Source: Cynocephalus volans
Taxonomy: Eukaryota; Chordata; Mammalia; Dermoptera; Cynocephalidae
NCBI RefSeq assembly: GCF_027409185.1
Contig: NC_084472.1
Span: forward strand, 91,094,427 to 91,158,426
Direction of reading: 5' to 3'
Length of the DNA stretch: 64,000 bases
A program made the translations under genes and the position numbers. This document shows positions 1 through 64,000 of this stretch, piece after piece. Within the stretch, counting starts at the first letter, position 1; every line of letters begins with the position of its first letter. The notes beneath the pieces are model-generated. The model was not told the DNA's origin and made no database searches. It saw only the letters and a program-made list of their open reading frames with translations.

Positions 1-73
1 AAAAGGATGTTTTCTTAAAGTCAATATCCATAACTTTATTTAACCAAACTCTAATTTAAAAATTACCTTACAG

Positions 74-169
74 AGTTTCAAAAACCTATATGCCTGCCTT
101 CCAAATATGATACAAATACAGCTTATACAAACTGTTGGATAACTGGATGGGGCTACACAAAGGAAAAAG
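74..169 (+). CDS. KLKB1: KLKB1 (plasma prekallikrein), third-last coding exon
   Basis: This 96-nt exon encodes part of the trypsin-like catalytic domain of plasma prekallikrein, the liver-made zymogen that factor XIIa activates and that releases bradykinin from kininogen. It starts after the acceptor ACAG at 70-73 and ends at the donor GTAAAG at 170. It reads in frame through [11 protein letters not shown], then [14 protein letters not shown], which matches recalled human KLKB1 (TNCWVTGWGFSKEKG) better than factor XI (TDCWVTGWGYRKLR). The last base begins a Gly codon finished by the next exon, so the splice phase agrees. The rest of the gene (apple domains, activation site, His and Asp exons) lies before the window. 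No lesion is seen. Confidence 0.93.
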
Positions 170-599
170 GTAAAGCCTGACATTTTAAGTGTTTCTACAG
201 CAAGTCTTTCATGTTAAAATGCATGAAGTAAATCAGTTTGATTAGCTTCTGTCTAAAATCATATTTTAACTTATTATCTTTCCAATCTATTCTCAACTAT
301 TTATTCAGTGATTCTTGAGAAGATGTATTTTTGCTTGGGCCTGAAGAAATGTATACGATAACCTTAAGCATCTTACTTTATAATAAAAATCATTTGCTCG
401 ACTTTGCACAAATGATTGGGGCCACATAGAGCTAACAAGCCCATTCAAGTCCATCTGGTCCTCAGTATTAATAGCATTCTCATCTCCCAAGGCCATGTTC
501 TCCTTTAATATTAACTGCCAGGAGTGTGGTCCAGCATGCCATCTCTCCTTATGGCCAATTCTTAATCTTTGTTTTTCATGCACTCTTCCTGCAATCCAG

Positions 600-1035
600 T
601 GAAGCCTGTGAGCCATTTTTCTAATAATGCTTTTAAATACACAAATCAAATTCATAGGTTACAAAAGAAACCAATTAAATTGCAATACTATAATCAAAAT
701 ACTTTTTAAAAACTGATATAGTAATATATGCGCTCCTTTATTAATATATTACGTAGCAAGTTGTTCTAATACCTTACATAATTTTGAAATAACGGTGAAG
801 ATAAGTGATGTTTTCAGTTATGTGCCACAACTGCAATGTGATATGAAAATATCTGTGATCTCTCCTGGAGGCAAAGTCATAGGTGCTACTAATACTACTG
901 TGTTTGTTGCCTACATTCATAAATGAAAGGAGTATTAGGCTTCATTTGGAGGTTAGTGCAGATAACTCTGTATATATATTTTTTCCTATCCAAGTTTATG
1001 GATCATGTGCATTAAGAACGCTACATTAACAATTC
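600..1035 (+). repeat. Old mammalian interspersed repeat, copy 1
   Basis: The stretch from GTGAAGCCTGTGAGCC through AATATATGCGCTCC and GATATGAAAATATCTGTGAT to TTTATGGATCATG matches an old unclassified or DNA-transposon-like mammalian repeat that I remember but cannot name with certainty. A second copy, split by a young L1, is at 12508-13830 in F11 intron 2. The two copies share the AATGC-TTTTAAAT block and the GGTTAGTG block near the end. Confidence 0.6.
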
Positions 1036-1663
1036 CTGATTATGGATATTTGAAGTGTTTCAGTTACCTTTGAACTTTTCAGGAAAACAGATCATTCTTT
1101 TTTCCCCCAAATTATGCTCCTGATAGACACTATAGAGAGCAATATTTCTGTCATTCTCTGCAAAAGGAGATAGCTTGCCAAGCTCTCTCTATCTTTCCTG
1201 ATTCAGTCCTATAGTCAACTAATTCAAACTTTCAATTTTTTTTACTAGTAACTTGAGACAGGAAGACATGAAAATAACCTAAACTAAGCAAAGAAAGCTC
1301 CCAACATATATCCAAGGGGAACCTGGACACAGATGGAATTTAAATGATCTGTAAATAAGTTCTTTGTGGAAAATGCTCATTTGCATTTACTCAAAAACCA
1401 AAATACCTCTTTGTTGTCAGGTGTTTGAGCCTTTTTCAAAAATGATATATTTTTAAATTATAATTTTGAATGTGTAAAACAATAGAATGGAAGGTAAGAA
1501 TTTTCAAGCTTTTGGATTTTAGGCAATAAGTATAAGAAGGGATTTCTGAGGGACTTCTATTGAAATGAGAGAATGGCAGAAAATATGGAAGCCAAGTTTC
1601 TAGTCAGTCTAGGGTGCTGGAGTTGTCCCAACACTGCATAAGGGACAAGAGGCCAATACAGAC

Positions 1664-1701
1664 ACTGTGTGTGTGTGCGTGTGTGTGTGTGTGTGTGTGT
1701 A

Positions 1702-1734
<33 letters not shown>

Positions 1735-1752
1735 ATTCGTGTGTATGTGTGT
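1664..1752 (+). repeat. (TG)n microsatellite with CG interruptions
   Basis: About 90 nt of GT repeat broken by GCGT and ATGT units lies 175 nt before a KLKB1 acceptor. GT tracts upstream of acceptors can affect splicing or form Z-DNA; nothing here shows that they do. Confidence 0.95.
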
Positions 1753-1926
1753 CACTCCGGTTTCTCAACCTTTATTGTCTATTTTTTTATCCAAAGATAC
1801 GACCCCTATGGAAAGTTCACCATTCTAATTCACTTTAACCTTATTTCCATATTTAAAACTTTAGTCTTATTTCCATATTTATTGTATTTCCTCCCTCTGA
1901 AGTTTTATATGTTGGTTACTTCACAG

Positions 1927-2066
1927 GTGAAATCCAAAATACTCTACAAAAGGCAACTATTCCTTTGGTAACTAATGAAGAATGCCAGAAAAGATATAGA
2001 GATTATGAAATAACCGAGCAGATGGTCTGTGCTGGCTATAAAGAAGGGGGAACAGATGCTTGTAAG
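1927..2066 (+). CDS. KLKB1: KLKB1 second-last coding exon (S1 pocket region)
   Basis: This 140-nt exon lies between acceptor TTCACAG and donor GTAATG. It encodes [20 protein letters not shown], then [22 protein letters not shown] and TDACK. The Asp codon at 2055-2057 sits at the position of trypsin Asp189, which sets cleavage after Arg or Lys. Cysteines at NEEC, MVCAG and DACK are the conserved disulfide partners. The exon ends in phase 0, directly before GDSGGP in the next exon. The homologous exon of the dead factor XI copy is at 23246-23383, where the Asp and two of these cysteines are lost. Intact and very likely translated. Confidence 0.95.
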
Positions 2067-2588
2067 GTAATGCATTAGATTATGAAAAACACACGAGAGG
2101 CTATGTAAGAAAATTCATTTCAAAATATATTTTCCAATAGTATATTTCATTGTAGTTTTAAAAAAAATTCAGGGACAAATGATCTGTTAATTTTATAAGT
2201 AACTTTTAACAAATTGAATATATATATCTTATATATTATGTACAATATGTATGTTCCAACTGTGCACGTGTATGCTATATTTATTTAAGGGAGGACAGTT
2301 TACTTACAATAATCGTACTAAAGTATAAGAGCATTAGATTTCTTTGACATTGGGATGATGATGTCAAAATTTCTTTGTTGGATTTACTATTGAGTTAAGT
2401 CATTTTTGCTATATCCAGTAACTAATGAAGCACATGAGTAACCTGAAATTTTGTGTGTGAGTGTGTGTGTGTGCGCACGTGTGTGTGTGTATGGTATGTA
2501 GAGTGACTATGGAAAATTGAAGGCAGTCACTTATGTGAATCACATGTGCCATAACTTTCTGTCATTTTATCTTTCCACTGTGACACAG
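2067..2588 (+). other. KLKB1: KLKB1 last intron, with a short (TG)n tract
   Basis: The intron is AT-rich with GT and CACAG ends. A (TG)n tract with GCGCACGT interruptions lies at about 2453-2490. Nothing else is recognised. Confidence 0.85.
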
Positions 2589-2780
2589 GGAGATTCAGGT
2601 GGCCCCTTAGTTTGTAAGCACAACGGAATCTGGAATTTGGTGGGCATCACCAGCTGGGGTGAAGGCTGTGCCCGCAGGGAGCAGCCAGGTGTCTACACCA
2701 AAGTTGCTGAGTACGTGGACTGGATTTTAGAGAAAACATGGGATGATGATGGAGATGCTTTGCAGAAGTCATCAGCATGA
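2589..2780 (+). CDS. KLKB1: KLKB1 terminal coding exon with catalytic serine and stop
   Basis: The exon opens in phase 0 with [15 protein letters not shown]. The catalytic Ser codon is TCA at 2595-2597 and the preceding Asp194 equivalent is [23 protein letters not shown] follows, then [12 protein letters not shown], the usual C-terminal helix of the prekallikrein and factor XI pair. The tail [13 protein letters not shown] ends at TGA 2778-2780. It differs from the recalled human tail (QSSDGKAQMQSPA) but has similar length and ends in a similar SxA, so it supports KLKB1 over factor XI, which stops right after KTQAV. No frameshift or lost residue is seen. With the two exons upstream this completes an apparently functional protease domain end, although the earlier exons are not visible. 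Confidence 0.96.
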
Positions 2781-3065
2781 AGAGGTTGTACCGTGAGAGG
2801 AGCCCAGTTTGTAGCATGAGTTTTACAACCTGGGTTCGAGTCAAAGACACAGCCTTGGAGTCTTCATCTGCTACACGTGGAGAGTGGTGCCTGCCTCGCA
2901 TCCCTGCCGTAAGGATAGCAAAGGCAATGCAGACAAAGCTGCTGAGGGCAATGTATCCTCAGGCAAGCTTTCAGCGTTTAGTAACTGGAAGCTGGTAATA
3001 GGAGATAACAACCGAAGAGCTCCACGGTTTTGTGAAATAAAATGGCAAAAGAGCATGATTAGAAA
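2781..3065 (+). other. KLKB1: KLKB1 3' untranslated region
   Basis: Sequence after the KLKB1 stop up to the expected cleavage zone 15-25 nt past the AATAAA at 3036. The end is inferred from the signal, not from a transcript. Confidence 0.7.
3036..3041 (+). terminator. KLKB1: Poly(A) signal AATAAA of KLKB1
   Basis: A canonical AATAAA 256 nt after the stop codon. An ATTAAA further on (about 3212) could be an alternative site. Confidence 0.7.
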
Positions 3066-4714
3066 GTGTTTTGCTTTGGTTGTGAAACAAAACTGAAAAT
3101 AATTATTCCAGGTTCTAGCGCAGTGCCTGGGTTTCTTCTTATCTCGCTGCTTCCTCTGGAACTCAATATATCTCAGAGGGATTCCTTCTCTGTGCCTCAT
3201 CCGCCTGGCCATTAAAACCTCCGACTGCCTGCTTCACTTGGGGTGCAGAGCTGGGAAGCCCGGGTTTTGTTCCACCAACTGGAAGGGAGGAGATGTGTGC
3301 AACATTCACTTTTACAAGAAAGAGATGGGTCACCCGAACCTGGGAGAATTAGGGCACCTTTTCAGTTTGGCCTCCTTCTTTTGTCACCTGGCATTGCCTC
3401 AAGGGTCCCGGCTGGGCATGCAGATGACATCTGAGGGGCTGCAGTGGTTGTGGATGCAACTCCTGCAATAGTTCCATTTCACAGCCTTTATAGAGGGCAA
3501 AAAATCTGCTTTGCGAAGGGCGTGAACCCTGGGGGTTTGCTGGATATCGGGTTCTGCAATAGTAATTCAAGAGGCGTTGTTAGGTATCAAGTATTTCAAA
3601 AAATTCAGACTTGTAAATTCATGGTATAGTGAGTAGATTGGAGTGGATGATACAAGTTTTTATGCAACTCCCATTGTCAACTTCCCAGTGATTCCCACGA
3701 CAGATACCAGGTAGCTTGATTCAGTTCAGTTAAACTGACTGATATTTACACAGAATAAGCCATTTACAAAACATTGTGTATGTGAAGTAGAAACATAGAA
3801 AAGGGAAGTTTTCTAAAGGACGATGAGTTTTTGCATCTATACTCAAAGACACATTGAGTAGTAGGAAGGGCTGAAGGTGGAAAGGCTGGAGGAAAACCAT
3901 AGGCTGGGGTTAGCCACAAACCATACAGTAGGAAACTGAAGAGTTAAGAATTTACTTCCAAAGTAAATGATTGTTGTAAAATCTGGCTAGGTTCCATGAA
4001 ATTATTTTTAAAAACACACAATTTCACTTCTTACCTTTGCATGCAATAAAGATACTGGTCTTTCTTCTGTGTGGATGTTGTTTTATATTTAAAAGGGAAA
4101 AAAAGATTTGTAATGAAAATATTTTATTTCAGGTTTTCAGTATTGATAATTCTAAAGGGTGTTCGAACAGGACTTTGAAGTGTTTGCAGAGTAAACCCTT
4201 GGGCTTGTGTTGGTCAGGGAATGACCTAGTTTGGGCAAAACAGAGAGGAGAGTTTTGAAATGTGAAACTTTCCTGAGGCATAAATTATCGCGTCAAAGTT
4301 GCTAGTCAGAACCTGGTGGTAGTAGAATGGTCTCTTTATTACTTACTATGTGGTCATGTACAGGAATGAACAGAGGAGCCCTTCCCACTGGAAGAGACTC
4401 ATGGAACTTAGACACATTCAAGAGAAAGTGAGAGGTCAGAATGACTTTACCCTCACAAGAAATAGTAAGTGTAGGAGGCATGGGTCTTTGGCAGGTTCAA
4501 CCAGTAAGGGCTGGTGGCAGTGCCAACCCTGGACACTACCACTGCTCTTACCCTGTGACAATAGCATGCATGTGGAGAACACAGCACATGTACACACTCA
4601 CTGACACCAGGTTAGCCAGGGGCTCCAATATCTGTTTCATTCCTCACCAAGGTGTGGGATACCTCCAATTTAAGTCAACACTTTTTATTTTAATTATTGT
4701 TTATGTTTACCTGC
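3066..4714. other. Intergenic spacer KLKB1-F11, nothing recognised
   Basis: Moderately AT-rich unique-looking sequence. Short open frames on both strands (for example 3238-3471 and 4350-4604) lack family features and codon bias. No RNA gene seen. Confidence 0.6.
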
Positions 4715-4800
4715 TCCACTAAACTGTGAGCAACTTCGAAGGAGGCTTTCTCTCATTCACATTGCATTTAAATGGGCATTCAGTAAATGTCTAATGAATG
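4715..4800 (+). mobile_element. L2 LINE 3' end
   Basis: The pattern AACTGTGAGC, then TTCAGTAAATGTCTAATGAATGAATG, is the degenerate L2 3' end, which finishes in a TGAATG tail. Confidence 0.6.
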
Positions 4801-4814
4801 AATGCATCTTTAGT

Positions 4815-4945
4815 ACAAAGAGAAGGCAATGGAGGCTTGAAGTAAAAAGATTAGCTCAAGGTCACTGGCAAGGACAGAGCCAGGACTGAGCTTGGCATTC
4901 AAATCCCTGATGATGTCCCCTGGGCCCATACCATGTTGTCTTGTA
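4815..4945 (+). mobile_element. MIR SINE relic
   Basis: The MIR core is visible: GGAGGCTTGAAG, AGCTCAAGGTCACTGGCAAG and GACAGAGCCAGGACTGAG, in the usual order. Confidence 0.75.
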
Positions 4946-5011
4946 CTATGAACAGGATAAAAGATGACAGAAGCATTTGTAACCATCATTTGTTATTTTC
5001 GTTATTATCTA

Positions 5012-5245
5012 AGACAGTGGTTGTGAACCGAGGTGAATTTGCCCTGCCTCCCCACGTCCAGGGGACATTTGGCAATGTCTAGAGACATTTTTGGTTGTCC
5101 CAATAGGGGAAGCAGGTGCTACCAGCTGTAGTGGGTAGAGGCCAGGAATGCTGCTAAACATCCTACAGTGTGCATGATAGCCCCCACAACAAAGAATTAT
5201 CCAGTCCCAGTATCAGTAATGCCAGGGTTGAGAAACCTTGATCCA
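5012..5245 (+). mobile_element. MER5A-like non-autonomous hAT-Charlie element
   Basis: The full MER5A pattern is present: CAGTGGTTGTGAACC at the left end, GGGGACATTTGGCAATGTCT, GTGGGTAGAGGCCAGGAATG, CCCCCACAACAAAGAATTAT and GGTTGAGAAACC at the right end. A fossil DNA transposon without coding capacity. Confidence 0.92.
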
Positions 5246-6985
5246 GGGTCAGCATTAAAACCTTAGAATGAAAAGAGGATATTTCAGAGACAGCAAGAAA
5301 GAGGTTGTAGGACATGACAGGCTGTGCCCTTTTTCAAAAAGGGTTTTGATGAGAGAGAAAAGAGCTTCTAGAGGAAGCTGACTGTGGTTGTGAGAGGGAA
5401 GGGGTTGCAACCAGCAGTATGCCTTTGAGGTCACCCCTGTTCCAAACAGGATTGTAGGTCACAATATGCCCAATACCTCTCTCACCTACAACCCTAACTT
5501 CTGACTTGCACTTGGGTCTGACTTGCACTTGGGTCTAGACTAACTCTAGCTTCTTCCTGAGATTTTGTCTAGTAATTCCTGATTTTCACAGACTTCAAGA
5601 ACATTTTGTTTCACTGGAGAAAAAAAAAGACACCTTTACCCTAAAAGTAGTCAGTATCAGCATTTTTAAGTGCAATGCATTAGTTGAAAAGAGTTTTAAA
5701 ACACCTACTGTCAATTTGAAAGAAAGGTCTATTTAATCTCAAAGAGTTTCTATGTAATTAAGATTCTTATTCTACTTGTATTTGAATAGACAAAAATATT
5801 TCAGAATGCTTATACTATTTCAAAGGTTTAGAATTCCACCACCTAGCTAAATCAAATTTAGAAAAATATTAGTATTTGTTTTCCAATGAAGCATTTTTCT
5901 CATTTAGAGTCTGTTTTGCTCAATAGTGTTGGAAAGTTATCATCTTCTTTTTATTAGGGCTTTAGGATAGAGATGGGGTTTCATAGAATAAATAATACAG
6001 GAAGGTAAGGACCTTATATAATCTCACATATCGATTTCCTATGAAAACCTTTCTTGGCATAAATTTGCTGTTCTATGTTTAAGCCTCATAGAAGGCAATG
6101 CATCATAAATACGTACTTTTTGTGTAGCTGGAATGTACTTATTTTTAAATTGGAGACTCAAGAAAGCACTTAAGGACTCTTTATGCCAAGACGGGTCACA
6201 ATGCATTGGTTATAGATCAAATAAAATGACTGAGTAACTGCCTTCCAGATAGAACATCAAAATAGTTCTTTAGCACTTTACACAAAGACCTCTGCTAAGT
6301 TCAAATACCCCTTCACTTTCTGCCCCATGAAACAAAATGCTGCCTTCTCTCTTCTTTCAAAAATTCCCCAATTGATTTACATGGGGTTGCTTCAAATTTA
6401 CCTTTACCTTGCTAACCATTGTCTCTTTCAGTAAGTTCTCTCTTTTGCCCCATATTTCCCTTTCTGTAGGAATTTTTGAAAGGGCCGTGCAGTGTTCCTA
6501 ATCGTAGGTCATCTTTCTATTAGCATTTGGCCACTGGGGACTGGGTATTCTACAGCTTCAAAAACCAACCAGATTAAAGACAATGGCAGCATTATTATGA
6601 TGGACAGGAAATAAAATTATCTCCCAATGTCCCCAAATATTGAACTGCTCAAAGTAAAACGGGTGATGTTTTTTAGGTTTGGAAGATCACACTCACATTA
6701 GCACATTGTCCCTGAACAAAGTACAGTTTCTCCTTTGGTACACATCACTTCAGCAAAATCTCTAACAGGGACAAGTTGTCATTTTATTTCTCCCCAGGTC
6801 CTCAGAATATTTTTTTAAAATTATGATTCCATTTACAAGTCCAAGATCTTATTTGGTTTTTCTATGGAAAATTGGGAGGCTTCTCTGAACCATAAAATTA
6901 TCTTTCTCTAAAATTTATTTAAATAAGACATATTAAAACCCTTTTTATTTTTAGTTAGATTTGCAGGGGACCACAGAGAATTCCT
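5246..6985. other. Intergenic spacer, nothing recognised
   Basis: AT-rich, without readable exons. A small tandem duplication of a 17-nt unit (CTGACTTGCACTTGGGT) lies at about 5499-5534. Confidence 0.55.
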
Positions 6986-6989
6986 TAGG

Positions 6990-7110
6990 GCTAGTTAGGG
7001 TTTAATGTTATAAATGAGGAATCCGAAGCTCAGAGAAACAAAGCAGTGTGGCCAAGGCCCCACAGGTAGCTGGTTTACAGTGCAGCAAACTGGTTTCTGC
7101 TTGAACTACA
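6990..7110 (+). mobile_element. MIR SINE relic
   Basis: AATGAGGAATCCGAAGCTCAGAG, GTGTGGCCAAGGCCCCACAG and TAGCTGGTTTACAG follow the MIR core order. Confidence 0.65.
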
Positions 7111-7692
7111 GGGATAGTAACTAATAAATACTTCTGGATAACCAAGGACATGGATTATCGTGCCTTCTATAGAACTTTTAGCCATTCTTCAAGGTCGATG
7201 GGAAAGCTCTTAATAGAAATGTATAGTTGTGTAAAACTCAGAAAAATATTTCACAAGCTTCCCTCTCTATAAACTGCAACAAGTCCCACCTCTGGAAGGC
7301 TCCCTCCATCACAAGGCCCCTTATTCTTCAGGGAACTGATCTTTTCTTTCTTCATTGCTTGTCATGCAACAGCTAAATGTGTCACTTCCCAGTTCTCCAC
7401 TTATGTGTTAGTATCCCAAGATATAAAGAAAACTATGAGAGCCCCATATTTTTCCATTTAAAAAATAATTAGAATTTCAGTGTTCACAAGTGGAATTTTA
7501 AAAAGCTCAGTTCCTTAGCATTAATCATATTCACATAAGCCTCTGAGGAAGTAACTTTAGAAAAAGGGAAACAATCTACAAGAACAGGGCACTTACAGTC
7601 CTCACTTTGTTTTCTATGCGTCCCCTAGCTCACAGCAGCTGCAGTCTGCTTTACAAATTAAAAGTATTTATTTTACAAATTAAAAAGACGTT

Positions 7693-7770
7693 GAAGAGCA
7701 ATATTAAAAAATCAGAAGTCTTGATTTGTCTCCCTGATGAGTTAGTTTTTTACAGAGCAATCTGATTGAT
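7693..7770 (+). repeat. Local ~75-bp repeat, copy 1
   Basis: Shares AGCAATATTAAAAAATCAGA, TTTGTCTC, CTGATGAGT and AGTTTTT in the same order with 8603-8683 and, less closely, 9545-9620. Family unknown. Confidence 0.75.
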
Positions 7771-8504
7771 CCTCCTCCGCTGTACTGAAAATCAGTAAGT
7801 CCATGTGACTTTCCATGTTTTCTTTTTAAACTCTCAGATGCAAGTTAGGCTAGAATTAATGGTTAACAGTTGATACCTGAAAGTGTGGTTAAATGCAGCT
7901 TTGGCATACTCATGTGAGTTTGCCTGAGCACTAAGGCACACAGGTAAATTCAAGTTCTCTAGCTGTCTCTGTGTGTGTCACTTGTTTGAATATGCAGTAA
8001 AAGAAAAAATAAAGAAACTTGGTGAATTTAATGTATTGAAAAAGCAAGCAACTCTCCCAGGGTACCTTTCTGATATGCAGAGATTTTAAAAACTTTCACA
8101 GGTAATGCTGTATAAAGAGACAATGTTACAGAGCATTGGAAACCAGTAAAAGTAAATACTAAAGTTAAGTGAATATTACCTACACAAGTTCATTTTGAGG
8201 AGGATGAAGACCATTTTGGAAGAAGAAAAGCACTCTTATTAAGAATTGCAGCAAATAAGCAAACGATATTTTCAGGTATCGTCTCAAAAATTATTATTTA
8301 ACCTTTCTCTCAAGCAGTTATGCCTTGAAATGCCTTTTTCTACCATGGTGGTTTTAAAAAATTTCACAATAGAGAATAATTGATTTTTAAAATGTGTCTG
8401 TTGTAACATTTTAGAGATTTTTAGCTAATGTTCATTACCAGTTTGAGAGGAGATGCAGAATGAAAGAAGAGGAGTAGTTTCTACTCAAAAACTAGTATTC
8501 ACAA

Positions 8505-8580
8505 GGGCTTTTCAAAAAGCTTGTCGAAAAATATAATTAAAAGATAACATGAATCTTTCCAGGAACTCTTTGAAGTACCC
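8505..8580. mobile_element. 76-bp inverted-repeat MITE-like element, copy A
   Basis: The unit begins GGGCTTTTCAAAAAGCTTGT and ends GGAACTCTTTGAAGTACCC. Its two halves are near reverse complements, with the core AATTAAAAGATAA between them. Copies B (10679), C (15620) and D (26963) share the design. It resembles a small non-autonomous DNA transposon. Confidence 0.7.
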
Positions 8581-8602
8581 TTGTGCAAATGAAAAAAACA
8601 TT

Positions 8603-8683
8603 CAAGAGCAATATTAAAAAATCAGAAGGTTTGTAATTTGTCTCACTGATGAGTCAGTTTTTCATAGAGCATTTTGATCAATG
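8603..8683 (+). repeat. Local ~75-bp repeat, copy 2
   Basis: The best match to copy 1: AAGAGCAATATTAAAAAATC, then CACTGATGAGTCAG. It starts 22 nt after the inverted-repeat element at 8505. Confidence 0.75.
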
Positions 8684-9177
8684 CTGAATAAGCACGTTAT
8701 AGGTGAGCAAGACAATCTATTCATATCCATGCAGCACATATTTTTTACATAGAAAATTTTATAAGTAAAAGTCATTCAGAACTCTTTGATAGATAGAGAG
8801 AAAGACCTTACAGATGGAAAGAAAAGAAATAACTTAGAAGAGAAAACACAGATGGGAAATCGCAGTGGCGAGAGTGGTCAGAGAAGGAGTTGATTAATAG
8901 TGAGCTGGGGGTGGGAAGAGGGAGGAAATAGAAAGAACCCTTTCCCTGTCAGTTCTGGCTTCTGCAGGCTATGAAAGTGCTGAACACCACACACACACAC
9001 AGCCACACTGGGGAATGTTCTAGAATTCTGAAAAGATAAAGTTCAACATTATGAAAGGAACCCTGCGAATGCTATTGATTTAACTCTCTCTCTCCCTATT
9101 TCTTGTAAATCTTGGTGTTAGTAAACTATACATTTACATTTTAGGTTCTAAAAACATGCTCATTTTTCTCTTTGTAG

Positions 9178-9233
9178 GATGATTTTATTATATCAAATGA
9201 TATGTTTCATTTTATTTGCCTCAGTTTCTGCTG
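9178..9233 (+). pseudogene. F11: F11 exon 2 relic: start codon and signal peptide
   Basis: After acceptor TTTGTAG the ATG at 9179-9181 opens MILLYQMICFILFASVSA, a hydrophobic secretion signal that aligns without gaps to recalled human MIFLYQVVHFILFTSVSG. Donor GTTAAGT follows. The last base starts the Glu codon completed by exon 3. This exon is intact. Confidence 0.9.
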
Positions 9234-9465
9234 GTTAAGTAGAGCTTTGTCTTAAGTATGTATGGAAAGTGCTTGGTTTTCTGACCTGTAGATTGGAAAA
9301 CAAGGCGGCACAAGCCCAGAGAGGGAAATCACTCTAGAGTCCCCACACACGTGGGAGAGTCCCATGCCATCTACTCCAGGGAAAAAAAATAGTTTTATTT
9401 ATTTTCCACTTAAGGCTCCAAGGGTTTTAAGCAAGGAAGGAAATTGGGGTAAAGAAATAATAGTA

Positions 9466-9522
9466 GGAATATATATGTATATCGATACTTGCATCTATAT
9501 CTATATCTATATCTATATCTGT
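9466..9522 (+). repeat. (TATATC)n microsatellite
   Basis: ATATATGTATATCGATACTT, then several CTATAT units. Confidence 0.9.
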
Positions 9523-9544
9523 ATAACACTTTTAAATAATATTT

Positions 9545-9620
9545 AAAAGCAATATTAAAGAGCAGAAGTCTTGGTTTATCTCAGTGATTAGTCAATTTTC
9601 CATAAGGCAGTCAATTCAAT
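9545..9620 (+). repeat. Local ~75-bp repeat, copy 3
   Basis: AAAGCAATATTAAAGAGCAGA, GTCTTGG, TTATCTCAGTGATTAGTCAA. More diverged than copies 1 and 2, and on the other side of F11 exon 2. Confidence 0.65.
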
Positions 9621-10139
9621 ATAACACACATGCACATACACAATGGCAATTTTGGACTGAAAAATGTGCACATATTCATACATGTTTATACATTTCAATA
9701 ACTTAACTACTGCTGTTAATTCTTCACCCTACATCATATCTACTAAATTTGTTTATAAATTATTTAACCAATATTCACTAGGCTATATTCGTGACACTGC
9801 AACAAAGATGGGGCAGTATAAGTATTTTTTTAGTTCCTACGTTTATTCTTTATTTAAAATAAAAACTTAAGCATTCCTTTAAAAGAAAACTTACGCATAA
9901 TAGACTTAATTTCTGATTCTGTTGCTAGTACTTTAAACACAGTAAATGTTTTTTTCTGGCATATGTAAAAAATGGCAAATCTAGATAAAAAGAATTAAAA
10001 TAAAATAAATTCCACCTAATGTATTTAACTATGCAGTTTTAATTTCATTTTTCTTTGTGACAAAGTTGTTATTCAGGTTATTATACTCCTTCCTTGTCAT
10101 TATTTTGAAATTGCATTATTATTTTATTAGTAAACATAT

Positions 10140-11590
10140 CAGAGCTAACTCAATTGACATATTTTAAACACTGGACCAAACAACTGCATATATACATATA
10201 TACGTTCTTTACACATAAATATGGAACATTTACAAAAATTGACAAGGTTATAAAACAATTCTCAAAAAATTTTAAAGGGTTGAAATTACACAGAGTATGT
10301 TGTCCAGTCACAGTGCTATTAAGCTAACAAATAACAAAAATACAACTGGAAAATTCCCCCAGTGTTTGAAAATTAAGTATACTCTTTTTAATAAACATGG
10401 GTCAAAGAAGAGATCACAATGGAAATTAGAAAATATATTGAGCTGATTGATAAGAATATGGCACAGCAAAATTTTAGGATATAGCTAAATTAGTCCTGAG
10501 ATCACATGCACAGACTTATATGTATACATTAGAATAGGGAAAAGTTAAAATTTAATAAGAATCCAGCTCAGGAAAGTAGAAAGAGAACAGCAAATTAAAT
10601 GCAAAGAAACTAGAAGGCGGGGGGGGGGAGGGGAACAGAGAAAATAGCAGAAATGAAGTAAAAAACAAACATACTTGAGGGCACTTCAAAAACTTCATGG
10701 AAAGATTTATATCATCTTTTAATCCTATTTTTCCACAAACTCTCTGATGTGCCCTTATATTAGAGAAGGTCAACAGAGGCACACTCTACAGCCCATTTTG
10801 TAAGGTCAGTATAGTCTTGATACCAAAACCTGGCATGAACATTATTTTTAAAAAAAGGCACAAGCCTTTTTTTCCCTCATAAACATACATGCAAATAATC
10901 ATAAACAAAATATGACCAAACTTAACTCAGAAGTATATCTAAAAAAAAGGGATGAGATAGTGACATAGTGACACTGTGACAAAGATGGGGTAGTTCCAGG
11001 AATGAAAAGTTAGTTTAACATGGAAAAATCAATAGATTCACTACTTCTGGGTCTATACCCAAAAGAAGTGAAAGCAGGGTCTTGAAGAGATTTGCACACC
11101 TGTGTTCATGGCACCATTATTCAAAATAGCCCAAAAGTAGAAGCAGTCCATGTGTCCATCAACAGAAGAACAGATAAACAAAATGTGGTACATACGTACA
11201 GTGGAATATTATACAGCCTTGAAAAGTAAGGAAATTCTGACACACGCTCCAACATGGGTAAGTCTTGAAGACATTATGTCAAGTGAAATAAACCAGCCAC
11301 AAAAGGATAAATACTTCCTGATTCCATTTACATAAGGTACTTGGAGCAGTCAATCTCATAGAGACAGAAAGAGGAATAGAGGTTACCAAGAACTGGGGGG
11401 TAGGGGGAAATGGAGAGTTAGTGTTTAATGAGTACAGACTTGCAGCTGGGGAAGACGGGAAAGTTCTGGAGAGTGATGGTGGTGATGGTTGCTTAACAAT
11501 GTAAATGTACTTAATGCCACAAAACCATTTAAAAATGGTTAAAATGGTACATATTATGTTATGCATATGTCACCACAATAAAAAATTAAA
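10140..11590 (+). mobile_element. Old L1 (L1M type) ORF2 and 3' end remnants
   Basis: ORF2-like phrases such as TTGATACCAAAACCTGGCA and AGTTTAACATGGAAAAATCAA are followed at 11040-11590 by the late ORF2 and 3' end: GGGTCTATACCCAAAAGAAG, CCAAAAGTAGAAGCAGTCCA, GTGGAATATTATACAGCC, then the 3'UTR with CATATGTCACCACAATAAAA. Frames are broken throughout. Confidence 0.8.
10679..10754. mobile_element. 76-bp inverted-repeat MITE-like element, copy B
   Basis: GGGCACTTCAAAAACTTCAT to ACTCTCTGATGTGCCC, exactly 76 nt like copy A, in the opposite orientation, lying inside old L1 sequence. Confidence 0.75.
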
Positions 11591-11599
11591 TTTAAATAA

Positions 11600-12060
11600 T
11601 TTTAAAAACCAACGCATGCAGAAAAATATTTGATAAAATTCCATTCATAATAAAAACTCTTAGCAAACTCAAAATAAAAGGGGATTTTCCTCATCCGTTA
11701 AAGGATATTTAAAACAAACCAAGCCAAATGTCTTCAAGAAACTTAATACTTAATAGTGAAATATTGAAAATGTTCCCAAGGGATTAAGAAGAAGACAAGA
11801 ATACCCACCATTACATTCATTAAACATTGTACTGGAGATCCTAGTCAGTGCAATAAGGAAAGAAAAAGAAATAGAAGGTAAAGATTTAAAAAATAAATAA
11901 ACTAATTTTTCATAGATGATATGATTGTATACCTAAAAGAAAATCCAAAATAACCAACATGTAAATTATCTGAGTAAATTAAATTAGCAAGAAGTCTAGA
12001 TACAAAGTCAAAATATAAAAATAAGCACTTGGCAATTCACACACACAAAACAAATTAACT
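11600..12060 (+). mobile_element. Old L1 ORF2 (reverse-transcriptase region) fragment
   Basis: GAAAAATATTTGATAAAATT, GGAGATCCTAGTCAGTGCAA, TAGATGATATGATTGTATAC and AATTAGCAAGAAGTCTAGAT are classic ORF2 positions. It comes after a 3' end, so it belongs to a second insertion. Confidence 0.8.
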
Positions 12061-12507
12061 GGCTCTTACTGCCACTAGAAGCTGTATTTGCATTTTGAAA
12101 ATCAATCTGCTTTGTGAAATTAAATGATCCAATTAGTATGGGATATATGAATCTACTAAGAAAATTAGCAAATATATTAAATATATAAAACATATTTAAT
12201 TTATCAAATAACTAAAATTTTTCTTAAAAGTAATATTTTAGTGTCAAATGATAGCTTTCCACCAAAAGGTGGGATTTGCATGGTCACTGGGAATATTTTG
12301 AAGTGAGAATAGACTCTCATTACTAGGCGGATTGCTATACAGTTTGGTTGGGAGCAACACAAAACTTGAGGAGAGGAGACAAATCCCAAGTCATTCTTCG
12401 GCTAGTTGCTGATTACGGAGAAAATCATGCTATATGAAGAGGCTGTATGTGGAGAACTTAGCAGGCATATATTTTGAGGAGAGTCTATAGCGGGGGTGAT
12501 CAGCCCT
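12061..12507 (+). other. F11: F11 intron 2 unique stretch
   Basis: No repeat or exon recognised. Short open frames on both strands only. Confidence 0.5.
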
Positions 12508-13236
12508 CTTTTCTCCCATGGATCCCTTTGGTTGATTAGTGAACATTATTGGCCTCTTTTCTAAGAATAGCTTTTCTAAATGCATGAAGTAAAAAAATAT
12601 TAAAAAATGGGCAAAAGAGCTAAATAGGCATTTCTCTAAGGAAGATATCCAAATGGCCAACAGACATATGAAAAAATGCTCAACATCACTCAGCATCCGG
12701 GAAATGCAAATCAAAACCACATTGAGATACCATCTAACTCCAGTTAGGATGGCTAAAATCCAAAAGACTGTGAACGATAAATGCTGGCGAGGCTGCGGAG
12801 AAAAAGGAACTCTCATACATTGTTGGTGGGACTGCAAAATGGTGCAGCCTCTATGGAAAATGGTATGGAGGTTCCTCAAACAATTGCAGATAGATCTACC
12901 ATACGACCCAGCTATCCCACTGTTGGGAATATACCCAGAGGAATGGAAATCATCAAGTCGAAGGTATACCTGTTTCCCAATGTTTATCGCAGCACTCTTT
13001 ACAATAGCCAAGAGTTGGAACCAGCCCAAATGTCCATCATCAGATGAGTGGATACGGAAAATGTGGTACATCTACACAATGGAATACTACTCAGCTATAA
13101 AAACGAATGAAATACTGCCATTTGCAACAACATGGATGGACCTTGAGAGAATTATATTAAGTGAAACAAGCCAGGCACAGAAAGAGAAATACCACATGTT
13201 TTCACTTATTAGTGGGAGCTAAAAATTAATATATAA

Positions 13237-13286
<50 letters not shown>

Positions 13287-13830
13287 CGGGGGGGGGGGGG
13301 AGAAGATATAACAACCACAATTATTTGAAGTTGATACGACAAGCAAACAGAAAGGACATTGTTGGGGGGGAGGGGGGGAGGGAGAAGGGAGGGAGGTTTT
13401 GGTGATGGGGAGCAATAATTAGCCACAATGTATATCAACAAAATAAAATTAAAAAAGAAATATATATATATATAAGATTACCAAATAAATAAATTCTTTT
13501 TAACATTTACTTGCACATTTTTTGTGGGATACAGATGTGGTTCTTATTAAGACATTATGTGACAAGATTTCGTGGTAGGTCTAAAGCTGCACTGTAGTAA
13601 TTCCCACCAAACTAGTAGTAAGTGATAATGGTACTTTGACATATCTGCAAGTGTGGTAATCGGTGATTACTATTATGACAAAGTCACAGACACTATGAAT
13701 ACTGATGTGGTTTGTCGCGTTCATTAATAATAGAAAGATATGCAACATTTCAGTTGGTGGTTAGTGAAAATACAGATGTAATTTATCCTATTCTAATTCA
13801 TGGACTACCTAAATCTTGTAAGCCTCTTGT
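12508..13830 (+). repeat. Old mammalian interspersed repeat, copy 2, split by an L1
   Basis: The left part, 12508-12594 (CATGGATCCCTTTGGTTG, TTTTCTAAATGCATGAAGT), and the right part, 13466-13830 (TACTATTATGACAAAGTCAC, ATTTCAGTTGGTGGTTAGTG, AATTCATGGACTACCTAAAT), belong to the same family as 600-1035. The L1 3' end at 12600 sits between them. Confidence 0.6.
12600..13460 (+). mobile_element. Young 5'-truncated L1, copy 1 (ORF2 C-terminus and 3'UTR)
   Basis: An open frame at 12653-13222 encodes 189 residues of the L1 ORF2 C-terminal segment: [60 protein letters not shown]. The 3'UTR has a (CA)n tract at 13239-13283, a G run at 13288-13301, a purine block with long G runs, and AATAAAATTAAAAAA at the end. 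It is nearly identical to the elements at 29671 and 45488. The reverse-transcriptase and endonuclease parts are missing, so it cannot move by itself. Not a host gene. Confidence 0.95.
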
Positions 13831-14719
13831 GATAGTTTTGACTGCTTTGTATCTACCTTCTTTCCTACATATTTACTGGCATGATGTTTGTTACAACAAT
13901 ACATATTAGAATTATATTTTATCACACCTAAAGTATTTTTATTTTTGTTCTCTCTCTATTTTTTAATATTAAGAAGACCAAGCGGTATATAGCAGTACCT
14001 CTCAATGAGAAAATGCCAAGATTAAAAACCACAACTTTTGACTCAGTGACTAAGGAACAAATGATCTAAAAAAAAGCCATACACGATCTAGAATATTAAA
14101 TATCTCTTTCTAGAAACAAAAGAAATTTTAAATCTTATGAAACTTGGCTTTAAAAAAACACAACTTATTTGTGATTTCAGCTAAAGGGGATTCAGTAATT
14201 TTTCTGAGAGTCTAAAGTTCCTGTTGGTACATTAGCCCATCTTAAATGGTGAGGCAATGTAATGCGTTATCACTTCCAGGGCCACCGACACTACTGAAAA
14301 GTGATTGCTCTGGAGCCTTTGTTTCATACAAGCCCAGGGTTGGATAAAGAGAAGCAGTGGGGAAAAGGAGAAGCAGAAGGCCAATTTGAGACTCAGATGG
14401 GATCCTAAAGAGCATCTTTTGCTAGTAAAGTTCCGAGAAATAATTCTATTACCCACAAAGCACTCCAGGTCTCCAAGACAATCACTCACAAGCACAATTC
14501 CATTTAGGCAAATGTGCTAAGCTATTTCGTGATTTTCTTTTCCATCGGTGGCTGTTCATGCAAGAAACTAAAATGAAAGTGTTAATTGCCTTAATTTCCA
14601 AGTTCAGGCATGTTGCCTGATAAGTACACCTATGTGCTTTGCCTTTGTGAGATTATTGCTTAATTAGATATGTGCCTGCTAACATCAAAAAATAATACAT
14701 GCCATGTACTGCATCACAG
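13830..14719 (+). other. F11: F11 intron 2, 3' part, nothing recognised
   Basis: AT-rich, no repeat with a readable signature. Possible L2 or MIR debris is too degraded to call. Confidence 0.5.
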
Positions 14720-14882
14720 AATTTGTGACTAAGCTGCTCAAAGATGCCTACTTTCAAGGAGGAGATATTACTACTATTTTTACACCAAAAGCCAACTCCT
14801 GCCAAGTAGTCTGCACCTACCACCCAAGATGATTGCTCTTCACTTTTATGGCTGGATTATCATCTGGAGATCCTCGTGAATG
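14720..14882 (+). pseudogene. F11: F11 exon 3 relic: first half of apple 1, with TGA
   Basis: 163 nt between CATCACAG and GTAAAT. It reads [20 protein letters not shown], then [20 protein letters not shown] at 14830-14832, and LLFTFMAGLSSGDPREW. In the family the stop position is Cys (HPRCLLFTF). Two further conserved cysteines are changed (ECV to EFV, TCF to AYF), so the apple 1 disulfides could not form even without the stop. Confidence 0.93.
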
Positions 14883-15139
14883 GTAAATGTGTATGTTCCT
14901 ACACAGAGGAAATGGACTTTACAGGATGATTAATAAGTTGCATCCACCAAATTTTATAAAATTTGATGTTAACAACTAAAAAATAAATTGTCCTTCAATT
15001 GAAATATTAAATATTACAAAAAAAGATGTGCCTCACAGTATAGACTTTCCAGTCTCTCTTTATGCTTCTTAATCATTTTGGTTTTTGCTTTTCTATTGAT
15101 TAATGATAATTGATATGATTTAAACTGGAACTTCCCCCA

Positions 15140-15490
15140 ACTATTTTATTAGGAAAAAATTAAACATTTGTAAAGATGATACGAAACAATAGTACAATGA
15201 TCACCTGCCACCACCAAGACTCTGCCATTTTTTCTTAACCTACCTATACATGACTATATGTTTAACCGTTTTAAGTAACTTTAAAATATCATGATATTGC
15301 ACCCCTAAATAATTCAGCATGCGTTAACCTACACAAAAGAAATAAAAAATTTAATAAGAATTCCTTTATGTCATCTTGATTGTTTCCCAAATGTAATTTA
15401 TAGCTGTCAGCCTTAATTTTATCCAGATTCACAAATTGCATTTGCTGGTTTTGTCTCTATAGCTATATTTTAAAAATTTTAGAACATTCC
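15140..15490 (-). mobile_element. Old L1 (L1ME-like) 3'UTR fragment, antisense
   Basis: The order AACAATAGTACAATGATCAC, TATCATGATATTGCACCCCT, AATTCAGCATGCGTTAACCT, GATTGTTTCCCAAATGTA and AAATTGCATTTGCTGGTTTT follows the antisense 3'UTR of old L1M elements. Confidence 0.6.
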
Positions 15491-15619
15491 ACCCATCATT
15501 TTTGTTCCATGTTGAACTTGAAAATTCAGTAATAAAGCCTTTCTGCAGAATTCAGTTTTTAACATCTTTGTGGATTACTGCTGTGCTCATAGATATTTAC
15601 ATAGCACTCTGAAATTATA

Positions 15620-15690
15620 TTTATACAAAAAGCCCATGGAGAGATTTATATTATCTTTTCATTCTATTCTTCCAGGAACTTTTAAAATTT
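15620..15690. mobile_element. Inverted-repeat MITE-like element, copy C (degenerate)
   Basis: ACAAAAAGCCCATGGAGAGA, TTATCTTTTCATTCTATTCT and TCCAGGAACTTTTAAAA match copies A and B loosely. Confidence 0.5.
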
Positions 15691-16149
15691 TACTATTCTA
15701 GAATCTAGAACAGGTATTACCAAATGTTTCTTAATAAGGCAGAGATAAATATTTTTGGATTTTGGGGTCCAAAGACAAAATCGAGGATATTATATAAGTG
15801 CCATTATATAATATGTCACCATTTAAAATAAATATAACCATTTGAAAATATAAAAACCATTCTTAGCTCATGGGCTGTATTAAAACAGGCAGATTTGGGG
15901 CTACATTGAACCAGCAGGCCATAGTTCACCCAGTCTTGTTTGTTTCCTGCTGGGAAGGAGTATTACACATGGTCTCTTAAATGTAGGGATGCTGGAATGA
16001 CAAACTCACAATCCTGCTAAGAAAATATTTGTTTTGGCAAGAGATAAAGCAGTTTGTTTCCTTCTCTTTGGCTTTCTGTGTGCTGACTTTGAAGACCCGT
16101 TATTTTAAACATAAATTTCCACCCAGTGATGTTATTGTTTTTAAAATAG

Positions 16150-16256
16150 GTTTACTTGTGTCCTGAAAGACAGTGTTAGAGAAATGCTGCTAAGGGTGAA
16201 TATGGCAAGAGCAATTTCTGGGTATTCTTTCAAGCAATGCCCACACCAAATAAATG
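16150..16256 (+). pseudogene. F11: F11 exon 4 relic: second half of apple 1
   Basis: 107 nt between AAAATAG and GTAAGA. It reads [20 protein letters not shown], then [15 protein letters not shown], aligned without gaps to recalled human [35 protein letters not shown]. The frame is intact, with only missense differences. Confidence 0.93.
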
Positions 16257-16931
16257 GTAAGATGTCTTGGGAGAATTAATAAGTACTAGTTATTGTGCTG
16301 TATACAGAAAGTTGCACCAGATATGGTTTCATGGCTATAAAACAAAACAGTGCTATGTGGAAATAAACTCTTCCAGTGAAGTTCTTTTGGTGTAGAGCAA
16401 AAATTAATATATATACATACCTGCCCCCCATTAACATAACTATAGTTTATTAAAATTTCTTTACCTCCTAGAGTGACATATCTTACTACCTCAGTTTTCA
16501 CCATTCATTTATTTTCTTTTCCTTCCCAACATAAAATTTTACATGAAAGTCTTTATTAAACATCCTAATTCCAACCAAAGGGAGCAAATATAAAGGTTGA
16601 AGTGACACTTGTCTTAATAGTGAAATAGATACTTGAATACATTAATTAGTGAATTAATTAATCAGTGGAGTTATGATGAGAGAGGCTAGGCCAGAAAATC
16701 AAAATGCAAGGTTACAGCGCTAGAATTGTTGAAATGTAAGAAGGACATTGGTATTCTTTTACTGCTACCTATTCCTGAGAATAGCAATTAAGCAGATTAA
16801 AATAAAAACAAAGGACTTCTAAGGAAAAGTGGGAGAAAAAGTTAAAAGAGTAAGTGAGAAGAGACAGTTGCTAAGGTAGAAATACTTCTTATTTCTGGGA
16901 GGTAGCCATATCGTTCCACGTTTATTTTCAG
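16257..16931 (+). other. F11: F11 intron 4, nothing recognised
   Basis: AT-rich with normal GT and AG ends. A 72-codon minus-strand frame at 16286-16504 shows no family features. Confidence 0.6.
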
Positions 16932-17069
16932 CTTGCAACAAAGGTGTTTATATGGACCTAGACATGACAGGGACGAGCTATAATGGCTCTGTTAACAAGA
17001 ATGCTCAAATGACATCCACTGTCACTTTTTTACATATGCCACAAGAAGGTTTCCCATCGTAGAGCATCA
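16932..17069 (+). pseudogene. F11: F11 exon 5 relic: first half of apple 2, 22-nt deletion
   Basis: 138 nt between TTTTCAG and GTGTTG; the family length is 160. It begins CNKGVYMDLDMTGTSYNGSV, then NKNAQ. The family segment ECQERCTD is then missing. Homology resumes one frame later as DIHCHFFTYATRRFPIVEH. In the original frame a TAG appears at 17060-17062. The gap is near 17008 and removes two conserved cysteines. Confidence 0.93.
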
Positions 17070-18277
17070 GTGTTGAGCCCAAGCACATTAGAGTATCTTA
17101 ATGGAAAACACAATGGTGATTCACTAATTTTTTTTCATCAACTTGATGCCAAATCTTATTTTTAACCACTAAAAGTCATTTCTATGACAGTACTATAGTT
17201 TTCATTATGAAAAGTACATTTAAAGCCCGATTTGGATGCATGAATTCATGGTAAGGAATCTGCCTTTTAATGACACTGTTATAAAAAATTTATATATGCT
17301 TAACCCATACCTTAGCTAATTTCTAAAATGCTTCCTTTTTAAAGTGGCAATTTTGAAACAGCTATAATCGGCCTGATTGGCAGTACCCTTTCCAGCCTAA
17401 AAGGTGTTACAGCCTAACTCTATAGAATCAAAAATAAAAACTTACTCATCTATCTGTTTACATAACAGTTCCTTACCTGAGACAAAATAACAGAAGCCCA
17501 TGTGTAAAGTTGTATTCTGCTTTTTCCTGGATTTTGAAATATTTCAGGGATAAATCTATCATGTAAGAATATAAAAATGATCTGATCTCTAATAACTAAC
17601 CCTATGTTATCCTTTTTACAAATTTATTAAGAAAATATATTATAAATTTTTATATTTATAAATATTTGAGATGGTCTAGATTTGCATAATAAATTATACT
17701 TATCTGAAATCCAATGACAAAAGCAAAATAAGTTCAAATCACTAACATTTGGATCTTAATACTCTGCTCTCCACAGTCACAAAAAACAGATAAGTAAAAA
17801 GCAAATGAAGAATGAAAGATTTAGTTCAAAAGCAACAAAAATAAAAAACCACAACCCCCCAAATTAGTAATTGGTCTTCTATGGCTGGCTTTAACTCAGC
17901 TCAGATGACATCTCTGAGACTTAACACAATGTGAACAGCAAGCCAGAAAACTGGGAGTTCCTAGGCGTTATAAAAAAAGTTAGTGTTGAAACTGAGAAGG
18001 GCTTGAGAAGTCATCAATTCATACTCTCCTACTCTTCACGTCCTCGCCCCTCTGAAGCTGTCGTTTTACTGATGAAGAAATCAAGGTAAAATTCACAAGA
18101 CCACCAGGGGCTGGGACTCCAGTCCAGCTGTTCAGCCCTCAGAGGAGAGCTTTTCAGAGTAACTCCTTGGCTATAACACCCAAGTCATCTCCCTAAATGG
18201 GAATTTCTTACCATCTTATGTTTTTTCCTACTTGCAATTGGAAAAATAAAACACTTTTTCACTTTCTTTTCCTTTGG
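17070..18277 (+). other. F11: F11 intron 5
   Basis: A MIR-like stretch is possible at about 18000-18150 (TTTACTGATGAAGAAATCAAGG). Otherwise nothing is recognised. Confidence 0.55.
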
Positions 18278-18387
18278 TAACATTTGTCTGTTGAAGCACT
18301 CCCTAACAGAGACACTGGCCAGAATAATGAAGCTCAGTAAAGTGGTGTCTGAATTGTCATTGAAATCCTGTGCACTTTCTAATCTGG
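18278..18387 (+). pseudogene. F11: F11 exon 6 relic: second half of apple 2, acceptor lost
   Basis: The 110-nt homology block encodes [20 protein letters not shown], then [16 protein letters not shown], aligned without gaps to recalled human [36 protein letters not shown]. The frame is open and the donor GTAACT is present. The dinucleotide where the acceptor AG must lie (18276-18277) is GG, so normal splicing into this exon is not expected. Confidence 0.9.
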
Positions 18388-18739
18388 GTAACTATCGCTT
18401 TCTTAATGAGGTAGTTTAGCCATTAAATGTGTATGTTGCTGATAATATATATAATAGATCTAACTTAGGATATCAATTTATGTTTACAGATAAAATGGGG
18501 CCAATATCTTTTATCTTCTTCATGTGATAGATTTCATTATGCCCTATGTAGTTTAGACCTTATATTTAAATCTCAAGTTTAAAATTATCACTTCGCTTTT
18601 TCTAAATTAAAAAAAAAAAATTTAAAGATCTTGGGATAAACTTACATTTTTTAATATGGAATTTACAAATACAGCGACTGGAATTTTCATGGTTCTTCTG
18701 GTGAACTGATTTCCTGTCACGGTTTCTTCTGTCACACAG
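18388..18739 (+). other. F11: F11 intron 6, nothing recognised
   Basis: A short AT-rich intron ending in GTCACACAG. Confidence 0.7.
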
Positions 18740-18878
18740 CTTGTATTAGGGACATTTTCCTAATACAGTGCAGTGTTGTGGCCCCAGATGCTTTTGTCTG
18801 TCCCCGTGTTTGTACTTACCATCCCGATTGTTTGTTTTTCACCTTCTTCTCTCAAGAATGGCCAGAAAAACCTCAAAG
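18740..18878 (+). pseudogene. F11: F11 exon 7 relic: first half of apple 3, 21 nt short
   Basis: 139 nt between CACACAG and GTAAGG, against a family length of 160. It reads [20 protein letters not shown], then [26 protein letters not shown]. Recalled human has PNTVFADSNIDSVM between the ACIRDIF and APDAF anchors where this copy has LIQCSVV. The nucleotide trace TTTTCCTAATACAGTG suggests a 1-nt loss followed by a loss of about 20 nt, which together restore the frame. Confidence 0.92.
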
Positions 18879-20438
18879 GTAAGGAGTTACAATTAAGAGT
18901 AATTTGTTTTTGTTTTTGTGTTTGTTTTGGCAGCTGGCCAGTACAGGGATCTGAACCCTTGACCTTGGTGTTACTATCCCACACTCTAACCAACTCAGCT
19001 AACCAGCCAACCCAAGAGTAATTTGTTATCTTTTAAGAACAGCTGATCAAAATCTATCATTAAAAATTCTGAGTGAATAAAACTTTAATCTAAATGTCTG
19101 TATAGATAAAAGTTGCAAAGAACTCCTAGATCCTTTCTCTTTCTATTCCCCACCTACTGAACACAAATCCAGCATTACCCAGGACTCTCGTTTTTCTTTA
19201 GCTTAGGGAGGTCTCTGCCTTCAGCAAAGGGAGAGTTGATATAGAATATTTCCATCATTGCAGAAAGTTCCATTGGAAAGCTCTGCTCTAGACTGATTTT
19301 ATGCTACTTAGTAAAAGGCAGTCCCTTCTGGGAAGATACTGGCAGGGTCTGGAGTGAGTGATAGATTTTCCTTACCCCCTTATAAACCTGGAGCAACCCT
19401 GAATAGGAGATTTCTTCTACGTAGCATGAAAATTCTTGAGTCTTTGAGATAGTCTTGGGAGGGTTGAAAGGAAGGAAATAAAGAAGGAAGATACTAGGAA
19501 CGCTGACAATAGAGCAAGCTCTGAACATTTTTTACAGAGCCAGGTGGCTTAGTTTTGAAAATGTTTACAACTCATGAGTCACAGAATGTGACTCGTGATT
19601 CACGAAGGGTAGTTCCCAAACAGGACAAGTTTCGCTATTAAATGCCAACATGTGATGACTTTACCTTCCACGTGTCCTGTAAAAACTGTTGTTTTTTTGC
19701 ATAAAAAATGTTTTACCAATTTCTCCTCTTTACCTCTTTGCTGATGAGGGACAAATCTGTGATGTCATTCCTATTCATTCAATCAGAGCACTGTGCTTTA
19801 CAATGGCCCTGAGAACGGTCTGACTGCTCTTCTCTTTTCATAGACAAACACTTTACAATATAAAAAATCCAATACAAACAGGACTTCGTTTTACCTTTTG
19901 TGCTTTTCTCCAAGGGTACAAAACCCTGCCACTCAAAGATAAAGACAGATTTGGGTCACCACACCATCTTTTCTTCCACATGTGGGAAACACGAGTCTTT
20001 CTCTCTTTAGTCTGATTGTGTCTCCCTTAGTTTCTGCACATCACGGGATCACCTGAGCCACCATTTTCCCAGGATCTTCGACATGACGATTCTTGTCCTG
20101 CTGGTGCCTTTGTGCCTGAGAGAATGACAAGCCTCTCGGAACATTTTATTTGGAAAATAAACGTTATACCCTTCTAAATTTTACAGAAATTTACTTCAGT
20201 TAAAAGAAGTGCTATAGGATGGAATTATAATAAATGTATTTTTTGGAATGTTGAGAAATAACTTTAAAAGAATCAATTCTGTGATAGAGCATAAAGATAT
20301 AAAAGTGAATTTGTGTACCTGTCACCTTAGTCTAAATTGTGCCATGCTAATTAATGACCTCCAAACCGTGCCCCCCCAAAGGTGTTTTTCTTTTATATGT
20401 TTTATATGCTGTATTTATATTTCCCCTTTTTTTGTTAG
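18879..20438 (+). other. F11: F11 intron 7
   Basis: Contains a tRNA-derived SINE at 18909-19013 with a clear target-site duplication, just after the donor. The rest (19028-20438) is not recognised. Confidence 0.7.
18895..19027 (-). mobile_element. tRNA-Ile-like SINE (CYN-like) with target-site duplications
   Basis: On the minus strand the body has TAGCTGAGTTGG, a perfect pol III A-box match, then GTGTGGGATAGTAACACC, GGTTCAGATCC in the B-box position, and GGCCAGCTGCC before an A/C-rich tail. The 14-nt duplication AAGAGTAATTTGTT flanks it at 18895-18908 and 19014-19027, without a mismatch. The layout follows tRNA-Ile with an extra 3' part. It resembles colugo CYN SINEs as I remember them. Confidence 0.85.
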
Positions 20439-20548
20439 AAATCTTTGTCTCCTTAAGACCTCTGAAAGTAGATGACCAAGTACACACATTATAAAGAACA
20501 AAGCTCTTCCTGGTTTTGGTCTACAAAACTGCAGGCACAGCATCCCAG
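20439..20548 (+). pseudogene. F11: F11 exon 8 relic: second half of apple 3, with TGA
   Basis: Exactly 110 nt between TTTGTTAG and GTGAGC. It reads [11 protein letters not shown], TGA at 20473-20475, then PSTHIIKNKALPGFGLQNCR, HSIP. Recalled human is [36 protein letters not shown], so the stop replaces a Leu codon (TTG to TGA is one step). Confidence 0.95.
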
Positions 20549-20658
20549 GTGAGCGACTAAAGTACTTTCTTCTGATTGAGATCAACACGTCTTGAGGAGG
20601 TCGATGAATGCTAACTAAGGTTGTGTTTCTCACATCTGACGTGTAATTTACTACCTAG

Positions 20659-20818
20659 TGTTCTGTCATTCTTCATTGTACCATGACACTGATTTCTCAG
20701 GAGATGAACTGGATGTTGTTGATGTGCAAGGTCATGAAGCCTGCCTGGAAATCTGCACCAATGCCATCTGCTGCCAATTTTTCACCTATTCCCCATCTCA
20801 GGAATCGTGCCACGAAGG
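20659..20818 (+). pseudogene. F11: F11 exon 9 relic: first half of apple 4
   Basis: Exactly 160 nt between CTACCTAG and GTAGTA. It reads [20 protein letters not shown], then [34 protein letters not shown]. The frame is open. Apple 4 carries the factor XI dimer interface. An extra Cys (NAICCQ against recalled NAVRCQ) is odd and would disturb pairing. Intron 8 before it is only 110 nt. Confidence 0.95.
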
Positions 20819-20909
20819 GTAGTAAGACACACTGCAGGTTACGTAGATTCCCTTTTCCCTTCTCTTTGTGAGGTGCATTATGTTCATGCCATTTCGTTTC
20901 CAACTGTAG

Positions 20910-21016
20910 GAGCAAATGTTACTTAAAACTTTCTTCAAATGGGTCTCCAACTCAAATACTTCATGGGAGAGCTGGCATCTCTGGGTATACATGAAGCTTA
21001 GGTAAAATGGATAATG
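20910..21016 (+). pseudogene. F11: F11 exon 10 relic: second half of apple 4, with TGA
   Basis: 107 nt between CAACTGTAG and GTATGA. It reads [30 protein letters not shown] at 20992-20994, then SLGKMDN. Recalled human ends GYTLRLCKMDN, so a Leu codon became TGA and the final apple 4 Cys became Gly. Intron 9 before it is only 91 nt. Confidence 0.95.
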
Positions 21017-23245
21017 GTATGATGTCACTTGAGAAACTATATCTGAAGGAGTTATTCTATGTGAATATATCATAACTGAGGGAGCTGATAGCCACAGAGG
21101 GGAGAAAATCAGTAAAACAGTGAATTTAGCAATTTTCTGTTTTTTTCATTCCTATCAGCCAAGCTGGTCATATTTTAAAGGTAAATATTAGATCCTGACT
21201 AAACTCTACATTGCCAAGTATTAATGGAATGTGTGTTGCAATTTGGCACATTTATACAAGTGGCATTTCATGGTGAGACCCAGGCAAAGCCAACAAACTT
21301 AGGTCTGATTCTTACTATCAAGGTCAATGTTCTTTCTTATTATTCTTGATAGTTGAAATATCATCCAGTACCTTAGTTAATCAAATTACTCATTTTCTTC
21401 CCTCTTGATCTTTAAATGAAATATAAATAACCATAATATATTTTAAAAATCACATACCTATTTGAGAAATACCAGAGTAGCTCTTTTTCAGGGCCATGAT
21501 TCTTTCACATTCCCTGCAAGGGTTTTGCAGACCTTCGAATATTGGCAAAAGTTACAGTAAAACCTTGTTAATTTGTAACAAGTGTGGTAAGGTGAAAATA
21601 AAAAGATTGTCTAGATTATGCAAGATCTATAATAACAAAAATTATAATAAACATCAGATCAGCAGTCTTTCCATCCTAGCGGCCTGTTTCTGAGCATAGT
21701 AGCAAGGGATGGTTTGTAGGCAAGTAGGATTTTTCTAAGGAACAGAATCACAACAGGAAAGAACAGACTGTGAACACTTCTCCCTAAATTACCATCATAA
21801 CCTATTAGGGCTTTACGATTTACATAAAGCTTCATGTTTTGGGACTGTTTGTTGCTTAATGTTCAGTATTATAATGCGCTGTAAGGTGCAACTGATATTT
21901 AATGAATAAAATGAAAACAACAATCATGCTTTGTAATAGTTTTCAAAGTATAAAAATATTTTGTGTCAGATGATTTGCAGTACTGAGAAGGTGAATCAGT
22001 CCTTAATTTTCTGAGAACTTTGTTTTATAGAACATACAGATGGCATATCACATTCAAAGGTTATAGAATACAACCTATAGAGGTACAGATTGTAGCTACA
22101 GGAGAAAATATAAGACAAAGGAAAAAAACTTATGTCTTTTTAGTGCACCTTCTTGAAGTAAGTGAATTAAATAGCTGGGTTTTACTGCACTATGTTAGAT
22201 GTAATAACACCCTAATATGAGAGGGAAAATCTAACGGAGATGTTTATCGTGTTCTGTACTGCAACTGGTCTACAACATAACTTTCTGAAGACAGACAGCA
22301 ATGCTGTTAAAAGAAACATTTTTAACACAAAATGTGACGCTAAATGCAGATATTTTCAGCATTTTGTTCAAACTGAGAAACAAAATAGAGCGAACATCAA
22401 GATCGATGACCTGTACCTAGTAAGGTCTTTACTGAGTTATTCATAACAGGCCTTAGTTACTGCTTCCCCATTAATATTTCTAAGCCTTACCTTTAGGCCA
22501 CTTCCCCATTTGCAAACTATAAAGGCTTCCCAGAAATTTCAGAATATAGTTAAAATCTTAATTCCAGAACTAATCTCCACCCTATTCACTCTTAAATGAG
22601 GAAACTATGTTCAGGCAAACACATCATGGTTGTTCCTACCTTAGCTTGCTGTTAGCTCTTATTTCCTTCAACAATCCCTTTTCTTGTTCTCTCCTTCTAT
22701 TTTCAAGTCTGCCCCAGAATTATACACTCATTTTCCTACTGAGGAAAGAAAGGCCTAGACAGGTTGTTCTATGCCTGCAAAACTAGCACATGGACCATCT
22801 AGGACTTGACTTTTGACTAAGTGACTCTTCTGCTACCTTTACACTCCTCCATTAGGTAAGGATGTAAAACTTCTCTGATCCTCTGAGCCTTGCTATTATT
22901 TTTTTAAAGCAGAATGTAAAGTTGAATTTAAGCTGTTCTTAAAAAGTAGAAAAACCTGGGAAGGAATTTGACAGTAAAAAAAAAATTAAACAACAACAAC
23001 AAAAAAAAAAACAGACAAGAAACCAGAATGCTAATTTATTCACAATCTGAACTACACTTTTGACGTAGATCTGGATGGTATTAATGCCAGGTGTCACTGG
23101 TTGTGCTGTGGTAACCTTCTACACTTAACATATTCTGCAGGAATGAACCTGGGGAGTGGAATACAGTGATTCTATGGTATGATTTTGATTTTAAATGTAT
23201 GTATATTGTTATTCCTCTAACAAAACAAAAAAATTTTTTTTTCAG
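21017..23245 (+). other. F11: F11 interval where exons 11-13 should be: none found
   Basis: This 2.2-kb stretch should hold three exons encoding the Arg-Ile-Val-Gly activation site, the His57 loop (TAAHC), the Asp102 segment (DIALLKL) and the CWVTGWG segment. I searched by eye for these in the plus-strand frames and found none. The sequence is AT-rich with small open frames (22020-22220, 22240-22446) of no recognised family and A-rich tracts at 22975-23015. A deletion is the simplest reading; extreme decay is the alternative. Confidence 0.7.
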
Positions 23246-23383
23246 ATGAAATACAAAATACCCTCCAAAAAGCCAAGATAACTTCGGGGACAAATGAAGA
23301 ATACCAGAGAAGATACAGAGGGCATACAACAACCAATAAGATGATCTGTGTGGGCTACAAAGAAGGAGGGAAGGAATTATGAG
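23246..23383 (+). pseudogene. F11: F11 exon 14 relic: S1-pocket exon, frameshift and donor loss
   Basis: Acceptor TTTTTTCAG is intact. It reads [20 protein letters not shown], then [25 protein letters not shown] and TGA at 23380-23382. [10 protein letters not shown] and RYRGH are factor XI features. The conserved NEEC Cys is Tyr here. The family end DACK plus GT donor is replaced by GAATTATGAGGAAAC: about 2 nt are lost, Asp189 and its Cys are gone, and no GT remains. Confidence 0.93.
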
Positions 23384-23664
23384 GAAACAGAGTGTTCTCA
23401 ACCACTTAAACATACTCAAAGTAGAATGTTGAATGCATTTTAAAATGCAGTCTTCTGCCAATGAGCAGAAAACACAGGTATTTGTTTTCCTTATACTGAA
23501 ATCTAAAAGGGACTGCTTGCTTTGATTCAGTCGATCAGGTTCTTTGAAAAGTATTAAAGGGCAGGGACAGAAGTTTAAGTGAAATCACCCTGAGCAAAAT
23601 GTATTTAAGATGGGAAGTGTCTGAACTGATCTGTGCACCTTTTCTTTTCTCCTCTGTGTTATAG
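23384..23664 (+). other. F11: F11 last intron
   Basis: A 281-nt stretch ending in the intact acceptor TGTTATAG. Its donor is destroyed. Nothing else recognised. Confidence 0.8.
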
Positions 23665-23856
23665 GGAGTTTCAGGGGTGGGGGGCCTGTCCTGTACCCAT
23701 GACAAGATCTGGCATTTGGTGGGCATCACAAGCTGGGGCGAAGGCTGTGCTCACAGGGAAAGGCCAGGCATTTATACCAATGTGGTCGAGTACATGGACT
23801 GGATTTTGGAGAAAACTCAGGCAGTGAGAGTTCCCAGGTGCAATCTAACTCCCTGA
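23665..23856 (+). pseudogene. F11: F11 terminal exon relic: catalytic Ser region broken, stop lost
   Basis: It reads [20 protein letters not shown], then [52 protein letters not shown] and KTQAV are factor XI rather than prekallikrein. The family GDSGGPLSC has gained one codon and lost Asp194 (GTT at 23668) and the Gly-Gly-Pro oxyanion end. After GCAGTG the normal TGA is missing, probably by a 2-nt loss, and the frame runs on nine more codons to TGA 23854-23856. Confidence 0.95.
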
Positions 23857-24606
23857 AGAGCAAAGCAGATTACTCCCTAGAAGAGGGTTTTGATTTCACT
23901 GAAAAAAGACACTGTACTGTCATGTTTCCTCCACAGTAACAAACTGGAGGGGCTTGATGTTTGTAAGAGAATACCAAACGAAAGCAGTCATTCTCAAAAC
24001 TCCCATTCTGTGATAACTGTAGGTTGTTTTCAGTATCCAGTCCCTTGCTTTTTGATCACACTTCTACTGAGCCAAAGAAATGCTGTAAGGCGGTATTTTT
24101 GAAGATCGATATCAAGGCAGATACAGCAGAAGAGAATCAAGAAGTGGCACCAAGAGATCAGCAGGACTGCTAAAAGAAGCCACCATAAAAAGATTCGTTC
24201 AACAGAAAATGGGAACTAGAAGAAAGGGAACAAAGACAGTCATCATCCATTTGCAGGAATCACTGATCTCCTGTGTGCACTCGTCTCTTTCCGAAAGAAA
24301 GGATGTGACCAAATTCAGTGGCAGGTTTTCAGAGCAGTCAGGAAATCTTGTCATGTCAATGTTTAAGATTTTTTTTTTCATATCAGTTTGGGTAGACACG
24401 AGCTCAGAGTGAGTGTGAATGAATGCTCAGAAATCCTGGATGAGAGAGGATAATGAGCAGCAAGTCACCTGGAAGGGGTACCTTAGGGGACAAATCCAAA
24501 GATATACTTGCCCAGAAAACTATCTTGTGTGTAGTTTTGTATTTGTACTGTATATTTATTTGGAGTGGTTTGGGAGGGAGAGGCTTACAAACAGCTGGAT
24601 AATAAA
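23857..24606 (+). other. F11: F11 former 3' untranslated region and poly(A) signal
   Basis: About 750 nt after the relic stop, ending in AATAAA at 24601-24606, with a second AATAAA 17 nt further on. No coding signal. Whether any transcript is still made is unknown. Confidence 0.55.
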
Positions 24607-25479
24607 TGTATTGACAAATAAATATCAAGTATATCCATACTACAAAGAAAAAACAGTTTGAAAACACATGGATGACTATGCAGGAGTAGAGTTTTCAGCA
24701 TCTTCAAACAGCTCCCCATATTTTCAGTACTGGGGTTTTCTCTTTAGTGCACATAGTTACCTGGTTATTGTTCTGATTCAGAGCAACAACCTAGAATTTG
24801 AACTGTCTCCACATAGTTTTCAACCTGTGTCAACCATTATATAACTCATCCAATATGAAAAGTATTTATTGAGCACAATGATGTGATAGCGTCACACTGA
24901 GCTTTGGAGACATAGTGCTGAGCAAATAGGAATGTCCCTAGTTCGTGAAGCTTGCAGTGTACTTAGCATGAACAACAAAATAATTACACGAAATATACAA
25001 TCTCAAACTGAAATGACAGGTAGGCGCAGGGTCCTATGAGGGGCTCAAAGATTGGATGAATAGGAGTTTGTCCTGAGGAAGACAAAACCAAAATGACAAC
25101 AGTCAAAAAAACCCACAAAAGATCAGAATGACTGGAACGGCATAAAGGGCAAGAGTTCAAACAAAACTGGAACTGGAAACTGGAGTGCCTTCAAGATTAC
25201 CAAACAGTATTATCTTATTATCTGTTTATTACTTTAGTAGTCTTGAGGCAACACTTCACATAAAAAAAAAAAAAGGTTGGGATGTAATTTCTGATAAGAT
25301 GTGATCTTTCTGTAAAGTCTTTCCTAAGAAGTATTTGAGGAAAAACACACAATTTAGTTTTTCATACTTAACTTTGTATAATATCTTAATTTTTGAGTTG
25401 TGTATGCCCATGATTCATAAATAAAACACAAGAAGATAAGAAATAGTCAATCAGAATATTCCCTTCCAAAAATATAGCA
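24607..25479. other. Intergenic; L2/MIR-type relic near 24840-25090
   Basis: GAAAAGTATTTATTGAGCAC, GGAGACATAGTGCTGAGCAA and GTTCGTGAAGCTTGCAGTGT fit the common LINE/MIR pattern of a region ending in 'tatttattgagcac'. The rest is not recognised. Confidence 0.55.
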
Positions 25480-25830
25480 CATTCTGCGCACTGTTCAGTG
25501 CTTTTCTCTTTTTCACTTAGTATTCATTCTGTCTTGGAGATGCTTGTGATTGGCACAGAGAGGACTTCCTCAGTCTGTTGCAGAAGCATGGTGTTTTGTT
25601 GCAAGGATCTCACATTTTATTTAACCAGTCCCCTGTTGAAGTACACTTCGGTTGTTTTCTGTCTTTCCCTCTTTCATACATATGCAGGCAAATTTGTAGG
25701 CTATCTTACAGAAGTAGAATTGCTGAAAACAAAACAAAAGGGTAAATGCATTTTTAATTTTGATAAATATTGCCAAATATTCCTTCAAAAATTTGTAGTA
25801 ATGTTTTCTCCCATTTAACATAACACCTAA
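25480..25830 (-). mobile_element. Old L1 3' end, antisense
   Basis: TTTTTCACTTAGTATTCATT, GGTTGTTTTCTGTCTTTCCC, GTAGAATTGCTGAAAAC and ATTGCCAAATATTCCTTC follow the antisense L1M 3' end. Confidence 0.7.
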
Positions 25831-26962
25831 CTTAAGGATTTTTAACAATGCAATAGGTGGGAAAAAGTGCATCAATGTAGTTTTATTTTGCAACTCTTTT
25901 GATATAAATGACATTATATTAATTTGGTGTATAAGATCACCAAATTATTAACTGCTGCTTTATTTTTTACTGAAATATTAATTTGGTAGTTATCGTGTAG
26001 ACAAGAACAAAAAAAAAATAGAGTATGCTCCTTGCAGTCGTATAAACAAGGAAATTTCCAGAGCTTATATTGTTTAACCTTGATAGTGGCTCAGTGGGAT
26101 GGGTGTATTGGCTGTCCACTCTTCTCCCTGTGCATTATGGCCATAAATTGGGGGTGGAAGTGACCTCCTCTCCAGTTGCAGGGTGGATCCTGGTTTGCAC
26201 ATATACACAGATGTAATCCCATCTTCCTTGTCCTGGGAATCAGGTGGGCAGGGCAGGGCAGCTGGCAGGTGGCCTTCCCCAGCCACAGCTGTTGGCTCAG
26301 AGCCATCAATCTGGGCAAAGTTTAAGGCTGTGGATTGGTGGCTGACAAATGGCTCTCTCTTTCCCCTCTCTATGAATGAGGAAGCATTGGCGCTGGTTGT
26401 AGTGGCAGCAAGCTGAGAAGCCAGCTCAGGGACCACAGAGATGTGGAGACAGAGTGGCTGGGGCCTGACTGAACTCCGGCTTTCCTCTTTCACAGCAGTA
26501 AATCCTTTTTATGTTTAAGCCAGTTTGAATTGGGTTTTCTGTTACTTGCAGTGGGCACATCCAATGTACCAGGACATAGTCTTCCAAAATATTATCGATT
26601 ATTGCCCCGATCCAATTAAATTTCACCTATGTTTCTTAGGCACCTACTACTGTGTTATTCTATAGGACACAGTTTCATTTTGTCTTTTCCAATTTTAAAA
26701 GTTCTACTTTCTTGAGTGATTTTGATTCTAAACATTCAAAGAAAGGTTGGTTATGACTCTTTGCAGAACTGCCTCTCTGCAATGAGTGCCGCTCTTTTAA
26801 ACAAGGCCACACAAAGTAGGAATGCTGAGGTTCTCACACGTGGCACCAGGGCCCTATCAGAGACTCTGAGGAGGGAATCCCAGTGTAGGAATGAGACTGA
26901 TATATAAGATTGAGGTGTTTGTTTAAGGAAGGCTTACAAATAATAGATTTTACATTATATGA
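25831..26962. other. Intergenic; unclassified block 26025-26640 with a 139-codon minus-strand frame
   Basis: The minus-strand frame 26074-26493 has no domain, signal peptide or membrane segment that I recognise. Wording such as CCTTGATAGTGGCTCAG and GTGCATTATGGCCATAA seems familiar from an interspersed repeat, which is my preferred reading. Confidence 0.45.
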
Positions 26963-27036
26963 GAGTACTTCAAAAAGATCATAGAAAAACAGATTCAAAG
27001 ATAATGCAAATCCTTCCATGAACTTTCTGAGGTAGC
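26963..27036. mobile_element. Inverted-repeat MITE-like element, copy D
   Basis: GAGTACTTCAAAAAGATCAT, AAGATAATGCAAATCCTTCC and ATGAACTTTCTGAGGTAGCT match copy A along its length. Confidence 0.7.
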
Positions 27037-28640
27037 TTCGTATGTGATCTGCTTATGGCCTTAGCTATCAACCTACCTGATTAAAGAATCAGAGAAGCTT
27101 TATCCTGCTAAGGGGCATGGCTCCACATGGGTCCCTCTAATCAAGTCCACTCCTTTGAATTTTTTGCCTTGACCACAGTGCTATTAGTAAAGAAGTGATG
27201 AGACTGATGGAAGATGAGGTTTGGCACATGAATTATAGGGGACCTGTGAACTGTTAAAGGTGAAAGAGATTTTAGTGATCAATATCCAGAGAAATAAAGC
27301 CCAACGTGGTGAGTGGCTTCTCCCATCTCACACAACTAGTTAGAGCAAGAGCCCGGTCTAGGAAATCCAGGTCTTCCAGGCTCAAAGTCTTTAGGTGCCA
27401 ACTTAAATGTGAACAGAATTTGGGTAGTAGAGTTTGATGGAAAAGCAGCCCCTTTGTCAGGCGTGTATTTCTCCTTGCTGTTACATACATGTTAGAAAGA
27501 CAGACGTCTGAGACGCCACACTTACTACTTAAAGGCATTTTATGTTCAACTGCTAGTGGGTCTTCACTTACAGTGTTCACATCGAAGGTAGCTGCCATTC
27601 TCAGCATCAGGAGCTGCTATGTTCTCCAGATTTCCTCTACACTCTAGCGTCTTCTAGTACAGTGCCTGGGAATAACGTACGTTGAAATCAATTCTCAGCT
27701 TTTTGTGCAGCCTTTTAAATAATTCCATGGAGGGTGTGATCATAAGAATATCATTTATATCATTATCAGTTGGTTCTATCCAAAAGGAGTTAAAATGAAC
27801 ATTCTAGAGTTAAGTGAACAGCTTTTAAAATGGATATTATAGACACAAAATTCAGTGGGTCCAACCATCAGTGATTAGTATTAATAATAATAACATTTTG
27901 CTTAACAAGAGTAAAGAAAAGAATACAAGAACATTACAACATTCTCCTGCTAGGAGATGCATACTGTGCTGTGTGTATTACTGTTCATTCATGTAAGATA
28001 AGGAATTATTATTCCCATTATAACATCATCTAATGTTATTGTTTTTTACATGGAAAAAAAAAAAAGAAATCAACTTGTAAATATTTTCAATTCAATTCTC
28101 CACCTTTCCGCTAGATGGCACTTTGATACCTTTCTTTGTTATATTTCAAATCAGCATATGAGCAGAAAACAATTTATAATGTGTTTAAACAAATCCTATG
28201 TATATATAATATCTGGGAACATTAAATCAAATTAACTGCTTCAATTCAAATATGCTTGACTTCTCAAATATAATTATTGTAAATATCTAGTCCCCAGATA
28301 GCAGTTTCTCCTTTAAACCACAGGCTCCAGAGTCCCCCTGCTCTGGGGACTACCTAGTCCCAGTCCCCCAGGGTGGGTCCATTGTGGGTCACTGTGGAGC
28401 AAGATGTTCTCGCCAAACACCTCAGGAACTGCAGAGGGAGTGCTGACCTGTGTCCCACCAATCTGTCCCTGTTGTCACTCACCCTCTGGCTGAGTCCCAT
28501 GGCTCAGGACTACTTCTTGCCATCTCTCTGTGGTTTCCTTTAAGCTATTGCTGCCCTCCCCATTTTTCTATCCCTCCACCAACCTTTCTATTCATCCCGG
28601 CCCTGCGCCCCCTCTGCTCTGCTGAACATGCGAACAGAAT
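27037..28640. other. Intergenic; probable MIR at 27230-27385
   Basis: AAATAAAGCCCAACGTGGTG, CTTCTCCCATCTCACACAAC and TAGTTAGAGCAAGAGCC resemble a MIR core. The remainder, including a C-rich stretch at 28330-28630, is not recognised. Confidence 0.45.
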
Positions 28641-28759
28641 CCCCTCCCTTGATTACTCAAAGAATAATTAAAATTGCATCGTATTTTTCAAAACGAACAA
28701 ACATAAGCCTTTGAATACTGAAAGTCTGGTAATAAAAGAAAAGGAAAGAAAGAAATATA

Positions 28760-28783
28760 CCCCCCCCACACACACACACACAA

Positions 28784-28826
<43 letters not shown>

Positions 28827-28850
28827 CTCGGGCACACACACGCAGAAGTG
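28760..28850 (+). repeat. (CA)n microsatellite with C run and GCGC interruption
   Basis: A run of C is followed by CA repeats, an AACGCGCGC interruption and about 30 nt more CA. Long open frames across it are artefacts of the repeat. Confidence 0.95.
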
Positions 28851-29670
28851 GTCAGACCCCACGGGTCAATTTCCTCCACAGAGGTTTTCTTACTGGCTCT
28901 GTGTTACCTTAGCCCCGACTTGCTTAGATTTGCCCAACACACTTTAAGCGTACTCCAACCATAGAGCCCACAGGGGCAAAACCAGGTTTTGTGGGGGGGA
29001 AGCTTATGCTATTTTGTGGCTGTGACATAGAAAGTCTCCTAGGGACAGAACTTGAATCAATATTTGGTTGTCCACTTCATGGGCACAGAGAGAAAACCTG
29101 GGGTACGAATCTGCCCTCACTCGTGGACAGTGTCTCATAAGTTGATCAGCTGGTTAGGGACTTGAAAAAAAAGATGAAATTGGAAAATTGGTGACAGGAA
29201 AGTCTGGGAAAGGAGGATGCAGGCGCGACTCTCGAAAGGGGCGGTGTGACATCTCAGGATCTTCCTGACGTGCCCACCAGGGAGCGCAGTGCTTCGACTG
29301 CAGCCTCCGGAGACGCTGAGAAATAACCTGAAGCTTTAGAATGTCATTATCCTCTCAGTCCCGCGTACCCGATCTTCAGCTTGGAGCCCTAGCGTTTCCA
29401 AGAGGTACTGCAGTCCATCTGAGCTTCAGCGCCCTGTAACAAAATTATGATTCAGCACTACTAACTGCAGATACTTAGGGTAGGAGATCACGTGGTGTAG
29501 AGCTTGAAAAGTTGCAGAGTGTCCCTTTGTGTCCAGCTCCCACGAAGCCCATTTAGAGGCCAGCGCCACCCCTCACCGCCTAGGCACTGCAGGAATGGCC
29601 TGACATGCCCCCCCCCCCCCCAGTTTAGCCACTACACCATTAAGTTAAAATCAGCTCCTATAAGAATTAC
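28851..29670. other. Intergenic, with a CpG-denser patch at 29221-29430
   Basis: No exon seen. About 14 CpG dinucleotides lie within 210 nt (GGCGCGAC, GGGGCGG, GACGTG, GAGCGCAG, TCCGG, GACGC, CCGCG, CCCGA and others), against very few around it. A C homopolymer follows at 29608-29621. Confidence 0.6.
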
Positions 29671-30215
29671 AGCATCCGGGAAATGCAAATCAAAACCACA
29701 CTGAGATACCATCTAACCCCAGTTAGGATGGCTAAAATCCAAAAGACTCTGAACGATAAATGCTGGCGAGGTTGCGGAGAAAAAGGAACTCTCATACATT
29801 GTTGGTGGGACTGCAAAATGGTGCAGCCTCTATGGAAAATGGTATGGAGGTTCCTCAAACAATTGCAGATAGATCTACCATACGACCCAGCTATCCCACT
29901 GCTGGGAATATACCCAGAGGAATGGAAATCATCAAGTCGAAGGTATACCTGTTCCCCAATGTTCATCGCAGCACTCTTTACAATAGCCAAGAGTTGGAAC
30001 CAGCCCCAATGTCCATCATCAGATGAGTGGATACGGAAAATGTGGTACATCTACACAATGGAATACTACTCAGCTATAAAAACGAATGAAATACTGCCAT
30101 TTGCAACAACATGGATGGAACTCGAGAGAATTATATTAAGTGAAACGAGTCAGGCACAGAAAGAGAAATACCACATGTTCTCACTTATTGGTGGGAGCTA
30201 AAAATTAATATATAA

Positions 30216-30249
<34 letters not shown>

Positions 30250-30480
30250 CGGGGGGGGGAAGAAGATATAACAACCACAATTACTTGAAGTTGATAGACA
30301 AGCAAACAGAAAGGACATTTTTGGGGGCGAGGGGGGGAGGGAGAAGGGAGGAAGGTTTTGGTGATGGGGAGCAATAATCAGCCACAATGTATATCGACAA
30401 AATAAAATTAAAAAATAAATAAATAAATAAATATAAATAAGTAAATAAGTAAGTAAGTAAATAAATAAATAAATAAATAA
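29671..30480 (+). mobile_element. Young 5'-truncated L1, copy 2, with target-site duplication
   Basis: Starts inside ORF2 ([18 protein letters not shown]) and is open to the normal ORF2 stop at 30199-30201. The same (CA)n, G-run and purine-rich 3'UTR follows, and the tail is a variegated AAAT/AAGT repeat (30410-30480). AAGAATTA flanks it at 29662-29669 and 30482-30489. Nearly identical to copies 1 and 3. Cannot move by itself. Confidence 0.95.
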
Positions 30481-30489
30481 AAAGAATTA

Positions 30490-32285
30490 TAAAAAAGAAA
30501 AAAGCCCTTTCAGAAAGTGAGCTTAGGTGATGCCCCTTTGCTCCGAAGTGCCTACTGGACAGATGTTTGAGTGCCACATACTTTGGGGGAAAAAACGAGG
30601 GCTTAGGAAGTCAGATTTTGTTCAAATGTGAGCCATTAAACTGGTTATCAAAGGAAGAGAGTGTCGTGTCTGCTGTGAAATACAAAGCGAACTTTTACAA
30701 AAAAGGATTATTTTGAAATAAATTTTAGTTCAAAAACACCCTTTTAAACTTACCCCAAGTAATGATTGTAACAGGCACAGAACTGAAAGATGCAAATATC
30801 AAAAAATATTCAAAACTCTGAGTCAAACGAGTGAAATTAACTGTCTTACTCATTATCCAATTCATCCAAGAATAATCATTACAATAGATTTTGATGCCTA
30901 TAACTGTCATTTTTTATTACTAAGGGTGGGAAATAGGAAAGATACTTTTAAACATGATTAATAATCATTTAAATGAGAAATTTTAAATGATATCTCATTA
31001 GAACTTGCTGAATTTTTAAATTATATTTTAGATGATTTTTTCTTTAAAGAACTATGGGTGGATATAAAATACAACTAATTCATTAATATTCAGTAAATGT
31101 CATAAAAATTCTTTAAAGATGTTATGTCAACGTCGTACATCTAAAAAGTAGTTATCTTGCTGTCAATGGTTGAAGTCATATAAAATTTCTGCTAAATATT
31201 TTATTATGTCTTTAGCTGCTGAAAACTTTCTCTTCTTAACTAATGGAAGCTTTGGGCCTAGGTTCATGTTCAAATGCCCCAAAACAATTATTTAACAGCC
31301 TTTAAATGTTTAGGAATTTTTAATGGTATTTTTACAAATATATATACAAAATATGTTTCTTGAAGAATTTTTTTTTAAATCAAAATACAGAGATATGAAT
31401 AAAATCACCCATCATCCCAATGTGCTGCTCATATTCTGACTTAATTCTTTCCAGTAATTTCTATATTTATAGAACTTCATGAAGATAAAAGGGAAACGAT
31501 AGAAAAATTCAGCATAGAGCACAAACACACAGAATCCAGATTTGGATTAAAAATTAGGTAAATTATATTAGTTGTGAGTGGATCTAAGCTGATTTGACCT
31601 CTCAGTAAATATCAGGTTCTTTTGGTAAATAGTCTCTCATGATTAGAGGAAGGTGACAGCTATACAGGCCTGTCCCCATAAACTCATGTAAGATGGTTTG
31701 TGACAGTAAAAGCAAGTCTTAGACCAATTTCTGCCAAACATACAAATATGTATTAACAAGCATTTACAAAGACAGTCATAAAGCCAGTTCTTGTAGCTTT
31801 TGGGTATCCTGCCCTCTGCACTCAATCATCCTGTCTTGCAGCTGGCATGAAAGGTTTACTGAGAAGGGGACACAATACTCTGACAGAAGGACCAATCAGC
31901 TTTGAGGTAGGGTTCAGTAGGCAAAATCATGGCCAGTGGGGCTCTCGCCGTAGACGTTAAACTTAACACTGAAGGCACAAGTATGGGACTTACAGGCTTT
32001 GCCTACTTCACCCACACAAGGCAGTGGGATATGTGCAAATGTTTCTAACTAGCACCCACCCATCTTCAACACCACAGTTTTGCTGCTTTGTTAATTTTGC
32101 TAACTAACAAACTCTCTGGTGTAGATTTTGATATTATCACTTGAAATACTAACTAACCACCTCTAGATTGTTGATTAGGGTACGTCAAATGCTAACTAAC
32201 CATCCCTCGATTATTGTTTAGAGAAACCTGTTACATGCACGCATCACACTGTTTACACTATAGTCTCCTCACCTTCATTCTTCCT
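30490..32285. other. Intergenic, nothing recognised
   Basis: AT-rich unique-looking sequence. Short frames only. Confidence 0.5.
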
Positions 32286-32480
32286 TATCCTTGTCTACTT
32301 TCAACCCAGGAGCCAAAGTGACCCTGTTAAAATTTAAGTCTAATTATAACACTCTTTCTCACACTCAAAGCAAAACTCAATATCTTCATAATGGACTATG
32401 AGGCCCTGCAAAATACATGCCTAGCATACATGGACCAGAGACTCAATCAACATTTTTGCTTGAGTAAATGAATAAAAGAA
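32286..32480 (+). mobile_element. L2 LINE fragment
   Basis: GGAGCCAAAGTGACCCTGTT, AAAACTCAATATCTTCATAA and CTATGAGGCCCTGCAAAATA follow the L2 3' region order, ending with a GAGTAAATGAATAAA tail. Confidence 0.6.
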
Positions 32481-33179
32481 GCAATGAATACTTAAATATT
32501 TTAAAATAAATTACCCTACAGGCAACCTACAGATTTCTTTTTATATTTCAAACATTGTTCAAACATTCTCACTTTAATATTCTTAATTCTCCAGCTATTA
32601 AACACAGCAGAATGAAAAGCTGCTCTACTGTCCTAAAGGAGTTTTTAAATTTAATCTAAAGATAATTTTAACACAGGCAGAAGCTTGTTTATTATGATTA
32701 CAGTTTTTAGTACCACTGAACCCTGCAGTGCAACTTTAAGGCATCATGCCATCAAATACTGTAGTGTTTTTTCTATTAGAATTCACATCTAATACTCTAT
32801 GTGTTAAGTCATTGCAGACACTCTTTATCTACTGCTTTTCACTAGCCTTCCATTTTTTTTCTGAGTTTTAAAATAATACCACCCCACAAATATTTTTAAG
32901 AAACAAAAAAACCACACTGAATTTTACAGTACTCAAGGCTGACTGAACCAGCCAGCTGCCAAAAAAAAAAAAAAAAAAAAAAACAATTAAATTGATGCCA
33001 TGAATCATTTGCTAGTTTGATAGAATCTTTTCAAACTTCCTTATCTTTTTTTAAATACTTCCATCAAGAACTTATTTACTAAATCTGAAGCTGCCAGTTG
33101 TAATTTGCTGCTCTTTGGGAGCTCTGGCACGCTGCGGAGAAGGGAATGTGGTAGAGAGTGTGGGCAGAGAGGGTGTAGG
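32481..33179. other. Intergenic; possible short SINE scrap and A run at 32936-32984
   Basis: CCAGCCAGCTGCC followed by a run of about 22 A matches the 3' end of the SINE at 18909. The body is missing or heavily truncated. Confidence 0.45.
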
Positions 33180-33660
33180 GGGCTGAATAATGCCCTGCCC
33201 CCTGCCCTGAGATGTCCACATCCTGATTCCCAGAACTTGTGAATATGTCACCTTACATAGAAAAAGGGACTTGGCTGATGAGATTAAGTTAGGAATCTTG
33301 AGATGGAAAAATGATCTAAGTAATCATTAGAGTAATCATTAGGGTCCTTTTATAAGGGAGGCAGGAGAGTCAGAATCAGTAGTGGAAGACGTGACCACAA
33401 AAGCAAGAGTTTGGAGTGATGCAGGAAGGGGACCCAAGCCCAGGAATGCAGGCAGCCTCCAGAAGCTGAAAAAGACAATGAAATGATTTTCCCCTCAGAT
33501 CCTCCAGGAGGATCACAGCCCTGCCAACATCTTGACTTTAGCCCAGTGAGACTGTATTCAGATTTCTGACCTCCAGAACTGTAAGATAGTAAATTTGTGT
33601 TGATTTCAGCCACTACATTTACAGTGATTTGTTATAGCAGCAATAGGAAATTAATGCAAT
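33180..33660 (+). mobile_element. MLT1-type MaLR solo LTR
   Basis: The whole order is present: GGCTGAATAATGCCCTGCCC, GAGATTAAGTTAGGAATCTT, AAGGGAGGCAGGAGAGTCAG, AGGAATGCAGGCAGCCTCCA, GACCTCCAGAACTGTAAGAT, AGCAGCAATAGGAAATTAAT. An old ERVL-MaLR long terminal repeat. Confidence 0.9.
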
Positions 33661-34655
33661 GGCTTTAAGAACGTCCCTCTAGATGGAGATCGCTGCTTTA
33701 TGATTAAAAGTGCACATGGACATACTAAAAACTCTGTTTTGTGGGGTCAGGGAAAAGTCTGTAACTACTAAAAGTCTACCCTGAATGCAAACTCTTATTA
33801 TCTCAGATGACCATCTGTATTAGTAAATTTTCCCTTAAGTGTCCCAAAGCTAGTGATTTTGTCATAATTGCTTGAAGCTCCATGTCTGTGCAGGACAAGC
33901 AGTGGGAGATGGTGCAGAGGCTAAATGCTGAAGATGCTGCCTCCACTGGGAGCTGTTCTGTGGTCAAGTGATAGTGAAGGTTACTGCACCGACAATCCAT
34001 TGCTCTTTACCACACTCAAACTTAGCGGCATTATTAATGTACACTGATACCTGTAGAGCTGATTTTGTTTGTGGAAAAAATAGGACTGGGAATCCAATAC
34101 TGGGCCAGACATATTTGGCTTTGATCTCTCCCCATTTGCCATATTCATGAATGTATAGCTTCTGAGGAAAGTTAATTTCTTTCAAATAAAGCATCTTCCC
34201 TTCCTGGAAGAGGGGGTGAATATATATAAATATATATATATGGTGGACATCCGGTAACATATAACTGCAGATTTACCTCCTAGGGAGCTAGGAGACCTGG
34301 GCTGAGACATACTGCATCACCTATAAGTCTGTCTGGCCACTCAACTTCTGATATTTTCTGTACTCATGGATAAATAAACTGTAATCTTACAAGCTGCTCA
34401 TCAGTTCCCTCCAGTCAGGAACCCTGAATGTGTTTTCACATCTAATCGATCAGCAAGGCCTTTGCTTCCAACTTCAACACCCCCATACAGGTATTTTCAC
34501 CTTTGCTGCAACCCAAACCAAGCCAGCATCACCTCTTTCCCACTGAAATAATGTGAGAGTTTCCTAACAGGTATCCTTCCCATTACTTTTTGCTTCTTAC
34601 AATTCATTTTCTGCAAGTAAGTCAAACTTTTTAATACAGAAAGCAGACTGTGGAC
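33661..34655. other. Intergenic, nothing recognised
   Basis: A TATATAAATATATATATA tract lies at about 34222-34240. No exon or repeat signature otherwise. Confidence 0.5.
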
Positions 34656-34789
34656 TCCCTACCTAAATCCTCCTTGGTCTTTGATCTGTGTCTAAATTCA
34701 GACTCCTTACCCTAAGACTCTTAAGACCTTAAGTTACCTGGCTCCTGTCTCTGTCTCTAACCTCATCATGCTGTTCCCTCATGCTCCAA
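34656..34789 (+). mobile_element. L2 LINE fragment
   Basis: ATTCAGACTCCTTACCCTAA, CTTAAGTTACCTGGCTCCTG and CTAACCTCATCATGCTGTTC follow the L2 order. Confidence 0.55.
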
Positions 34790-35135
34790 TGCATTAAACT
34801 GAATGCATAAGTCTCCACAAAGTTCTTATGTTGAAATCCTAATACTCAGAGTGATGGTACTGGGGGGGGGGGGGGGGGGGAGGCCTTTGGAAGGTGATCA
34901 TGTCCTAATGGGATTAGTGCCCTTATGAAGGAGAACCCAGAGAGCTAGCTAGTGCCTTCTAAATGTGAGGAGACAGTGGGAAATTGCCCTCTATGAGGAA
35001 GCAGGCCCTCATCAGACACTGACCCTGCTGGTGCCTTAACCTTGGACTTCCCAGCCTCCAGAATTGTGTTGTGCTTATAAGCTGCCCAGTTTATATTTTG
35101 CTATAGCAGCCTGAACAGACTAAAACAGCCACCGA
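34790..35135 (+). mobile_element. MaLR LTR (MLT1/MST type) with a 19-G run
   Basis: TTCTTATGTTGAAATCCTAA, GGCCTTTGGAAGGTGATCAT, GGGATTAGTGCCCTTATGAA, GGACTTCCCAGCCTCCAGAA and AGCAGCCTGAACAGACTAAA are in LTR order. A 19-nt G homopolymer (34862-34880) replaces the usual short G tract and may be a sequencing-difficult site. Confidence 0.85.
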
Positions 35136-35149
35136 TGCATGTTTCTTAG

Positions 35150-35480
35150 GCACTTTTTATTTTTTTCAGTCTGGAAGATGTCATCCTCAAGCTCTTCACT
35201 TAATATGTCTTTCTCATTTTTTACTTCTCAGCTCAAATGCCACATCCATAGAGAAGTATTTTTCATCCATGACAACAAAATTAGACCCTGCCCTAAGCTG
35301 TCACTAACACAATACCCTTTTTGTGTCCTTATCATAAATAAAAATCTCATTTGTTTTTTTTGTTGTTGTTCTATTTCCAATCTAGCATCCAATCTGAATA
35401 AAATTTCTACTGGCTTGTAAAATTTTCAATAACTATTTGTTGAATGAATGGATACATGAATGAGTAAATGAATCAGCAGA
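35150..35480 (+). mobile_element. L2 LINE 3' end
   Basis: TTCTCAGCTCAAATGCCACA, AAGTATTTTTCATCCATGAC and the terminal TGTTGAATGAATGGATACATG match L2. Confidence 0.6.
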
Positions 35481-36719
35481 AAGCCCATTGCTTCTTGCTG
35501 GCTATCATAAACATCTATTTATAAAACCAGAGCACACAACATTTTAATCCACAAATTTTTTGTTTGTTTTCCCATGCTTGTTACTGAAAATTCAGGTTTC
35601 TGTGTAACTTTCCCCAGTAGAAAGTTATTTCCCTGAAAGACCTGTCCCCAGAAAGAGACACCTGTCATAAATGAGAGAATTGCTGCCAATAATGGCAAAC
35701 AAGCAGCTGGATAGATTCTTCTGTTCTCCAAAGGGACACTATTAAAGGTCAACCAAATGTTAAGATTTAGTTAGTTCTTTTAAAAGTTGCTGTTTATAGC
35801 TTGGGGTCTGAAGTATGCTCTGAAATGAAGCAGAATGGAACGATCCTGTCTGCAGCCCAATCCGTACTCAGCACCCAAAACAATCACTGTGGCTCCAGAA
35901 AGACATCTGAATCCATTGGGAGGTCGCATTAGATTTTCCAGGTTGTTTTAGTACTGAGTCATCTCCCGTGGAATAGAGGTGGGGGGTGTCTAAAAGTATA
36001 AGACTCTCTGCCTGGGCATTAACAAAATGACTAGAAAAATTAGACACTCGCATGTGGGAGCATTGACAGTTTTTACCCACACGATAGACTTGGTTTTATG
36101 AGTAACAAATTTGAGTTGAAGTTCTGAGCTGAACCTCTGATTTACTGCACTTTCCACACCTACTGTAAAACACTCTGACTAGTCTCACCACCCACAAAAT
36201 GCTCAGTCTGCTTTCTAGTGCACACATGACGTTCTGTTCTTTTCAGGTGAATTGAAACTTTTGAAATAGGCTGTGTTTGTTTCCATATCTGCTCAGGTCA
36301 GTGTTACTTGTTATTGTAAAGAAGTAATTTATCTATACTTATAAAAGCCCCAATCTGAAAGAATTCTCAATAGCCAAAACTGGGATAATTTGAGCAACAC
36401 AATGATTAATATAGTATCGGATTATACCCTAAAGTCAAAAATGAATATCTATGAGTTCATTCTGATAAAAAAAAAAAAAATTGAATAAATAAAAAATGAG
36501 ACAGAAGAGAGAAAACTTCCATACTGAACAAAACTTTCAAACAACTCGTGGAGATCATGCCTCCTCTCAAAGGCAGTGGAGCTTAACTCCTGCTTAATGA
36601 CTTGCTTCCGGAGAGTACAGGATGGATAGGGGTGGAAAGGTGACTTTACAGAGGAGAAACTGGCTAGGTGATCAAGGTTAACACCATCAGCAGTAAGTCA
36701 CGTGGATAGCATGCACTCC
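35481..36719. other. Intergenic, nothing recognised
   Basis: AT-rich. Short frames only. Confidence 0.5.
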
Positions 36720-37380
36720 TTTAAAAAACAAAAACATGTTTATTAATACATAATTCACATATCTCCAAATTTACTCACTTAAAGTGTACAATTCAGTGGT
36801 GTTTAATATATTCACAGAGTAGTGAGATCACCAGTCTAATTTTAGGACATCTTCCTTGCGGCCCAAAAGAAACCTCACACCTAGTAGCAGTCATTTTCTC
36901 ATCTATCCAAGCCCTAAGCAATCACTAATCTACTTTTAGTACCTATAGATTTGCCTATTCTGGACATCTCATATAAATGGAATCATACAGTATGTGGTCC
37001 TTTGTGACTGTTTTCTTTCACTTTCATCTTGTTTTCAAGATTCAACCATGTTATATCACATATCAGTATTATAAAAAATCACTATAATAAAAAATTGTGA
37101 TAAAAGTATTCTTTTTATTGCCAAACAATATTCCATGGAATATATATGTACACATTTTATCCATTCATCTGATGGAAATTTGGGTTTTCCCCTTTTTGGC
37201 AATCATGAATAATGCTGCTATAAATATTTATGTACAAGTTTTTGTGTGTACATATGTTCATCCTTCTCTTAGGTATACATCCAGGAGTGGAATTTTGGGC
37301 TCATATGGTAGCACTATGTCTAATGTTTTGAAGAACTGTCAAACTGCTTTTGAAGGCAGTTATCCTAGTGGGTATTCCAA
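36720..37380 (-). mobile_element. Old L1 3' end, antisense
   Basis: TAATTCACATATCTCCAAAT, GTGTACAATTCAGTGGTGTT, ATTCTGGACATCTCATATAA, AATATTCCATGGAATATATA, GAATAATGCTGCTATAAATA and CATCCAGGAGTGGAATTTTG are the usual antisense L1M 3' segments. Confidence 0.9.
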
Positions 37381-37479
37381 ATTTATAGGAATAAACAAAG
37401 TAACATGTTTGTCCTATAATCTCACTCAGCAACAATCAACACATAAGAAAGACTTATGACCAAATAATTTTCCCCACAC

Positions 37480-38460
37480 AACAAGCAATTCTGCAGCTGG
37501 GTGTCCTCTAGTTCAAATCAATTCTGACACTATCTACCTAGAGATAATGACAGATCACAAAAGGTTGAGGGCTCAGTCCCCAAGACTGCCCCCACTTCAG
37601 ATGTCAGTTGCAAGTCCAAGCCCCTGAAACGTTTGACTAACCAGCTATAAATCAGGGCCCCTGTTACCGACAGACCAGGCTCAGCTTGCCCTCTCACACT
37701 AAACTAATGACTTGAAAGTACAAAAGTTGGTGCGAGGATTGGAAAGTTTTTTTCAGAATACTGGTACTCAACTAAATGTCTAACCAAGCAAACAAAGAGA
37801 AAAGAGGAGCAGTGGGGTCCAGTTTATCCTGGTCCCAATCAGCAGGGCCAACCTATTCTGCTGACACAGTAATTGATTAAAGCGGTTCTCCCCACTGTTA
37901 GCACAAAGAAGAAAGTACTGACTAGATTTAAATCAGAGAAGCAAAGCATAGCCAGGGGCCATCTTAGGGTGCACCAGTATGGAACAGCAGAAGAAGGCTC
38001 AGAAAATCAGAGGAAGGTAAAGAGAATTTTAGTGGCTTCTGGACTTCCAATCACTGTGTGGAATGGGACTGAATCCCACCACTCTCATGCATCCCCTGTC
38101 GGGGGAACCTGCTCAAGCAAGGTCTTCATGGTGTAGGACTGGCCTTCCCACCTTCACTAGTCACCTGTCAGGGCAAGCTGCTGCCAGCCAGAGGGAACAG
38201 CTTCTCACAGGTGAGAGGAGTTTAAGCTGTAGTTGTCCAATGCTCACTTCCTCTTTAGAGGAAGAAAAGGAGTGGGGGGGGAGAGTAAAAGAGAATACGG
38301 CATTGCCTTGTTAGAATTTAGGCTGGGACTCCAGGAGAGACTTACCAGCAGCATAGACATGGGAGCAAAAAAGTCCCAGTGGCCACTTGCCTCTTGCAGC
38401 TAGAGTCCCCTCTGGTGCCCAAAGCTTTCCAATTTTTACCAGTGACTAAATTAGGCTCTT
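37480..38460 (-). mobile_element. Probable ERV LTR, minus orientation, related to 39560-40260
   Basis: Shares ACCAGGCTC, AATGACTTGAAAGT and AAGTTGGTGCGAGGATTGGAA with the block at 39575-39660. Read on the minus strand this area carries an AATAAA-like site in the other copy. Ends are approximate and no internal viral gene is seen. Confidence 0.5.
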
Positions 38461-38464
38461 GGAT

Positions 38465-39060
38465 TCCAAAGTCATAGGAATGAACAAGGTACCCAACAGT
38501 AAAGCAAGCAATGCTTTATTAAAAGGGGTGATAGACTTATGCATAAGGGACGTAGTGACAGTAAAGCTAGCCCCACAAGGGGAGCTGTTCAGGGTCTTTT
38601 ATGGGGAAAGGAGTTAAGGGGTACAGGCCAGCGTCACTGGGGGTGGTCCATTCTGATCTTCCTGGTTGGGTCATGGGTGCATGCTCAGTAAGACCAAGAT
38701 GGCAGTGGTGTTCTTCATTGTCACCCCAGGAGGGTCATTGTAGCAGTCACCTTGATGCTTTGTGTACAGGTGGGAATTCCTAAAGGGGTCTTAAGGTTAA
38801 TCTGTAACTTTTACAATTATAGTAAACAAGCCTTGAGGAGGAGTTTTGCAACTCAGTGAATATCTGTTTCCTCTCTTATCTCAATTTATTTTATTAGGGC
38901 GGGCCATGGGGTAATCATTTGCCCTGGGGGGGGGGGTCTCACTACTGAGGTGTGGAAAAGTAACAAAGTGTCCTCTGCAGGGAAAATGGAGTCAGTTGAG
39001 TTCACAGGCCTGGCCTTCCTCTGTTTTACCCCCACCACCTCTTCCTTGGGTTAGATTGAC
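38465..39060 (-). mobile_element. Probable ERV LTR, minus orientation
   Basis: GCAAGCAATGCTTTATTAAA is a reverse-complement poly(A) region. The flanks have LTR-like GC and AT alternation. Family not identified. Confidence 0.4.
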
Positions 39061-39089
39061 TTGCCGAATGGCTCACAAAACTCAGGGAA

Positions 39090-39495
39090 ACACTTACCTT
39101 TCATTTATTCTAAAGGATATTAATAGATCTGCAACATAACCAGCACCATTTTAGACAAGCCCAAGTACAAAATGGCACCATCCACCTCCTCCCCTCCCCT
39201 CCCCCATTCTCTTTTACAAGAAACCTCGCGGTTTTGGAGAAAATGAAACTTTCACCATTTCCACATGTGCAGAACTCTCCATTCCCATGACCTTACTCAA
39301 TCCCCACCCTGGAATTACATCACCCAGCTCTTGGTGCCAACATACCAATATAAGCTCCCACTGCCCTAGGCTAGCTGCTGTCCCCCATTTTCAGGGCAGC
39401 CCTTGGCTGTTCCCCACTTTGAGCACAGCCTGACAGATTCTTTTCCTTTAATAAAGCTTGAATGGTACCCGGTGTCTTGGCTCACTTTCTTTCAG
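39090..39495 (+). mobile_element. Solo ERV class I-like LTR
   Basis: CCAATATAAGCTCCC looks like the TATA region and TTTAATAAAGCTTGAATGG the poly(A) region, followed by a U5 of about 45 nt ending CTTTCTTTCA. No gag, pol or env remnant is next to it. Confidence 0.65.
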
Positions 39496-39559
39496 ATATT
39501 ATAAAGGATAGAGATAAAGAGGGGGAGAGGTATGGGAAAAATGGCACGGAGCTCCTGTG

Positions 39560-40260
39560 CCCTCTGTGTTATCAGCAGACCAGGCTCTGCTAGCCCTCTT
39601 GCATTAAACAAATGACTTGAAAGTCCAGAAGTTGATGCAAGGACTGGAAGATTTATTCAGAAAACCAGCATCTGGGGGATGGCCAGAATAAAGTCATCCC
39701 ACCTTCCGATACCTGTTCTGGGGCTTATAAAGGGGAAGAGGCAGAAAGATGAGGTAAGAGTCTTTGTTCTGAAAAAAGGGGTTAGTCTGGGAGTGGCAGA
39801 TGGTCTGAGTCAGATGTCAGGGTCCCATGATGGATTGGGAACTTCAGTGTCATAGAGTCTGTGGTCAGCTTTAAGCCCTTGATGTTACCTTGGGGTCAGA
39901 GTCCTTATCTCCTAGGGAGAGCTCAAGGATAACATCAGAGAGCTCAGTCAAACATCATATAAATACTTGATGTGGATTTCTACTTAACATGGATGCAGTT
40001 TTCCTTTAAGAGGGAGAATTTATAATCAGCTAGGTTGTTTTGCCTCTCTTATCTGCTCTTGTTTGCAGCTGATTAGAGAGGTAAGAAAAACAAGAAACTT
40101 AGTTTTAGTCCTTAATTGTAGGTGCACAACCTCTGAAGTAAGTCAACATAAGAGGGGTGACTTCATCTCTGGGCATCTCTCAATTCCTCTGCTAACCTCA
40201 AGGAACTGTTGATCATCAATTCCCAAGTTAAAGGCTGATTGAAAAGTTCTGCTCGGTCTT
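39560..40260 (-). mobile_element. Probable ERV LTR, minus orientation
   Basis: Begins with the block shared with 37670-37750. GGAAGATTTATTCAGAAAAC reads as AATAAAT on the minus strand. Family not identified. Confidence 0.5.
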
Positions 40261-40269
40261 AGTTGCTCC

Positions 40270-40760
40270 AAAGATGGTTGTTTTTCTAGCTAAGGTCCCT
40301 TTCATCTGGGCATGCCACCCTCTAGAACCTCCACATGTTCTAAGGAAACCCTCTTTTGGGAAAATAGAAAAATTTGGTCAGGCCCCCTTGCCTCAGATCT
40401 GGTTGAATATGGTGCAACACATTCTTCGTAAACAAATTGTGTGTGTGGGTGGAGTTAGTGCACATGTGCGCCAGTGTATCTTTTTTGTTGTTGCTATTCT
40501 TGTGTGTTTGAGAGTTGTGTGGAGTAGCAGCCCTGAACTGTTGGCCAGCAGAGAGCTTGCATCTAAAAAGAGAGCATGTTTGCTTTGCTGGCAGCTGCTC
40601 AGGTTTTCTTTGGACTTTGCTGGTAGAAGTTGAGTTGAGTTTCTGAGTTTCTCTTTGGACTGCCTAGCTCTCAGATGTGTGTGTATGTTGAATAAAGACT
40701 ACTCTTTCTTCCACCAAGGCTCCAAGGACCTTTCTTCTGGTTACCTAGCTCATAGACCTC
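40270..40760 (+). mobile_element. Probable LTR, plus orientation
   Basis: GTTGAATAAAGACTACTCTT near 40690 looks like an LTR poly(A) region. The rest is unassigned. A 119-codon frame at 40274-40633 crosses it and shows no viral or host domain. Confidence 0.4.
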
Positions 40761-40784
40761 CGTGTGAAGGGTTTGTGACCCAGT

Positions 40785-41094
40785 CTGGACAATGAGCTTG
40801 AGGGGTCTGTGAGCTCCAGACCCAGCCCTAGCTCTACACCCCTGAACCCAGTCTTTCTGGGTTTTTATAGAGACTTCACTACATAGGCATGATTGATTAA
40901 ATCACCGGCTACTGGTGATCAACTTAACCTTCAGCCCCTCTCCTCTCTGCAGATGTTGGGGGTGGGGCTGAAAGTCCCAACTCTCTAATTCTGCCTTGGT
41001 CTTTCCTGTGACCAGCCCCCATCCTGAAGCTACCTAGGGGCTGCCAGCCATCAGCCAACTTATTAGCATACAAAAGACATCCATGGCTTTGGAG
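40785..41094 (-). mobile_element. MLT2-type ERVL LTR
   Basis: TTATAGAGACTTCACTACAT, AACCTTCAGCCCCTCTCC, GGGGTGGGGCTGAAAGTCCC, GTGACCAGCCCCCATCCTGA and TTATTAGCATACAAAAGACA are MLT2 segments in order. The strand is my best guess from the T-rich left side. Confidence 0.75.
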
Positions 41095-42665
41095 ATCTTT
41101 TACATATTCTGGATAATAGTCCCTTGTCAGATATTTTATGCCATTCCATGGGTTGTGTCTTTTTAATAGTCTGAACAGAAGTGACTCCATTTCGTTAAGC
41201 TTCTAAATTAAAAAGGTTTTTTTTTTCTTACTCTTGTAACCCAAACTGCATAGCTTGCAGCTGGACATTAGAATACAACGTTACCTGTTCACGGAACATA
41301 ATGACTTTGCTCACATTGTCCACAGAATAATTACAGAAGAAATTATTAACCCAGGTGGCCATTCTTTACTAGCTTACTAACTAGATCTTTTTGAGGTTAT
41401 CAGGAACTGAATCTGTGACTTGACAACATGGAGGATGGTCACCATGAATCAGCTTCCACCTGAGAAGTTCTTTGATGTTTATCTGCAATTTTATGATTAC
41501 ACCTGCACATCCCTGCTTAGATCAGCATAAACCAGCTCCCACCACCTGTCCCTATAAAACCCTTTGGCAAGTCTGAGACAAGTGGAGATGGTCTTTGAGA
41601 CATAAGTCCACCATTTCCTCAGGCTGCGGCTTCCTGATTAAAGGCTACCTTTCCTTACACCAACACATGTCTCTCTATTATTGGCTATTGAGCAGCAAAC
41701 AGGCCTTTGGGGTCTCAGTAACATTTTCACTCTTTTGGTGTCCTGTGAAATGCAAATTTTTTATTTTTTGTTAGAAAATTTAATGAAATTAAATTTTTAC
41801 TTATTTTTATTTTTTGATGAAGTCCAACGTATCTGTTCTTTTTTTCTTTTGTTGCTTGTAATTTTGGTGTTGGATCTAAGAAACCACTACCTAATCCTAG
41901 GACACAAAGACTTATTCCTATGATTTCTTTTAGGATTTTTATAGATTTGTCAGTTACACTTGGATATATGATCTACTTTGAGTTAATTTTTGTGCATGGT
42001 GTGATTTAGTAGTCAAAACCCATCTTTTCCACATAGATTCGAGTTGTTCCAGCACCATTTGTTGAACAGACTATTCTTTCCCCATTGAAGGTTCTTGGAA
42101 CCCTTATCAGAAATCAATTGACCAAAATTGTAAGGGTTTATTTTGGACTCTTAATGCTATTTTCCATTGATCTGTATGTCTATCCTTCTGCCAGTTCCAC
42201 ACAATCTTCATTGCCGCAGATTTGTAGTAATATTTGAAATTGGGCAATATGTGTTCTCCAACTTCATTCTTTTTCAAGATTATTTTGGCTATTTTGGGTG
42301 CCTTGCATCTTTGTAAAAAGTTTTGGATCAGCTAACCTATTTTTGCAGTAAAAGACAGCTGAGATTTTGTTGGTGGGTTGAATCTATAGGTCAATTTGTA
42401 GAGTATTGACATCTTAGAAATATTAAATCTTCTGATTCATAAATGTGGGATATTATTCCATTTATTTAGATCTTTAATTTGTTTTATAGTTTTCAGTATA
42501 TAAATCTTGTACTCCTTTTACTAAATGTGTGCCTAGGTATTTTATTCTTTTGTTATGCTATTATGAATGCAATTGTTTTCTCTATTTTTGATTTATTCAT
42601 TGCTACTGTGTAAAAATAGAATTGATTTTGGTCCATTAAAAGGGAAACCAGATAAAATATTATAT
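41095..42665 (-). mobile_element. Old L1, antisense, split by an LTR
   Basis: Antisense ORF2 and downstream segments: TCCCTTGTCAGATATTTTAT before the LTR, then GAGTTAATTTTTGTGCATGG, CCAGCACCATTTGTTGAACA, ACCCTTATCAGAAATCAATT and CCATTGATCTGTATGTCTAT after it. Confidence 0.9.
41173..41728 (+). mobile_element. Solo ERV class I-like LTR inside the L1
   Basis: CCCTATAAAACCCTTTGGC (TATA region) and TTCCTGATTAAAGGCTACC (poly(A) region) are followed by a short U5 ending near CAGTAACA. The flanking L1 sequence resumes directly. Confidence 0.7.
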
Positions 42666-42672
42666 ACATACT

Positions 42673-43092
42673 GTATTAGTCTGTTCCTGTTGCTCATGAC
42701 AAAATACTTGGAACTGGGTAATTTATAAAGAAAATGAAATTTATTGCTTACAGTTTCTGAGGCTGAGAAGTCCAAAGTCCATCTGGGGGTGGTGACAGTG
42801 ACCCAGGAGTCTCACATTGCAAGATGGTGGAAGCAGAGCGAGCGGCACAGACTCTCTTCTTTTAAAGCCCTCTTCTTCTTTTAAAGCCCCCTGACCACCA
42901 TTTTTAATCCATTCACTACTGCACGGTCCTACAATCCAATCACCTCTTCAAGGCTCCATCTTTTAATTACCGTAATAGGATTTCCCCCCCTCTTAATAGT
43001 CACAGTGGGGGCTAAGTTTCTAATACATAAAACATGGGGAATACAATTAGAGCTTCAATGAGTTTTGGGGGGACACAATTCAATCCACTACA
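42673..43092 (+). mobile_element. MaLR LTR (MST/MLT1A-like)
   Basis: CTGTATTAGTCTGTTCCTGT, GAACTGGGTAATTTATAAAG, TTGCTTACAGTTTCTGAGGC and ACAATTCAATCCACTACACA are the start and end of an ERVL-MaLR LTR. It lies where the antisense L1 stops. Confidence 0.85.
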
Positions 43093-43109
43093 CACACCAT
43101 CAACATTTT

Positions 43110-44640
43110 ATAGAGCAAACTAAACCAAAGCAAGCAGAAGGAAGAAAATGATAAAGATTAGAGTGGACGTAAGTGAAAGAAAGAATAGAAAAGCAAAAAC
43201 AAACAAACAAACAAACAAAAAACAATAAAAACATGTCATTTCTTTGAAAAGATTAATAAAATCAACAAACTTTTAGTGAGATTCACAAGGAAAAAGAGAG
43301 AGAAAACTCAAATTACTAAAATCCAGAATGAAAGAGGGGACATAATTATTGACTTTACAGAAACAAAAAATATCTATAATGGAATACTATGAACAATTGT
43401 ATGCCACAAATTAAATAACTCAGATGAAATGGACAAATTTTAGAAAGATACAAACTACTGAAACTAACTCAAGAATAAATGGATAACCTGAGCAGACCTA
43501 TAATAAGTTAAGAGATTAAACTGGTGATTTAAAAACTTTGACAAAGAAAATCACAAGCCCAGAGAGCTTCACTGGTAAATTCTACAAAATATTCAAAGAA
43601 TTAATACCAATTCTTCACAAACTTCCAAAACATAGATGAGGAGAAAACACTTCCCAACTCATTCTATAAAGCTAGTATCATTCTGGCACTAAAACCAAAG
43701 ATATCGCAAGAAAAGAAATTACACATTGATATCCCTTATAGACTCAAAAACCCTCAACAAAATATTAGCAAACTTAATCTAGCAACAAATAAAAGAGATT
43801 AGACACTATGACCAAGTGGAATTTTTTTACAGTAATGCAAGGTCAGTTTAACATCCAAAAATCAATCAGTTACATCATATTAACAGAATAAAGGACAAAT
43901 CGTGATGGTCATCTCAATAAATGCAGAAAAAGCAATTGACAAAATCCAAAACCTTTTCACAATAAAAATGCTTCACAAACTACCCATAGGAGGCAACTTT
44001 CTCAACTTGATAAAAAACATGGGAGGCAATGTTCTCAACTTGATAAAAATCATCTATGTAAAGCCCACAGCTAATCATATTTGATGGAGCCAGATTGAAT
44101 GGTTTCTCCCTAAGATCAAGAAGACAAGGATGCCTGCTCTAGCTATTAGGCCTCATGGCCAGCTTAACATCAGCACAGCCATGATAAGCAACTTCACACC
44201 CTCTTCTCCCTTGACCCTGCCTATCTATTGTTAAGCAAATTTCCACCTGCTACCCCCTTGCTTTCTGAGAAAAATTGGAATTTGTGCAAAACATATTCTT
44301 ATGCAAAAATGACCACCCAACTCCCTTACTCATTCAAACCTTATAAAACCGTTTTAGTCTGTAGAGACAGGAGCTGATCTGACTTGGTCTTCCCTCCACA
44401 CTGGTAGAATAAAGCTTTATGGCTGAAATAGCCTCTGGCTCAGGTCTCCCTCTTCTCTGTCTCACCGAACCTAACACTAGCCAGTTCTATTCAACATTGT
44501 ATTAGATTTTATAACCAGGGCAATTATAAAAGAAAAAAAAAAGGCATCTGGGTTGTAAATGAAGAATCAAAACTACCTCCATTCACAGATGACATGATCG
44601 TTTACACAAAAAATCTTAAGGAATCCACAAAACCCCACTA
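43110..44640 (+). mobile_element. Old L1 ORF2, sense, split by an LTR
   Basis: AAGCAAGCAGAAGGAAGAAA, AGAAAAAGCAATTGACAAAA and TTTGATGGAGCCAGATTGAA, then after the LTR TTCTATTCAACATTGTATTA and CACAGATGACATGATCGTTT. Frames are broken. A local duplication of a GGAGGCAA...CTCAACTTGATAAAAA unit lies at 43987-44050. Confidence 0.88.
44141..44478 (+). mobile_element. Solo ERV class I-like LTR inside the L1
   Basis: AACCTTATAAAACCGTTTTA (TATA region) and TAGAATAAAGCTTTATGGC (poly(A) region) are followed by a short U5. L1 sequence flanks both sides; CTAGC lies next to each edge and may be the target duplication. Confidence 0.75.
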
Positions 44641-44642
44641 GA

Positions 44643-44795
44643 GCCAATTAACCAGGCACTTACTCTGTGAGCAGGTACCAGTCCTCTCGTTATTTTATAG
44701 ATGTGAAAACTGAGGCAAATAGAGGTTAAAAATTAGAAGAGACAGTAAGAAGGAAACTAGAAAATCAAATCCTGGCTCCTGAGTCTATGCTTTTC
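44643..44795 (+). mobile_element. MIR SINE relic
   Basis: CCAGGCACTTACTCTGTGAG, TTTATAGATGTGAAAACTGA and GGCAAATAGAGGTTAA are in MIR order. Confidence 0.7.
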
Positions 44796-44811
44796 TCCCC
44801 TACGGGAGGGG

Positions 44812-44965
44812 TTATCAGATGATGGCTTCTGAACCAAATCTGGCCTGCTGTCTGATTTTGCAAATAAAATTTTATTGGAACACAGCCATAACCATTCATT
44901 ACATACTGTCTACGACCACTTTTGTGCTACAACAGCAGGCAGAGTTGAGTAGTTGTAAGATAGGA
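44812..44965 (+). mobile_element. hAT-type DNA transposon fragment
   Basis: CCAAATCTGGCCTGCTGTCT, AAATAAAATTTTATTGGAAC, ACAGCCATAACCATTCATTA and GGCAGAGTTGAGTAGTTG belong to a common non-autonomous hAT element. Confidence 0.75.
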
Positions 44966-45487
44966 GGTGCTCAGTTTCCCTGGGTTCTGATTTCAGGACA
45001 CATCTCTGGGTTTCAAGCCACTCCCCGAGGTCTCAGGCCCCCTGTTGATAGTTGGACCAATTTTGGGCACCAATGCAGGGAAATTGAGGCCTTGGGGACT
45101 GACTTATGCAACTCCAGTGGCTGGGCATGCTCAGTAGACAGGGGTTATATAACCCTAATAGCCGAGCATGTTCTGTAAAGTGGAATGTATGATCATTAGA
45201 TAGCATGACTATGTATTAGTAGCAAAACTGTGAAAGTGGAATCCCAGAGGGCAGGGCTATTGCTCACTTTCCTGAAGCCAGCCCACACTTCACTGGCTGG
45301 GGTGTGTATATCGTTTTGTATCAAATCTGCATTTAGCAGGTTGCCATTCACCTTGGGGCCAGCCCACTCTTTGTCTGTAAACGTTTATTTCTTACTTTTG
45401 TATTAAACTTGCTGCGGTTGTTGCTCACTTTCCTGGGGCCAACCCGAACTTGGCTGGCTGAGGTGCTTTCTTTTGTATCAAAATTGC

Positions 45488-46125
45488 GTGGGACTGCAAA
45501 ATGGTGCAGCCTCTATGGAAAATGGTATGGAGGTTCCTCAAACAATTGCAGATAGATCTACCATACGACCCAGCTATCCCACTGTTGGGAATATACCCAG
45601 AGGAATGGAAATCATCAAGTCGAAGGTATACCTGTTCCCCAATGTTCATCGCAGCACTCTTCACAATAGCCAAGAGTTGGAACCAGCCCAAATGTCCATC
45701 ATCGGATGAGTGGATACGGAAAATGTGGTACATCTACACAATGGAATACTACTCAGCTATAAAAACGAATGAAATACTGCCATTTGCAACAACATGGATG
45801 GACCTTGAGAGAATTATATTAAGTGAAACAAGTCAGGCACAGAAAGAGAAATACCACATGTTCTCACTTATTGGTGGGAGCTAAAAATTAATATATAAAT
45901 TCACACACTCACACACACACACAAAAAAAAAACGGGGGGGGGGGAAGAAGATATAACAACCACAATTACTTGAAGTTGATACAACAAGCAAACAGAGCGG
46001 ACATTGTTGGGGGGAGGGGGGAGAGGGGAAGAGAGGGAGGTTTTGGTGATGGGGAGCAATAATCAGCCACAATGTATATCAACAAAATAAAATTTAAAAA
46101 GAAAATAAAAATAAAAATAAAACGG
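45488..46125 (+). mobile_element. Young 5'-truncated L1, copy 3
   Basis: Starts in ORF2 at [16 protein letters not shown] and is open to the stop at 45882-45884, followed by the same (CA)n, G-run and purine-rich 3'UTR. It lies inside the LTR. CAAAATTGC before it (45479-45487) and AAAAATTGCC after it (46148) are likely the target duplication. Confidence 0.92.
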
Positions 46126-46147
46126 ATTTGGATAAACAACAACAACA

Positions 46148-46288
46148 AAAAATTGCCTTCAGGGGCCAGCCCCGTGGCGCACTCGGGAGAGTGCAGCGCT
46201 TGGGAGCACAGCGGTGCTCCCGCCGCAGGTTCGGATCCTATATAGGACTGGCCGGTGCACTCACTGGCTGAGTGCCGGTCACGAAAAA

Positions 46289-46326
<38 letters not shown>

Positions 46327-46331
46327 GCCTT
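46148..46331 (+). mobile_element. tRNA-derived SINE, second subtype, with target-site duplications
   Basis: GGGGCCAGCCCCGTGGCGCA, CTCGGGAGAGTGC and GGTTCGGATCC (B-box position) are followed by a second half with GGCCGGTGCACTCACTGGCT, GAGTGCCGGTCACGAAAAAG and a (CA)n tail at 46290-46319. AAAAATTGCCTT flanks it at 46148-46159 and 46320-46331. Confidence 0.88.
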
Positions 46332-46700
46332 AGGCAAGCAGCTGCTCACTCTCTTTAGCCAGCCTGCACTCCATTCTAAACTTTAAGTGTGTATTTCTTA
46401 CTTTTATATTAAACATGGGGTGGGGCCCTGCTGGGTTTCCGGAGCTAGGCTGCGCTCTCTCTCCCTGAAATCTGTATCTCTTATTCATTATATTAAACCT
46501 GTTCTCACTTTCTACTGTGACTGCTCTTGAGTTCTTTCCTGTGGCAGAGTCAAGAACCTGGTAAGAGGATGGGGTGGGTTGAGCCCTGATGTCTGGCCTC
46601 CCCAGACCTCCTCCAGCATCAGTTGAAACAGAGACCCAAAGGCTCACAAAGCCTAAATATTTTCTATCTGGTGCTTTTCCAGAGAAGTGTACTGATCCCA

Positions 46701-47499
46701 GCACTGTGCTATACTGACTGTCGTCGTGATAATACACGCATCATGGCTACTATGTGATAATAACGTAAGTGATTATAAGTAGCTAGAAGAGTGTCTAGCA
46801 CACACACAGATATTCAATAAATGGTAACAGTTGTTGTTGCTTTCAAGGTTACATGATAAACAAAATATAGTTCCTTTCCTTAGCAGTCTGCCCATTAGCA
46901 ATTCATTGTACCCTAAATTATTTATTTTGATGATAGAGATTAGGTCACACCCATTCGTCTGCCTTCCTTTCTCATTTTGGGGCCTCCTTTGAGCACATTC
47001 CCTTCCTTTCCATCACTAACATACAAGAAATGTCTGGAGAACAGTGGACACTTATCATGGAAAAGAGGCTGTATTTCTTTATCTGCAAGGGATGATGTAA
47101 TGATCCATGCTATAAGCAGAAGAAAGGAGAAGCCAGTTTCCAGAGAACAAGAGTCTGGTTTGGGGCACTGCCCGTGACCTGATCAGAATAAGATTGCAGT
47201 CTGAGTTCCCATCCCAACAAAGCAGAGAGAAAAATCCAATTTAAAACTAGCTTTGACTAGACTGTGCTGCAAAACAGAAGATGATATTGGGCTAAATCAT
47301 TTAAACTTCTATTCAGAACATAGGGAGTGTGTGGGACATTCACTTTCACCTGGTAATATGACTTCAGCAGCTCTGTACTCCTCTTGCTTCCAGCCTCCCA
47401 CTTAACAGCCAGAGAAAACTGCCAGCACCTCCAGATCCCGCCTGGAGCGCACCTGCTACAGCACAGGAGCTTATTTTTGGAGGCAAAGATGCTCTCTGT
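46701..47499. other. Intergenic; short MIR-like tail near 46745-46830
   Basis: GTGTCTAGCACACACACAGATATTCAATAAATGG fits a MIR or L2 end in two parts. The rest is not recognised. Confidence 0.5.
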
Positions 47500-48060
47500 A
47501 ATAGTTCACTTCTGTTACCGGACTCAGTGGGTCTGTTTCTCAGTGAGTGCAATGAATGAATGCAACCAAGACCAGAAGTCTAGATAGGAAGGTTTATTAC
47601 TTGTTACAAACAAGGAGACATTGGGAATTGTTCCTAAAGCAACAATGTCTCTCTGAAAGGAGGCTTACAGCTTCTTTTATTGAGGGTGAACACGAACATG
47701 TATGAGCTTTATTGAAGGCATCTCATGTAGAGATGGGCACCTGCCAGTGCAGGCACAGTTAGTTCATCACTGTCCTTGCTTATACATCCTATGTTATGCT
47801 AATTAGTAATGATGTCACCCCTGGGTGGAGAATTTGGTATTGTAATGGAAAAGTTCACTCTAAGTTCAGAATTTTAGCACCAAAACTTGGTGCATCCAAT
47901 GCAACTGGTTTCTGCTGGTTCTGTGGTCATCAGCTCCCTTCTCAACTCCCTGGAACTGGCTGATCTTATGATTAGCCCTGATCAGTCTCCTCTTACCCTG
48001 ATCCTTTCGCTAATACTAACAAAACGCTTGTCCAGCTCACTTGAGGGTTGTCAGAGGTGC
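47500..48060 (-). mobile_element. Probable ERV LTR, minus orientation
   Basis: CCGGACTCAGTGGGTCTGTT and AGATAGGAAGGTTTATTACT look like the minus-strand R and U5 side of an LTR. Ends uncertain. Confidence 0.45.
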
Positions 48061-48879
48061 ACAGATGGAACTCTTTTTTTCAGGGGTAATGCCTTTCCAT
48101 TTGTTTTCCTTCATGAAGTTTTTTCCAGGCTCTTCCACTGAGCCAGCCCTGCCTCACCCTGCCCTGCCCTCTACAGTGCCTGTGGCGCTCCAGGATTGCA
48201 GGTGGTCTAGGCAGGGTCTCTAATCACACAGGTCTGTCTCCAGGTGGCGTGAAGTCCTTATGGGTTATCAGCCATATCCCCCAGTAGTTGGTCAAATTGA
48301 GAAAGAGAAATAAAGTATTTTAATATTTTCTTTATTACTCTATTTGTTAGCCTGTTTTTCCATTTTCAATTTATTTTTACACATATTTGGTACCTACTAT
48401 GTGCATGGCACAGAGCTAAGTTCTGGAAGGGAAACAATAATGACGGAAAGCACTGCTTTTGTTCCCGATAAACATTATTATCTAGTGAGAAAGTGGCTAC
48501 AAGAACAAAAAGAAATTCACAAATAATTGTAATACAAAGCAGAATCACAATGCTCCCAATCCATCCACAAAAGCTTACCTGGGTTTTCCAAGGGCATCTA
48601 GCTCGGGTGTGGGGTGTTACTAGAATGTAGGTTCATCATTCATTCATTCACTCATTCTTTCAACAAATATTTGTTGATCCCTTCTTCTGTGCTGTCACTG
48701 TTCTGGGTGTGTGTTATGTATTAACTGATGTAAACATTAGTATACTTTTTCAATTTACCCTTGACTCCTCTATATAGATAGGTTTGTGAAAAATGAGAAC
48801 ACATCAGTAGGAAGTTGTGTCTTAACTGACATTTTAGGTTTTCTATAGAATTACAATGCAATTCTTCATGGATTTTCAG
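48061..48879. other. Intergenic; MIR/L2 relics at 48360-48490 and 48635-48720
   Basis: GGTACCTACTATGTGCATGG and CATTCATTCATTCACTCATT / TTCAACAAATATTTGTTGAT are typical ends of these families. Confidence 0.55.
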
Positions 48880-49815
48880 GATGATTTCCAAACTCCTTAG
48901 GATTAAATACAAAATATTTTATAGTCTGTTTGTGGATTCCAGAAAATAATCAGGCTTTCTGAGCATCGTTGGCATAGTGAGAGATGAGAAAAGATGTTCT
49001 CAGCAAAACATCTTTCTCCCTCAACCCTATGCCATATTCCCTACACAATTTTAATGTTACACAGTATTACACAATATATGTCTATGTCCCCAAATCTTTT
49101 GAAGCCATATCCCCATCTTCTTACACACTGCCCTCCATCACTCACACCTGTTATCTCCCACCTGGAATGTTGCAATATCGTCCCAACAGGTTTCTCAGTT
49201 TCTCATACCATACACCTCTGTTACATGTTTCACAATCTTGCCTTTGTCATCGAAATGCAAGAATTATGTTCCCCCTCATTTATAATTCTGCATGGACCTT
49301 CACGATCATTTCTGCATGTCTTAGTGTGACACATAAGACATTCACAGTCATTCTCTGCTCATCTCTTTAGCCTCTGTTCCCATCAAGCCCTCTCACTTGC
49401 ATTTGATGCCCCAGCCAAGTCAAATCTCCTTGTCCTTTAAAAGTGTCACAATGCTTCAATCTCTGGAGCTTAGCAACTGTCATTTCTTCTGCCTATCATC
49501 CCTTTTACCATATTCGAAACCATATTTACAGCCATTTACAACCATATTTTAAAACTGGGTCAAATGTCACCTCCTCCGTGAAGCCCTCCCAGGCTCTCTC
49601 AGGATGACTCCCCAGTCTGTGCTACATTGCTGCCTGGTATGTGCCTCTGTTTAGAGCTTATCATATTGCTGTGTAGTCAGAGGCTTGCTTGTGTGTGCCC
49701 CACTAATCCTGAACTCATTGTGGACGAGGGCTTGTGTGTCCTGTGCCATCCATTCCCAGCACTTAACACTTTGTTTGGCTCCCTATGAACACTGTATAAA
49801 TGTTTGCTGATTATT
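48880..49815 (+). mobile_element. L2 LINE, 3' third
   Basis: CTCCCACCTGGAATGTTGCA, CAAATGTCACCTCCTCCGTG, AAGCCCTCCCAGGCTCTCTC, ACTCATTGTGGACGAGGGCT, CATTCCCAGCACTTAACACT and TATAAATGTTTGCTGA run in L2 order over more than 600 nt. The 128-codon frame at 48984-49370 is part of it. Confidence 0.85.
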
Positions 49816-50279
49816 ACGTACAAAAATTCACACACACACAAAAATCTGTGGCATCAGATATTAATGCAGCGAGAACAATAAGACCTTGACTATTTTGTAG
49901 AGTCCAGTGATGGATATATATATGTTTTAATTAGCCTTATTTTAGCTTCAGTCTTGCCACAGCTCTGAGAGCCAGGGGAAAACAACATACCTTGAATTTC
50001 TATTTACTCTATTTGTTTTATCTATTGAAGTAGGCATGTACATGCTCCAGAGAATAATGGAAATATAAAATTAGAGTTACCTTCAGCCAGCTCATAGGAA
50101 GCTAAATATCAGCCAGGCAATTTCGTGAGATGAAATCACCTCTTGTATAAATTCATATGGCCCTTGATTTAGTGGCTTCTTGAAATTCCTTTGACACTCC
50201 ATACACTAGACATGTGCACCAACTCTCGTCCTTTTATCTTATCTCAGACAATATTGCTTTAATTACTTCTTGAGGGGCA
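49816..50279. other. Intergenic, nothing recognised
   Basis: AT-rich. No exon or repeat signature. Confidence 0.5.
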
Positions 50280-50475
50280 TTGTCCAATAGAACTTTCTGC
50301 AATGGTGGAAATTCATTCAGCTATGCAGTCCAATGTAGTGGTCTCTAGTCTCATGTGGCTCTTGAGCACTTGTGACTAATACAATTTAAAGAACAGACTT
50401 TCAGTTAAATTAAATTTTAAATTTTAGTTTAAATGGCTCTATGTGGCTGGTGGCAATGGTATAGAATAGCATAGC
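50280..50475 (+). mobile_element. hAT-Charlie-type non-autonomous element
   Basis: TTGTCCAATAGAACTTTCTG, CTCATGTGGCTCTTGAGCAC, TTAAATTTTAAATTTTAGTT and CTATGTGGCTGGTGGCAATG fit a common MER-class DNA transposon. Confidence 0.75.
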
Positions 50476-52456
50476 TCTAAAGAGTTATGAATATTATGCC
50501 ATCTTGTCTATGTATTTTAGACTTCACTGACTGCAGATGCTTGCAATTCAGTGAACCGGACCCTGCAAATTAAAGCTGCTTTTGACTGGAGGTGTCCTGT
50601 GATTAAGTGTATTTATTGTAGCTAAGGCTGCATTCAGACTTTAAGAGGCACTGAAACCCTCATGGTGACAATCCTTCTGCCACTTCCTGCCCCCAGGCTG
50701 CATATAATTAAAGGTATATATAAATGTAAATTTTATATAAATTAAAATTTTAATTTTATATATACGCACACATACACAAACATAAATTTAACAACATCCT
50801 ATAAAGTGTAATAAAGTCCTGTAAAGCTCTAGATTTTTCTCATGATTTAGTTTTTTCCACTTTAATGTATTTTAAAGTCATCAAATATAAAATTCCTTAA
50901 TAATCAAATGCCCTTTCTTTGCTGGCACTCAAAGTACCTGTGCCTGCTTGCTAAGCTAGAACTGATATCACTCAAGGTAGAACAGAAAGCTGTGGGGTGA
51001 AATTTGAGGGATAGGGAAAGACTCCCATCTCGCAATGCCTCTGGGGTTAGGGATGGGGAGAGGGAAAGGTTATGACAGCAGAGGTTCTGATTAAAACGTA
51101 AGTGATTTCTAGAGAGGCTAATATAAATGTCCATTTATCATCCCTCAGACTCCCCAAACTCCAGGGAACCATAGTTGTTCTCTCAAGTGGATTTTTTTTT
51201 TTTCTGCAAAAACTGTTTTGGAAAAGATTCTACATAGAAGCCTGCCATAAAAATGAGATGAAAATGAGTCTACTAAGTAGGGATGGAAGGCGGCTTCTGC
51301 GCCATGCACATTCCCTGGAATGGTGGCCCTCTGAGAAACCCTCTGAGAAACCTTGGGGTGCTTAGGAAATAAACTCCAAAGCAATGAAATTCAATACTTG
51401 TAGGAAACTAAATCTGGAAAGGTCACTAAGCCAGCTAGTGGCAGGGCTTGGTTTAGAACTGAGTACTTGTGGTTTATCACTAAGTGGTCTTTCCCCTGTC
51501 CCCAAGATTTCAGCACTGTAGAGTTCCAGCCCTGACAATGGCCTGGACAGTCCCCAGCAGGGCCTGAGGAACACCCTGGATAGGGCAGCTTGAGATGTTA
51601 GGAAGAAAGAAAGAAGAGTTTAGTGGTGTTCGGATCTCACCATAAAGCACAGCTTTAAGTCTGGATAAGATGTGTCAGGGACCAGGGCATCGTACTCCAA
51701 CGTGACCCTGTTGGGGGTGAGGATGGGTAGAGGGGGCAGAAAAAGAGGGTAGAAAGAAAAACTTCATTACACAATTGAACTATGTTCTGTGCAAATATCC
51801 AAAACATGTTTTAAAATATTTAAAACTGTTGTAAACAAATCTTAGTTTTTCATCATAGTCCTAGAATATCCATTTGACAAAGCTTATGTTCCATGGACTC
51901 CAGTTTACAGTTGGACACATCCTGTCCCTCATCTCACCCCAGCCCCAGTGTATTAGTTCTACATAAAAATAATTTTTCACTTTAGACTACAGGCCAGGTT
52001 CCCCAGACACAGACTCTAAGTTGGATGCACTTGCAACAGAGCCCTTGCCAATCCAGTGGGGCACTGTGGGGCTGGGATGTGCCAGCCCAGTTGTCCCAAG
52101 CTGAAGCAGGAGAGCTAGACTATTGCTCACCCCTGGCAAAAGAAGGAGGCATAAACTTGGCCCAATCCTATCTACTGAGGACAATTCCTAAAGAGAAACT
52201 CAGCTATGAGCCGTCATCAGTCACCACTACCAGCGGCTGGGGGAGATTATTACCTCCGTTTTGAGGGGGCATGTGTGGAGTGCACCACAGCATCCACCAT
52301 TCAGCCTCGTATGCCCCTGTAGTTTATCAAGGTACAATAATAGACTCCATAACAGGACCAGTTGTTAGCAGTGGAAGACATCTGGAGATATCTAGCTCAA
52401 CCCACTCTCTTAACAAAGAAGACAAGGATCAGAAGAAAGAAGTGTGCTTGGATATA
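50476..52456. other. Intergenic; MIR near 51395-51500
   Basis: A TATATAAATTAAAATTTTAA palindromic AT tract lies at 50714-50765. CTGGAAAGGTCACTAAGCCA, GCTAGTGGCAGGGCTTGG mark a MIR. The rest is not recognised. Confidence 0.5.
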
Positions 52457-52647
52457 CCAGTGGTTGTCAGACTTTCTTTTCCATCAGAATCATCTGGAGG
52501 GCTTGTTAACCCAGAGATTACTGGACTCCATCCCTGGAGCTTTTGACTGGATAGGTTTGAGGTGGCCATTGGGAGAATGTGCATTTCTAGCAACTTTCCA
52601 GGTGATGCTGGTGCCACTGGTTCAGGAACCACACTCTGAGAACCACT
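52457..52647 (-). mobile_element. hAT-Charlie-type non-autonomous element
   Basis: CAGTGGTTGTCAGACTTTCT, ATCATCTGGAGGGCTTGTTA, ATGTGCATTTCTAGCAACTT, CCAGGTGATGCTGGTGCCAC and TGAGAACCACTGG form a complete short element with the expected end symmetry. Confidence 0.85.
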
Positions 52648-52789
52648 GGGGTAGGTGGTGACTGCTGGGAAGACATCCTCAAGGAAGGAATAGCATAGGT
52701 GACATTACTGTGATGGAGAAAAAGAGCAAAGCACATGAGACAGTCCTCAAATATCGTAGTGCCAGTCCTCTTGCTGTAGAATCAGTGTG

Positions 52790-52990
52790 GGAGGAAGTAA
52801 AGTGTGCTGACTCAGGAGCCTGACTTTCTGGATCCAGATCTCGGCTCTACGGTTTGCTAACTGCATCAGCCTGGGCAACTTACCGAACCATTCTATGACT
52901 CAGTTTCCATAAAATGGGCATGATGATGTCAAGGTGCAGATTAAACGAGTCTTATACCATACATTTATGAGAGTGCTTGGTATATTTTAA
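52790..52990 (+). mobile_element. MIR SINE relic
   Basis: TCAGGAGCCTGACTTTCTGG, TCTCGGCTCTACGGTTTGCT, CTGGGCAACTTACCGAACCA and CTCAGTTTCCATAAAATGGG are a near-complete MIR. Confidence 0.85.
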
Positions 52991-53149
52991 GTATGCAAAG
53001 TGTCTTATTAGAGGTAAATCAGCCGCTCTTTGTGTTCTCTGATGATAAAGAAAGAACTGATAATAACCAAATATCAGTGAAGAGAGAAAAACAGTTGTGC
53101 TTTTGGTAGTTCAGGGAAAGGGCTGCCATGTATTTTTGGACAAAATTTG

Positions 53150-55915
53150 TAGTTTCTCCAAAAGATATACATCAGTGCCAAGGAAATAATTTTTTTAAAT
53201 AAGTCTTTTTTTAAAAAAAAACTTTTATATTTTTAGAGAAATTACATTTATAAAGAAATTATATTTATAGTAGAGAGTTCCCTAATACCTCCAATTCAAT
53301 TTCCCCTGTGACTAACATCTTAGTACATTTGTCAAAATCAATGAACCAATCTTAGTACATTATTATTAACTAAGGTCCATACTTTATTCACATTTTCTTA
53401 TTTTTTGCCTAATGTCCTTTTACTGTTCCAGGATCCTGTCTAGAATACATTATATTTAGCTGTTATGTTTCCTTAGGTTCCTCGCCACTGTGCAGTTTCT
53501 CAGACTTTCCTTGTTTTTGATGACCTGGACAGTTTTGAGGAGTACTGATCATGTATTTTGTAGAACATTCTGCACCTTGGGTTTGTCTAGTGTTTTCTTG
53601 TGATTAGGCTGGTTATGGGTTTTGGGGAGGACCCTAGAATTTCATTCCTATTTCATCATGTCAAATGTACATACTATCAACATGACACATCTGTTGATTT
53701 TGACCTTGATCACCTGGCTGAGATAAAGCATAAGTTTTTTCCACTGTAAAATTACTCTTTTTCCTCATTTCCATACTGTGCACCTTGAGAGAAAGTAACT
53801 ATGCAAGTCCACGCTGAAGAAATAGGGAGTTATGCTTCACCTCCTTGAGGGGGGTATTTACACAAATTGTTTGGAATTCTTCTGTACAGAGATTTGTCTG
53901 TTCTCCCCCACTCATTTATTCACCCAATTATTTATTTATATTATAATGGATACTTATTTTATACTTTGGGTTATAATCTAATACTATTTTATTGATTTTG
54001 TTCAAATTGTTTCAGGTTTGGTCTTTGGGAGCTCTTTCACCTGGCTCTTGGGCACCGTCTTGGGCAAATTACTTTGACAAACATGTGTCATTATTAACTT
54101 TTTTAGCACTTCCTTATTTTCTGGCACTGCAAAATGCTCCAGGTTCATTGTGTATATTTCCTACCCTAGTCGTAGAAAAAGTCTTTTCTCCAAGGAGCCC
54201 TGAAAGTATTCAGAACCAAGAGCGGACACTAGATGTGTTTGTTGCTACTGGGGAATTGTTGCTTCTAGATCCTGTCAGCTGTCAGAGCAAGGAAATATAT
54301 GTGTGTATACTAACAAGTGTATATACTCAAATGAGTAAATATTTCTATAAGTAACCATCTATATCTATGTTAAACTAAATGTGTGATGTATCCAGTTCTG
54401 TTCCATTAGCACACAGATTGTTCTAGCATCCTCCCGCTGTTTACCTGTAAACTCCAACTCCAGTAGTGAGAAAGTGCACTATTGACCATCCATTTAATTG
54501 TTCAATACCAGCATATATGTATAATATTGCAAAATTGTTAACCTGTACACTCATGGGAAATATTTTATCAAACTATGGTACAGGACTTAGATACAGTTAG
54601 TTTCTTTCAGACTTTACTGGTTTCTAGTTATTTAGTTCAACACCTTTTTCTCTCACTCTTTTCAGTGAGGTTGTTTCATACATTTGTAATGCAGTTGGAT
54701 TCTTTTGTAATATTCTGCATTTCATCCTGGTATTCCCTCACCTCCTAAATAATTTTTTTAATATGTGTATATTAAGGTTCACTCTTTGGGCTGTGAAGTT
54801 CTATGGGACATCACAAGTGCAGTATTATGCATTCATCATTACAGTCTCATATAGGGTAGTTTCACCACTAAAATAGCCCCTGTGCTTCACTCACCTAATA
54901 TCACACCTCCCCCCCAAACACTTGACAACCACTGATCCATTTACTGTCTACTTAGTTTTACCTTTTCCAGAATGTCACATAGTTGGAATTATATAGATGT
55001 AGCCTTCACAAACTAACTTCTTTTGCATAGAGATACTTATTTGCATAATTTATCTGTGTCTTTGTATGGCTGAATAGCTCATTCTTTTTATCACTGAATA
55101 ATATTCACTGTATAATGATCCACAGTTTGTTTGTCCATTCATCTACTGAATGACTTCTTGGTTGTTTCCAGTTTTTTGATGATTTGGAGTAAGCTGCTAT
55201 AAACTTTGGCATGCCAGTTTTTATGTAGACCTAAGTTTTCTAATCACTTGGGTAAAAGAAGCATGATTGCTGGATTTTATGGTGAAAGCATGTTCAACTT
55301 TGTAAAAAATTGCAAAATTGTCTCCCAAGTGGCTGTACCCCTTTGCATTCTCACCAGAGATAAATAGGGCTCCTGTTGCTCCATGTCCTTGTCACCATTA
55401 AATTTTTAAATTTTAGCTATTCTAATAGGTGTGTAGCGGTATCTCATTGTTTTTAATTTGTATTTTCCTAACAACATACGCTGTTGAGCATATTTTCATA
55501 TGCTTATTTGCTGGTAAAGTGTCTGTTCAGATCTTTGCCCTTTTTAAAATGGGGTTGTTTGTCTCCTTATTGTTGAATTTTAAGAATTCTTTGAATACTT
55601 TGGATTCAAGTCCTTTCTCAGATACATGTTCTGCAAAGATTTTCTCCCAGTCTTTGGCTCGTGTTTTCATTTTCTGAGCAGTGTCTTTTGCAGAGCAGAA
55701 GTTTTAAATTTTAATGCAGTCTAACTAACATGGATTGTCCTTTTGGTGTTGTATCTAAAAACTCATCACCAAACCCAAGGTTATGCAAATTTCGTTTTTT
55801 CTTCTGGAAGTTTTATAGTTTTGCATTTTATGATTAGGCTTATGATCCACTTTGAGTTAAATTTTATGGAAGGTATAAGTTCTATATCTAGGTTCAAAGC
55901 CATGCCCCCAGTTGT
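53150..55915 (-). mobile_element. Old L1, antisense, 3'UTR and ORF2 part
   Basis: 3'UTR segments: TGACTAACATCTTAGTACAT, CTTTTACTGTTCCAGGATCC, TTCTCAGACTTTCCTTGTTT, CTTTGGGAGCTCTTTCACCT, TCTCCAAGGAGCCCTGAAAG. ORF2 antisense segments: CACTGAATAATATTCACTGT, CTATTCTAATAGGTGTGTAG, GGATTCAAGTCCTTTCTCAG, TTTTCTCCCAGTCTTTGGCT, GATCCACTTTGAGTTAAATT. May be two joined insertions. Confidence 0.88.
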
Positions 55916-57070
55916 CTCCCTTTTGGGTCAGGTGTGGCTAGAACGGCACTGAAGAGCCAGAGGGCAGCATCAGGATTTAGGCACCTGTGGGAAGAAGTAA
56001 GGAGGAAGGAAAAGGGCACTGAAAAGTTCAGTTGAAGAGGAGATAGAGGCAAACTTCATCACTCATCTCAGCCTCGTTCTGTAGGAGTGGAAGCACATTC
56101 ACTCATTTTTAATAGTAAAAATGCTGAACCATTGAAAGACTTGAATAATAGTTTAGGTGACCAAAAATGAGGATTCTGATACGTTTGTTTGTAAAACATT
56201 ATCCATTTTCTTAGTTGTTTCATCAAAGGACATATTGAACTGGGCTGTGGCAATTACAGTTTCCACTGAGTGCAGCCTCTTGTACCAGATCCCCCACCTC
56301 CATGCCACGGTCTGGTCCAGAGATGTCCTGGGATAGTCCCTGTGGCGGAAAGTGGTCACATCTGGGGAGCCCGGAGCCTCTCTTGGCCTGCCTTTTGTAT
56401 TCTTCTAACCTTATAAGTATAAAAATAAATAAAGTAGAACTTTAACCTTCAAGCGCTAAAACAAATATTCTCTTTGTTGTTGTTGTGTAAACGTAACCCC
56501 CTGCTACACACACTTGTGTATGCACTATAGAACTAACTTTGTTTTCCCTTACAGCTCGCCCTTAATGATTAACTAAGATCCTATCGAAAGCAGACATCCT
56601 GTCGCACCTGGTACATCTCTCAAAGCATCCTGTCTCACATGATGCATTTACCTGTATGAACCCCAGTCCTCAGTCTATCAGAAGGGCAATCGGGACTTCA
56701 CCCTCTGTCTCCCAGTCCACGTCTTCTGAAATGAAAAGCCATTCCTTTAAGTTCTGTCTGGCAGGTGGGTTTAGTGATCCAATAGTGGTGAGTACTTGGA
56801 CCCACACAGGTCAGGGATCCCCCCGCCCCCTTTGCCACCCCACAAGGAGAATCCCACGGGACTTGTTCATTACCAGTTGTAGTTTCTTTGAATGTGTATA
56901 AAAGCTTGCCTCCCTTCCTTCCTTCTTTCTTTCCTTTCATCCTTTCTTCCTCTTTTTTCAATTTTATATGGTACTGAGATAATATCCCAAGACCATCCTA
57001 TTGGTAAAGTTGCCAAATTTGTCACAGGATTGCTTTAGAACTGGATTATGATGATAACCATAGCAATGTT
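55916..57070. other. Intergenic; (CCTT)n-like tract at 56908-56955
   Basis: A pyrimidine-rich CTTCC/CTTTC tract follows TGTGTATAAAAGCTTGCC, which could be an LTR TATA region. Otherwise nothing recognised. Confidence 0.45.
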
Positions 57071-57255
57071 TTATCAAGCCTTTATTATGAGCCTGGCGCT
57101 ATACTAATTTTTTATGAAGATTATCTCATTTATTATTTCCAATAACCTCCAAGAATTGATAGTATTCTTCCTATTTTATAAATGAGGATACAGAGTCTCT
57201 TGTCTATGGGCACTCACTTGAGAAGGCACAGAGCTGGGTGGCAAGCTTGCTCTGA
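57071..57255 (+). mobile_element. MIR SINE relic
   Basis: TTATTATGAGCCTGGCGCTA, AAGATTATCTCATTTATTAT, CTATTTTATAAATGAGGATA and GGCACAGAGCTGGGTGGCAA are in MIR order. Confidence 0.8.
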
Positions 57256-59639
57256 TTCATCAACAATACTCTCAACTGCCCTGCCATGGTGCCTGCTGCT
57301 GATGACTTGGAGGAATCTACAATCAACCTGCTAAATTTTAATTTATTTTGTGGGCAAGAGTAAAGTTTGGGAATGTACTGAACAGAATTTTTTCACATGC
57401 ATTTGGCACCGTGAATTATAAATATGTGGAGACTGAGTTGATAACAGGAAAGCTTCACTTGGAAAAAATTGAAGTTGAAAAATGAAGACTGTGCTGGAGC
57501 TAAACTAAAGATGACAGAGACTTTCAATTTTATCCATAAACACTTCAGTCTTGAATGTTTATCCATGAACATTTCAGTAATTCAGTCTTTTCTCCTTCTA
57601 AGCTACTCCCACCCCACCACACTGTTGCAATTCAGCAGAGCCATGCTACTATTTCTGACTAATGAATTGTGACTAAAGATAATGAGTATCACTTACGGGC
57701 AGGAACATTTACTTGTTGGTGTAAAACTGTGTAGAAATTTTGCCTCCAATTGTGATGATTGTGGAATCTTGGGTTGATATGGAGAAATCACACTGGGATC
57801 ACATGGAGGACAGTCAACTGACTGGAGTGTTGCCCAGACTCACAGAGGAGTTTGCACAAATGAAAACAAACTCTTTTTGTTTTAAGTCACTGAGAGTTGG
57901 GGGTTGGTCGTTAATGTAGCATAACCTTGCCTATCCTGACTGATGGACTCTCCATTTGCCTCTTATATCTAGTTTAAGTGACAAGCCACCCTACCACATG
58001 TTCTCTCTTACAACCCATGGGGATAATTTACCTTAGATTATTTTTAAATTAATTCAGACTTCTTTGGGAAAGCTGGTGTCCTTTCTTTCAGTCAAGAAGT
58101 TGAAGATTCTCAGTAAAAGTAGGCAGCAGCCATCATTTTTCAATGTATTCTTTTTACTTCATTTCATTCAGTGTGAAGGAGTCAGGTTTTCATGCTGTGC
58201 CTACTGCAGTGAAGAGTCTGGAAATAGATTCTGTCACCTTGGACTGAAGCTCAAGTGTTTCTGGGCACTTCAGAAATAATTCTCATTTTTGTTCAATACT
58301 GAAAATGAGAAAGAGGAAAGTCTTACTTGAGCTTATACACTTGCAACAAAATGAGTGATATTTAGATCTCATTTTTAGCTTTTGAGGCAGCAGAAATTCA
58401 ACCTATCATGCCAATTAACACTTATTAAGGGATTTATTGGTAGAGTGAGAAGTTTAATGTTATCCATTTAATTCTTGTGCTAAGTTTTGAGGGCTGTCAT
58501 TCAACAACTACTGTAATAGTGATGGAAGTCAACTTTTACTAACTCATAAATATTCTAATAAAATAGATGCATGCATACATGTATATTTCAGGACTATTTT
58601 AATGAAAATGAAATTATAGAATTGATTCCCAATAAAATTAACACTATTCTTAAATAAAATAAAATGATAGAATTAATAAATTTTCCAAAATACTGTGTGA
58701 TTTTTACATTTTGATGCATTTTGGTTTTCAGCAATTATGTATGTGTTTAAAACAATTTATTGCATTTTACTTATGTATTTAAATAAAAGTTAAATATCTT
58801 AAATTTATGTTCCATAAAACAGGACAGCCCTTTGTATAAAATTTGTGAATTATGTTTAATCATAAAGTGGTTATTGAAAACTATTTTTCATGAAATAGCA
58901 GAACAAAATCTCAAAATAATAAAGATATTGCTAGGAAAGTTAAAAAAGACAGTAATAACTTTTCATGAGAAAAGACAATCCCACAGGTTCACACTGTTTG
59001 AAAGAGTATTCTCTTTTCTCCTCTCTGGATAGAAGGGAAGAAAAGTTAGGAGGAGCCACATCAAAAGAATGACAAGCAAAGGAACCTCTCAGAGGAAATG
59101 TCTTTGGTGGTTAAGGTGAATACAATTCGAACAGTTGGAAATGTTAGAATAAATGTAGGGAATTTTGGATGCCATCCTGGCCCAAAATCTCAAAGTTTCC
59201 CAAGAGCCATTGACTCCTAGACAATCAATGTAAATTAGAAGAAAGACTTCTACCCAATCGGGAATTAGATTAATATTACAGAAATAGAGATAAGTTAGAT
59301 ATAGATAGATAGAATTAGAATCAGAATAACTTATATGCATTAACATGTGCGTATATAATTATGCATAATATATGGTTTTAATGTACATTAAATTACAGTT
59401 ATACTTATGTGTCTATATACAGTACTGGGGTAGAAAAGCTTAAATTGTAATTAACAAATTTCTCAAGGCCCATTGTGGATAGCCTGGAGAGTTAAAAACG
59501 GCAGGAGGCTCTCAGTCTTTGGTGGGGGTGGGGGCTCACTTTTATGAACTTTACCTCCAGGAGTCCCAGAGGGTTCCCACAGTGAAAATCAAAGAAAAAT
59601 TCCCTTATGCTTCCAAAAGGTCATTTTGAAGTATGCCTA
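57256..59639. other. Intergenic, nothing recognised
   Basis: AT-rich, short frames only. A GATA-rich scrap (TAGATATAGATAGATAG) lies at 59294-59310. Confidence 0.5.
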
Positions 59640-61380
59640 AGTATTCTGTTTTTCTTAACAAAGTCTGCCTTCTAAATGTATATGGAAAGTCAAAAGACCC
59701 AGAATAGCCAACACAATACTGAAAGAGAACAGTAGAGTTGAAGGAGTGACCCATCTTCAATACTTACTATAAAGCTACAGTAATGAAGACAGTGTGTTAT
59801 TGATGATAGAATAGGCAAATGGATCAATGGAGGAGAATAGAGAGCCCAGACCCATACAAATACAATCAACCAATCTTTGACAAAGGAGAAAAGGTAATTC
59901 AATGGATGTCTGCATGCAACAGAAATGAATCTAAACAGGGATCTTATACATTTTACAAATAAGTAAATCAAGATGAATCAAAGACCTAAATGTAAAATGT
60001 AAAACTATAAAACTTCTAGAAGATAAGAGAAAATCTAGGTAATCCTGGGTATGGTAATGACTTTTTAGATACAACACCAAAAACATGATCCATGAAAGAA
60101 AAAATTAATAAGTTGGACTTCATTAAAATCAAAAACTTCTGCTTGCAAAAAGGAGAATGAACAGACATGCCACTGTTAGGAGAATGAACAGACATGCCAC
60201 AGATTGGCAGAAAATCTTTGCAAAATCTTTGCAAAAGTCCTTTATCTTTTCTGATAAAGAACTTGAGTCCAAAATATACAAAGAACTCAAAACTTAAAAA
60301 TAAGAAAATGACCCAATTAAAAAATGAGCAAAAGATCTCAACAGACACCACATCAAAGATATACAAATGGCAAATAAGAATGTGAAAAGATTCTCAATAT
60401 CATATGTCATTAGAGAAATGCAAATTACAACAAATTAAAGACACAACTATGCACCTATAGACTGGCAAATTTAGAACACTGACAACACCAAATGCTGGTG
60501 AGAAGTGTCATATGACCATTGCTAAGAGAAAGAGGCCCATCTGAAAATGTCACATACTGTATGATTCCAACTGTATGACATTCTGGGAATGTCAAAACTA
60601 TGGAAACAATAAAAAAAAAAAATATGTGATTGCCAAGGGTTTGGGGGAGGAAGGGAAGGACGAATAGGTGGAGTACATGGGATTTTTATGGCAGTGAAAC
60701 TATTTGGTATGATACCGTAAGTATCATATTGTTGTTATATGTCATTATACACAATTGTCAAAACCCATACACATACACAATGCCAAGAATGAACCATAAC
60801 GTAAACTATATACTTTAGGTAATAATTATGTTTCGATATAGTTCATCAATTTTTACAAATGCGCTACACTAATATCTTGGGTTGAATGTCCCCCCAAAAC
60901 TTAATCCGCACTGTAACTGTTGAGGGTGGGAAATTCTATTATGGTCATTGAAAGTTGGGGCCTTGAAGAGGTGATTAGATTGTAGGACCATGCTGTAATG
61001 AATAAATTAAAAATGGTGGTCATGGGCATGGTTTGTAGGGCTTTGAAAGGAGAGTGAATGAGATGAGTGTCTCCCCCTGCTACGCAATTTTCACAATGTG
61101 ATACTCTGCCATCACTGTCGTCACCACCAAGACTCTCACCAGAAGTGTTTCCTGGATTATAGACTTCCCAGCCTCAGAAACTGTAAGCAATAAATTTCAT
61201 TTTCTTTATAAAACACCCAGTTCCATGTATTTTGTTATAAACAAAAGAAACAGGCTAATACACTGATGCAAAATGTTAATAACAGGAGAAACTATGGAGG
61301 GGGAAGAGGAGGATCTATAGGAATTCTCTATTTTCTCCTCAATTTTTCTGTAAATCTAAAACTACCTAATAAAACAACAA
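59640..61380 (+). mobile_element. Old L1, sense, split by a MaLR LTR
   Basis: AGACCCAGAATAGCCAACAC, TTTGACAAAGGAGAAAAGGT, ACTTCATTAAAATCAAAAAC, CAGACACCACATCAAAGATA and AAATGCAAATTACAACAAAT (late ORF2), then a 3'UTR that resumes after the LTR with AATGTTAATAACAGGAGAAA and TTTCTGTAAATCTAAAACTA. An internal 22-nt unit (GGAGAATGAACAGACATGCC plus AC) is duplicated at 60151-60200. Confidence 0.88.
60867..61263 (+). mobile_element. MaLR LTR (MLT1/MST-like) inside the L1 3'UTR
   Basis: GGGTTGAATGTCCCCCCAAA, GGGGCCTTGAAGAGGTGATT, GACTTCCCAGCCTCAGAAAC, GTAAGCAATAAATTTCATTT and CAGGCTAATACACTGATG. ACACT before and after may be the 5-nt target duplication. Confidence 0.85.
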
Positions 61381-61439
61381 TTTTGTACTATTTTTTAAAA
61401 AATGTACCCTGGTTCGGAAATAAATCCTTCTAGGTAGAG

Positions 61440-61600
61440 CATGAGGGGTGAGCCTGAGCTCTGGGTCCAGACTGCCTGAGTGAACTTGAACAAGTGAAAT
61501 ATGGAAAATGGCAGTCATGGTGCCTGCCTCTTAGGGCTGGTTTGAGGATCAGATGACAATCTGCAGGGAGCATAGGGTCAAGTGCCTCTGGATGGCTGCA
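61440..61600 (+). mobile_element. MIR SINE relic
   Basis: GTGAGCCTGAGCTCTGGGTC, CCAGACTGCCTGAGTGAACT and GTGCCTGCCTCTTAGGGCTG are MIR segments. Confidence 0.75.
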
Positions 61601-61949
61601 ACATCATCATTAGACAGAGTTTTTGTGGGGAAATGTCTGCTAATAAGAACTACTCAAAATGGGACTGGGCTCCCATGTGAAATAGTTTCATGTCACTGGA
61701 ATATCCAAGCATAGACTGACTGATTGTACATTCAGTACTGATTTTGAAAAGAAACACACCATTGCAAGGATGACCAGATGGCTTACCATCTAATGTCCCT
61801 TGCAATACTGAAATTTTAGGATCCTATGAAAGAAGATGACGGATGTAAAGCCACTTAGGAAATTGCAAAAGCCAAACGTTCAAGATATTCTTCATGATAT
61901 CTCCTTTTTTTACTCCATATTTCAGCTAAATGTCAAACAAATCTCTGTA
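61601..61949. other. Intergenic, nothing recognised
   Basis: No exon or repeat signature. Confidence 0.5.
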
Positions 61950-62135
61950 CAGCCTTGAAATTATATAGTGTCAGAGTTGGAGAAAACATTAGTGCTCATA
62001 AATTCAACTGCATTTTAGAGATGTAGAATATAAGACTCCAAGAGATTAAGTGATTTCTCCAAAGCTAGTTAATGATAAAGCTGGGTTTAAACTACGAGTC
62101 CTAAACTTCAGTTTGGGGCTTATTTTATTATACAT
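61950..62135 (+). mobile_element. MIR SINE relic
   Basis: CATTTTAGAGATGTAGAATA, CAAGAGATTAAGTGATTTCT and AAAGCTGGGTTTAAACTACG are in MIR order. Confidence 0.75.
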
Positions 62136-62399
62136 GCTGCCACGGTTATTGTAAGTTATAGTAACATTTTAAAAATCCTAAAAACTCCACACTTATATTG
62201 GAACAAAGATAACTTTGTTTTTCTTTATGGAGTGTCTCCTGAAAGCTCCATAATCATTGACTTTTTGGGAGAGAGCATTTCCAACTGCTGCTCCTTGCAG
62301 AAGTTGCTCCTATTTGCTGTTCCTTCTAAGTCTATAATACTGCAAATCAAAATCTTACCACAACTTGTGGGCAACAGCATTTACTTACTAATATCATAA

Positions 62400-62610
62400 T
62401 AGCACCTTCACACCAAGCAATTTTCAAATCACTATTACCTCTTTGTAATAGGCTTATGAAATTGACAGGGCAGAATTTTATTTTAATCTTCATTTTATAG
62501 ATGGGAAAGAGGGACTCAGAGAAGTCTTATGACTCACCCAAATCCATAGATATAATCCATCTATAATCAATGGAAGTGGCTTTTGACACAAGTCTACTGA
62601 CTTTCAATCT
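62400..62610 (+). mobile_element. MIR SINE relic
   Basis: TCATTTTATAGATGGGAAAG, AGGGACTCAGAGAAGTCTTA and TATGACTCACCCAAATCCAT are in MIR order. Confidence 0.75.
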
Positions 62611-62894
62611 GATGTTTTTCTACTTGCTATAGTTACTTGAAAAAAGGCAAATATATAATACACTTGCTTCAAAGTCATTTGTTTAGCAGAGGAACTAATG
62701 TCTTATTAACAACTTTAAAATTATATTTTAAAAATATTGTGTAGTATTTGATATAGACAAAAGGATATAAGCAAGCTATATGTTACCTGTTATGAAGCAT
62801 AATCATAAAATAAACACCTGTGAACTCTCTCTCCCAAATACCTCGAATCTACCTGTGTGTCTTCATCATTGTATTTGTCTTTTCCCAAAAGTAG

Positions 62895-64000
62895 TGCTTA
62901 TCATCACCTCTTTAAAAAAATTTTTTAAAACAATTTTTGTCATACAGTTATATGTAACTCTAACACTTTGTTTAGTTTTGTTTTTTTTTAAGTCACATAA
63001 AGCTGCATTCTGTTTTCAGCAATTTGTTCTTTTCATTCAGTATTATATTTTCATATTCCTTTCAAATTATTTCATGTAACAGTTCATTTATTTTCTGCAA
63101 AATTATGTTTCACTATGTAAAATACCTCAATATATTTTTTCATTTTTCTATCAGTGGATATTTGGGTTATTGACAGCTTTTTTCTGTTGTAAACAATGAT
63201 AGTGTGGCATTTGTGTGTGTGTCTCCTAGTACACATATGCAGGCATTTACATCTAGGTGTAAAACTAGTGGCTTAAGGGATGCACAAGAATTCAAATTTA
63301 TGAATACTGCCACAATGGTTTCCAAAGCTGTTATAACAATTTGAATGACCAGCTCTTATTATTTTTTTCCAACCTACTGTTTATAAAATGGTACTTCACT
63401 GAGATCTCATGATGTATTTTCTAAAAAGCTAATGAAGGTTATTTATTTTTTGTGGTTTTATTTGTACTTTGGGCTTCCTTCTTTTTGAAATAACTCTTCA
63501 TGTCTTTTGCCTCTGAAATACTCTTCATGGTTTTTGTTCATTTTTTCTCTTTTTTATAGTTGAGAGTTTGTCAGTTACATGTATTGAATGCGTCTTCTCC
63601 CAGTTCATGGCTTGCTTTTTCATGTTCCTCATAAAGTTTATTGATATACTCAAGTAAATAATTTGATATACTCACCAGTCTTTTCTCTTATGATCAGTAC
63701 TTTTAGGTCATATTAAAAATCCTTCTTCACTGTTAATTTTATAAAATTATTTTCCTAAATTTTTACTAAAACACTGGAAGCTTTTTGTTTCACATTTAAG
63801 ACTTTGATCCATCAGGAATTTATTAAAATGGAGATCCAGTTTTTCCCACATGGATAACCAATTGTGTCCACATTATCTTTTGAACACTCGATCCTTTCCT
63901 CAGTTGTTGGCAGCACCACCACTTTCTTATTTACATTTCCCATGTGTTTGCTGGTCTGATTCTTGGCTCTTTATTCTGTTCCTTTGGTCAGTTTGTTGAT
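62895..64000 (-). mobile_element. Old L1, antisense, running off the window end
   Basis: TTTTTCTATCAGTGGATATT, GGGTTATTGACAGC, TCTTCTCCCAGTTCATGGCT, TTGATCCATCAGGAATTTAT and ACATGGATAACCAATTGTGT are antisense L1M 3' and ORF2 segments. Confidence 0.85.

Follow-up and report, generated by a model that had tools for sequence, protein, structure and literature searches.

The single-copy, orthologous coagulation factor XI gene (F11) of the colugo Cynocephalus volans has very probably turned into a unitary pseudogene. The window (i.e. the whole stretch of 64,000 nucleotides that was analysed, contig NC_084472.1, positions 91,094,427 to 91,158,426) begins within the last exons of KLKB1, the plasma kallikrein gene, and F11 follows in the same orientation after ~6.4 kb. 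Eleven F11 coding exons were recovered in order on the + strand at 9178-23856, with coordinates anchored by splice sites, in agreement with the eleven ordered exons reported in an earlier note on this DNA. The exons and their states were as follows.

74..169, + strand: KLKB1 exon 13, intact; AG/GT kept, frame open
1927..2066, + strand: KLKB1 exon 14, intact; AG/GT kept, 140 bp
2589..2780, + strand: KLKB1 exon 15, intact; GDSGGP and normal stop codon
9178..9233, + strand: F11 E2, start codon and signal peptide, lesion-free; located by tblastn (E 0.043) and splice sites
14720..14882, + strand: F11 E3, first half of apple 1; TGA at FXI residue Cys56
16150..16256, + strand: F11 E4; frame and splice sites intact
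16932..17069, + strand: F11 E5; 138 bp instead of the expected 160, frameshift from a 22-bp deletion
18278..18387, + strand: F11 E6; acceptor AG changed to GG (18276-18277)
18740..18878, + strand: F11 E7; 139 bp instead of the expected 160, a net loss of 21 bp in frame (7 residues)
20439..20548, + strand: F11 E8; TGA at FXI residue Leu264
20659..20818, + strand: F11 E9; frame and splice sites intact
20910..21016, + strand: F11 E10; TGA at FXI residue Leu371, Cys374 lost
21017..23245, + strand: expected place of F11 E11-13 (FXI residues ~379-526), exons absent with 64 queries
23246..23384, + strand: F11 E14; TGA near the end, AA and no GT at the expected donor
23665..23856, + strand: F11 E15; GDSGGP changed to GVSGVGG, normal stop lost, reading on to a TGA at 23854-23856

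The identity of the locus was examined using human factor XI (FXI) as a tblastn query, a sequence identical at 625/625 residues to PDB 9pq1_A. F11 pieces were matched at 9179-23826 on the + strand, with E-values of 2e-10 or lower for 10 of the 11 exons; the exception was the short E2, whose match is weak, although its start codon and splice sites are present at the expected position. As a chance control, the reversed window gave best matches of E 0.49 for KLKB1 and E 4.3 for F11, and the best off-locus F11 match in the true window had an E-value of 0.50 (33486-33379). The acceptor AG was kept in all exons but E6 (10/11), and the donor GT in nine of ten, the exception being E14 with AA where the exon end is placed. 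Translated through its stops, which were written as X, the remnant reached 728 bits with human factor XI and 465 with plasma kallikrein. In a tree of 32 rows, built by a quick method with SH-aLRT support only, the remnant belonged to the F11 clade (support 100) and, in it, to a Euarchontoglires group (support 98), the tree placing it no more finely than that. Human exon boundaries served for comparison of the introns, and in the human gene order F11 likewise lies immediately 3' of KLKB1 in the same orientation. A processed copy was ruled out by the introns between the coding exons, and a duplicate of KLKB1 by the bit scores and the tree. The introns, the place behind KLKB1 and the position in the F11 clade support the remnant as the resident F11 locus, so that the earlier description of a resident gene and not a processed copy held up.

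F11 and KLKB1 already form a tandem pair of paralogues, and a second, working F11 might exist in the colugo, the present locus then being a dead, lineage-specific duplicate. Such a duplication is improbable, since the remnant occupies the ancestral place directly behind KLKB1 and no second F11 was detected in the 39 kb downstream with eight mammalian FXI proteins as queries (best E 0.65). In a protein search with the remnant, none of the best 120 of the 310 matches was a colugo FXI either, while Galeopterus plasma kallikrein was present in the same protein collection. A colugo FXI of at least 256 residues should rank near the top of these matches, proteins shorter than ~256 residues not being candidates; the missing protein is nevertheless a weak sign, as it concerns the best 120 of 310 matches only and annotation pipelines skip broken genes.

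The lesions of the resident F11 were then enumerated against expected exon lengths, which were deduced from the sister exons, from KLKB1 and from an alignment of the proteins. TGA codons interrupt E3, E8 and E10, 22 bp are missing from E5, the acceptor of E6 is changed, E14 carries a TGA together with its donor change, E11-13 are gone and the GDSGGP motif of E15 is altered. These eight, counted without E7 and the loss of the stop, agree with the claim of the earlier note that at least eight independent stops, indels and splice losses break the gene. Further defects are the lost normal stop of E15 and the in-frame shortening of E7 by 21 bp, which, read against human codons, was presumably brought about by losses of 1 and 20 bp. 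The 160 bp expected for E5 come from E9, its sister exon, and from the protein alignment, and the frame jump was seen within the exon by tblastn. The TGA of E14 probably reflects a 1-bp deletion (139 bp versus 140 in KLKB1), the exact exon end being putative. Replacement of Cys29 by Tyr was considered as a lesion and rejected, Tyr being also found there in several other mammals. E2, E4 and E9 were free of lesions, and the loss in E7 preserves the frame.

Read from the ATG, the first stop is reached after 55 residues, one third of which are signal peptide. Rescue by exon skipping was rejected: leaving out as many as eight of the ten exons that follow E2 gave products of at most 125 residues. 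F11 can therefore not make factor XI and is dead beyond rescue by any one simple event.

The absence of E11-13, which the earlier note does not mention, was examined with 64 queries, i.e. human FXI and 63 of 304 collected matches. No match overlapping 21017-23245 was better than E 3.9. The sole strong match of these queries in the window was the own exon 13 of KLKB1 (E 3e-14), and the next best (E 0.038) lay at 11095-11223, inside an L1-like repeat. The possibility that these exons are present but hidden by divergence was rejected with the 64 queries. We take E11-13 to encode the activation site and two of the catalytic residues, His and Asp. A working FXI requires an activation site and an intact catalytic domain; here E11-13 are absent and GDSGGP reads GVSGVGG.

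Decay was also assessed at the protein level in the exons that remain. At 153 scorable sites that are invariant in 37 other eutherian FXI proteins, the remnant exhibited 22 changes, spread across 10 of the 11 exons. The 37 comprised human and 36 proteins hand-picked from the best 120 of the 310 matches, those of Callospermophilus, Elephantulus, Ursus, Dasypus and Choloepus having been fetched but excluded. When each of the 37 was left out in turn, 0-11 changes were observed at 144-164 sites (median 1), counts that are lowered in part by close relatives in the set (i.e. human and orang-utan, two whales and two hamsters). The maximum of 11 was that of Miniopterus, for which the protein model appears to be frame-shifted in places, and the next highest count was 5. 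Isolated lineages are a fairer yardstick and had 1-5 changes (Tupaia 1, Loxodonta 1, Orycteropus 2, Erinaceus 2, Dugong 4 and Tamandua 5). The end branch of the remnant was the longest of all tree rows, at 0.26 as compared to a median of 0.11 and ~0.13 for the colugo KLKB1 lineage. The 22 changes at 153 sites against a median of 1, together with this branch length, point to relaxed constraint in the remaining exons.

These counts also bear on whether the remnant retains a role, either as a non-coding transcript or as a short apple-domain peptide. Nine of ten donors and 10 of 11 acceptors are kept and E4 and E9 are clean, which would favour such a role, but a stop after 55 residues, a best product of 125 residues among the skipping patterns tried and changed invariant sites in 10 of 11 exons make it very improbable. 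Assembly or sequencing errors that mimic lesions of a working gene are less credible still, for although E11-13 could be missing through a collapsed or falsely joined stretch of the assembly, the lesions are at least eight, of different kinds and spread over 9 kb, the window contains no N, the KLKB1 exons alongside are clean, and changes at 22 of 153 otherwise invariant residues are unlike sporadic errors.

The neighbouring KLKB1 was examined for comparison. The window covers only three exons of this gene, which we take to have 15 in total; exons 13-15 are open, keep AG/GT and end in the normal stop, as expected from the earlier description of an intact KLKB1 end. Of the 142 residues encoded by these exons, 140 were identical to a partial plasma kallikrein of Galeopterus variegatus, and the next-best protein by score was 87% identical over the same stretch; this closeness marks the DNA as that of a colugo. 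The KLKB1 paralogue probably remains under selection.

Loss of F11 would have consequences for the clotting cascade. The colugo presumably makes no factor XI, because any transcript would stop after 55 residues and would lack the protease. Activation of factor IX would then rest on tissue factor-factor VIIa, and the feedback loop from thrombin to factor XI would be gone. In humans FXI deficiency is mild, and FXI knockout mice are viable. The mild human deficiency suggests that the feedback loop may be dispensable for clotting. As the part of KLKB1 seen here keeps its frame, kinin release via plasma kallikrein could persist. Either drift or an advantage might have caused the gene loss in the colugo.

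The age of the loss was estimated from the changed invariant sites. If neutral, the 22 changes need ~0.07 substitutions/site, and 14.1-32.1 changes, the limits of their 95% interval, translate into ~0.044-0.104 substitutions/site (interpolated between computed steps). A mammalian rate of 2.2e-9 per site per year was applied. Very roughly, this suggests a loss of F11 ~32 My ago (20-47), an interval that leaves out the uncertainty of the rate and in which some of the changes may predate the loss. Crown Dermoptera is given an origin of at least 15 My by Emerling et al. (PMC7613276). A loss at ~20-47 My together with this origin predicts that the loss should be common to both colugo genera. All living colugos probably descend from an ancestor that lacked FXI, having lost it 20-47 My ago before the genera split while keeping KLKB1, and would as such be natural FXI-nulls and a mirror of the cetaceans.

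Loss of contact-system genes is a known phenomenon, of which colugo F11 is a new case. Huelsmann et al. 2019 reportedly described the loss of F12 and KLKB1 in cetaceans. In a table of coagulation proteins covering seven species (PMC9643190), factor XI is present in every mammal group surveyed (i.e. monotreme, marsupial, cetacean and other placentals), and factor XII and plasma kallikrein are absent in cetaceans. As in the colugo, contact-system proteases were thus lost in a lineage at the level of an order, factor XII by accumulated nonsense mutations (PMC9643190). The colugo is the mirror image, since in cetaceans factor XII and plasma kallikrein are gone and FXI remains, whereas in the colugo FXI is lost and the part of KLKB1 seen is intact. 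Cetacean FXI was among the protein matches listed here, from Globicephala and Eubalaena.

Inherited FXI deficiency occurs in people, cattle and dogs, and there the same gene is functionless, but through alleles within a species and not through loss across a lineage. The colugo melatonin genes AANAT and ASMT are also old pseudogenes, with inactivating mutations common to the three colugos examined (Emerling et al. 2021, PMC7613276). These losses concern a different pathway, and F11 is not mentioned in that text (PMC7613276). No published report of F11 loss in colugos was found in a search that mostly covered papers outside subscription journals, and the loss may be listed elsewhere, for instance in supplementary genome-wide loss tables.

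If the loss is confirmed, an order that has lived without FXI for millions of years would provide a long-term natural test of what this absence costs and of how the cascade adjusts. New anticoagulants are directed at factor XI. Together with the cetaceans, the colugo would show that parts of the contact system can disappear independently of one another. A tRNA-like SINE was also observed inside the F11 region, at 18935-19008, and fits the tRNA-Ile-derived CYN SINEs of colugos.

Among the 83 models with both motifs, a direct jump from exon 10 to exon 14 was observed only in the factor XI-like gene model of Elephantulus edwardii (i.e. P0025; 465 aa). In this respect, the model resembles the F11 remnant of the colugo, in which exon 10 is likewise followed by exon 14 and the intervening exons are missing. 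The jump in Elephantulus edwardii reflects either a gap in the assembly or the loss of exons 11-13 independently of the colugo. The factor XI protein of the bat Miniopterus natalensis (i.e. P0075) exhibited changes at 11 otherwise invariant sites, five of which fall within residues 307-326, and has lost Cys374, indicating either a frame-shifted model or a decaying factor XI gene.

Additionally, repeats were observed in and around the colugo F11 locus. Three L1 3' ends (12691-13492, 29670-30452 and 45488-46121), the first of which lies within the E2-E3 intron of F11, exhibited pairwise identities of 93-95% and derive from an L1 family that was active fairly recently. The E7-E8 intron contains a tRNA-like SINE on the minus strand (18935-19008; 32.2 bits to the Rfam tRNA model), which resembles a colugo CYN element. 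A pair of direct repeats of ~90 bp with 85% identity (7676-7766 and 8586-8678) was located between KLKB1 and F11.
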